DNA of 35,794 bases from a virus, in the IMG/VR virus record IMGVR_UViG_3300030012_001099, positions 1 to 35,794 of that record; one strand, given 5' to 3'. Shown in pieces: positions 1 through 35,794 of the stretch. The notes beneath the pieces were generated by a model. The model was not told the origin of the DNA. It did not search any database and saw only the letters and a program-made list of their open reading frames with translations. A program made the position numbers and the translations under genes. How positions within the stretch are numbered: position 1 is the first letter of the stretch; every line of letters begins with the position of its first letter.

Positions 1-458
1 TACCGGAGGTAGCGATACCAGATGTGCCGCCTGTAACGCTGGAACTTGGCGTGCCAGTCATTGATATGCCGTCTTTCAGCCCGTTGGATTTTGAGCCAGA
101 AGTTGAGCCAGTAAAGCCCAAGATTCCACGGATGCCGAAAAAGCCTGACCCAATAGAGGCTGCAAAAAAGGTAAGACTGCCAGAGAAATCACAGCCTATA
201 CCTGAAGTGGAGGTGAAAAAAGTGAAGCCATTAACGCAACAAGTTATTGAAGCTATACCTACGTTACCGCAAGCGACTACTGTGGCGGCCTCATCTGTTA
301 TTGGTGTTTCAGCCGCACTCGCAACGCCTTATTTGTTGAGGCTAATTAAACCAACAATCAAAAAACTTGCCAAAAAACTACAGCAAATTTTAGGCAAAAA
401 ACCAAAAGTTGAGTCAGTTATGGAGCGGCGGAAGTTTCAACGTTCTTTAAGGAAATAG
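1..458 (+). CDS. Proline-rich membrane protein, 3' part (gene crosses the circular joint)
   Basis: The reading frame is open at the left edge and continues the gene that starts at 35643; joined across the 100-base overlap it encodes 169 residues. The N-terminal half is a Pro/Val/Glu-rich, low-complexity run of P-x-V/I repeats. A hydrophobic segment (positions 280-345, from TTVAAS to PYLLRL) is probably a membrane helix, and the last 40 residues are Lys-rich. An internal GTG at 24 could be called as a start, but the upstream frame fits better. The 3' end overlaps the convergent gene ending at 418 by 41 bases. I recall proteins of this composition beside similar exported cassettes in cyanophages; the function is unknown. 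Confidence 0.8.
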   Translation, partial: PEVAIPDVPPVTLELGVPVIDMPSFSPLDFEPEVEPVKPKIPRMPKKPDPIEAAKKVRLPEKSQPIPEVEVKKVKPLTQQVIEAIPTLPQATTVAASSVIGVSAALATPYLLRLIKPTIKKLAKKLQQILGKKPKVESVMERRKFQRSLRK

Positions 459-1215
459 GGTGCGTATGAGGTGTTGGATGGTTGATGACGATATCAGCGC
501 ATACTTTTCTATAAGGACTCCATTTAGTGAACTGAACGCCCTTCGCCAACAACTCTCCACAAACCCGCGCTCGCGAGAGTTCAAAGTCCAACCTTTTATT
601 GGCCAATTGCTGTTTTTGCAGCCCAAGTTGCAAGTCAACAGCTTTTTTACAACGTGCCTGTAAGCCACCGTCTAAAGGAATAGTTGCCTGAATTGAAAGT
701 CCTAGGTTCCAATTATGTTGGTTTTTCTGTCCAGTTCTGGTGTCTTTAAAAAACAAAACATCACCAGGATTGTCTAAACGACCGTCCTCATCTAAGTCAG
801 AGAGGTCATAAACCGGATCTAAATAGCTGTATTCGTATGGCAACCCCCACGATTTTGTGCGGTTAGCGTATGGCGTAATTGTTAATGTTGGGCCTTGGCA
901 TTGTATAGATCCTCCGTAAGTATTTGTTATAGAAGATCCTTGCAAAATTTGCACAGCTTGATTGCTAACTGATCCAGATGATGTTGCAGTTGGCGATGCT
1001 GTAGCCGAAATTCCTCCTATATCATTTGCGCTTGCAGGAGTGCAAAAAATTATTCCGAGAACGAGGAGACTGTATCTATAACGCTTGTGATTTCTGTTGT
1101 GCGTTGCACAGTTGTTCTGTTGCTTAAACCTGGCCCCCGATACGTTTCTGTGAATTGGAACGTTTTGGTTGGGTCGATAACTGACCAGTTGGGTCGTTTT
1201 CCTAAAGATGTCCAT
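418..1215 (-). CDS. Exported protein of unknown function (start codon unresolved)
   Basis: This is the third gene of a minus-strand exported-protein cassette. The frame contains a clear secretion signal (hydrophobic LLVLGIIFC followed by TPASA, near position 1025-1070), then an Ala/Ser/Thr-rich stretch and a C-terminal domain with DLDEDGRLDNPGD (acidic, possibly calcium-binding-like) and a helical Gln-rich part. The only ATG in frame is at 1215, which puts about 50 residues before the signal and overlaps the upstream gene by 166 bases. No ATG, GTG or TTG lies just before the signal, so an unusual start, a frameshift or a sequence error is possible. I recall similar proteins in cyanophages; the function is unknown. 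Confidence 0.7.
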   Translation of the reverse strand: MDIFRKTTQLVSYRPNQNVPIHRNVSGARFKQQNNCATHNRNHKRYRYSLLVLGIIFCTPASANDIGGISATASPTATSSGSVSNQAVQILQGSSITNTYGGSIQCQGPTLTITPYANRTKSWGLPYEYSYLDPVYDLSDLDEDGRLDNPGDVLFFKDTRTGQKNQHNWNLGLSIQATIPLDGGLQARCKKAVDLQLGLQKQQLANKRLDFELSRARVCGELLAKGVQFTKWSPYRKVCADIVINHPTPHTHPISLKNVETSAAP

Positions 1216-1442
1216 CCGTTGACGGTGGTTTCAGAAATCGGATTTAAGTAGGTGTCGCTCTCCACGTTTGTGCCTGTGGCTGTGTATTCAAAGCCTGTGT
1301 TGAACTCTTCGCTAACGATTGTCTCAGTGACTTTGCTGGTCGTCTCTTGATGAGATGTAAGTGTGCCGGTTTTAAAATTGGGTATAACCGGCACGCTATG
1401 TGCAGCTGGCGCTAACAACAACAGCAGCAATACAGCTCTCAT
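1050..1442 (-). CDS. Small exported protein of unknown function
   Basis: 130 residues starting with a textbook signal peptide: MRAV, a run of seven leucines, then APAAHS. The mature part is rich in Thr, Ser and Glu with no recognised catalytic motif and no cysteines. Its start overlaps the stop of the upstream gene as TGATG at 1440-1444, so it is translationally coupled. It is the second of three exported proteins made from one message, which suggests they act together in the periplasm or outer membrane of the infected cell, or on the virion. Function unknown. Confidence 0.82.
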   Translation of the reverse strand: MRAVLLLLLLAPAAHSVPVIPNFKTGTLTSHQETTSKVTETIVSEEFNTGFEYTATGTNVESDTYLNPISETTVNGWTSLGKRPNWSVIDPTKTFQFTETYRGPGLSNRTTVQRTTEITSVIDTVSSFSE

Positions 1443-1948
1443 CAGTTAGCAGTGATTGACGTAACCACTTGTCCTACGGCCTGAGTACCGGCTCCGCCTG
1501 CTGTTATCGCAAGAGAATGACCGGAGTCAATCGTTCCAGCCAAGCTGCCAGCAACACCACCACTTTGGACAACGTTGACACCAAGCAATGGCAGCGTTGG
1601 AGCAACACCACTAGTGATAGTCACAGTAGAAGGCGTGTCATCACCTTCCATGTAAGTTTCGCTGAATGACCAGCTACCAGTTCCAGACAGAGTTGCAGTC
1701 GTTCCGGTGTAATCAACAGCAGAACCACTGGTTAGGTCATCAAGGCTGCCAATCTGGTTTGCAGTGCCACCAGAAGAAACGCTGACACCCATACCACTGA
1801 CGCTGTAGGAGCTACCAACACGAGTAGCTGAGGTTGCAGCCCCATCGACAGCCAAGCTAACTGAGCTTTGGATTTTGTGGGTTATGTCCGCCTTAGCAGG
1901 CAAAGCAGCCGCCAAGGTGATGCCCAATACCAAAAGTGTGCGGTTCAT
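1442..1948 (-). CDS. Exported Ser/Thr/Gly-rich protein of unknown function
   Basis: 168 residues. Residues 1-20 form a signal peptide ending in PAKA before DITHK. The mature protein is almost entirely Ser, Thr, Gly, Ala and Val, predicted beta-rich and without cysteines, resembling a surface or adhesin-like domain. ATG 1946-1948 overlaps the upstream stop (ATGA), giving tight coupling with the holin-like gene. I recall homologous proteins in marine cyanophages, always unannotated. Assignment as exported is firm; the role is unknown. Confidence 0.83.
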   Translation of the reverse strand: MNRTLLVLGITLAAALPAKADITHKIQSSVSLAVDGAATSATRVGSSYSVSGMGVSVSSGGTANQIGSLDDLTSGSAVDYTGTTATLSGTGSWSFSETYMEGDDTPSTVTITSGVAPTLPLLGVNVVQSGGVAGSLAGTIDSGHSLAITAGGAGTQAVGQVVTSITAN

Positions 1949-2226
1949 TTGATGCCGGAGCGGGTGTTGCTGTTATCTACGTTAACGCCATTGTCTTCCT
2001 TCTTTTTCTTGCCAATCTTGCCCAAAGCTGGCGTGTAAGTCGCTGCCGTTCCCGTGAGCAACGAGGCCGGAAAAGTTGGATCGACGGCTTGGGAGAAGAT
2101 GCCCAGATAGTTGGCCGTTAGGATGCCCATCGACCACAACAGGATGGTTATGCGGACTAAATCCCCTAGCCACGAGTGCTGTTGTTCGTCCTGTTCTTCT
2201 GCTTTTGGCTGTGAAGTTTCTGCCAT
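1945..2226 (-). CDS. Small membrane protein, holin-like candidate
   Basis: 93 residues: a polar acidic N-terminus (residues 1-20), one or two hydrophobic segments (roughly residues 24-45 and 50-70, ITILLWSMGILTANYLGIF) and a Lys-rich cytoplasmic-type tail with GKKKKED. Size and topology are those of a holin. It is the first gene of the minus-strand cassette, divergent from a plus-strand cluster that encodes a cysteine peptidase. Holin function is an inference from size, topology and neighbours; a structural membrane protein is the alternative. Confidence 0.6.
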   Translation of the reverse strand: MAETSQPKAEEQDEQQHSWLGDLVRITILLWSMGILTANYLGIFSQAVDPTFPASLLTGTAATYTPALGKIGKKKKEDNGVNVDNSNTRSGIK

Positions 2227-2242
2227 TGCACAACAGAGCTAC

Positions 2243-2257
2243 CGTTACAGCGTAACG
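2243..2257. promoter_or_regulatory. 15-bp palindrome in divergent intergenic gap
   Basis: CGTTAC (2243-2248) and GTAACG (2252-2257) form a perfect six-base inverted repeat around AGC, in the middle of the 36-base space between two divergent genes. It could be an operator acting on both directions. No convincing -35/-10 pair accompanies it. Confidence 0.4.
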
Positions 2258-2262
2258 ACTTT

Positions 2263-2445
2263 ATGCAGATGCTTCTAGCACTCCTGAAACCTGTGCTGCT
2301 CACGACGTGGCGCTCAAAAGCCTTCAAAGAGCTGATCGTTGCCATGCTTGAAAAAATTGTGCAACGAACAGACAACGATTTAGATGATTTAGCGGTTAAA
2401 CATATAAAACAGCTATTGCTGCCAGAAACTCGAATTGAGAAATGA
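2263..2445 (+). CDS. Small unknown protein preceding the peptidase gene
   Basis: 60 residues: hydrophobic N-terminus (MQMLLALLKPVLL), a basic turn (RSKAFKE), then an acidic helix with TDNDLDDLAV and a LeuLeuLeu-containing end. An alternative start is ATG 2269. The stop overlaps the following ATG at 2442 (ATGA). It looks like a short amphipathic helical phage protein; I recall similar ones in cyanophages. No function can be assigned, but lysis or a membrane role fits its neighbours. Confidence 0.6.
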   Translation: MQMLLALLKPVLLTTWRSKAFKELIVAMLEKIVQRTDNDLDDLAVKHIKQLLLPETRIEK

Positions 2446-3152
2446 GGCATCTAATGGCACTAGCACTTTTGCCTTTTTTCCAGTTTTTTAGATCAACTCC
2501 GCATCAATTGGCTGCTATCAAGGAACTTGAAGAGCGAATGCCTCAAGACCTTTTGGCGGAGGAAGACAATGCTTGGTTTGATGCGTGGAAAGCAAGCGGC
2601 ATCGACCAAGAAGTCTCGATGCCTTACTTCAGTCAACTTGACAATAAAATTGGAATACCAGACCGACAATGTTTTTCTTCAGCGGCTGCCATGGTGGCAG
2701 CGTTTTACAAAAAAGTTAAAACGGATGATGAGTACAATGCTATTCGCGTCAAATACGGCGACACCACATCTGTTGATGCTCAGATACAAACTTTAAGGAG
2801 TCTTGGTTTAAATGCTGAGTTTCGCCAAGATGGTGATTTTGATTTAATTGAGTTAGAAATTGAACGCGGAAGACCTATATTGGCAGGTTATTTACATTAC
2901 GGTGATGTCTTGAAAGGTGAGGCACCTCACGGGACGGGTCACTGGCTAGTTGTAAATGGCTTTGCGGGAAAATACTCAAATGACCCTGAACTTATAGTCC
3001 AAGATCCACGCGGCATGCCTGACATGATTAGAGGTGGTCACAAAAATGCCAGCAAAGGTCGCAATGCAAGAGTGCGACAATCTGAGTTTTATCCAAGATG
3101 GTCAGTTGACGGACCTGGAACAGGCTGGGTAATTTTGGTCGATGATTTATGA
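2442..3152 (+). CDS. C39-type (papain-like fold) cysteine peptidase; candidate lysis enzyme
   Basis: 236 residues. Residues 5-16 are hydrophobic (MALALLPFFQFF), a possible signal-anchor. The C39-like domain covers about residues 58-232: MPYFSQLDN, then RQCFSSAAAMV with the presumed nucleophile Cys77, GTGHWLVVNGF with His167, and QDPRG with Asp188. This is the Cys-His-Asp arrangement of the bacteriocin-processing/peptidase C39_2 group. Being downstream of a holin-like gene and followed by a small membrane protein, it may take the endolysin position, cutting peptide cross-links. A virion-maturation protease is the main alternative. Family assignment is good; the lysis role is inferred. Confidence 0.75.
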   Translation: MRHLMALALLPFFQFFRSTPHQLAAIKELEERMPQDLLAEEDNAWFDAWKASGIDQEVSMPYFSQLDNKIGIPDRQCFSSAAAMVAAFYKKVKTDDEYNAIRVKYGDTTSVDAQIQTLRSLGLNAEFRQDGDFDLIELEIERGRPILAGYLHYGDVLKGEAPHGTGHWLVVNGFAGKYSNDPELIVQDPRGMPDMIRGGHKNASKGRNARVRQSEFYPRWSVDGPGTGWVILVDDL

Positions 3153-3391
3153 GTTGGTATGTGGCCTTGAGCTACTTGACAGCTTTTTGGACAACAGTCG
3201 TTATCGGCTGCATGGACCCATACAACTTTAAATACTGTGTACGGGTTGACCAGTGGCTGTTTCCTGTTGTCGGTGACATCATGCGTGCAAGGGAGCCATA
3301 CGCTTCTGAACGCCGTTACTTGGATTCACTGGAGCGTTCCAATGGACTGGATGATTATCAAGCCAAGTTTGGAAGCGCAGCTAAACCTTGA
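3149..3391 (+). CDS. Small N-terminally anchored membrane protein (spanin candidate)
   Basis: 80 residues. Residues 3-20 are a hydrophobic segment (SWYVALSYLTAFWTTVVIGC) ending in Cys21, weakly like a lipobox (VIGC). The remainder is polar, with a basic/acidic C-terminus. The start overlaps the peptidase stop (ATGA), so it is coupled to it. Position after a putative lysin and overlap with the next small gene recall Rz/Rz1 arrangements, but there is no clear sequence evidence for a spanin. Confidence 0.55.
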   Translation: MSWYVALSYLTAFWTTVVIGCMDPYNFKYCVRVDQWLFPVVGDIMRAREPYASERRYLDSLERSNGLDDYQAKFGSAAKP

Positions 3392-3548
3392 ATGCAGTTG
3401 CCGTGGAATAAAAGAGGCAAAAAACTTAGCTGAAGTACGAGACTTATGTGTAGCCCTTATGCAGCAAAATTTTTATCAGGGTTTGATGTTGCGTCAAGCT
3501 GTAAACCATATTGCTTCGCTTGACAAGGCAATACTACCTAGCCAATAA
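3342..3548 (+). CDS. Small unknown protein overlapping the preceding gene
   Basis: ATG 3342 (or 3351) opens a 68-residue frame, MDWMIIKPSLEAQ onward, that overlaps the previous gene by 50 bases in another frame. Codons upstream to 3237 are also open but look like a shadow. The protein is helical and amphipathic with a short Cys-x-Cys, and it ends immediately before the converging terminator at 3547-3565. Function unknown. Confidence 0.5.
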   Translation: MDWMIIKPSLEAQLNLECSCRGIKEAKNLAEVRDLCVALMQQNFYQGLMLRQAVNHIASLDKAILPSQ

Positions 3549-3565
3549 AAAAGCCCCGAAGGGCT
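3547..3565 (-). terminator. Rho-independent terminator, minus strand
   Basis: On the minus strand the stem AGCCC-TTCG-GGGCT is followed by TTTTTT. The TTCG loop and U-run are typical. It ends the minus-strand transcript of the 3565-3813 gene, whose stop codon overlaps the stem. Confidence 0.85.
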
Positions 3566-3813
3566 CAGGCTCCTGCCGGTCCGAGACGGTAGCCCGGAGA
3601 CTTGATCATGAACTCGTCGCCCCACTGAAGGTCGATTACCTCGATTGGTGCAGCAGTGAAGTGGCGCACTGCGCACACGGTCACATGCACATCATCACGG
3701 TCAACCACCTGATAGATGGGATTGCGCCAATCAGCAGGATCAGCCACCTTGTCAAAGGCTGCTTCCAGCTGAGCCTCAGTAAAAGCAGTTTCAGTCGAAG
3801 AAAGGATCTTCAT
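3565..3813 (-). CDS. Small unknown protein with its own promoter
   Basis: 82 residues from ATG 3813; a TTG six bases upstream is also possible. The sequence has a helical acidic N-terminal half (TEAQLEAAFDKVADPADW) and a beta-rich C-terminal half, with no catalytic motif recognised. It forms a one-gene unit: a sigma70-like promoter at 3867-3895 with an operator-like element in its spacer, a leader with a six-base GC hairpin (CCGCCC/GGGCGG) just before the start, and a terminator directly after. Such a strong individual unit suggests an early, highly expressed host-takeover protein; that is inference. Confidence 0.7.
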   Translation of the reverse strand: MKILSSTETAFTEAQLEAAFDKVADPADWRNPIYQVVDRDDVHVTVCAVRHFTAAPIEVIDLQWGDEFMIKSPGYRLGPAGA

Positions 3814-3866
3814 TTTCAAAGCCGCCCTGTGGGCGGGAGGTGTGGGGTCTCCCCCTGAACATCTCT

Positions 3867-3895
3867 AATATACACAGGTGGTATGCCACTGTCAA
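3867..3895 (-). promoter_or_regulatory. Sigma70-type promoter with operator-like palindrome in the spacer
   Basis: Minus strand: -35 TTGACA (3895-3890), 17-base spacer, -10 TATATT (3872-3867). The spacer contains GTGGCATACCAC (plus strand GTGGTATGCCAC, 3878-3889), symmetric except at its centre. The same GGTATGCC core is found in the spacers of promoters at 6193-6221 and 12306-12334. Confidence 0.85.
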
Positions 3896-3899
3896 GGGG

Positions 3900-4064
3900 T
3901 TAGCCGTTATTGCCTCCATTCCTGGCTCGGTGCAGCCTGATGCACGATTCAAAATGGTGACGGGCTTGCCAGTCAAATCGAAAATAGCGAACCATGCCGC
4001 TGTAGCTAACCTCCCAGAGCAGCAGCCCGTCTTTCTCGACCTGCTTCATGGCTGGCGTCGCCAT
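3900..4064 (-). CDS. Small unknown protein after the SSB terminator
   Basis: ATG 4064 gives 54 residues and ATG 4049 gives 49 (MKQVEKDGLLLWEV). The frame is open up to 4106, but those codons lie in the terminator hairpin at 4065-4088, so the downstream starts are preferred. The sequence is mixed alpha/beta with aromatic and basic residues (MVRYFRFDWQARHHFE). The ATG directly follows the U-run, so expression would depend on read-through or an unseen promoter. Function unknown. Confidence 0.5.
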   Translation of the reverse strand: MATPAMKQVEKDGLLLWEVSYSGMVRYFRFDWQARHHFESCIRLHRARNGGNNG

Positions 4065-4088
4065 AAAAAAAGGAGCGCGGGGCGCTCC
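4065..4088 (-). terminator. Rho-independent terminator after ssb
   Basis: Minus strand: a seven-base perfect GC stem, GGAGCGC/GCGCTCC, with a three-base loop followed by TTTTTTT. It lies 24 bases past the SSB stop and ends the recombination operon. Confidence 0.9.
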
Positions 4089-4111
4089 CAGTTTCTCGTT
4101 CGACATTGAGC

Positions 4112-4432
4112 TTAAAAGTCGGCGCCTGATTTGTCAGTCTTAGAAGGCAGCGTAAAATCAGACACGCGCAGTTGGAGGCTGTAGCCCTTGCTGTTGTCTT
4201 TAGAGCGGGTGTACTCCTGAAGTTTGCCTGAACCAGCGACAGTAATCTTGTCTCCTTTGTGCAGGTACTCCATCACAGTGTCAGCACGCTTGCCCCATAC
4301 AGCGCAGTTGATCCATGTGGTTTCGTCTTTGCCAGTGTTGGCAGCCAAGCTGAACTCAGCGACTTGGGTGTCCTTGACTTCCTTAAGTTCAGGGTCTTTG
4401 CCGAGGTTGCCGTGAGCGGTGATGTTGAGCAT
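4112..4432 (-). CDS. ssb: Single-stranded DNA-binding protein
   Basis: 106 residues with an OB fold of the bacterial SSB family: MLNITAHGNLGKDPELKEV at the start, AEFSLAANT, TTWINCAVWGKRAD, YLHKGDKITVAGSG and YSLQLRVSDFTL. It is shorter than bacterial SSB because the linker is almost absent; the end GADF could be a minimal acidic tip for partner binding. It protects single strands in replication and feeds them to the annealing protein encoded two genes upstream. The start overlaps the previous stop (TAATG), and a strong terminator follows. Confidence 0.93.
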   Translation of the reverse strand: MLNITAHGNLGKDPELKEVKDTQVAEFSLAANTGKDETTWINCAVWGKRADTVMEYLHKGDKITVAGSGKLQEYTRSKDNSKGYSLQLRVSDFTLPSKTDKSGADF

Positions 4433-4686
4433 TACTTTGCGTTGAAAAATTTGAGGATGATGGTTTGCAGCGCAGCGTTAATAACGCCTTGATGGCGTTT
4501 TTCGGCGTAGTGCTGCAGCTGTGCGGCTAGTTGTTTGTCCAGCCGGACTTGAAAGTGCTGAGCACGACGCCTGTCGTCTTGCTTGGCTTGCATTGTTTTT
4601 GTAGCAATCTCTTGCCTTTGCACATTTGAGGTGTAACCCTCGTGCATTCGCTGTTGGATTGAAGCTTTGTCATCAGACATACTCAT
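4432..4686 (-). CDS. Small protein with C-terminal ribbon-helix-helix-like domain
   Basis: 84 residues; ATG at 4686, or 4680 for an 82-residue form. The first 38 residues are polar and helical; residues 41-84 have the pattern strand-helix-helix (AQHFQVRLD, then KQLAAQLQHYAEKR, then GVINAALQTIILKFF) expected for a ribbon-helix-helix DNA-binding fold. It is located between the annealing protein and SSB, overlapping both. It may be a regulator or a DNA-binding accessory to recombination. The domain call is from pattern only. Confidence 0.6.
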   Translation of the reverse strand: MSMSDDKASIQQRMHEGYTSNVQRQEIATKTMQAKQDDRRRAQHFQVRLDKQLAAQLQHYAEKRHQGVINAALQTIILKFFNAK

Positions 4687-5377
4687 TCATGACGGCTTGA
4701 ATCCAAGCCTCGTGCTTTTTAGATGTGATTGCCGGGGCAACTTTAGCGTTGGCTGCCAAGTTGAAATTGGCCCGGAATGCTGCACAAACGGACTCGCGGT
4801 TGTCTTTTGGCATGTCGCCAATCCACTGCAGCAGAAAGCTGCGTTCGCTATCTGAAAGGGGTTGGTCGTCTTTAGATACACCGGCAACAGTCGGCACAGG
4901 CGCAGGCTTTGCCTTTTTCTCTTCGCGGTGAGGATTTTCAATCTCTTCGCGTGCCCACAATTGCCATGCCAGCCCAAAGTGTGCAGCTGCTGCAGTACAA
5001 AGACAGCGGCGGTGACTGTCTGTCAGATCGCGTGCGCTGACCTTTTCAAAAGCAATCGCGTTGTTGCGGTTGTCCATAACAGCCTGAGGGAAGTCAGGTG
5101 TTCGTTGACCATCAGGCCCGCTGAAATAGCCAACGACATAGGCAGTGCTATTCGGAGCTTTCCAAACGTGACCGCTATCGACGTGATGAGCTAGATGAAA
5201 CTGAAAACCAGGGGCGTGAACATGTAACAGGTGCATAGTGCGGCACCAGTTAACATAATCCGCCTTGTAACTGCCGGTTCCTTTTTGGCTTACGTCATCA
5301 GCGGTGATGACATCGCCAAGATTAGGAAAGGGCTGTGACGGTGATGATGGCGCAGGGATGTTCTCTGTTGTTGGCAT
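4673..5377 (-). CDS. Single-strand annealing protein, DUF1071/Sak3-like
   Basis: 234 residues from ATG 5377; a TTG at 5392 would add five. Residues about 35-165 match the DUF1071 pattern: YVNWCRTMHLLHVHAPG near the start, TAYVVGYFS, the PQAVMDNRNNAI segment, and DLTDSHRRCLCTAAAAHFGL followed by LWAREEIENP. Members anneal complementary single strands in phage recombination. The C-terminal 70 residues are a separate helical domain, perhaps for SSB contact. It lies with RusA, SSB and, further upstream, a RecB-like nuclease, forming a complete Red-type set. Confidence 0.82.
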   Translation of the reverse strand: MPTTENIPAPSSPSQPFPNLGDVITADDVSQKGTGSYKADYVNWCRTMHLLHVHAPGFQFHLAHHVDSGHVWKAPNSTAYVVGYFSGPDGQRTPDFPQAVMDNRNNAIAFEKVSARDLTDSHRRCLCTAAAAHFGLAWQLWAREEIENPHREEKKAKPAPVPTVAGVSKDDQPLSDSERSFLLQWIGDMPKDNRESVCAAFRANFNLAANAKVAPAITSKKHEAWIQAVMNEYV

Positions 5378-5789
5378 AGCGTTTGTGAGCAATGAGACTG
5401 ACTACCTGTTCATCTGCTGTGTAGAGGACACCATCAGCGCAAGCGTCTAAGACAGAGCGGCTGAGCTTGTCTACGTCGCCAATACGGGCAGTGCAGTGAT
5501 CAGGGGCTGAAGGTTTCAGATCACCATTCGTGCGGAAATGATTTTTAGGCCGTGCAAAGACAAACGTGACAGAAATAAAAATTGGTTTGTCAAGTAAGTC
5601 AGCCCAATCTTTTGGCCTTGCTTCAAAAGCAGTGATGCGCACGTCTTGACGCCATGGCTTGCATCTTTTGGAAGATTCGACCATTACGCCTTTCCCGAGG
5701 TGTCGCTTGCTGCCTTGTGGAGCAGGCTTTCCGAGAACAGTGAAAGTGAATGTATGACTGCTATTGCAGTTGGCTAAAGGCTCGATCAA
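5322..5789 (-). CDS. rusA: RusA-family Holliday junction resolvase
   Basis: 155 residues; the only plausible start is TTG 5789, overlapping the upstream gene by 29 bases. Family marks: FTVLGKPAPQGSKR near residues 16-29, FVFARPKNH at 76-84, and the catalytic segment IGDVDKLSRSVLDA with Asp105, Asp107 and Lys108, then GVLYTADEQV with Asp126. RusA enzymes work as dimers and cut four-way junctions symmetrically, resolving recombination or replication intermediates before packaging. Length and motif order match the family. Confidence 0.9.
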   Translation of the reverse strand: MIEPLANCNSSHTFTFTVLGKPAPQGSKRHLGKGVMVESSKRCKPWRQDVRITAFEARPKDWADLLDKPIFISVTFVFARPKNHFRTNGDLKPSAPDHCTARIGDVDKLSRSVLDACADGVLYTADEQVVSLIAHKRYANNREHPCAIITVTALS

Positions 5790-5961
5790 TGGCGCTGTTC
5801 AGGAGAGCCTGAGCAAGTTTTGACGCACTGAGTTTAGGTTGTTCAAACTCAATAAATTCACCTGCAATGGACACGTTGGTCATGTTGCCTTTTGTAGCTT
5901 CGGAAATTTTGGCGAGCTTATGGGCTCGTTCTTTATCCAGAACAATTTGCACGCTTTTCAT
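5761..5961 (-). CDS. Small unknown protein, possible ribbon-helix-helix fold
   Basis: 66 residues from ATG 5961, which overlaps the upstream stop as ATGA. It begins MKSVQIVLDKERAHKLAKIS, a strand followed by a helix as in ribbon-helix-helix proteins, then a 20-residue polar insertion and a second helix (SKLAQALLNSAIDRAF). The insertion makes the fold uncertain. It could regulate this operon. Confidence 0.6.
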   Translation of the reverse strand: MKSVQIVLDKERAHKLAKISEATKGNMTNVSIAGEFIEFEQPKLSASKLAQALLNSAIDRAFSQLQ

Positions 5962-6161
5962 TTGAGGGAGTCGCAGGCTTTTTGAATGCCAGCGTTGCAA
6001 TCACGCTGGGTCATTTCGGTCAAAGTCGTGTTGAGGGAGTACCAAAAGGCACCGCCCATTAGAGAACAAAAGACTGCAATAACAATTGCATTGGTCTTGG
6101 GGCTGCGCCGCTCAGGGTCATAAAAACCTGGGCTGCGATCGTAGATGCTGTTGCGATTCAT
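5958..6161 (-). CDS. Small single-span membrane protein
   Basis: 67 residues from ATG 6161 (MNRNSIYDRS). The frame extends to 6221, but the upstream part is in the promoter region. Residues about 23-42 (NAIVIAVFCSLMGGAFWYSL) form one transmembrane helix, after a basic, Pro-containing N-terminus and before a short end with two cysteines. It is the first gene after the promoter at 6193-6221 and therefore probably early. Possibly a superinfection or host-membrane factor; that is speculation. Confidence 0.65.
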   Translation of the reverse strand: MNRNSIYDRSPGFYDPERRSPKTNAIVIAVFCSLMGGAFWYSLNTTLTEMTQRDCNAGIQKACDSLK

Positions 6162-6192
6162 GAGCGAACGAGAGAAAGGGCTCACGTGCAGC

Positions 6193-6221
6193 AGTATGGC
6201 GTGGGTGGTATGCCATGTCAA
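6193..6221 (-). promoter_or_regulatory. Sigma70-type promoter with GGTATGCC element in the spacer
   Basis: Minus strand: -35 TTGACA (6221-6216), exactly 17 bases, -10 CATACT (6198-6193). The plus-strand element GGTATGCCAT at 6207-6216 is in the spacer and touches the -35. The TGA stop of the upstream winged-helix gene is part of the -35. It should drive the genes from 6161 to 4112 (resolvase, annealing protein, SSB). Confidence 0.85.
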
Positions 6222-6532
6222 CCCTTTGGGTAATAAACCCGTGCCGTCCGCCCAGAGCGTGTCGCCCTGCGGGCAAACTTGCCTGTCGCTTCATCCAAAC
6301 GCTGCTCTAACAGCGCAGGTTGGCAGCTGGTCAAGTCCCTGATCCTGGCGCTTGCCGTCTGATGCTTCATGCCTAAAAGCTGTTCAACCTCGTCACAGGT
6401 CAAGCCGTCTTCTGCCTCACGAATGGCATGCAGCACATCGCGGCACATCCCGTTGACTTGATCAACAATGCTGGCCGCTGCGTCGCGGCTTGTATCTGTC
6501 CCGTTGTGCGGGGCGGTTGGATGGTTGAACAT
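6218..6532 (-). CDS. Winged-helix DNA-binding protein
   Basis: 104 residues from ATG 6532. N-terminal linker with DTSRDAAASIVD, then a winged helix from about residue 30: CRDVLHAIREAEDGLTCDEVEQLLGMKHQTASARIRDLTS, followed by a wing and RRATRSGRTARVYY. This DTSREAA plus HTH arrangement is common in small phage proteins of unknown regulatory target. It is a candidate for the protein that binds the shared GGTATGCC elements, since one of them overlaps its own stop codon. That link is inference. Confidence 0.75.
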   Translation of the reverse strand: MFNHPTAPHNGTDTSRDAAASIVDQVNGMCRDVLHAIREAEDGLTCDEVEQLLGMKHQTASARIRDLTSCQPALLEQRLDEATGKFARRATRSGRTARVYYPKG

Positions 6533-6533
6533 G

Positions 6534-7685
6534 TCAGACCTCAACCGTTGCTGTCTGCGGGTCAACCTCGTGACGGCTGATTGGTTCGGGCTTGCTGTAT
6601 GGCTCAGTGATCAATCCGTAGATCGACTGGCAAACCACCACGGCATCACGCAGCTTGGCCACATCATCTGCCACGGAGTAAACGCCCATCTCCTGTCGGC
6701 GAAGTTCCCGCAGGTAGGACTCAGAGCCTTCACGCGCAAGCGTGTTTTTGATAAAACCCTCCAAGGATTCAGCTGACTGCTGCAGGTTGTTGAGCTTTAG
6801 CCGGTAGTCCCGCACGTCCTGTTGCACTTGGAAGGCGCGTCGTTCAGCCTCTAGCTCTGCTTGTGTTTTCTTACGTGGCGCTTTTTTCTTAGTTGCCGAA
6901 GGTGGCGCAGCGGCTGCAGCTTGACGCTCTGCGTTGGCTGGCGTGCTGCCAACTGTTAACGCGTCTTGCTTTGCTTGCTCAATCTCTCGTTCTTCGCGTT
7001 CTTTAAGCTGACGTAATCCTTCTTTTTGACGGAAGTAATCCCTGGATTCCGTTTCGGTTGGTGGGCGATTCACCATCAAGCCTTGTTTGTCTTTGCGTTG
7101 ACGCTTGTCAGGGGGGATCGACTCAAATGCTTCAAGCCATGCAGCAATGACTTGGGGCTGATGCTCCGCAAACGGCGGCTGTAAATCAAATGCGCCTGCG
7201 TGATTGCTTGGATGAGAGCGATCAAGCTGCGGGGGCACCCAATCATCAACCCGTTGCATCATGGATTGATAAGGGCGCAGCTGGCTGACGCTGGTTGGCA
7301 AAGGCAAAGCGAACGAGCCACGTTGTATTCGCTTTTCATTTTCAGCAGCAAAGTTGGCATAAAGCACCGACCACATAATCAAAAGATTGGCGGTTTCGTG
7401 GTGCACTATTTTCTCGCCACCCTCCAGCGTAAATTTACGCCGCTTTAGCCATTCAGGCCAACCGCGTGCGGTTTCATCAGGACGCCAAAAGTCTTTGTCT
7501 CGTGTGAAATCGCCAGACCATTTCATTCGACTTAGTTCAGCACCAAGCATCAAACGCCCGCGCCAATCCAAGTCGCATAGCAGTTCAATGTTTTGAATGC
7601 CGATCGAGCACCGTTGCTCGGGGCTCATATCGTCGCTTGTTGATTGCAGGCCAAGCGGTGGCCCAATGGTGGGAAGTTCTGTCAT
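6534..7685 (-). CDS. Large unknown protein with coiled-coil C-terminal half
   Basis: 383 residues from ATG 7685. Residues 1-200 are a mixed globular domain rich in Trp (RDKDFWRPDETARGWPEWLKRRKF) with no motif I recognise. Residues about 205-330 are highly charged and helical (EREEREIEQAKQ, an Ala/Pro hinge with KKKAPRKKTQ, then AELEAERRAFQVQQ), a predicted coiled coil. The C-terminus (LRDAVVVCQSIYGLI) is compact. Position among replication/recombination genes suggests a DNA-transaction role, perhaps a partition or primosome accessory, but nothing in the sequence proves it. Confidence 0.7.
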   Translation of the reverse strand: MTELPTIGPPLGLQSTSDDMSPEQRCSIGIQNIELLCDLDWRGRLMLGAELSRMKWSGDFTRDKDFWRPDETARGWPEWLKRRKFTLEGGEKIVHHETANLLIMWSVLYANFAAENEKRIQRGSFALPLPTSVSQLRPYQSMMQRVDDWVPPQLDRSHPSNHAGAFDLQPPFAEHQPQVIAAWLEAFESIPPDKRQRKDKQGLMVNRPPTETESRDYFRQKEGLRQLKEREEREIEQAKQDALTVGSTPANAERQAAAAAPPSATKKKAPRKKTQAELEAERRAFQVQQDVRDYRLKLNNLQQSAESLEGFIKNTLAREGSESYLRELRRQEMGVYSVADDVAKLRDAVVVCQSIYGLITEPYSKPEPISRHEVDPQTATVEV

Positions 7686-7707
7686 TGTGGGATTGCTGTG
7701 TTTTATG

Positions 7708-7748
7708 GCGTGCTCGAAACGGCATGTTTTCGAGCACGCTGTTTTTTT
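7708..7748 (+). terminator. Strong hairpin with U-run, facing the plus strand
   Basis: GCGTGCTCGAAA (7708-7719) and TTTCGAGCACGC (7728-7739) make a perfect 12-base stem with an eight-base loop, followed on the plus strand by TG and seven T. It has the form of an intrinsic terminator for plus-strand transcription, although both flanking genes are on the minus strand. On the minus strand there is no U-run after the stem. Confidence 0.65.
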
Positions 7749-7749
7749 A

Positions 7750-8337
7750 TCAGACAGCCGCTTCTTCTGCGGCAGGTGTCAGCACGTTGCGCAGTGCTCC
7801 GAACGTCGTGTCCTTGCTCTTGCCCTGTGCCAGCAGCTGTTGGTCGATCTGCTCCAAGACGGGACCGATCGACTTGCCAGTGGCCTGCTCGTAAGCAGTA
7901 GCAGTTCGGACAAATTCTTCGCGGGCCTTGGTCATACGGCCAGCGAACTTCTCTGTCGCCATCAATGCGTCGGCATCGTTGACCATGCGGATTTGGCTTG
8001 TCTCTTTATCAAGAGTCAGCCGGACACCGACGAGGGCGTAAAGCAGGCCGTTGATTTTGGTGATGCTAGAGCTAACTGAGCGTTCAGTTAGATCACCATC
8101 GCTGGCGGCAACCACTTCGCCAACAGTGCAGCGACGGCCAAGGTGTTCGATTAACTGCAGGACATACCCGGCGGTGTTGTACTGCTTGCCGCTGATGATG
8201 TGGTCCCGGTTGTTCTCCAGGATCAAGCTTTGTAAGCCGTCCTTTATAGAAAGGCGGTCTGTGAGTTCTTCGTGGGACAGACAAAGGTTCTCCAAAGGGG
8301 TTTTGGAGTCACCGTTAAAAAGACGGCGCGAAGGCAT
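7750..8337 (-). CDS. Putative winged-helix regulator
   Basis: 195 residues from ATG 8337. Residues about 52-120 (NTAGYVLQLIEHLGRRCTVGEVVAAS, then TERSVSSSITKINGLL and a beta hairpin RLTLDKETSQIRMV) resemble a winged helix of the response-regulator output type. The C-terminal third is helical. Directly upstream are a promoter (8390-8418) and a ten-base palindrome across the predicted start of transcription, as expected for an autoregulated DNA-binding protein. Fold by pattern only; role inferred. Confidence 0.6.
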   Translation of the reverse strand: MPSRRLFNGDSKTPLENLCLSHEELTDRLSIKDGLQSLILENNRDHIISGKQYNTAGYVLQLIEHLGRRCTVGEVVAASDGDLTERSVSSSITKINGLLYALVGVRLTLDKETSQIRMVNDADALMATEKFAGRMTKAREEFVRTATAYEQATGKSIGPVLEQIDQQLLAQGKSKDTTFGALRNVLTPAAEEAAV

Positions 8338-8364
8338 GGTCAAGCCGCTGACTAGCGGGGGCTG

Positions 8365-8390
8365 TGTTGGCGGTAATCTCACCGCCAACA
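8365..8390. promoter_or_regulatory. Ten-base inverted repeat, probable operator
   Basis: TGTTGGCGGT (8365-8374) and ACCGCCAACA (8381-8390) are a perfect inverted repeat with a six-base centre. On the minus strand it begins at the last base of the -10 box and covers the predicted transcription start, the usual place for a repressor site. In RNA it would also form a 5' hairpin. Confidence 0.7.
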
Positions 8391-8418
8391 AGTTATCACT
8401 GTTTTTTGCGTTTTGCAA
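8390..8418 (-). promoter_or_regulatory. Extended -10 promoter for the 7750-8337 gene
   Basis: Minus strand: -35 TTGCAA (8418-8413), 17-base spacer, extended -10 TGATAACTT (TG at 8398-8397, TAACTT at 8395-8390). The TG belongs to the stop codon of the small upstream gene. Weaker match than the GGTATGCC promoters. Confidence 0.5.
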
Positions 8419-8527
8419 GTTTTGCGCGTTTTGTGCGTTTGGGCTTGCTTGTCACCTTCGCCACGGTCTCGATGTAGCCGGGGGGCTCAGGCACGCCCCC
8501 CTTCCGCAGAATCTCAGACCAGTTCAC
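8396..8527 (-). CDS. 43-residue basic protein
   Basis: GTG 8527 overlaps the stop of the zinc-ribbon gene as GTGA. It encodes NWSEILRKGGVPEPPGYIE followed by a Lys/Arg-rich tail (KPKRTKRAKLAKRKKQ). The frame fills the space between two called genes, has no stop until 8396, and has the W-x-E-I-L...GVPEPPG look of small phage proteins. The tail is encoded by imperfect nine-base repeats (GCxCAAAAC type). Function unknown; a DNA- or RNA-contacting peptide is possible. Confidence 0.6.
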   Translation of the reverse strand: MNWSEILRKGGVPEPPGYIETVAKVTSKPKRTKRAKLAKRKKQ

Positions 8528-8760
8528 GCTGATGCGAGACGCTCAAGCATCTGCTGTTTGACGGCGAACTCAGACTTTTCGCGACCTTTTAATCTTGCCG
8601 TGGCTTTGTACCCCCACTCGCCGTCAGGAACGCTGACCTCTGCTGTGCCCCAAACATGGTCACAACCTTTGCATTGCCGCCTACGGCTTATTGCCTTCTC
8701 GCTTGTGTGTCGTGACTCAAGGACGCTGATCCAAGAGCATCCGCATTTGGGGCACTTCAT
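8524..8760 (-). CDS. NrdR-like zinc-ribbon protein
   Basis: 78 residues from ATG 8760, overlapping the upstream stop as TGATG. It begins MKCPKCGCSW and continues ESRHTSEKAISRRRQCKGCDHVWGTAE: two CxxC pairs separated by about 25 residues with an Arg-rich strand, the layout of the zinc-ribbon half of the ribonucleotide-reductase repressor NrdR. The ATP-cone half of NrdR is absent, so it cannot sense nucleotides in the same way. Likely a DNA-binding regulator, perhaps of host or phage promoters. Confidence 0.75.
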   Translation of the reverse strand: MKCPKCGCSWISVLESRHTSEKAISRRRQCKGCDHVWGTAEVSVPDGEWGYKATARLKGREKSEFAVKQQMLERLASA

Positions 8761-9437
8761 CAAAAGTCAGGAATAGTGGCGTTGAAACGTCCCCATGCGT
8801 CCTCCCACTCCTGCCACCCTTCAGGATCTGAGTTGATGATCCGCGTGCGATCAGGCCCGCACACCACCGTCACCAGATCTGTCACCACCAACGAGGGGTG
8901 ATGTACGGAAAGAAAGCTCCTGTAAGCCTGGAGCTGGGCAGTTGCTGGGCGTCTGCTGGAGACCCCCTTTTTAGATGAGACCGTCTTGAGGTCGCCGAGA
9001 ATCACCCGCTTGTCGTTGGGATCTGTAGTGCGCAGCAAAAAATCAAAGCTGCCGCCGATTCGCTTGATCTTGTCGCAGACCGCGTATTCAGTCGCCAGTG
9101 TCTCAACGCCTTTAAACAGCGGCTCATTCAGCAGCGGCTCGATCCACGGTGCCCACTTCTCGTCATAGATCGAACCTTCGCCGCGCAAGAATTCATCACA
9201 GAGCACGCGGTGGATTGTTTTACCTCTAACAGCCCAGCCATCAGGGCCATCCTTCGTCCGCTCGATCGCAGCCCGCTGGGTGGGCGACATGTCGAAGGAA
9301 AGCACGTTGCTGACGTTGTACGGCAGCCACTCACCGTACAGCTTGTATTTGTGCTGCAGAGGGTAAAACTCAAGCCCTGGCACGGGATCTAGCAGTTGTC
9401 TCACAAATGGCTTGCGTATGCGTCGCAAACGTGGCAC
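8760..9437 (-). CDS. PD-(D/E)XK nuclease, RecB/Cas4-like exonuclease
   Basis: 225 residues from GTG 9437; a second GTG at 9404 would remove 11. N-terminal HKYKLYGEWLPYNVSNVLS is the usual lead-in of phage RecB-like nucleases. Catalytic marks: His76, Glu117, GGSFDF with Asp132, ILGDLKT with Asp149 and Lys151, and QLQAY with Gln168 and Tyr172. It probably resects double-strand ends to produce the single strands used by the annealing protein at 4673-5377. It diverges from the replication-protein gene with overlapping 5' ends. Confidence 0.85.
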   Translation of the reverse strand: MPRLRRIRKPFVRQLLDPVPGLEFYPLQHKYKLYGEWLPYNVSNVLSFDMSPTQRAAIERTKDGPDGWAVRGKTIHRVLCDEFLRGEGSIYDEKWAPWIEPLLNEPLFKGVETLATEYAVCDKIKRIGGSFDFLLRTTDPNDKRVILGDLKTVSSKKGVSSRRPATAQLQAYRSFLSVHHPSLVVTDLVTVVCGPDRTRIINSDPEGWQEWEDAWGRFNATIPDF

Positions 9438-10146
9438 CTTTGCGAAGCAACGTCAACCGTTTGTGCCACAGATCAACGTCAGAATCACAGAGGAACAGCT
9501 CAGCTGGCTGTCTTCTGAGGTCAGACCATTCCGCAACAAGTCAGCTGTCATCAGGGATCTTATCGATTCAAAGATTCGAGGTCTTGACGGGTTCGCTAGT
9601 CTGTCCGCGTACCACGTCGGTGCGGGACCACAACAAGGTAACCTTCGCCCTCTCACAGGTAATAAGCCTTCGCTGAAGCAACCTGAAGGCGAGTCAGAAG
9701 CTCCTCAAGAGCAGCAGTTACCTCCGCACCAGACGGAGGCTGTTCCGCCCTCTGCCCAAGAACCTGACCACGAAAAAAACATATATAAAGGTGTTAAAAC
9801 TGAAATTAAGGTTGAAAAAGCCCGTAAATCACGCGCTAAGAAAACCAAAGGCACCCCTGAGTTCGAAGCCTTCTGGAAGCGTTATCAAGGCTGCCGCCAT
9901 CGCGCCAACGGCCAGTCCAAACCCAAGGCCGTGGAGCTGTGGGGCCAGCTCGTCCCCGACGAGCTACAACCCGAAGATCTGATGCGTGCCATTGACGGCG
10001 CGATTGAAGACATCCGATCTCGGCAAGGCGTCGGAGAGTTTGCCTCGCCGTTGCCTGATTGCTTCCGTTGGCTGCGTGATGAGTGCTACGCCGTCTACCT
10101 CGAAGACAACGCCACAGCGCCCGTCAAGTCCTCCATATTCCTCTGA
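9418..10146 (+). CDS. Replication-initiator-like protein with N-terminal ribbon-helix-helix
   Basis: 242 residues from ATG 9418; a TTG at 9412 is possible. Residues about 14-55 (PQINVRITEEQLSWLSSEV, then RNKSAVIRDLIDSKI) fit a ribbon-helix-helix domain. A Gln/Pro/Glu-rich linker follows, then a basic patch (KARKSRAKKTK) and a C-terminal domain: EFEAFWKRYQGCRHRANGQ, KAVELWGQLVP, FASPLPDCFRWLRDECY. That FWxxY...GKxxA...W pattern is common in phage replication proteins that load helicases. The role is inferred from pattern and location; no helicase is seen here, so the host's would be used. Confidence 0.6.
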   Translation: MRRKRGTFAKQRQPFVPQINVRITEEQLSWLSSEVRPFRNKSAVIRDLIDSKIRGLDGFASLSAYHVGAGPQQGNLRPLTGNKPSLKQPEGESEAPQEQQLPPHQTEAVPPSAQEPDHEKNIYKGVKTEIKVEKARKSRAKKTKGTPEFEAFWKRYQGCRHRANGQSKPKAVELWGQLVPDELQPEDLMRAIDGAIEDIRSRQGVGEFASPLPDCFRWLRDECYAVYLEDNATAPVKSSIFL

Positions 10147-10436
10147 TGAAACTGTTTGAACCCGAAGCCGCTGAGCACTTCGTCTTTGCCGTTGTCCCCA
10201 TGAATGCCAAGGAAGGGGCCATGCCCGATTTCAAGGCGATCCGTGCAGGGGATATGGAATCAGCCCTAAATCAGATGGATGGCCGCGTGCGGCCTGCTGC
10301 GCCGTACTGCATGGGCCGCTTTGATCACCTGGGCCGCTTCTGCACCTATTGCCCATCTGTTGAAGGCATCATGCCTGGCAGGTTCGTCCTGCATCCTGCA
10401 GCCGACGCTGAATACAAAGCCAGCCGTCCCTATTGA
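10146..10436 (+). CDS. Small Cys-containing protein of unknown function
   Basis: 96 residues from ATG 10146, coupled to the previous gene by TGATG. After an N-terminal alpha/beta part it contains APYCMGRFDHLGRFCTYCPS, three cysteines that may bind zinc or a cluster, then a His/Ala-rich tail. No recognised family. Operon position suggests a role with the replication or modification genes. Confidence 0.65.
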   Translation: MKLFEPEAAEHFVFAVVPMNAKEGAMPDFKAIRAGDMESALNQMDGRVRPAAPYCMGRFDHLGRFCTYCPSVEGIMPGRFVLHPAADAEYKASRPY

Positions 10437-10663
10437 TGAACCCACTGCAGGACATCACCAGCACCATTAAGACCCTGCGCGATGGCATCGCTAAGGGTTA
10501 CTGGACGCTGGAACATCTCGACACGCCACCACCAGGCAGCATCAGCAAAACCCATCGCAATCTGCTGCGCGACCAACCCAAGGCTGAGCAGGTTGAAGCG
10601 GGACCAAGCCCGCGAGACCTAGCACCAGCAACATTGCCTGAATCTCAACCTTTCGATTTCTGA
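10436..10663 (+). CDS. Small unknown protein
   Basis: 75 residues from ATG 10436 (TGATG overlap). It begins with an amphipathic helix (LQDITSTIKTLRDGIAKGYW), then TLEHLDTPPPG and a Pro/Glu-rich disordered tail ending in QPFDF. The final FDF resembles the end of SSB-interacting or clamp-binding peptides, but that is only a resemblance. Function unknown. Confidence 0.6.
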   Translation: MNPLQDITSTIKTLRDGIAKGYWTLEHLDTPPPGSISKTHRNLLRDQPKAEQVEAGPSPRDLAPATLPESQPFDF

Positions 10664-10929
10664 TGAGCAAACTAAGCCGTATCGAATTTGACGCCACACC
10701 TGAAGAGCGCAACAGGCTGAACATGGAGGCAGCCGCCCACGGCATGACACGCAAAGAGCTGATACGCGAACGTGTGTTTCATCCACAGCGTGCTGCATCA
10801 CTTGGCAAAGGCCGTGACTGCATTGATCGCGCCATCACCGCTGTTAGCCGCCAATACGGCGGGATGCCGAGGCACCAGCTTGAGCCGATGATCTACACGG
10901 TGATCTGCGCGTTAGCGGCTGATGCTTGA
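10663..10929 (+). CDS. Ribbon-helix-helix protein, relaxosome/MobC-like
   Basis: 88 residues from ATG 10663 (TGATG overlap). Residues 5-40, SRIEFDATPEERNRLNMEA then HGMTRKELIRERVF, match the ribbon-helix-helix found in plasmid mobilisation accessory proteins. The remainder is helical. There is no relaxase nearby, so it more likely regulates transcription or assists replication initiation. The following gene starts inside its last eight bases. Confidence 0.65.
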   Translation: MSKLSRIEFDATPEERNRLNMEAAAHGMTRKELIRERVFHPQRAASLGKGRDCIDRAITAVSRQYGGMPRHQLEPMIYTVICALAADA

Positions 10930-11713
10930 ACACGTTTTCTCCTGTGGCGGTGGTGTTCAATCCACCGCTTGTTTGGTCCTTGCTGCTCAGGGCCGCATTC
11001 CCTACAAAACGTTCATCTTTGCGAACGTCGGAGACAAGGCTGAAGACCCAAGGACCATCAAATACGTTGCGCAGGTACTCAAGCCTTATGCAGAGCAAAA
11101 CGGCATCCGTTGGGTAGACATCCAGCGCAGACGCCGAAATGGTGAGCCTGTTGATCTTTTCGAGGAACTACACCGGCCCATCAGATCCATCGACATTCCC
11201 GTGCGAATGACCAATGGAGCGCCAGGTAATAGAAACTGCACTGTCACTTTCAAGATCAAGCCGATCGCCAAATGGATCAAGGCAAATGCCCCTGGCTGCA
11301 TTCTTGGCAAGGGGATCAGCACTGACGAGCCACACCGCGCTACGCCATCGCGTGAGTCTGACGGCTACAGCAGCGCATACCCTTTGATTGAACTAGGCAT
11401 CAGTCGCGCTGATTGTCTTGAGCTTGTCAGGACTGCAGGGCTTCCACAGCCACCTAAATCGGCCTGCTGGTTCTGCCCTTACAAGACGACAGATCAATGG
11501 ATCACTCTTAGGCGTGAACGACCTGAGCTGTTTGCGCAGGCTGTAGAGATTGAAAACGTCTTGAATCAAAAGCGCCGTGAGATTGGGAAGGATCCTGTTT
11601 TTATGAGCGGTAGGTGTCGCCCATTAGCTGACGCTATACCGGATCAGCTGGGTTTATTCCCTGACTGGCTTGAAGAACAAGACGGTTGTGAGTCGGGATA
11701 TTGCATGACATGA
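10922..11713 (+). CDS. PAPS-reductase-like N-type ATP pyrophosphatase
   Basis: 263 residues. The ATP-binding PP-loop SCGGGVQSTA is at residues 7-16, with IFANVGDKAEDPRT following, as in the PAPS reductase/adenine nucleotide alpha-hydrolase superfamily. Cys106 (RNCTVTFKIKPI) together with Cys182 and Cys185 (SACWFCPYK) suggests an iron-sulfur or zinc site. True sulfate assimilation is unlikely in such a phage; relatives activate a substrate with ATP, as in thiolation, tRNA editing enzymes or DndC. It overlaps the methyltransferase-like gene by four bases, hinting at a joint nucleic-acid modification. Confidence 0.85.
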   Translation: MLEHVFSCGGGVQSTACLVLAAQGRIPYKTFIFANVGDKAEDPRTIKYVAQVLKPYAEQNGIRWVDIQRRRRNGEPVDLFEELHRPIRSIDIPVRMTNGAPGNRNCTVTFKIKPIAKWIKANAPGCILGKGISTDEPHRATPSRESDGYSSAYPLIELGISRADCLELVRTAGLPQPPKSACWFCPYKTTDQWITLRRERPELFAQAVEIENVLNQKRREIGKDPVFMSGRCRPLADAIPDQLGLFPDWLEEQDGCESGYCMT

Positions 11714-12309
11714 GAGTTCTTGTTGCTTGTGAGTACAGCGGCAGAGTGCGTGATGCCTTTCGCAGTCATGGCCACGACGCTTGGTCTTGTGATCTACTGG
11801 AGTGCGAGGCAGATCCTCGATGGCACTATCAATGCCCTGTCGAGGAGCTGTTGCACGATGGCTGGGATCTGATGGTGGCTCACCCCCCTTGCACCCATCT
11901 TGCCGTTAGCGGAAGTCGGCACTTTGCGCGCAAGATCGCAGACGGCTCACAGGCTGCAGCGTTAAATTTTGTCCGGCTGCTTATGGATGCTCCTATCAAG
12001 CGATGGGCGATTGAGAATCCTGTGAGTGTGATCAGCTCAGCGATCAAAAAGCCTGACCAGATCATTCAACCTTGGGAGTACGGCCACGGGGAAGTTAAGG
12101 CCACTTGCTTGTGGTTGAAGAACCTGCCAAAGCTAACGCCGACAAATTGTGTCGAGGGGCGAGAAGAGAGAGTGCATCTCATGCCGCCAAGGCCAAACCG
12201 TTGGAAGGAGCGCAGCCGGACTTATCTGGGTGTGGCTGCGGCTATGGGCGAGCAATGGGGCAACCGTGTGTTACCGCCAATTGCTGAGCAGTTGAGCTTT
12301 TTGGGTTGA
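11710..12309 (+). CDS. C5-cytosine-methyltransferase-like protein
   Basis: 199 residues from ATG 11710 (ATGA overlap). MRVLVACEYSGRVRDAF is a Rossmann SAM-binding start, HGHDAWSCDLL follows, and DLMVAHPPCTHLAVSG (Cys61) occupies the place of the catalytic Pro-Cys motif of C5-cytosine methyltransferases. Later come RWAIENPVSVI (ENP motif) and PWEYGHGEVKATCLWLKNLP. It is about half the length of a normal C5 enzyme and lacks an obvious target-recognition domain. Such short PPCT proteins are frequent in phages and their chemistry is unproven; they may methylate, hydroxymethylate or prime another modification. Confidence 0.8.
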   Translation: MRVLVACEYSGRVRDAFRSHGHDAWSCDLLECEADPRWHYQCPVEELLHDGWDLMVAHPPCTHLAVSGSRHFARKIADGSQAAALNFVRLLMDAPIKRWAIENPVSVISSAIKKPDQIIQPWEYGHGEVKATCLWLKNLPKLTPTNCVEGREERVHLMPPRPNRWKERSRTYLGVAAAMGEQWGNRVLPPIAEQLSFLG

Positions 12310-12334
12310 CGGTATGCCATGGGTATGCCATACT
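12306..12334 (+). promoter_or_regulatory. Sigma70-type promoter with two GGTATGCCAT elements
   Basis: -35 TTGACG (12306-12311), 17-base spacer, -10 CATACT (12329-12334). GGTATGCCAT is present twice, at 12311-12320 and 12322-12331, one helical turn apart. The upstream gene's TGA stop is inside the -35. Same layout as the promoters at 3867-3895 and 6193-6221 but on the other strand. Confidence 0.85.
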
Positions 12335-12369
12335 TTGATCAAGCGGGAGACCGCACAGCCCTCAAGCCA

Positions 12370-12543
12370 ATGACTTTAACCAACAACGACTACCCCGGAT
12401 ACGTGTTCGCCAATCCTGAGGATGTCCGCAAAGGCCCTTTAGGTGAAGTCTGTGATTACCAAATCGTTAGCACTCCTAACGGCGAAGAAGCTGAAATCGG
12501 TTGCTGGCTCACTCTGTCAACCGCAAACATGGTTCAAGACTGA
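12370..12543 (+). CDS. Small unknown early protein
   Basis: 57 residues from ATG 12370 (MTLTNNDYPGYVFANPEDV). The frame is open from 12319, but that part overlaps the promoter. It is acidic and predicted beta-rich, with two cysteines. It is the first gene of the unit driven by the 12306-12334 promoter and about 35 bases downstream of its -10, so probably early. No family recognised. Confidence 0.6.
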   Translation: MTLTNNDYPGYVFANPEDVRKGPLGEVCDYQIVSTPNGEEAEIGCWLTLSTANMVQD

Positions 12544-12547
12544 CGCT

Positions 12548-12790
12548 ATGGACGCATTTACTCAAAGCCTTAACCTCTTCGAGTCTTTTGAACGCTTTCA
12601 AGACAAGTTAGAAGCCGACAACCTGCTCAAGCTTCAAGACATGGAGCCCGCCACTCTCTACTACGTCGAGGCCAAGCTCAACGGCAACCTTGAATGGACT
12701 GAGTGGGCTTATGACCAACATGAGCTTGACCTCTTAATTGCAGATGCGAAAGACTCCGGTTGCTCTTACACCGTGGAGGAATACGAATGA
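12548..12790 (+). CDS. Small acidic unknown protein
   Basis: 80 residues from ATG 12548 (MDAFTQSLNLFESFERF). Very acidic, with an N-terminal helix and a beta-alpha C-terminal part (YYVEAKLNGNLEWTEWAYDQHELDLLIADAK). Acidic proteins of this size made early by phages are often DNA mimics or host-enzyme inhibitors; that remains a hypothesis. It overlaps the next gene by ATGA. Confidence 0.6.
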   Translation: MDAFTQSLNLFESFERFQDKLEADNLLKLQDMEPATLYYVEAKLNGNLEWTEWAYDQHELDLLIADAKDSGCSYTVEEYE

Positions 12791-13017
12791 ACGGCTACAA
12801 GTTCCCCCGCACTTACGCAGATTTAGACGCTGCCCCTTGGTGCGATGGCTATGACCCCCCAAAAGGGCAGGTATCTCGCAACGGTGACCACTTGTCAATC
12901 TTTATCAATGCAGCTTGGTTGCCTGAAAGCTGGGATTCCAGCCCCGGTGGCCCAAGCCTCAAAGATGCGTTGGCTGATCTGCGGGACTATTGGCAAGACA
13001 TGCGGCCACCTGAATGA
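12787..13017 (+). CDS. Small unknown protein
   Basis: 76 residues from ATG 12787, coupled by ATGA. The sequence (MNGYKFPRTYADLDAAPW, GDHLSIFINAAWLPESW, then a helix ALADLRDYWQDM) is compact, Trp- and Asp-rich. No recognised family. It ends the small early cluster; the following 168 bases are without a convincing gene. Confidence 0.6.
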   Translation: MNGYKFPRTYADLDAAPWCDGYDPPKGQVSRNGDHLSIFINAAWLPESWDSSPGGPSLKDALADLRDYWQDMRPPE

Positions 13018-13185
13018 TTATCAGTCGGGGAGCCTGATGCCTGACTCTTCCCCCAGCAGGCTGAAAGCTATACAACACCGCAATCGCGAAAAGCGTACAG
13101 AGCCAGGGCGGGATTGACCTGGTTAGGTAGCGGAAAGGCAGGGCGGGTTGAGGTCCGATCCATCCCCCGACACACTCTTTGCAAC
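13018..13185. other. Longest gene-free stretch; direct repeat, candidate packaging or regulatory site
   Basis: 168 bases without a convincing gene. CAGGGCGGG occurs twice, at 13104-13112 and 13139-13147, each followed by TTGA (the first with one extra A). A six-base stem AGCCTG/CAGGCT (13031-13036, 13057-13062) and a distant pairing GTCGGGG/CCCCGAC (13024-13030, 13165-13171) are possible. It precedes the ParB-like and terminase genes, where cos or pac sites are often found. Function not proven. Confidence 0.35.
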
Positions 13186-13368
13186 ATGACTAAAGACCAC
13201 GACCTCCGCGCTATCCAGCGTCAAAATGAACTTGCCGTCTTCATCCGGTACGAAAATGCACTCCGAGCTGCCTACGCCAAATCCCAAAATCCGCACCCTC
13301 GAAGACGGATGCCTCAGGATTCAGGTGGGCGAATATGTCGGGACCGTATCTTCGATGCATTTGGTTGA
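13186..13368 (+). CDS. Small basic unknown protein (overlaps next ORF)
   Basis: 60 residues from ATG 13186: a helical N-terminal half (MTKDHDLRAIQRQNELAVFIRYE) and an Arg-rich end (PHPRRRMPQDSGG). The last 113 bases overlap the 13256-13447 frame. The N-terminal part looks protein-like, the C-terminal part less so; possibly the two frames are joined by a frameshift. Confidence 0.4.
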   Translation: MTKDHDLRAIQRQNELAVFIRYENALRAAYAKSQNPHPRRRMPQDSGGRICRDRIFDAFG

Positions 13369-13447
13369 TGTCAAAATCAATCAGCTAATGTCAGCGTGGA
13401 AGTCAAGACATCAAACGAGTGGCATCAATCAACGATCTGAAATCTGA
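13256..13447 (+). CDS. Small unknown protein upstream of the ParB-like gene
   Basis: 63 residues from ATG 13256; a potential ATG 13226 would add ten. The core (KIRTLEDGCLRIQVGEYVGTV) is a typical beta-hairpin sequence and the end is helical. It overlaps the ParB-like start by 29 bases. Likely real by composition, but in competition with 13186-13368 for the same DNA. Confidence 0.5.
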   Translation: MHSELPTPNPKIRTLEDGCLRIQVGEYVGTVSSMHLVDVKINQLMSAWKSRHQTSGINQRSEI

Positions 13448-13940
13448 TCACAAAAATGCACGCCGTCGCACAGATCGTTCCTCTGACTTAATTAAAGAAT
13501 CACTGCAGCGTTACGGTGCTGCCCGTTCCATCGTCATCGACGAAGAGAACCGCATACTTGCCGGAAAGGGGATTATCGATGGCGCTAAAGCAGCAGGCAT
13601 TCGTCGTGTACGCATAATCGAGTCAGAAGGAGATGAAGTTATTGCTGTTCGTCGCACTGGCCTTTCAGAAGAAGACAAGGTTGGTTTAGCCCTTGCGGAC
13701 AACCGCACAGCAGACCTGTCCGAATGGGATCAGGAAATGCTGCATCAACTTTCTGAAGAGCATGACCTGTCCCCATGGTTTGAGCAGGAAGACGAAGAAG
13801 TTCGTCGTCACGCACGCCTGATGGAACTCGACCCCGCTTACTGCGATGTCATCGTCAAACGCTGGGAGGACTTCACAGGCAATACCGCCATTTGTCACCC
13901 TGCTGCGGCACACTTTGATCAGGAGGAGCCTCAGGGCTGA
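13419..13940 (+). CDS. ParB/Srx-like protein with C-terminal remnant of a DNA methyltransferase
   Basis: 173 residues from GTG 13419. Residues 2-115 are a ParB-N-like domain: SINDLKSDHKNARRRTDR, SIVIDEENRILAGKGIIDGAK, ADNRTADLSEWDQEML. In many phages this domain is fused to an N6-adenine or N4-cytosine methyltransferase. Here the methyltransferase is missing except for its final piece, ARLMELDPAYCDVIVKRW followed by EDFTG (about residues 130-155). Neither DPPY nor FxGxG occurs, so it should not methylate. It precedes the terminase genes with TGATG coupling, suggesting a packaging-linked DNA-binding role. Confidence 0.75.
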   Translation: MASINDLKSDHKNARRRTDRSSDLIKESLQRYGAARSIVIDEENRILAGKGIIDGAKAAGIRRVRIIESEGDEVIAVRRTGLSEEDKVGLALADNRTADLSEWDQEMLHQLSEEHDLSPWFEQEDEEVRRHARLMELDPAYCDVIVKRWEDFTGNTAICHPAAAHFDQEEPQG

Positions 13941-14260
13941 TGGCGAAGAAGTCAACAAAAATTGAGGTTGATCAACGTGTAAACCGCGTGGCTCGCCTTT
14001 TGGCGAACGGTGCCGTGCGCTCGGACATCGTGCAGTATTGCGCGAAAGAATGGGACGTTGCTGAGCGTCAGTCGGATACCTACATCGCCAAAGCCAGAGA
14101 GATTATTCGCGCTGATTGGGAAAGTGATCGCCTGACTTTTACTGCAGAGATTTTGGCCCAGCTCGCATCACTGCAGAAAGAGGCCCGCAAAACCAACAAT
14201 CTCAACGCTGCGCTCGGCTGCATTAAGACCGCCGCACAGATCACGCAGATTCTGCAGTGA
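13940..14260 (+). CDS. terS: Terminase small subunit
   Basis: 106 residues from ATG 13940. An N-terminal helix-turn-helix-like region (VNRVARLLANGAVRSDIVQYCAKEWDVAERQSDTYIAKA) and a helical second half (ILAQLASLQKEARKTNNLNAALG) fit small terminase subunits, which form rings that recognise the packaging site. Location directly before the large subunit, with GTGA overlap, supports the call. Confidence 0.8.
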   Translation: MAKKSTKIEVDQRVNRVARLLANGAVRSDIVQYCAKEWDVAERQSDTYIAKAREIIRADWESDRLTFTAEILAQLASLQKEARKTNNLNAALGCIKTAAQITQILQ

Positions 14261-15606
14261 GCATCCTTAGCCACATCGAACGTGGTTCGATCCTCCAGCG
14301 CATTGGTGAAAACCACACGACAATCGACGCATCGAAACTGATCGATCGGGTCAAAGCTGACCTGCATCCGGGGCAGCTTGCGTTTGTTGATGATCAGTCA
14401 ACGCAGATCATCGGACTATCGGCTGGCTATGGAGCAGGCAAGACGCGCAGCCTTTGCGCCAAGGCTTTGGCTCTTGCTGTTGCTAATCAAGGCTTCATGG
14501 GTTGCGTGATGGAGCCGACAGGTCCGTTGATCCGTGACATCTGGCAGAACGACTTTGAGGCGTTCCTAGAGCAGTACGACATCCCCTACAGCTTCAGGGC
14601 GTCACCCTTGGCTGAGTACGTCCTGCACCTGCCGGGCGGCGACACAAAGATTCTCTGCCGATCGTTTGAAAACTGGTCACGCATCATCGGCCTAAACCTT
14701 GCATGGGTGCTAGCGGACGAGATCGACACCGTGACGCCATCTATTGCTGAGAAGGCGTTCCCCAAAATCCTTGGCCGTCTTCGCTCTGGCAACGTGCGCC
14801 AGTTTGGTGCAGCATCAACGCCTGAGGGATTCCGCTGGATGTGGAACACCTTTGGCACAGAAGATGCACAGAAGCGCCCAGATCGAAAGCTCATTAGGAT
14901 GCGCACGGCAGACAATCCTTGGCTGCCCCCAGACTTCATCGAACGACTGCAGGCCAACTACGACCCAAGCCTGTTGCAGGCTTACTTAGAAGGCCAATTC
15001 TGCAATCTCACAACCGGCCAGGTCTATGACCGTTTCGACCGGGCAAAGCACGTCATAACCAACATTCCAGACGTAAGCCGCGAACCTCTACGCGTCGGCT
15101 GCGACTTCAACGTTGGCAACTCAAACGCAGTCATCGGTGTTCGTCTTGGAGAAAAACTTCTCCTGATCGATGAGATCAGCGGCGCACATGACACCGACGC
15201 CATGGCCCAAGAAATACAACGCCGAGCTGATGGACGCCCGGTTTATATCTACCCTGACGCATCAGGCGGAAACAGAAGCACGAACGCCAGCAGGACTGAT
15301 ATACAGATTCTGGAAACCTATGGGTTCAGCAATCAATCACCGAAAGCAAATCCTCCCATACGTGATCGGGTGGCTTCTGTTCAAGCTTTGCTGGAGAACG
15401 GGAAAGGTCAAGTAAGGCTGCAGATTGCCGCCCACTGCAAACGGACCATCGAATGTTTGGAGCTGCAGAGCTACACCGAGGCCGGTGATCCTGATAAAGA
15501 CGCGGGCTATGACCACATGAATGATGCGCTTGGCTATCTCGTCTACAGAGATTTCTCAATGCTCCATGCCCGTGCTGGTCGTGGTACAGGAATCAGGCTT
15601 TACTAA
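14257..15606 (+). CDS. terL: Terminase large subunit
   Basis: 449 residues from GTG 14257. ATPase domain: Walker A AGYGAGKT at residues 56-63 and Walker B WVLADE at 150-155, with the STPEG coupling motif after it. Nuclease domain: RVGCDFNVGNSN, then IYPDASGG and YDHMNDALGYLVY, giving the three acidic metal-binding positions of the RNase H-like fold. It translocates DNA into the prohead through the portal and cuts it. Length is typical. It is the most suitable gene for placing this phage in a phylogeny. Confidence 0.95.
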   Translation: MSILSHIERGSILQRIGENHTTIDASKLIDRVKADLHPGQLAFVDDQSTQIIGLSAGYGAGKTRSLCAKALALAVANQGFMGCVMEPTGPLIRDIWQNDFEAFLEQYDIPYSFRASPLAEYVLHLPGGDTKILCRSFENWSRIIGLNLAWVLADEIDTVTPSIAEKAFPKILGRLRSGNVRQFGAASTPEGFRWMWNTFGTEDAQKRPDRKLIRMRTADNPWLPPDFIERLQANYDPSLLQAYLEGQFCNLTTGQVYDRFDRAKHVITNIPDVSREPLRVGCDFNVGNSNAVIGVRLGEKLLLIDEISGAHDTDAMAQEIQRRADGRPVYIYPDASGGNRSTNASRTDIQILETYGFSNQSPKANPPIRDRVASVQALLENGKGQVRLQIAAHCKRTIECLELQSYTEAGDPDKDAGYDHMNDALGYLVYRDFSMLHARAGRGTGIRLY

Positions 15607-15632
15607 ACTGATCGCATGGGTGGAATTTAGCT

Positions 15633-17087
15633 GTGTATTCAGGCTTTTCTGGTCGCCAACGTGTTGGCAACGTCACGACGGTGGAAAGCCCGAACACGGC
15701 TTACGTCAACATGGAACCCCATTGGTTGTTGATTGAAGCTCTGTTGCAGGGCACATACGGGATTAGAAAAAAAAATAGAAAATTTTTGCCACAAGAAGTT
15801 AGAGAGTTAGATGAGGCTTATGACAACAGGCTGATGCGTTCAACGCTTGCGCCTTATTACGTCAGGCTGGAGCGGATGTTGGCGGGAATGTTGACCCGCA
15901 AGCCTGTGCGCCTTGAAGACGTTAGCGACGTTGTCACTGAGCAGCTCTTTGACGTTGATCTGCAGGGCAACGACCTCAACGTTTGGACCTACGAAACTGC
16001 GCGCAAGTGCATTCGATATGGGCACGTTGGCGTTCTTGTGGATGCACCAAAGGCAGGTGAGAACGGCAGGCCGTATTGGACCCAGTACACGCCACGCGAC
16101 ATTTTGGGTTGGCGCTCTGAAATCAAAGACGGCAAGCAACAGCTAACCCAGCTGCGGCTAATGGAAACTGTCACCGTGCCCGATGGTCTCTACGGCGAGA
16201 AGCAGGTGCAGCAAGTGCGAGTGCTCACCCCCGGCGCTTTTGAAATCCATCAAAAGGACAAGAAAGGCGATTTTGTGTTGATTGATGAGGGCACAACCAG
16301 CCTTAGCGAGATTCCATTTGCTGTTGCCTATTCAAATCGCGTTGGTGTTCTTGAGTCGCGGCCACCGCTAGCTGACATCGCTGAGCTGAACTTAAAGGCG
16401 TATCAGGTGCAATCTGATCTCGACAACCAGCTGCACATCAGCGCCGTGCCTATGCTGGCGATCTATGGGTTCCCGCAGTCAGCTGAGGAAATCAGTGCAG
16501 GCCCAGGCGAAGCGATGGCGCTGCCTGAGTCTGCACGGGCTGAATACATTGAGCCTGGTGGGAACAGCTATGACGCACAGTTCCGCAGACTTGATCAAAT
16601 CGCTGGTCAGATCAACGAATTGGGGCTTGCTGCCGTGTTAGGGCAAAAGCTCAGCGCAGAAACAGCAGAGGCTAAGCGGATTGATCGCAGCCAGGGCGAC
16701 AGCACCATGATGGTGATCGCGCAGCAGATGCAAGATTTGATCGACAACTGCTTAACGTATCACGCGAAATACATGCAGCAGTCACAAGCTGGCAGCAGTT
16801 TTGTCAATCGAGACTTCCTAAGCAGTCGTCTTGAGCCACAAGAAATTCAAGCAATGTTGCAGCTATACAGCGCAGGAACGATTACTCAAGAAACGCTGCT
16901 GAAACAGCTTTCAATAGGGGAAATTCTTGGTGATGATTTTGACGTTGAACAGGAGCTTGACGCAACACAGTCTGGCGGGCTAATGGAAACGCCACAACCT
17001 GATCCAAGGCCTGAGGCGAACGTTCAGCCCGTAATGCCAATAGCAACACAGGAGCCAGAAGATGAGACAAATGAGCAAACTGCATAA
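15633..17087 (+). CDS. Portal protein, DUF4055 family
   Basis: 484 residues from GTG 15633. The N-terminus (VESPNTAYVNMEPHW, ALLQGTYGIRKKNRKFLPQE), the helix LMRSTLAPYYVRLERMLAGMLTRKP and the middle (YGHVGVLVDAPK, YTPRDILGWR) follow the DUF4055 portal pattern. The C-terminal 60 residues are Pro/Glu/Gln-rich and disordered. A dodecameric ring at one capsid vertex would be the channel for DNA. Its place between terminase and the Mu F-like gene is the standard order. Confidence 0.88.
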   Translation: MYSGFSGRQRVGNVTTVESPNTAYVNMEPHWLLIEALLQGTYGIRKKNRKFLPQEVRELDEAYDNRLMRSTLAPYYVRLERMLAGMLTRKPVRLEDVSDVVTEQLFDVDLQGNDLNVWTYETARKCIRYGHVGVLVDAPKAGENGRPYWTQYTPRDILGWRSEIKDGKQQLTQLRLMETVTVPDGLYGEKQVQQVRVLTPGAFEIHQKDKKGDFVLIDEGTTSLSEIPFAVAYSNRVGVLESRPPLADIAELNLKAYQVQSDLDNQLHISAVPMLAIYGFPQSAEEISAGPGEAMALPESARAEYIEPGGNSYDAQFRRLDQIAGQINELGLAAVLGQKLSAETAEAKRIDRSQGDSTMMVIAQQMQDLIDNCLTYHAKYMQQSQAGSSFVNRDFLSSRLEPQEIQAMLQLYSAGTITQETLLKQLSIGEILGDDFDVEQELDATQSGGLMETPQPDPRPEANVQPVMPIATQEPEDETNEQTA

Positions 17088-17340
17088 GTCGAATCCAAAT
17101 CGAAAGCAGCTTCTGTTTTTCGACAAAAATCAGTTAAAAGAAGATTGTTTTGCGGTCATTCGGATTACTTGGTTTGCTGCTGGTCGGATCTGCTCGGTAC
17201 ATGAAGCCGTGGTCAATAAAAATGACCATATAGCTGTAGCTGAGTTTTCAGGGATTGTTGGTGAGGCGCTACGCGGGGGTGCTGATGTTTCGATTATCTG
17301 TATCGCTTGTTCAGAGGATGTTGGATTGAGACCAGAATGA
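17062..17340 (+). CDS. Small unknown protein between portal and head-morphogenesis genes
   Basis: 92 residues from ATG 17062, which has a GGAG seven bases upstream and overlaps the portal end by 26 bases. The sequence has a basic start (KLHKSNPNRKQ), a beta-rich core (CFAVIRITWFAAGRICSVHEAV) and four cysteines. No family recognised. The next start overlaps its stop by ATGA. Confidence 0.65.
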   Translation: MRQMSKLHKSNPNRKQLLFFDKNQLKEDCFAVIRITWFAAGRICSVHEAVVNKNDHIAVAEFSGIVGEALRGGADVSIICIACSEDVGLRPE

Positions 17341-18533
17341 GTGAGCCTGAAGCCTTTTACCGACAGGCCATTGACCTGAACCGCTACAGCAATTACGTCG
17401 CGCTTAATATCATGCGTGCGTATAACGACATCGTAATTGATGCGTTGCAAAAACTTGACGATGTTGGCTCTTTAAATCCTAGGGAAGCAGCACGATTAAA
17501 TGCTTTGTTAGCGCAAGTTCGTGAAAGCCTTCAAACTTGGGCCGACGACAGTTCGGTTTATGCAGTGCAGGAGTTTAACGGCCTAGCGCGGTTGCAGGCT
17601 GATTTTATCTCGGGGCAGATCAAGGATGTAGTAAAGCCAAACCTTGTAAATACCATACGCACGGTTGAGATTACCCCGGACTTTGCGCGGTCTGTTGTCT
17701 TGGCTGACCCGACTGACATTAGTGCAGCCGTACTTCAGCCTAGCCTTGAGCAACAAATCAGCGGTCAGTTTCCTGGTCTCATAAGTCTTGATGCTAAGAA
17801 AGGGTCTGCGATGGTTCTGCCGAACGGTAAGACCCTCGGCAAAGGGTTCAGACAATTATCAGAATCTTCCGCTGACAAATTCCGCGTAACTGTGCAAAAC
17901 GGAATGCTGACAGGCGAAAACATGCGAGACATGGTAAAAAGACTTCGCGGCAAACTGCGTTTAGCTGATAAGGCAAACATCAGTCAAACTATTGCCAAGG
18001 GTGGCGAGTTAACAACACTTGCTGATTCTCAGATCAGAGCGTTGATTCGCACCTCTGTCACGCAAATGACCAACACTGTTAATCAACAGATGTATATTGC
18101 GAATCAAGATGTAATTGATTCATATCGCTATCGAGCGGTCTTGGATTTAAGGACAACTCCGATTTGTCAATCTCTTGATGGCAAGGTGTTTAAGTTTGGC
18201 AAAGGTCCGCAACCGCCGCAACATTTTGGCTGTCGGTCAACCATCGTGTTTATCACTAAAACTGAAGCTGAAGGAGATTTTCAGGAACGTGGGAAACGTG
18301 CGGCTTTAGGCGGACTTGTGCCTGCTGACATGACGTATCCACAGTGGATCGCTCAGCAGTCAGCCGCTGATCAAGCAAAAGCACTAGGCGGTGAACGCAA
18401 AGCGAGCTTATTTCGCAGCTTGTTGAAGAAAGAGTCGCCACAGGCAGCCCTTGCGAAGTTTGTCACAAAAGATGGTTCAGAAGTAAGTTTGAAAGAGCTG
18501 CAATCGAAATACGGTGCCTCTGAAACGCGGTAG
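17337..18533 (+). CDS. Minor head protein, Mu gpF/SPP1 gp7 family
   Basis: 398 residues from ATG 17337 (ATGA overlap). The helical N-terminal half leads to the conserved C-terminal segment: RALIRTSVTQMTNTVNQQ, YRYRAVLDLRTTPICQSLDGKVF, PQPPQHFGCRST, and YPQWIAQQSAADQAKALG. These are the characteristic marks of the Mu F-like domain, with Cys and His positions that may bind metal. These proteins are present in few copies in the prohead, interact with the portal and often take part in DNA ejection. Confidence 0.92.
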   Translation: MSEPEAFYRQAIDLNRYSNYVALNIMRAYNDIVIDALQKLDDVGSLNPREAARLNALLAQVRESLQTWADDSSVYAVQEFNGLARLQADFISGQIKDVVKPNLVNTIRTVEITPDFARSVVLADPTDISAAVLQPSLEQQISGQFPGLISLDAKKGSAMVLPNGKTLGKGFRQLSESSADKFRVTVQNGMLTGENMRDMVKRLRGKLRLADKANISQTIAKGGELTTLADSQIRALIRTSVTQMTNTVNQQMYIANQDVIDSYRYRAVLDLRTTPICQSLDGKVFKFGKGPQPPQHFGCRSTIVFITKTEAEGDFQERGKRAALGGLVPADMTYPQWIAQQSAADQAKALGGERKASLFRSLLKKESPQAALAKFVTKDGSEVSLKELQSKYGASETR

Positions 18534-18645
18534 CAGCAAGCAAGTCATTTCAGAAAACATCCGCAGGCTGATCCGTGAAGGCAAAAGTCGTTCACAGGCG
18601 GCAGCCATTGCGTACAAAGGGGCCGGAAAACGCCGCAAGCGTTAA
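18514..18645 (+). CDS. 43-residue basic phage protein
   Basis: GTG 18514 lies inside the end of the Mu F-like gene in another frame. It reads PLKRGSSKQVISENIRRLI then REGKSRSQAAAIAYKGAGKRRKR. I recognise the pattern (P-L-K-K/R-G-x-S-x-x-x-I-S-x-N-I...Q-A-x-A-I-A) from very small proteins in many phages, where it is usually overlooked. Function unknown; possibly virion-associated. Confidence 0.75.
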   Translation: MPLKRGSSKQVISENIRRLIREGKSRSQAAAIAYKGAGKRRKR

Positions 18646-18673
18646 TCTTTTGTTGTACCTACCTGTCGGTTTG

Positions 18674-18799
18674 ATGACGTTGCCCAGCAAGTACAAGTTC
18701 AAGGTGCAAAAGGAAGAGGCTGCACCGTCTTGCCCACCGCGTAAGCCTGCTTCGAAAGGCAAAGCTGCTAAAACAAAGGCATCTAAAGGAGACGCCTGA
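18674..18799 (+). CDS. 41-residue Lys-rich protein
   Basis: ATG 18674 opens MTLPSKYKFKVQKEEAAP, followed by a Pro/Cys-containing turn and a Lys/Ala tail (SKGKAAKTKASKGDA). The stop overlaps the next ATG as TGATG, and AAAGGAGA lies near its end as ribosome-binding site for the next gene. Histone-tail-like composition suggests nucleic-acid or capsid contact; unproven. Confidence 0.55.
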   Translation: MTLPSKYKFKVQKEEAAPSCPPRKPASKGKAAKTKASKGDA

Positions 18800-18873
18800 T
18801 GCCTCGTTACACCGGACCGAAGAAGCCTCAGTCGGCTATGGGCAAGAAAAAAACCAAAAAGAAGAAGAAGTAA
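18799..18873 (+). CDS. 24-residue peptide with poly-lysine tail
   Basis: ATG 18799 to TAA 18873: MPRYTGPKKPQSAMG followed by nine basic or Thr residues ending in five lysines. A good ribosome-binding site (AAAGGAGA, 18785-18792) precedes it and its stop overlaps the next start as TAATG. The tight fit between two coupled genes argues it is translated. Confidence 0.55.
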   Translation: MPRYTGPKKPQSAMGKKKTKKKKK

Positions 18874-19091
18874 TGGCACGCAAGCAGCGGCGAGTTCCGA
18901 AGGACAAGGCCACCGGCCTTCCTAAGAAGTACCTGTCTGGTGCTAAGAACCGTGCCGCCCAGGCCCGTGAGATCAAGCGCACCGCTGACGCCTACAAGCG
19001 AGGCGAAAAAATTGATATTGAAGCTGTAAACCGAGCGAGGTCCAAACAAGGTGGCACAAAAAAGAAAAAAACCAGCCGCAAAAAAAAGTAG
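18873..19091 (+). CDS. 72-residue basic protein
   Basis: MARKQRRVPKDKATGLPKKY followed by a helical Ala/Arg part (SGAKNRAAQAREIKRTADAY), IDIEAVNRAR and an end of KKKKTSRKKK. I recall this LPKKYLSG pattern as a recurrent unannotated phage protein in the head gene region. It is coupled on both sides. Function unknown; abundance of lysine suggests DNA or capsid interior. Confidence 0.75.
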   Translation: MARKQRRVPKDKATGLPKKYLSGAKNRAAQAREIKRTADAYKRGEKIDIEAVNRARSKQGGTKKKKTSRKKK

Positions 19092-19326
19092 CGGCGGCTC
19101 TCTGAAGGAGAAGGCCGACAACAGTCGGTTTTATCTGGCAGAGCTAAAAGAGGTTTTTGAGAAAGGGAAGGCGGCGTTTCTCTCTAGCGGATCGCGACCG
19201 GGTGTCACCCAAAATCAGTGGGCTCATGCCCGAGTCAACAGCTATATATCTGGCAGGGGTGGGGCAAGAGCTGCTGATGCGAAAATATACCGCAAATACA
19301 ACAAGATGCGAAAAGCAAAGCGATGA
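19051..19326 (+). CDS. 91-residue basic protein with SSGSRPG motif
   Basis: GTG 19051, overlapping the previous gene by 41 bases. After a basic tail comes FYLAELKEVFEKGKAAFLSS, GSRPGVTQNQWAHARVNSYISG and ADAKIYRKYNKMRK. The A-F/Y-L-S-S-G-S-R-P motif is found in many phage head-region proteins without known function. The stop overlaps the next start as ATGA. Confidence 0.75.
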   Translation: MAQKRKKPAAKKSSGGSLKEKADNSRFYLAELKEVFEKGKAAFLSSGSRPGVTQNQWAHARVNSYISGRGGARAADAKIYRKYNKMRKAKR

Positions 19327-19478
19327 AACTGACGACCCGTCAAAAAAATGCTTTAGCAAGGCATCAAAAAGATCACGGTCACACAAAAGCGCACATGGAT
19401 TTCATGAAGCGCAAGATGCGTGAGGGGATGAGCTTTTCGCAGGCGCATCGTTTGGCAATGACCAAGAAAGGCAAATGA
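19323..19478 (+). CDS. 51-residue His/Lys-rich protein
   Basis: ATG 19323 to TGA 19478: MKLTTRQKNALARHQKDHGH, then TKAHMDFMKRKMREGMSF and SQAHRLAMTKKGK. ATGA overlaps link it to both neighbours. The LTxRQKxALxRH...H...MxxxMxxGxxFxxAHxxAM pattern is familiar from many phages. Not detectable with a 60-codon cutoff. Function unknown. Confidence 0.75.
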   Translation: MKLTTRQKNALARHQKDHGHTKAHMDFMKRKMREGMSFSQAHRLAMTKKGK

Positions 19479-19753
19479 GCATCAATCATCCCGAGGGCGG
19501 ACGGTTTGAGGATTACGGCAAGCCTAAGCGAACTCCTAATCACCCCAAATACGCAGCGGCTGTTGTCATCAAAGAAAATGGCCGTGATCGTTTAATCCGT
19601 TTCGGCCTACAGGGTGCAAAGCGTTTTCCTGAGCGCAAGGGTGAAAGCAAAGCTGCAGCAGAAGCGCGAAGCAATTGGAAGAAACGTCACGCGCAGAACA
19701 TTCGCCGTGGTCCTACATCTGGCGCTTACTGGGCAAATAAATTTCTTTGGTAG
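19475..19753 (+). CDS. 92-residue protein of the SAYWA-type phage family
   Basis: ATG 19475. KPKRTPNHPKYAAAVVIKEN, then LIRFGLQGAKRFPERK, ARSNWKKRHAQNIRRGPTSG and AYWANKFLW at the end. The conserved IRFG-x-QGA and S/GAYWA-x-K-x-W elements are well known in an uncharacterised family (DUF5754-like) often located near capsid genes. It closes the cluster of small basic proteins before the scaffold. Confidence 0.75.
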   Translation: MSINHPEGGRFEDYGKPKRTPNHPKYAAAVVIKENGRDRLIRFGLQGAKRFPERKGESKAAAEARSNWKKRHAQNIRRGPTSGAYWANKFLW

Positions 19754-19788
19754 TAGATTCAGCGTGAAAACAACCTTACGGGTTATTC

Positions 19789-20469
19789 ATGTCTGAAGAG
19801 CAGAATCAGGAGATTACGTCTCCCGCAGCTCCAAACAATGCCGAGCTGGATGCACTCAAAAACAGCATCCAAGCGTTAGAGAAAAAAAATTACGAGCTGA
19901 TCGGCAAGCTCAAAGAAGCAAAAACTGTTCCTGACGGTGTTGATGTTCAGGAGCTACTGGACTTCAAAGCTAAGGCGGAACAAGCAGACCTGGAAAAACA
20001 GGGTAAGTACACAGAGGCCCGTCAGGCTTTGGAACAGCAGTTTCGCGAGGCTGCTGAAGCCAAAGACAAGCGGATTGCTGAGCTTGAAGCACGGGTTCGC
20101 GAGCTTGAGCTAATTGCACCAGCAAACACAGCTTTGGCCGATGTTGTGCATGATCCCAGCATTGTATTTAAAGCAGATCTGCTGAAACCGGATCAAATTG
20201 AGCGCGAAGCTGATGGCACTGTTGTTGTCGTCAACGGCTATGAGCGCAAGCCCATAGGCGAGTGGGCTAAGTCTTTGCCCAGCTATATGCAGAAAGCGCC
20301 AAAGCCTGTTGGCAGCGGTGCCCCTTCAGGACGCAGCACAAGCGGCGACATTCCACCGGGCACAAAGAATCCTTTCACTAAAGAGTCTTTCAACCTCACA
20401 GAGCAATCACGTCTTTATCGAACAGACCGGGATATGTATGAGAGGTTGAAAGCTGCTGCTAACCGTTAA
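19789..20469 (+). CDS. Capsid scaffolding protein
   Basis: 226 residues. An acidic N-terminus is followed by a long coiled coil (about residues 18-110: LDALKNSIQALEKKNYELIG, AEQADLEKQGKYTEARQALE, RIAELEARVRELE), then a beta-rich module and a Gly/Ser/Pro-rich linker with a basic C-terminal helix (YRTDRDMYERLKAAANR) that would contact the capsid protein. This architecture and its place before the major capsid gene are typical of scaffolds removed during maturation. No protease domain is visible. Confidence 0.85.
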   Translation: MSEEQNQEITSPAAPNNAELDALKNSIQALEKKNYELIGKLKEAKTVPDGVDVQELLDFKAKAEQADLEKQGKYTEARQALEQQFREAAEAKDKRIAELEARVRELELIAPANTALADVVHDPSIVFKADLLKPDQIEREADGTVVVVNGYERKPIGEWAKSLPSYMQKAPKPVGSGAPSGRSTSGDIPPGTKNPFTKESFNLTEQSRLYRTDRDMYERLKAAANR

Positions 20470-20546
20470 TATGTTGGACAAGGCAAAGCTACGCAGAGCC
20501 AAACGGGTTACGCCCACACCGTAAACATCTTTTTTGAGGATCTGTC

Positions 20547-21569
20547 ATGGCGACTCTTCGCTCTGACATCATCATCCCGGAGGTGTTCACGCCATACGTT
20601 TTGGAAGCTACTACTCAGCGTGATGCCTTTTTGGCTAGCGGTGTGGTGCAACCTATGGCTGAACTGAACGCCTCCGAAGATGGTGGTGACCACGTTCAAG
20701 TGCCTTTCTACAAGGCCAACCTGTCAGGCGACTTTGAGCGTCTGACGGATAGCTCTTCCCTGACACCAGGCAAGATCGAAGCAGACAAGCAAGTTGGCGT
20801 TGTTCTGCATGTTGGCCGCGCTTTTGAGTCACGAGACCTATCAGCACTTGCTTCGGGTTCTGATCCGATGGCTGCTATTGGTAATAAAGTTGCTGATTAC
20901 ATCAACAACCAAAGGCAGAAAGACCTCTTGGCCTGCCTGGCTGGCATTTTCGGCGCTGTTGGCGACAACAGCTCTGCTGCCTTCGCGGCTTTGACTGTTG
21001 ATGGTGGTTCTGGCGACACTCCAACACAACTGACAGCCCGTCAGATTGTTGAAGGCCAATCTCTTCTGGGCGACCAAGGAGACAAATTAGGCGCCATCGT
21101 TGTGCATCCAAAGGTGTATTACGACCTGAAAGAGCGCCGTGCGCTCGACATGATCTACGACAACAACGGTCAGCCTGACTCTGATGCAACCCAGGGTTCA
21201 CTGGCTAACGCCTTTGGCAACGTTGCTGTCCCTACCTTCATGGGAATGCGCGTGATCGTGTCTGCTGATGTGCAGACCGCTGGATCCGGTGCTTCTACTG
21301 AGTACGCCAGTTACATGTTTACTCAGGGTGCCATTGGCTCCGGCGAGCAAATGGGTCTAAAAACCGAAACAGACCGTGACATTCTCGCCAAGAGCGATGC
21401 GATGTCTTTTGATCTGCACTACGTGTACCACCCGATTGGTTCGTCGTTCTCTACTTCCGTTTCCAACCCCACAAGGGCTCAGCTGGAAACTGTGGGTAAC
21501 TGGACCAAGGTGTACGAGACCAACAACATTGGCATCGTACGGATTACCACCACCAGCGCGTTGGATTGA
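20547..21569 (+). CDS. Major capsid protein
   Basis: 340 residues from ATG 20547, with GAGG nine bases upstream. The sequence MATLRSDIIIPEVFTPYVLE, ERLTDSSSLTPGKIEADKQV (spine-helix region), GAIVVHPKVYYDLKERRAL and LAKSDAMSFDLHYVYHPIG has the signatures of an HK97-fold phage coat protein. It directly follows the scaffold and precedes a strong ribosome-binding site for the decoration gene. Confidence 0.92.
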   Translation: MATLRSDIIIPEVFTPYVLEATTQRDAFLASGVVQPMAELNASEDGGDHVQVPFYKANLSGDFERLTDSSSLTPGKIEADKQVGVVLHVGRAFESRDLSALASGSDPMAAIGNKVADYINNQRQKDLLACLAGIFGAVGDNSSAAFAALTVDGGSGDTPTQLTARQIVEGQSLLGDQGDKLGAIVVHPKVYYDLKERRALDMIYDNNGQPDSDATQGSLANAFGNVAVPTFMGMRVIVSADVQTAGSGASTEYASYMFTQGAIGSGEQMGLKTETDRDILAKSDAMSFDLHYVYHPIGSSFSTSVSNPTRAQLETVGNWTKVYETNNIGIVRITTTSALD

Positions 21570-21583
21570 GGAGGTAACTAACC

Positions 21584-21946
21584 ATGGCATCCATTTTTGA
21601 GGCAACAGCAGGTAGCGCAATCGGCCCTACCAACGGCGGCACTGTTACGCAGGCCACCAATAAAGGAACCGCCGTGACTCTTAATACTGAGTCCGGTCAG
21701 ATCACCATGGCAGGCGCTGAGCTTGCAGGTGCTGCTGAGGTGACTTTTACAGTCAACAACGACAAGGTCACCGCCACTGATGTGGTGGTGGTCAACCACA
21801 GCTCTGCCGGTACTGCTGGCAGTTACATCGTGCAAGCCAACAGCATTGCTGCTGGTTCGTTTGCGATCACTGTGGCAAATGTTGGCTCAACAGCAAGCGA
21901 AGCCATTGTGCTGAGCTTTGTGCTTCTCAAGGGCGCAAGCTCCTGA
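21584..21946 (+). CDS. Head decoration-like structural protein
   Basis: 120 residues, preceded by the perfect ribosome-binding site AGGAGGT (21569-21575). The sequence is all-beta (GTAVTLNTESGQITMAGAEL, AAEVTFTVNNDKVTATDVVV, GSYIVQANSIAAGSFAITVAN), a pattern I recognise from proteins beside capsid genes in many phages. Strong translation signals and location suggest a capsid surface protein made in high copy. Fibre-like domain is the alternative. Confidence 0.75.
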   Translation: MASIFEATAGSAIGPTNGGTVTQATNKGTAVTLNTESGQITMAGAELAGAAEVTFTVNNDKVTATDVVVVNHSSAGTAGSYIVQANSIAAGSFAITVANVGSTASEAIVLSFVLLKGASS

Positions 21947-22107
21947 TGGGTTTGTTCGCTTTTAAGCGAATGCGGGAACGTGAGGCTGCCGCTAAAGCGG
22001 TGGCCTCCACCCCAAAACGCAAGACTTCTACTGTGACGCCTGATGGCAGTAACAATCGACGCAACAGCGGGAGGCGCAAACGCCAACAGCTACATAACGC
22101 TGAGTGA
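21946..22107 (+). CDS. 53-residue basic protein
   Basis: ATG 21946 overlaps the previous stop (TGATG). It reads MGLFAFKRMREREAAAKAVA followed by STPKRKTSTVTPDGSNNR and an Arg/Gln-rich end, and overlaps the next gene by 65 bases. Short M-x-L-F-x-x-K-R...E-R-E-A-A-A proteins occur after capsid genes in other phages. The helical basic N-terminus and coupling make it plausible. Confidence 0.55.
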   Translation: MGLFAFKRMREREAAAKAVASTPKRKTSTVTPDGSNNRRNSGRRKRQQLHNAE

Positions 22108-22603
22108 GGCGAACACGTTCGTCGAAGCCATGATTGAGTCCACTGATGTGGGCAAATGGACGACCGGCAACGACGATTCACGCAATCGCGCTTTGACAGC
22201 AGCTGCTGAACGGCTAGACCGCGAAAGATTTCTAGGCGCACGCGCCACTGATACGCAAGCAAGGCAATGGCCGCGTACTGGCGTGCGAAAGCCTGACACT
22301 TACGTCAACACGTACGCCACTGGCTTTCCTTTTCGCATCTCTGAGGATTACTTCACCGACACGGAAATTCCTGATCAGGTAAAGCGTGCTCAGATCGAAC
22401 TTGCCGTCTACCTAAAGAACAACACAGACGGCATCAGCCTCAGCGGATTGAACGACTTTAAAACTGTGCAGATCGGCAGCTTAAACGTTACGCCTGACAA
22501 GTCTGGCGCTGTTGGCGCTGATCGCGTCCCGCCGATGTTTGAAAGATACTTGACGGGTCTTAGAATCAGTGGACCAGGTAACATCGCTATCAAACGGAGC
22601 TGA
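22043..22603 (+). CDS. Head-tail adaptor (DnaT-like connector family)
   Basis: 186 residues from ATG 22043. ANANSYITLSEANTFVEAMI, RALTAAAERLDRERFLGAR, QWPRTGVRKPD, EIPDQVKRAQIELAVYLKN and the end region with GADRVPPMFERYLTGLR form the classical pattern of the helical connector under the portal. Databases often label this family DnaT-like single-strand binding, a misleading name here because the gene is in the connector position. Role: first ring joined to the portal after packaging. Confidence 0.85.
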   Translation: MAVTIDATAGGANANSYITLSEANTFVEAMIESTDVGKWTTGNDDSRNRALTAAAERLDRERFLGARATDTQARQWPRTGVRKPDTYVNTYATGFPFRISEDYFTDTEIPDQVKRAQIELAVYLKNNTDGISLSGLNDFKTVQIGSLNVTPDKSGAVGADRVPPMFERYLTGLRISGPGNIAIKRS

Positions 22604-22605
22604 TC

Positions 22606-22836
22606 ATGTACGGAGACCTGTCAGGCGGCTTCGAGTTTATCTCTGACACCAACGCCCACACCGGGCGATTTCAGAAGATCTACTTCAAGGAAGACAGCGT
22701 AATCAGTGCGATTACTGCCAAAAACGCAACCGGCAACAGTTTGGCTGGCGAGACCTTCGTTGCTAAAACTTACATCTGTGGGATCTTCACGAGCATCACG
22801 CTGACTAGCGGCGCTTGCGTTGCGTATAACCTCTGA
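22606..22836 (+). CDS. Small structural protein
   Basis: 76 residues from ATG 22606, with GGAG upstream. All-beta, e.g. FEFISDTNAHTGRFQKIYFK, IFTSITLTSGACVAYNL. Similar short proteins are encoded between connector genes of other siphoviruses and may be capsid-vertex or decoration proteins. The stop overlaps the next ATG (TGATG). Confidence 0.65.
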   Translation: MYGDLSGGFEFISDTNAHTGRFQKIYFKEDSVISAITAKNATGNSLAGETFVAKTYICGIFTSITLTSGACVAYNL

Positions 22837-23192
22837 TGGCACTTGCTAGCTCGGCAGTCCAGGCTGCAACAAACGTTTGTGAAGCGTTAGGTTCTGACGC
22901 AACGATCCGTTTTGTCACCAGCGGGGCCTACAACACAACGACCGGGCTGAGCGGTGAGACGGTCAGTGACATTAACGTTAAAGGCATTGTTCAGGCAGTT
23001 TCCAAGTCGGAAGCCAATGGACTTATCGAAGCACAAGACAAGCTTTTTATCGTTTCAGCAGGAGCGCTTGCAACTGCGCCTGGGACTAAAGATCGGGTTG
23101 TTATCAGCTCTATTGTGTATCAGATCATCCAAGTCAACACGGTGGAGCAGGAGAATACTGCAATTACCTATGAACTGATTCTGAGGGGCTGA
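22836..23192 (+). CDS. Head closure/stopper-like protein
   Basis: 118 residues. Beta-barrel-like pattern (ATIRFVTSGAYNTTTGLSG, VKGIVQAVSKSEANGL, DKLFIVSAGAL, DRVVISSIVYQIIQVNTVEQ) agrees with head-closure connectors that plug the channel after packaging. Gene order (adaptor, this, gp10-like, tail terminator) supports it. TGATG overlap on both sides. The sequence assignment alone is moderate. Confidence 0.65.
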   Translation: MALASSAVQAATNVCEALGSDATIRFVTSGAYNTTTGLSGETVSDINVKGIVQAVSKSEANGLIEAQDKLFIVSAGALATAPGTKDRVVISSIVYQIIQVNTVEQENTAITYELILRG

Positions 23193-23566
23193 TGGCAAGA
23201 ACCACAATTAAAATCAGTGAAATCGGCAGTTATACAAAAAAACAGGTTGACAAACTTGTACGTGAAGCTGGGGTTGATCTAAAAAATCGTTTGATCAACT
23301 ATAGTCCCGTGGGTCAGTACGACGGCGGCGGCACTTTTAAAAGCAACTGGCAGTTTAAAAAACAAGGCTTAACTTTTGTTGCTATAAATTTAACCCAAAA
23401 TTATGCCGAAGCTATTACGTTTGGCGGCTCAGCGATGCCCCCTTCTTGGAATCGTAAATTTAGATCGAAATTTGGATTGCCCGAGAGATGGCCTGAAGTT
23501 TTGGCAGGGAAGGAAACTACAGAACAAATTCCTAGTATTTGGTCTAGCATCGTGCGCAGGGCATGA
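23192..23566 (+). CDS. Neck protein, HK97 gp10-like
   Basis: 124 residues from ATG 23192. YTKKQVDKLVREAGVDLKNR, LINYSPVGQYDGGGTFKSNW (the conserved Ser-Pro-Val-x-T/Q-G...SW region), QNYAEAITFGG and a C-terminal helix fit the gp10/minor head-tail joining family. Next start overlaps by ATGA. Confidence 0.8.
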   Translation: MARTTIKISEIGSYTKKQVDKLVREAGVDLKNRLINYSPVGQYDGGGTFKSNWQFKKQGLTFVAINLTQNYAEAITFGGSAMPPSWNRKFRSKFGLPERWPEVLAGKETTEQIPSIWSSIVRRA

Positions 23567-23982
23567 CAAGTTCTTACAACGACATACGGGCTGCGATTGA
23601 GGCCCGTATTGCCACAGAAATGGCGGAATCTCCGTCGTATCAGGTGAGTTATGAGAACGTGCCATTTACACCGCCAAACAATTCCACTTGGATCAAGGTA
23701 CAAATCCGGTTTGGGGAGAACGCTTATGCAACGCTGTTAGGACCTACAACTGGCAGCAATCGCCAGGCAGGCATTCTTGTCATCGGTATTTTCAGCCCGA
23801 TCGGTGTAGGCACTGGCGATAACTTTACGTTGGCCGAACGCCTTAAAGATCTGTTCGACCGGAAGATCATCAGCCAGATTATTTTTGATGCAGCAGACGG
23901 TCCAGCAATCGTTGAGGCCGCCGCGCCGGAATCTTTTTTTCAAACAGAGCTAGCCATAACATTCGATGCCTTCGTACAATGA
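23563..23982 (+). CDS. Tail terminator-like protein
   Basis: 139 residues from ATG 23563. YNDIRAAIEARIATEMAESP, VPFTPPNNSTWIKVQIRFG, RQAGILVIGIFSPIGVGTGD, LAERLKDLFDRK and the end FFQTELAITFDAFVQ follow the DUF4128/tail-completion pattern. The ring would cap the tail tube at the head-proximal end. Position immediately before the tail-tube gene agrees. Confidence 0.82.
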   Translation: MTSSYNDIRAAIEARIATEMAESPSYQVSYENVPFTPPNNSTWIKVQIRFGENAYATLLGPTTGSNRQAGILVIGIFSPIGVGTGDNFTLAERLKDLFDRKIISQIIFDAADGPAIVEAAAPESFFQTELAITFDAFVQ

Positions 23983-24008
23983 GCTGAGCCAACTACCGTA
24001 CAAACGTT

Positions 24009-24752
24009 ATGGCAACCACTCTGTCCGGTACGTCCGGCGCTCTTTACTACAAACCGGCTGGCACTGACAGCACGTTCACTGCATCGAACGTGACCAATGC
24101 CAGCAACAACATTATGGTCGGGACCTTCCTGAATTTTAAGGTCAACGACAAGGTCTCTGTTGGCACTGGCAGCGGCGGAACTTTGCCTTCCGGTCTTTCT
24201 GCCAGCACTGATGTGTTCATCAGAACCTATAGCGCATCGACCGGCATCGCCACGTTTTCTGCTACTGCTGGCGGGACTGAGCTTGCTTTGGCTGACGATG
24301 GCACCGATGGCACGACTCCGTTCACTATTAAGTTTGCTGAGTTTCAAGCGGTAGGCGCTGTTCGTGAATGGTCTTTTGAGATCACCCGCGATGAAATCGA
24401 CGTAACCACGATTGGTCAAACATTAGGTCAAAATGCGCCGTTCAAGACTTACATCACCGGTTTTGCTGATGGTGAGGGCTCTTGTACGATCTACACCACT
24501 GATGATGACACCACTATCGCATCACGCTTAGTAGAAGATGTAATTCAACGGAAACAAACTGGTGTGCAGTTTAAGCTGTATATCGACCGTGTGCTTTCTT
24601 CTGGCACTGTGGACGACACTGCCAGCAGGTCAATCACAATGGAAGCGGTGCTTACATCTGCAAGTTTTTCAGTAAACCCTGATGACGCTCAGCAGATTGA
24701 GGTTTCTTTCCGACCATCTGCTGTTCCTACCTTTGACCTTGCAAAAACCTGA
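24009..24752 (+). CDS. Major tail (tube) protein
   Basis: 247 residues. Gly/Ser/Thr-rich N-terminal beta domain, then the tube core VGAVREWSFEITRDEIDVTT, LGQNAPFKTYITGFADGEGS and a C-terminal SITMEAVLTSASFSV and IEVSFRPS. It is followed by a strong terminator and the tail assembly chaperone genes, the standard arrangement. Identification is by pattern and order. Confidence 0.85.
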   Translation: MATTLSGTSGALYYKPAGTDSTFTASNVTNASNNIMVGTFLNFKVNDKVSVGTGSGGTLPSGLSASTDVFIRTYSASTGIATFSATAGGTELALADDGTDGTTPFTIKFAEFQAVGAVREWSFEITRDEIDVTTIGQTLGQNAPFKTYITGFADGEGSCTIYTTDDDTTIASRLVEDVIQRKQTGVQFKLYIDRVLSSGTVDDTASRSITMEAVLTSASFSVNPDDAQQIEVSFRPSAVPTFDLAKT

Positions 24753-24774
24753 TCAATAGAATTTGGTTTGTTTG

Positions 24775-24801
24775 CCCCTGGCTTGCGCTGGGGGTTTTTT
24801 T
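24775..24801 (+). terminator. Rho-independent terminator after the tail-tube gene
   Basis: CCCCTGGC and GCTGGGGG (24775-24782, 24787-24794) pair with two G-U wobbles around TTGC, followed by seven T. It likely lowers transcription after the abundant head and tube genes. Confidence 0.85.
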
Positions 24802-24835
24802 GTGAGTAATATCTGTCTATTGTTTCTTAGTTTTT

Positions 24836-25189
24836 ATGTCTTCTAGTGCAAGCGGACGGGCACTTGATCGCCTGAAAAAGGCAGCAAATTTGACGCCAGT
24901 AAAGCGCATTGTGATCCTTAGCAATGGCGATGAATTTGTGTTTTGGTCAACGCCTTTAACAATGGCAGAGCGGGAAAGGGCGCAGAAGCAGGCCAACTCA
25001 GATGACGCTACTCAATACGCTTTGCAGCTTCTAGTCAATAAAGCCACTGACGAGAACGGTCAGCGGATGTTTAAAGCTGGCGAGCTTGCAGAACTTAAAA
25101 ACGATACAAGAGATGAGGATTTGCAAAGCCTCATGCTTGCTTTGATCACGGGTGAAGGCAACGTCACCGAGGATGAAGCAAAAAACTAA
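24836..25189 (+). CDS. Tail assembly chaperone (G-like)
   Basis: 117 residues. A Ser/Lys-rich start, VKRIVILSNGDEFVFWSTPL, MAERERAQKQANSDD and an acidic helical end (EGNVTEDEAKN). Position between tail tube and tape measure, size and the slippery sequence at its end identify the lambda G equivalent. A fraction of ribosomes shift -1 at 25180-25186 and make the longer GT form. Confidence 0.85.
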   Translation: MSSSASGRALDRLKKAANLTPVKRIVILSNGDEFVFWSTPLTMAERERAQKQANSDDATQYALQLLVNKATDENGQRMFKAGELAELKNDTRDEDLQSLMLALITGEGNVTEDEAKN

Positions 25190-25371
25190 ACAAGCTCTTC
25201 AAGGATGACTGGCCTTTGAGGGTGCAAATGCGTATAGCCCGTGAGCTGGGCTATACGCTTTCGGAGCTTTCAAACAAAATGTCTCGGGAAGAGCTGCAGC
25301 TTTGGTGTTTGTTTTTTGAGGTAGAAGCTCAAGAGCAAGAAGAGATGCGCCGGAAAGCTAAACGACGGTAG
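24836..25371 (+). CDS. Tail assembly chaperone GT, made by -1 frameshift
   Basis: A shift at A-AAA-AAC (25180-25186), just before the G stop TAA, moves ribosomes to the -1 frame, open for 61 more codons from CTA 25186 to TAG 25369-25371. The extension contains DDWPLRVQMRIARELGYTLS, ELSNKMSREELQLWCLFFEV and an acidic/basic tail EQEEMRRKAKRR, a typical T-domain. The product is about 178 residues. G and GT bind the tape measure and guide tail-tube polymerisation. No independent start with a good ribosome-binding site is seen for the T part. Confidence 0.88.
25180..25186 (+). promoter_or_regulatory. Programmed -1 ribosomal frameshift site
   Basis: The heptamer A-AAA-AAC fits X-XXY-YYZ exactly in the zero frame (GCA AAA AAC TAA). 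It is the final sense sequence of G, with the stop directly after it, as in many siphoviruses. Confidence 0.9.
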
Positions 25372-25397
25372 ACTTGACTGAATAGTTTTCTGTTGTT

Positions 25398-28022
25398 GTG
25401 GCAGATGCCGTCGTCGTCATCAGGCTAGAAGACAAGGCTTCAGGCCCGCTCGACAGTATTGGGGGCAAAGCAAAAACGCTTGAAGCACGTTTTAAATCTT
25501 TAGCCAAGTCAGCAGTAGCAAAATTAGGCGCAATCACTGCTGCCACGTTTGCCGTAGGTAAAGCGTTTGACACTCTAAAGCAACTTAGTCAAGCAGAGGC
25601 CGCTCTTAAAAGTCTTGGAGTAAATTCTGATCAAGCAACGGCAGCATTTGCAAGATTATCAAGCGAGCTTAACGGGCAAGCCTCTGCGGTTGAGCTTACG
25701 GCTGCAGCTTATGACGTTGCATCGGCTGGCTTTGGAACAGTTGCAGGACAAACAAAAATTTTAGAAGCTGCAACGAAAGGTGCTGTTGGTGGTATGTCTG
25801 ACCTCAACACGGTTGGAAACGCTGTAACAAGTGTTCTTAACTCCTATGGCATGTCTGCAGATCAAGCAGGCAGATTGGTCGATGGATTCATTCAAACTCA
25901 AAATGACGGCAAGATTATTCTTGAACAGTACGCCAGTCAGATCGGGCGACTGGCTCCGACAGCAGCGGCAGCAGGCGTAGGGATTGATGAGCTAAACGCT
26001 GCGATATCAACAATCACTGCAAAGGGTGTCTCACCTGAACAAGCCATTACAGGTCTAAACATGGCGATTGCTGCCTTGCTTAAGCCTTCAGGTGAAGCCG
26101 AAAAACTTGCAAAAAGTTTAGGTATTCAATTCAACGAAGCTGCACTTAAAAGTAAAGGTTTTGGTGGAGTATTAAAAGATGTCATAGAAAAAACTGGAGG
26201 CAGCACAACACAAATAACTAAGTTGTTTGGCAGCGTTGACGCATTAAAATCTGTACTTTCTCTTACAAATGATGACTTAGAGGGATTTGAAAAGAATTTG
26301 CGAAACCAAAGAAATGCATCAGGTGTGGCGGACAAAGCCTTCAAAGACATGTCAGACACACTTGATGGAGCATTAAAAAATATAGATAGCGCATTTAAGA
26401 ATCTTGTTGTTGCGTTCAAGCCTCTAATGCCTGCAATTGTTGAGCCTATAAATCTATTAGCAAACGGTATTCAGCTTGCGGCAGATAATTTTAAAGTCTT
26501 AGCGTCTGCAGCCGCTTTTATAGGCACGCTTGCTGCGTTTGCTAATGCCGCCGCTGTGGCACAGGGTTTGTTAGCAATAAAAACAGGATTACTTGCCCTA
26601 AAAACCAAGGCGGCAGCGATTGCAGCAACAGCATTTCAGGCAATTATGAACCCTGCCAACATTGTTAAAATTGGAGCTGCATTAGCTGTAGCAGCAGGCA
26701 CAGCCGCAACGCTTGGTGCTGCAATGGATACAGCAGCAGGAGAAGCTGAGTTAGGTCAAAATCAGTTAAAGGAAGCAGCAAAAGGAGCAAAAGACGAAAT
26801 AGAAGGCCAGGTGACGGCAACTTCCGAGGTTGTTGCTGCCAAGCAGCGTGCTATTCAAGCATCGACTACACAGCTTGAAACTTTAAAAGAAGAAACAAAA
26901 GAGATAGATAAACAAAAACAAGCATATGAAACTTCTCTAAAAGTCAACGACGCACGTCTTGATGCAGAGCAAGAAATAAACAGCTTGCAAAACCAAACTC
27001 TTGAGCGTGCATACGAGCAAGCTGGTACAGATAGAGAAAGGCTGGATATCGCAAAACAGATTTATGAGAATGAAATAAACGGCGCAAAGATTGCTTACCA
27101 GCAAACTTTGAACAGCATCGAAGCAGAAAGGCAGCGGCTTGAATTCCGCAGGCAAGCGGCAGCAATTGAGGCAAAAATGATTCAGGCCAAAGGCGAGCTT
27201 GCCGCCGCAGAAGCCGCCGCACAAGCTGATGGCGCAGAAAAAGCCCAACTGATTCTTGATAAAACACAGAAAGCAGTACAAGCGCAACGAGAAAATATCA
27301 GTGTCCTTGAGGGGCAGATTAGTGCTCAAAACCAAATCGCTCAGCACCAAATTACGGCAGCCAAGGCAGTTTTTAAGCAAAAACAACTCACAGCGCAGTC
27401 AAAGGCTGAGCAAAAAGGATTACGAACTAACCTCGCGAAAAGCAATACAACCTCGGAACAACTTGCGACAAGTACAGGGCAGGTTTCTAACAATGCCTTA
27501 AACGCGGCAAACAATTTCATCCGTGTGGCAAGTGAAGCCGATATGGCCGCTGCTTCTATTGCTAACGCAGCCGCGCAGCAGAGACAGCTTAATTCTGCGA
27601 TAAGCCAGTCATTTAATTCTGCTGGGACTACAACAATTTTCGCTCAGGCTCAAGGCGGCTACAACTCAGGTTCGTTTAAAGCCTTTGCACAAGGTGGCGT
27701 TGTTAAAGGGCCAACCCTTGGTTTAATTGGTGAGGGTGGCGAGCCTGAATACATTATCCCGCAAAGCAAAGCGGCTGGCTTCGCCGCTAACTTTCTTTCA
27801 GGCAAACGTGGCGCTGGAGCTATTCCGGGTTTTGCTGAAGGCGGCATGGCGTTTCCCTCAACTGCAAACGTAAGCATCCAGACTGGTCCCGTAACACAAA
27901 TGAATGGGCAAAACTTTGTTACCACTGCTGAAATGGGAGCAGCGGTTGAAGCTGGTATCATGCAAACCCTTGACATGATTCAACGCGATCATTTACTCCG
28001 TACAACTATTGGGCTGAGCTGA
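25398..28022 (+). CDS. Tail tape measure protein
   Basis: 874 residues, the longest gene. The start is GTG 25398 (MADAVVVIRLEDKASGPL). The N-terminal third is a TP901-type tape measure domain (SAEAALKS-like region followed by AAYDVASAGFGTVAGQTKIL, PTAAAAGVGIDELNAAISTI and KGVSPEQAITGLN). A hydrophobic segment rich in Ala (about residues 370-455) may cross the membrane during ejection. A long coiled coil follows (about 460-690), then a C-terminal Gly-rich part (LGLIGEGGEPEYIIPQSKAA) typical of tape measures. By the usual length rule the tail would be about 130 nm. Confidence 0.93.
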   Translation: MADAVVVIRLEDKASGPLDSIGGKAKTLEARFKSLAKSAVAKLGAITAATFAVGKAFDTLKQLSQAEAALKSLGVNSDQATAAFARLSSELNGQASAVELTAAAYDVASAGFGTVAGQTKILEAATKGAVGGMSDLNTVGNAVTSVLNSYGMSADQAGRLVDGFIQTQNDGKIILEQYASQIGRLAPTAAAAGVGIDELNAAISTITAKGVSPEQAITGLNMAIAALLKPSGEAEKLAKSLGIQFNEAALKSKGFGGVLKDVIEKTGGSTTQITKLFGSVDALKSVLSLTNDDLEGFEKNLRNQRNASGVADKAFKDMSDTLDGALKNIDSAFKNLVVAFKPLMPAIVEPINLLANGIQLAADNFKVLASAAAFIGTLAAFANAAAVAQGLLAIKTGLLALKTKAAAIAATAFQAIMNPANIVKIGAALAVAAGTAATLGAAMDTAAGEAELGQNQLKEAAKGAKDEIEGQVTATSEVVAAKQRAIQASTTQLETLKEETKEIDKQKQAYETSLKVNDARLDAEQEINSLQNQTLERAYEQAGTDRERLDIAKQIYENEINGAKIAYQQTLNSIEAERQRLEFRRQAAAIEAKMIQAKGELAAAEAAAQADGAEKAQLILDKTQKAVQAQRENISVLEGQISAQNQIAQHQITAAKAVFKQKQLTAQSKAEQKGLRTNLAKSNTTSEQLATSTGQVSNNALNAANNFIRVASEADMAAASIANAAAQQRQLNSAISQSFNSAGTTTIFAQAQGGYNSGSFKAFAQGGVVKGPTLGLIGEGGEPEYIIPQSKAAGFAANFLSGKRGAGAIPGFAEGGMAFPSTANVSIQTGPVTQMNGQNFVTTAEMGAAVEAGIMQTLDMIQRDHLLRTTIGLS

Positions 28023-28531
28023 TGGCAAACTACGACGTACTTTGTTTTCTTGAGTATTACCCTGATCGGACAAATGTTGTCAGCGGTGGTCTTAGGAGGC
28101 CAACGTATCAATGGCAAAATTTCTATCAAACCATGCAAGCCCTTGGTTCAGCAGACACCAGCGTTGAAGGGAATTACAAATATCTTGCTTTTGATGTTGA
28201 TGGTTTTGGGTCAACTACAGCGTCCACAATCAATGATTTGTCGGTCGAATTAGCAGCTACAGCAGAAATAGTCGACATTACTGATTCGGCCCTAGGGTTA
28301 GACAACCTTGTCATCGCAAGCCTTTATGTACAGAATGCAGGCAGTGATGCTTTTCACGCTTCAAGTGCTCAGTTGATTAGTCGTTACATCGGAAGCATTG
28401 AGACTGCATCTTTGACTGAGGCAAGCGTGTCATGGACTGTTAATCCAGCAATCAGCAAGCTGAATCCACAGGTGCCAAACCGAAAAATCACGGCAAACAT
28501 GGTAGACAAAACTAATAAAGCGTACAGCTAG
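28022..28531 (+). CDS. Tail-tip protein (distal tail or minor tail)
   Basis: 169 residues from ATG 28022 (TGATG). Beta-rich, with NYDVLCFLEYYPDRTNVVSG and LSVELAATAEIVDIT, LVIASLYVQNAGSD and a region ASVSWTVNPAISKLNPQVPN. Following the tape measure is the usual site of the distal tail or a minor tail protein. No confident family by eye. Confidence 0.65.
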   Translation: MANYDVLCFLEYYPDRTNVVSGGLRRPTYQWQNFYQTMQALGSADTSVEGNYKYLAFDVDGFGSTTASTINDLSVELAATAEIVDITDSALGLDNLVIASLYVQNAGSDAFHASSAQLISRYIGSIETASLTEASVSWTVNPAISKLNPQVPNRKITANMVDKTNKAYS

Positions 28532-28557
28532 CTTTTTTTGGTCGGAGGGCGTCTAAA

Positions 28558-28737
28558 ATGCGCCTAACACAATATATCGAAGCATGGTCAGTACTCCGGG
28601 ATACTACAAGCAGTTGGTACAACAAAATAAGCGAGCGTATGCGCGAGCAAGGCGTAGATCTGCAAGAGAAGCTAAAAAAGCACAGCAAAAAGCATCTGCG
28701 CTTTGCACTGCACAAACACGCAGCGATGAAGATATAA
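28558..28737 (+). CDS. Possible overlapping 59-residue ORF with strong ribosome-binding site
   Basis: ATG 28558 follows GGAGG (28544-28548) at good spacing. The frame, MRLTQYIEAWSVLRDTTSSW then a basic helix, runs to 28737 and overlaps the start of the hub gene in another frame. It may be a real small gene, a leader for translational coupling or a chance frame. The ribosome-binding site is clear; the protein is not recognised. Confidence 0.35.
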   Translation: MRLTQYIEAWSVLRDTTSSWYNKISERMREQGVDLQEKLKKHSKKHLRFALHKHAAMKI

Positions 28738-30683
28738 GCAACAGCAGAACGGCTCGTACTGCTGATGCAACTGCAAAAGAACAATCAACAACAGCACCAG
28801 GCGACATCATCCCGATTGTTTTTTGTAAACGTTCAACAGAAGGACCGCAGACGGGCAAGGTTGGAGGAGTTTGGATGCAGCCTGCAAAAATGAAGCAGGG
28901 ATCTTTCGGGTTTCAGGGAATTTTTCTTTATCCAATTAGTGAAGGTGAAATCGTTTCTACGCCTACAGCTAGTAAAACATACGTCGGCAATCAGTCACTA
29001 GCAACGCGGCGTGGAACTACTCCAACGGTTACTACATATTATAAATCCACGGCTACAATGGCCTCAGCGCCAAACGTTTGCCCAATTACTAGCGGAAAGA
29101 TTTTTTGCGATCCTGACACTGTAAATTATGTCGCTCAAATAATAAAAGCACCAAGCTATTCAGACACGATACCTGATCGTTTTAATTTTTATTGGAATGA
29201 AGCACGATTAACCATTGGAACCGGCAATACGACAAACTCTGTTATAAGGTTTCCAACAGCAGACGACGATGGCTCAATAGAAGGAATTACAGTTATTGAT
29301 GTCAAAACAGGAAATGATCTTACAAGTTCGTGGCTTCAGGATCCCGTCGGGCCATATTTTAGCGTTGTAAACGCAAGAAACACTGCTGGTGGATCACGCG
29401 CCAAGCCTGTAGGTGAAGTTGAATGGTTGTGGAATGATATTGCCTCACCTCAAGAGACTCCTGGCACTTTACAAACGCCGCTGAAAAATGTTGGATCGGG
29501 TTTCAGCTGGTACACAGCTTTTGGCGCAGCCTCTGAAGATGATCCTGTAATTATGCAATTTGAAGATGGATTTGTTGACAACACTTACGTTCCGGGGGTC
29601 CCTGCAACTAGCGAAACTGTGGCTGTCGTTCAAGAGTTTCACTTGTCCCCTGTAGCTGATCCAACAAACTTCCCGTCCTCTTATGATTTTACGGATTACG
29701 CAGACATCACTTTTTTAGAAATTCAGGGCGACATATACGACGAAAGCAATTTTGCATCGCTTGAATACAAAACCACAACCCGTCAAATATCTGTCCTAAT
29801 TGAAGAGGGTGTCAAAGTGGCCTTGTATAGCGCAGGGACACCGAGTTCAACTGGAGCAAGTCAGCAATTTGTAGATTTAGCCATGTATTTGTTTGCCCTT
29901 AATAAACGTCTTATTGCAGGCACTACAGCCGACATCTCTTCACCCATTGATACATCAAACCTTCAAGACCTAGCAACTTTTCACACAAACCTTGGTTTGT
30001 TCTTTAATGGAATTATCGAACAAAGCGTAAACATCATTGATTTTATCTCGACGATGGCACCGTTCTTTTTTGTGTCTTTCGTTTCTGAAAATGGGCGGTA
30101 TTCCCTGAAGCCTATTCTGCCTTTAACAAGTGGGAACGAAGTTGATACAACTGCGTTGACGCCGACTGCAACATTCACAGACTCTGAGATCATTCCTGGC
30201 AGCTTTGAGAAGAATTTTATCGAAGCGGAAGAGCGCAAAGACGTACAGGTTTCAGTAATTTTTCGAGAGACAAAAGCAAAAAGAATAGGGGCACAAAAAT
30301 CTAAGCAGGTCAGGTTTTCAAACGTTTCAAGTGATGCACGCATGGTGCAATTTGACATGACCGACTGCTGCACAACAAGCGCACACGCTGTAAAATTTGC
30401 GAAGCTGCAGCTTGCAATTCGCAAACATTCGACTCATTCAATTCTATTTAATACTGCTCTAGTCACAAGTAGTTTGACAGTAACGGACATCATTAAGGTG
30501 CAACGTCTACGCAAAAACAATGTCGGGGATGACCGCTCTGAGTTGGATCATTACCAAGTAACATCTATTATTCATGGAACAGACGGGACTACAACGATTG
30601 AGGGGATGCACTTTCCTCTTGACAGTTCAGGTGTCGCAAAGATCAGCGATGATTTTGCCAACGGCAGTTTTAAAGTAATTTGA
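28584..30683 (+). CDS. Tail hub/tip attachment protein (lambda J-like position)
   Basis: 699 residues from ATG 28584, which lacks its own strong ribosome-binding site. After a basic, low-complexity N-terminus (YARARRRSAREAKKAQQKAS) comes a large beta-rich protein with GDIIPIVFCKRST near the start (a frequent feature of hub proteins) and, in the middle and C-terminal parts, segments such as FFNGIIEQSVNIIDFISTMA, ENGRYSLKPILPL and RETKAKRIGAQKS, which recall the central hub fold. It would seal the tail tip and hold fibres. Assignment rests on order and local pattern. Confidence 0.72.
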   Translation: MVSTPGYYKQLVQQNKRAYARARRRSAREAKKAQQKASALCTAQTRSDEDISNSRTARTADATAKEQSTTAPGDIIPIVFCKRSTEGPQTGKVGGVWMQPAKMKQGSFGFQGIFLYPISEGEIVSTPTASKTYVGNQSLATRRGTTPTVTTYYKSTATMASAPNVCPITSGKIFCDPDTVNYVAQIIKAPSYSDTIPDRFNFYWNEARLTIGTGNTTNSVIRFPTADDDGSIEGITVIDVKTGNDLTSSWLQDPVGPYFSVVNARNTAGGSRAKPVGEVEWLWNDIASPQETPGTLQTPLKNVGSGFSWYTAFGAASEDDPVIMQFEDGFVDNTYVPGVPATSETVAVVQEFHLSPVADPTNFPSSYDFTDYADITFLEIQGDIYDESNFASLEYKTTTRQISVLIEEGVKVALYSAGTPSSTGASQQFVDLAMYLFALNKRLIAGTTADISSPIDTSNLQDLATFHTNLGLFFNGIIEQSVNIIDFISTMAPFFFVSFVSENGRYSLKPILPLTSGNEVDTTALTPTATFTDSEIIPGSFEKNFIEAEERKDVQVSVIFRETKAKRIGAQKSKQVRFSNVSSDARMVQFDMTDCCTTSAHAVKFAKLQLAIRKHSTHSILFNTALVTSSLTVTDIIKVQRLRKNNVGDDRSELDHYQVTSIIHGTDGTTTIEGMHFPLDSSGVAKISDDFANGSFKVI

Positions 30684-31060
30684 TGGCTAACTTCCCTTCC
30701 ATAGTTCCCAATCAACGATCTCTAACCCTCGGAGACTTTCCTGGCACACGTTATGAAGGCTCGTCTGGCGTTGGAGCTAGTTTTCTGTTCAGCACTGCCG
30801 ATAGGGTGAATCAGCTTTTGTCTCTTCAGTTCCGTGCGATTACAGAAGCGCAGAAAAAGCTGATTGCTGACCATTTTATAAACCAACAAAGTGGCCTGCT
30901 GCCTTTTGACCTTCCGAATGAAATTTGGTCGGGATACACAACGGTGCCAGTAAGCTCTTCTGAATACCAATGGCGTTACAGCGAGTCTTTAGAGATCGAG
31001 CCTGGTGGCATTGCAGGCCGCTTTAATGTAGGTGTAAGACTGGTAGCAGTTCCAATTTAA
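30683..31060 (+). CDS. Minor tail protein, paralogue A
   Basis: 125 residues from ATG 30683 (TGATG). NFPSIVPNQRSLTLGDFPGT at the start, LSLQFRAITEAQKKLIADHF in the middle, then LPNEIWSGYTTV, EYQWRYSESLEIEPGG. It shares this order of motifs with the next gene, so the two arose by duplication. Likely a tail-tip or fibre-adaptor subunit; family not recognised. Confidence 0.7.
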   Translation: MANFPSIVPNQRSLTLGDFPGTRYEGSSGVGASFLFSTADRVNQLLSLQFRAITEAQKKLIADHFINQQSGLLPFDLPNEIWSGYTTVPVSSSEYQWRYSESLEIEPGGIAGRFNVGVRLVAVPI

Positions 31061-31062
31061 AT

Positions 31063-31566
31063 ATGGCGAGCATATTCCCTTCAATCTCTCCCAACGTTCG
31101 TGTCTATACAAGTGGCAGTTTTGCTGTAACCGAACGTTCAGGGGCTAATGGTTCTTTCAACGCATTTCGGAGGGGCAGCAGGCAAGTAGGGCAAACATTA
31201 AAGATTCAGTTTCGGCATTTGTCTGAAACAAACATGAATGTGATTAAATCCCACTTTATAGAGAGGAAAGGAACATTTGACGCGTTCCTTTTGTCTGATG
31301 CTTTGTGGAGTGACTACACCGGAGATCCTCCCTTCCCGCTGCTGGGTGACACTGCGTGGCGTTTTGCAAGCTCACCCGAAATTACTGACGTATCTTTTGA
31401 CCGCTTTGATGTTTCGGTGGATCTTGTCAGTCACCCTATTTTGCAGGGAGACATTATCAGCACAGCAGTACCCATTAATGCCTCGGCTGCAACTGCTGAC
31501 TACATCTACAATACTGGGCAGGCTGCAACAGTCCCCACATATAAAATCGACGCAGGCCCATCATGA
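31063..31566 (+). CDS. Minor tail protein, paralogue B
   Basis: 167 residues. SIFPSISPNVRVYTSGSFAV, LKIQFRHLSETNMNVIKSHF, FLLSDALWSDYTGDP and AWRFASSPEITD align with the previous gene; the C-terminal 40 residues (PINASAATADYIYNTGQAAT) are an addition that may link to the fibre. The next gene starts inside its stop (ATGA). Confidence 0.7.
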   Translation: MASIFPSISPNVRVYTSGSFAVTERSGANGSFNAFRRGSRQVGQTLKIQFRHLSETNMNVIKSHFIERKGTFDAFLLSDALWSDYTGDPPFPLLGDTAWRFASSPEITDVSFDRFDVSVDLVSHPILQGDIISTAVPINASAATADYIYNTGQAATVPTYKIDAGPS

Positions 31567-32693
31567 CGATTCAACTCACCACATTGATGCAGCAGCGGCG
31601 TGACACTGCCGCAAACTGGACAACCAATAACCCGACGCTGTTAAGCGGGGAGCTTGGGTTTGAGTCCGACACCAACAAAATGAAAATTGGTGATGGATCG
31701 ACGGCCTGGACATCTTTAGGATACATCCCATCATTTTCTTTTTCTGGCTATCCTCTGGCGACGGCTGATATTTCTGACGATGCAATAACGGGAGACAAAC
31801 TTGCTAATGACATCACGATTGCTAATGACTTAACTGTTACAAACCGCCTGACAGTAAACGGTACACTCACCACGATTAACAGCACAACGTTGCAGGTAAA
31901 TGACAAAAATATCGAGCTTGGCACTGTTGCTACTCCAACTGATACGACTGCGGATGGTGGTGGCATCACGCTAAAGGGAGCAACTGATCACACTATTACT
32001 TGGATAAATAGCACTGACAGCTGGGATTTTTCTGAGCACGTAAATGCTGCTTCTGGCAAAGAGTTCAAAATTAATGGCACTAGCGTTCTCAGCAGTAGCA
32101 GTCTTGGTTCTGGTGTTACTGCTTCCAGCCTTACTTCTGTTGGCACGTTGAGCAGTGGAACCTGGTCTGCAAGCACTATTGCCGTTGACAAAGGCGGCAC
32201 TGGTCAGACCAGTTACACAGACGGTCAGCTACTAATCGGTAACACCAGTGGCAATACCCTCAGCAAGGCGACTCTGACAGCTGGTAGCAATATCACGATA
32301 ACTAACGGCAATGGCACTATCACAATCGCTGCTAGCGGTGGTACGAGTGTTTCTGCAGGCGATGGCATTGATGTAAGCGGTTCTGAGGTCAGCGTTGATC
32401 TCAAGGCGAATGGCGGTCTTACTATTGAGTCAACTGAGCTTGCCGTTGACCTCGCTGCATCCAGCATCACCGGAACCTTGCCGGTTACAAAGCTGACAAG
32501 TGTTACATCAACAGCCGCTGAGCTAAACATTGTTGATGGCAGCACTTCTGCAACGTCAACGACTCTTGCCGCTGCGGATCGCATGGTCATCAACGACGCT
32601 GGGACGATGGTTCAAGTTGCGTTGAGTGACCTCGTGACCTTCCTAGAGAACGCGACTGCGAGTAGCTTTGAACTTGATGGAGGTTCGTTCTAG
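31563..32693 (+). CDS. Tail fibre protein 1
   Basis: 376 residues. The N-terminus (LTTLMQQRRDTAANWTTNNP, LLSGELGFESDTNKMKIGDG) is the hyaluronidase-like or virion-attachment motif of many tail fibres. The remainder is low-complexity beta sequence rich in Thr, Ser and Gly (DKGGTGQTSYTDGQLLIGNT, SNITITNGNGTITIAASGGT), typical of trimeric shafts. It has no self-cleaving chaperone of its own. Receptor binding is the probable role. Confidence 0.85.
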   Translation: MTIQLTTLMQQRRDTAANWTTNNPTLLSGELGFESDTNKMKIGDGSTAWTSLGYIPSFSFSGYPLATADISDDAITGDKLANDITIANDLTVTNRLTVNGTLTTINSTTLQVNDKNIELGTVATPTDTTADGGGITLKGATDHTITWINSTDSWDFSEHVNAASGKEFKINGTSVLSSSSLGSGVTASSLTSVGTLSSGTWSASTIAVDKGGTGQTSYTDGQLLIGNTSGNTLSKATLTAGSNITITNGNGTITIAASGGTSVSAGDGIDVSGSEVSVDLKANGGLTIESTELAVDLAASSITGTLPVTKLTSVTSTAAELNIVDGSTSATSTTLAAADRMVINDAGTMVQVALSDLVTFLENATASSFELDGGSF

Positions 32694-32698
32694 AGCTG

Positions 32699-33853
32699 AT
32701 GGCAAACACAATCAAGCAAAAGCGCGGCACCTCTGATCCTGGTGCCTCTGATCTTGTTGTAGGTGAACTTGCGATCAACACCACTGATGGTGGCGTCTTC
32801 ACCAAGACTGATGGTGGAACGGTTGTTGAAGTGGGATCAGGCGGGGGTGGAGCGTCTGCGATAAACGATCTGTCTGATGCACTTACTAATAATTCTGGAG
32901 AAACTATCGGTCTTGGGACTGGCGCATTAGCCAACGATGACGGGACTGATAATGACAACACGGCACTTGGCTACAACGCGCTGAACGCAAACACTTCTGG
33001 TGTACAAAATGTCGGTATCGGCCATGAAGCTTTAAGTTCAAATACCACAGGAGGTGGATTAACTGCTATTGGTTATCGAGCTGCAGCTTCAACCTCTGCA
33101 CCTAATCAAATTGTTGCTATTGGCGCAAAGGCTTTTGAAGATTATGTCGGCACGTTTTCACTTGGTTTTAGTGTCGCAATTGGTCAAAGATGTGCAATGG
33201 AGGCGACCACTCCATATCATTTAACGGCTGTTGGAAACGCAGCCCTGGTTACTGCAACAACTGGCGGAACTTTTTGCACTGTTCTCGGGAGTGCTTCTGC
33301 TGAAGCGTTGACAACAGCAACAAACGTAACTGCTATTGGTTACCAAGCTTTGAAAAGCGTTACAACAGGCGGTTCAAACACCGCTGTTGGCCAGCAAGCT
33401 GGTGGCAATATCACGACGGGGTCTAACTGCACGGTGCTCGGTTCGGGTGCTAACGCCAGCTCTGCTACTGCAACTAACGAGGTAACGCTCGGGAACAGCA
33501 GCGTTTCAACTCTTAGGTGTAATACTCAAACGATCAGCAGCTTGTCTGATGCACGCGACAAGACTGATGTGCAAGAACTGCCAGAGGGTTTGGACTTCAT
33601 CAGCAAGCTCAACCCTGTGAAGTTTCAGTGGCAAACCCGTGACGGCAACGGCAAGGATGGAACGTATGAGGCTGGCTTTATTGCACAAGAGCTGCAATCT
33701 GCACAACAGGATGCTGATGCTGATTACTTAGGTCTGGTGATGGATTCAAACCCAGATCGACTTGAGGCTTCATACGGGAAGCTTGTTCCGATGCTTGTCA
33801 AAGCTATTCAGGAGCTAAAGTCCGAAGTGGAACAGCTCAAGGCAAATGTCTGA
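32699..33853 (+). CDS. Tail fibre protein 2 with YadA-like repeats and S74 chaperone
   Basis: 384 residues. The N-terminal GELAINTTDGGVFTKTDGG motif attaches to the virion. Residues about 75-270 are YadA-head-like repeats of the form N-x-A-x-G-x-x-A (NTALGYNAL, NVGIGHEAL, LTAIGYRA, VTAIGYQAL, NTAVGQQAG). The end is an S74 intramolecular chaperone: LSDARDK with the expected Ser283/Asp284 cleavage, DFISKLNPVKFQW, AGFIAQEL and a C-terminal coiled coil. The chaperone trimerises the fibre and then cuts itself off. Confidence 0.9.
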   Translation: MANTIKQKRGTSDPGASDLVVGELAINTTDGGVFTKTDGGTVVEVGSGGGGASAINDLSDALTNNSGETIGLGTGALANDDGTDNDNTALGYNALNANTSGVQNVGIGHEALSSNTTGGGLTAIGYRAAASTSAPNQIVAIGAKAFEDYVGTFSLGFSVAIGQRCAMEATTPYHLTAVGNAALVTATTGGTFCTVLGSASAEALTTATNVTAIGYQALKSVTTGGSNTAVGQQAGGNITTGSNCTVLGSGANASSATATNEVTLGNSSVSTLRCNTQTISSLSDARDKTDVQELPEGLDFISKLNPVKFQWQTRDGNGKDGTYEAGFIAQELQSAQQDADADYLGLVMDSNPDRLEASYGKLVPMLVKAIQELKSEVEQLKANV

Positions 33854-34067
33854 CACTCCAACAGCAGCTGAGATTGCACAGCATTATTCGGCTGCAATGG
33901 ACAGTGTGAATTTGATCAACCTGTTAATGGATCAGGACAGCCGTAACACTGATGAGCAAGATACGGTCTTTCGCAACGTCGAACACCTGAAAATTATGGT
34001 TGCCAAGGATTTTTGGACAACTGAAGACTTGACACCTCTAAACGACGCAATCACTGCGGGATCCTGA
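33846..34067 (+). CDS. Small protein after the fibre gene, possible fibre-assembly factor
   Basis: 73 residues from ATG 33846, overlapping the fibre end by eight bases. Acidic and helical: SDTPTAAEIAQHYSAAMDSV, NLLMDQDSRNTDEQD, RNVEHLKIMVAKDFW and TTEDLTPLNDAI. Location suggests a chaperone or an accessory of fibre assembly, without family evidence. Confidence 0.7.
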   Translation: MSDTPTAAEIAQHYSAAMDSVNLINLLMDQDSRNTDEQDTVFRNVEHLKIMVAKDFWTTEDLTPLNDAITAGS

Positions 34068-34258
34068 TGCAACGACCTGACCCAATGATTTCTGGCAAAC
34101 CTGGTGCAGAAGATGTTGTGGCGGAACGCAATAAAACAGTATGGTTAGAAGAGTTGTATTTGTTAGATGGCCGCGATCAAACAGACCATCCTCAACATGG
34201 TTTGTTTACTGGGCTGGCGATAAAGTATCAAAATCTGTCTTCGACTGACGGTTATTGA
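34067..34258 (+). CDS. Small unknown protein ending the tail operon
   Basis: 63 residues from ATG 34067 (TGATG). Polar, with VWLEELYLLDGRDQTDHPQH and HGLFTGLAIKYQNL. Its stop codon lies within a promoter -35 at 34255. No family recognised. Confidence 0.65.
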   Translation: MQRPDPMISGKPGAEDVVAERNKTVWLEELYLLDGRDQTDHPQHGLFTGLAIKYQNLSSTDGY

Positions 34259-34283
34259 CGGTCTGCCAACACATTGACACACT
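34255..34283 (+). promoter_or_regulatory. Promoter resembling the GGTATGCC set
   Basis: -35 TTGACG (34255-34260), 17-base spacer, -10 CACACT (34278-34283). Bases 34255-34268 (TTGACGGTCTGCCA) differ at one position from 12306-12319. The -10 is weak, so this is a less certain member; it would drive the exported protein gene at 34347. Confidence 0.5.
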
Positions 34284-34346
34284 CTGGCAACCGTCACAGT
34301 GACAGTCCTAGTAATCTGTCAACGGAAAACGTTTTCTTCCTTTCCC

Positions 34347-34709
34347 ATGCTCAAGTCTCTAATTGTGAGTGGTGCCGTCGCTACTGCAGCTGCGCTGGCA
34401 TCTCCTGTAGCCGCAGCTCCTTATTTGAACGTCGAGAACAACTCTTCATATTCCGACGGTTTCTCCGGGGCTATTACAGATCTTCACATTGGATATGAAG
34501 GCGGCGAAGGCGCTTTCAACTTCTATGCACAAGGCGGTTTTGCATTGGTGGATGACACTGAAGAAATCAACACTGAGCTGTCAGGAAAATTTGGTGGCAG
34601 CGTCAGCCTTGCTGATTCTGGCTTAAACCTCTATGGCGAAGTGTCTGGCATAACTACTGACGACGATCCTGCCTTCGGAACAAAAGTAGGTGTTAAATTC
34701 GGATTCTGA
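34347..34709 (+). CDS. Exported beta-barrel-like protein
   Basis: 120 residues from ATG 34347 (frame open from 34299). Residues 1-23 form a signal peptide (MLKSLIVSGAVATAAALASP then VAAA). The mature part alternates polar and hydrophobic residues in short strands (FNFYAQGGFALVDD, LNLYGEVSGIT, TKVGVKFGF) and ends in Phe, as do outer-membrane barrel proteins. It has its own promoter candidate and terminator. A phage outer-membrane protein could block superinfection or alter permeability; the function is inferred from topology only. Confidence 0.72.
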   Translation: MLKSLIVSGAVATAAALASPVAAAPYLNVENNSSYSDGFSGAITDLHIGYEGGEGAFNFYAQGGFALVDDTEEINTELSGKFGGSVSLADSGLNLYGEVSGITTDDDPAFGTKVGVKFGF

Positions 34710-34735
34710 GCTAATCTATAGCTGAGCTGGTCCTA

Positions 34736-34772
34736 CCCTCTCCTGGTCTCACACAGCAGGAGAGGGTTTTTT
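34736..34772 (+). terminator. Rho-independent terminator after the exported protein gene
   Basis: CCCTCTCCTG (34736-34745) and CAGGAGAGGG (34757-34766) form a perfect ten-base stem with an 11-base loop, followed by six T. Confidence 0.93.
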
Positions 34773-34892
34773 ATGGTCAAAAGTTTCATCGTTTTCTTGT
34801 TGAGCTTATTTTGTTTTATTGAGCTATACCATTTGAAGTATCACCATCAACAGCCTTCTCACGAGGTTAAGTCAAATGCAAAAAGTTTTTAA
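34773..34892 (+). CDS. Possible 39-residue single-span membrane peptide
   Basis: ATG 34773 directly after the terminator U-run opens MVKSFIVFLLSLFCFIELYH followed by a His/Lys-rich tail. Residues 4-19 form one membrane helix. AGGAGAGGG in the 3' arm of the terminator could be its ribosome-binding site. It overlaps the next start by 17 bases. Transcription would require read-through, so confidence is low. Confidence 0.4.
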   Translation: MVKSFIVFLLSLFCFIELYHLKYHHQQPSHEVKSNAKSF

Positions 34893-35109
34893 CGCTTTGT
34901 CTGTAGCGTCCTTTGTGATGAGCGGCGCAATGGTTATTGGATCGGTGATGCTTTATACACGCATCCCGTCGTTGACAAAATACTACATAAGCGAATTAAA
35001 GCTTGAGTTAACTGAGCTGATGCTTGAGGCAATGCCGAAGCAAATCGAAGAAGCAATGCCAGAGCTGCCTACTAGCACTGGACCAGCTGTGCCGTTCAAG
35101 CTTCCATGA
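34876..35109 (+). CDS. Small single-span membrane protein
   Basis: 77 residues from ATG 34876, with GAGG at suitable distance. Residues about 6-28 (NALSVASFVMSGAMVIGSVM) are a membrane helix; the remainder is an amphipathic helix (KLELTELMLEAMPKQIEEAM) and a Pro-rich end. I recall short proteins of this kind in cyanophages. Next start overlaps by ATGA. Function unknown. Confidence 0.7.
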   Translation: MQKVFNALSVASFVMSGAMVIGSVMLYTRIPSLTKYYISELKLELTELMLEAMPKQIEEAMPELPTSTGPAVPFKLP

Positions 35110-35330
35110 GCGATCAGGTCAACTCACCGTCCCACTACAAAAAAGGTCGCATTGAAGCGATTGAGGTGATCGAGGATGTGGTTGCTGGAGCGCCTGATGC
35201 TGTAACTGGGTATTTGGTGGGGCAGACCATGAAATACTTGCTGCGGGCATGGCACAAGGGCAACACCGTGCAAGACCTGCAGAAAGCCGCTTGGTACTTA
35301 AATCGCGCTATCGACAGGTTTAACGCTTAG
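35106..35330 (+). CDS. DUF3310 family protein
   Basis: 74 residues from ATG 35106. VNSPSHYKKGRIEAIEVIED, GYLVGQTMKYLLRAWHKGN and DLQKAAWYLNRAIDR are the defining elements of DUF3310, sometimes called SaV-like or nucleotide-kinase-like. The family is common in phages and its biochemical role is not established to my knowledge. Its stop overlaps the stop of the convergent gene by four bases. Confidence 0.88.
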   Translation: MSDQVNSPSHYKKGRIEAIEVIEDVVAGAPDAVTGYLVGQTMKYLLRAWHKGNTVQDLQKAAWYLNRAIDRFNA

Positions 35331-35644
35331 GTCACCATCTTGGTATGAGCAGTTGGATCGTCGTCATGAGCTTCCGGCCCAAAACCTTCAGCCTTGATTC
35401 GTTCAGCAAAGTCCGGTTCTGGCGCGGGTGCTTGAGGTTTCTGATCAAACGAAGCTAGCCATTCACGCAAAGCATCTCCTGTTGGTGTTTTTGGCGGCCA
35501 TTTGACAAATTTCAGCAGCGCCTTCGGGTCAGTGAATAGTCTTGAGGTATTGCCAGATAAACATGCATAAACGTAAGGCGGCCCCTCACGTTGCTTGGTA
35601 CGGTCAATCCAAAGTTCTCCTGCAGTAAAACGTTCTGATTTCAT
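35327..35644 (-). CDS. Small unknown protein on the opposite strand
   Basis: 105 residues from ATG 35644. The N-terminal half is compact and aromatic (GELWIDRTKQREGPPYVYAC, LFTDPKALLKFVKWPP), the C-terminal part Pro/Glu-rich and disordered. It is the only minus-strand gene in this neighbourhood, convergent with the DUF3310 gene and divergent from the proline-rich membrane protein gene with overlapping start codons. Function unknown. Confidence 0.65.
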   Translation of the reverse strand: MKSERFTAGELWIDRTKQREGPPYVYACLSGNTSRLFTDPKALLKFVKWPPKTPTGDALREWLASFDQKPQAPAPEPDFAERIKAEGFGPEAHDDDPTAHTKMVT

Positions 35645-35794
35645 GGATGAGATCCCAGAAATTCAAATTCCTGAACTGAATGTTGTCGTAGATCTGCCGG
35701 AGGTAGCGATACCAGATGTGCCGCCTGTAACGCTGGAACTTGGCGTGCCAGTCATTGATATGCCGTCTTTCAGCCCGTTGGATTTTGAGCCAGA
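35643..35794 (+). CDS. Proline-rich membrane protein, 5' part (continues at position 101)
   Basis: ATG 35643 begins MDEIPEIQIPELNVVVDLPE and stays open to the window end; on the circular genome it continues at position 101 and ends at 458, giving 169 residues. The ATG overlaps the start codon of the opposite-strand gene by two bases, and no clear ribosome-binding site is seen. The one mismatch between the terminal copies (35696 against 2) is a silent third-position change in a Leu codon. Confidence 0.8.
   Translation, partial: MDEIPEIQIPELNVVVDLPEVAIPDVPPVTLELGVPVIDMPSFSPLDFEP
35695..35794 (+). repeat. Terminal direct repeat of positions 1-100
   Basis: 99 of 100 bases equal positions 1-100; only position 2 (A) against 35696 (G) differs. 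The length and location suggest an assembly overlap from a circular or circularly permuted genome rather than a biological terminal repeat. Confidence 0.95.

Follow-up and report, generated by a model that had tools for sequence, protein, structure and literature searches.

Two overlapping genes of a marine cyanosiphovirus, encoding an SspD-like ATP-pyrophosphatase and a minimal C5-methyltransferase, are probably independent accessory cargo

The DNA analyzed here, referred to as the window, comprises the 35,794 nucleotides of the viral record IMGVR_UViG_3300030012_001099. Judged by its large terminase, which is 72–78% identical to those of the Synechococcus phages S-H1 and KBS-S-2A and the Prochlorococcus phages MED4-117 and MED4-184, its source is a marine cyanobacterial virus (cyanosiphovirus). 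The same peptide, PEVAIPDVPPVTLELGVPVIDMPSFSPLDFEP, is encoded at both ends of the window (positions 1–100 and 35690–35794), which suggests a circular or terminally redundant genome; an exact end-to-end repeat of the window was searched for by script and none was found. Within the window, an open reading frame for a PP-loop ATP-pyrophosphatase (gene 1, labelled PAPS) overlaps another one for a C5-methyltransferase-fold protein (gene 2, labelled MT), and the coordinates and the overlap that a preliminary description of this DNA had assigned to them were exact. The features of the locus are collected in Table 1.

Table 1. Genes, motifs and regulatory elements at the locus, in window coordinates
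Feature	Coordinates	Strand	Basis
Small RHH/NikA-like protein bounding the accessory slot on its left	10663..10929	+	Pfam NikA-like E 1.4e-4, below cut-off; slot comparison
Gene 1, SspD/DndC-like PP-loop ATP-pyrophosphatase ('PAPS reductase', phrog_424), 263 aa	10922..11713	+	Profiles, AF2, dN/dS
PP-loop GGGVQS, gene 1 residues 9–14	10946..10963	+	Sequence; conserved in relatives
C106 in the CT-x3-K-x2-P motif of gene 1, candidate cluster ligand	11237..11239	+	Alignment
C182-x2-C185 of gene 1, candidate cluster ligands	11465..11476	+	Invariant; aligned with SspD CxFC and DndC/APR CxxC
C-terminal tail CESGYCMT of gene 1, with C256 and C261	11687..11710	+	Invariant in relatives
Four-base ATGA overlap of gene 1 and gene 2	11710..11713	+	Sequence
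Gene 2, minimal C5-methyltransferase-fold protein (phrog_757), 199 aa	11710..12309	+	PHROG, AF2, structure match, dN/dS
PPC (motif IV) of gene 2, residues 59–61, C61 presumed nucleophile	11884..11892	+	Sequence; invariant
ENP (motif VI equivalent) of gene 2, E102-N103-P104 replacing ENV	12013..12021	+	Sequence; E102 invariant
Sigma70-like promoter TTGACG-N17-CATACT over palindrome GTATGCCATAC, heads the next unit	12306..12334	+	Sequence

Gene 1 matched phrog_424 (E 1.2e-36), which bears the PHROG label 'moron, auxiliary metabolic gene', and its AF2 model (pLDDT 80.9, the last 20 residues being unreliable) presented a PP-loop ATPase fold. The PP-loop had been described as intact; its sequence is a variant of SGGxxS that departs from the canonical SGGKDS, yet all of its positions except residue 9 were invariant in 32 aligned relatives. 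The three cysteines previously put forward as potential cluster ligands (C106, C182 and C185) were indeed invariant in the alignment of relatives sharing 65–99% identity, as were two additional ones, C256 and C261, in the C-terminal tail. The CT and CxxC motifs and the final CESGYCMT were kept even in relatives at 45–50% identity. For pairs with unsaturated dS, the dN/dS of gene 1 against its closest relatives was 0.02–0.04, and that of gene 2 was about 0.04 for the window versus L077, its one unsaturated pair with the window, and 0.02 for L003 versus L093. Pairwise dN ranged from about 0.01 to 0.16 against dS values of 0.3–2 or saturated, most of the other pairs being near or at synonymous saturation. 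Such low dN against dS indicates that neither gene is a chance open reading frame and that both have been kept as proteins under strong purifying selection.

The family of gene 1 had to be decided by sequence, since the structure matches of its model, namely PAPS reductase 7rge (Z 14.4, the top one), NcsA (13.5), TtuA (12.8) and LarE (12.3), were near-equal and the fold alone does not discriminate among them. NcsA, TtuA and LarE are three-cysteine [4Fe-4S] thiolases. DndC and SspD were absent from the VIA-align structure-match lists, an absence that carries no weight on identity. The PADLOC SspD profile matched gene 1 (E 1.5e-17, residues 100–215), and hhalign comparisons with proteins drawn from genomes gave 98.8% (E 7e-17, 190 columns) for SspD, 15.9% (108 columns) for DndC and 3.3% for 12 proteins of the APS-reductase family. 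Pfam PAPS_reduct reached an E value of 0.0065 and 16.9 bits, below its cut-off of 22.5 bits, and no cysH model was found for gene 1 in NCBIfam. In the alignment, APS reductases presented CC, CxxC and a C-terminal ECGLH, whereas gene 1 presented CT and CxxC and the end CESGYCMT; SspD and DndC preserved CT and CxxC, like gene 1, and the SspDs examined terminated in GCxxC plus two residues. Profiles and motifs support the placement of gene 1 with the DNA-sulfur enzymes, as had been suggested before, with SspD as its nearest relative, and not with the CysH/APS reductases of sulfate assimilation. On the same motifs and profiles, a cysH metabolic gene was discarded as a candidate.

Gene 2 matched the phrog_757 profile (E 2.6e-70), and a Pfam scan of it matched no family. 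Its AF2 model (pLDDT 79.6) was superimposed on M.HhaI (Z 11.1, rmsd 3.5, 184 aligned) and on DNMT3A/3B (Z about 11), and the match extends over the full length of this 199-residue protein, leaving no room for a target-recognition domain; the earlier view of a short C5-methyltransferase-like protein having PPC and lacking that domain was thereby upheld. PPC with C61 and EN with E102 were invariant among its relatives, and, judged by sequence, the position of QxRxR (motif VIII) may be taken by a conserved K130-x-T132 region. The family comprised 1051 records at E values up to 1e-5, and 159 of these matched over 80% or more of the query; the phrog_757 C5-methyltransferases were stand-alone genes in the annotated examples inspected. 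Gene 2 is an ordinary member of a widespread phage C5-methyltransferase family. No literature was found on the activity of short phage C5-methyltransferases.

The preliminary description had regarded the two genes as a candidate coupled modification system, to be checked by conserved adjacency in other phages. Among 75 IMG/VR contigs carrying a gene 1 relative at 65–99% identity (loci and contigs are designated by L numbers), gene 2 was found directly 3′ of gene 1 in four (L001, L003, L004 and L008), all of them close relatives of the window. The gene 2 profile was detected in 2 of 50 other gene 1 records, many of which are fragments: in L012 it lies on the opposite strand, kilobases from gene 1, and in L036 it lies upstream. 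Conversely, the gene 1 profile was detected in 1 of 44 gene 2 records, again including many fragments, and this was the L003 contig already counted among the coupled four. The samples of both genes consist of close relatives only and most contigs are fragments; in the records of at least 30 kb (13 with gene 1, 10 with gene 2), both genes occurred together in one. In a TerL-anchored sample, gene 1 was present in only one locus. The two genes have largely proved to be rare neighbors, and since each of them usually occurs without the other in relatives, they probably do not compose a two-part modification system. In the gene 2 tree, the window copy was sister to that of L077 (92% identity, no gene 1; support 100/91), and the other copies linked to gene 1 fell in another clade, which also holds the unlinked L093; the starred branches contradict a grouping of all linked copies in one clade. 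The pair has either formed several times or been lost and regained repeatedly, a pattern that could hint at some mutual benefit.

The comparison of the accessory slot that begins at the RHH gene gave a similar picture. L093 matched the window as far as the RHH gene end (10922) and again from the start of gene 2 (11710), gene 1 being absent, and L002 carried a gene 1 98% identical to that of the window and then diverged, with no gene 2. Among 13 RHH-anchored loci, 10 had neither gene, one had gene 1 only, one had gene 2 only and one was a truncated fragment with gene 1; across relatives, the slot was found empty, with either gene singly, or with both. Slot comparison and co-occurrence led us to reject a coupled two-gene system. 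Moreover, gene 1 formed the same four-base junction with unrelated 3′ genes, RusA-like in L034, VRR-nuclease-like in L045 and L047, and primase-helicase in L068, the ATGA overlap being explained by the conserved 3′ end of gene 1, where Cys-Met-Thr codons are followed by TGA in many members. Similarly, in slots with gene 2 alone, the start of gene 2 overlapped or abutted the stop of the preceding gene. The overlap is non-specific on both sides; therefore, adjacency and overlap say little about function here.

The promoter previously reported to begin right after the pair is present, but it heads the next unit rather than the pair, as the element was also observed 5′ of other accessory genes in relatives. 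In several relatives (L285, L290, L284, L288 and L289), the accessory slot contained up to four copies of a sigma70-like promoter lying over the palindrome GTATGNCATAC, apparently heading small genes. This repeated regulated promoter might additionally act in recombination between cassettes. Further downstream (13419–13940), the window encodes a ParB-like protein of 173 aa, whose counterparts in L001, L002, L086 and L073 are ParB plus DNA-methyltransferase proteins of 391–415 aa. The methyltransferase part is missing from the window protein and its last ~40 residues are retained, so that, by its sequence, it looks like an in-frame remnant of such a fusion.

The downstream neighbors of gene 1 at the 75 loci, read from sequence and possibly including some spurious open reading frames among the automatic picks, fell into about 30 clusters, such as VRR-nuclease-like, portal, primase-helicase and N6/N4 methyltransferase, and no conserved third partner was found among them. 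Gene 1 relatives adjoined terminase genes in several unrelated phages (L026, L040–L044, L053, L061, L073, L156 and L160); they were located 3′ of TerL in cyanosiphovirus contigs and in an apparent Mu-like prophage; in the Gordonia phage PotPie, TerS and TerL flank the gene. In L022, L007, L009 and L155, the gene 1 relatives adjoined DNA methyltransferases of other types (Dcm-like, N6/N4, Dam-like). Bacterial homologues with CESGYCMT were restricted to two in 84,980 genomes, one in an apparent Mu-like prophage and the other next to a Dam-like gene on a short contig, and neither was in an Ssp operon.

The Ssp system (SspABCD) performs DNA phosphorothioation. When the 62 proteins of the window were compared with PADLOC, gene 1, as SspD, was the sole Ssp/Dnd match, with no SspA, SspB, SspC or Dnd partner, and no cysteine desulfurase was found in the window or in 20 further records bearing gene 1 (21 in all). 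Consequently, an SspD-like role would depend on partners supplied by the host, or on a different mechanism. For the gene 1 family, the data favor a DNA-sulfur (SspD-type) enzyme lacking its usual partners. SspD has been described as an ATP-pyrophosphatase and a binding partner of the desulfurase SspA (PMC7188994), and a three-cysteine [4Fe-4S] center was described in DndC (PMC10853773). Most probably, gene 1 would use ATP to activate (adenylate) an acceptor, and sulfur from a host cysteine desulfurase would be delivered, via a three-cysteine Fe-S cluster (C106, C182, C185) and/or the C256/C261 pair, to this acceptor; the SspD relationship makes nucleic acid the likeliest one. Gene 2 would probably methylate cytosines of the phage DNA with a specificity that is low or motif-intrinsic, and each protein would independently blunt host restriction. 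We consider it probable, with somewhat better than even confidence, that a variable slot between the RHH gene and the next promoter-headed unit carries the two genes as accessory cargo independent of each other, a stand-alone SspD-like ATP-pyrophosphatase and a minimal C5-methyltransferase acting in these roles. A more specific proposal, which we hold to be rather unlikely, is that the stand-alone phage enzyme relies on a host cysteine desulfurase only, with no SspB or SspC, and introduces sulfur into the phage DNA, as a phosphorothioate or a thio-base, as a counter-defence that has spread among unrelated phages in the form of a single mobile gene.

Other readings can be weighed against independent cargo. 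That both enzymes make a protective modified base as one DNA-modification system would agree with their four-base overlap, their likely co-transcription, the plausible action of both families on DNA, the same pair in four further contigs, the pairing in two gene 2 clades, and other DNA methyltransferases near gene 1 relatives (L022, L007/L009, L155); we judge it very unlikely, given that 71 of the 75 gene 1 contigs have no gene 2 directly 3′, 48 of 50 records have none anywhere, 43 of 44 gene 2 records have no gene 1, single-gene and empty slots exist, and the overlap is not specific. The thiolation by gene 1 of tRNA or a small molecule, in the manner of TtuA, NcsA or LarE, instead of DNA is consistent with its fold matches to these three-cysteine-cluster enzymes and with a window in which no DNA-targeting partner was found; it is nevertheless unlikely, as the nearest profile is that of SspD and gene 1 is repeatedly found beside replication, packaging or methyltransferase genes.

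The auxiliary metabolic reading, by which gene 1 would be a cysH-type APS/PAPS reductase raising host sulfur assimilation, draws on the Pfam PAPS_reduct E value, the phrog_424 label and the top structure match, to PAPS reductase. The sub-threshold Pfam bit score, the low hhalign value for APS reductases, the missing CC and catalytic ECGLH tail and the lack of an NCBIfam cysH model make it quite improbable. We attribute a comparably small probability to a counter-defence decoy that titrates the host desulfurase or disturbs phosphorothioation-based defence and leaves the phage DNA unmodified: an SspD-like protein without partners and with a stand-alone, mobile distribution would suit this role, but the invariance of all the putative catalytic elements of gene 1 suggests an enzyme.

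It is routine to class phage 'PAPS reductases' among the auxiliary genes of sulfur metabolism, and an SspD-type reading would alter the interpretation of such genes in viromes. Phage homologues of PAPS reductase have been flagged as worth further study, with a possible role in DNA modification (PMC11437467). The pair also exemplifies how adjacency and a four-base overlap can mislead in a dense phage genome, and the remaining interest lies in the phage-borne SspD-like family without partners.

Compared with known systems, gene 2 is 60–68% identical over about 185 aa to the phrog_757 proteins Bcep1 gp12 and cyanophage 9515-10a gp12, from which it does not differ materially. Gene 1 has its fold in common with CysH/APS reductase, but not the CC motif or ECGLH, and the profile match is not significant. 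With DndC it shares the PP-loop and the three aligned cysteines; however, DndC is longer, at about 450 aa against 263 aa in gene 1, and has a C-terminal half of its own, the profile match is weak, and gene 1 has no dnd partners. PptA (PDB 21fy), for which no paper was found, is a solved but distant relative (E 6e-5, residues 100–227). Unlike the SspD of SspABCD, gene 1 is phage-borne and stand-alone, without sspA, sspB or sspC neighbors, and it differs from SspD in its PP-loop (GGGVQS versus the SGGKDS of SspD and DndC) and in the spacing of the C-terminal cysteine pair (4 versus 2). The two nevertheless share the PP-loop fold, the cysteines of CT-x3-K-x2-P and CxxC, the GISTDE/GIRADE region, the segment past CxxC (W followed by HP or RP and next by E) and the C-terminal cysteine pair itself.
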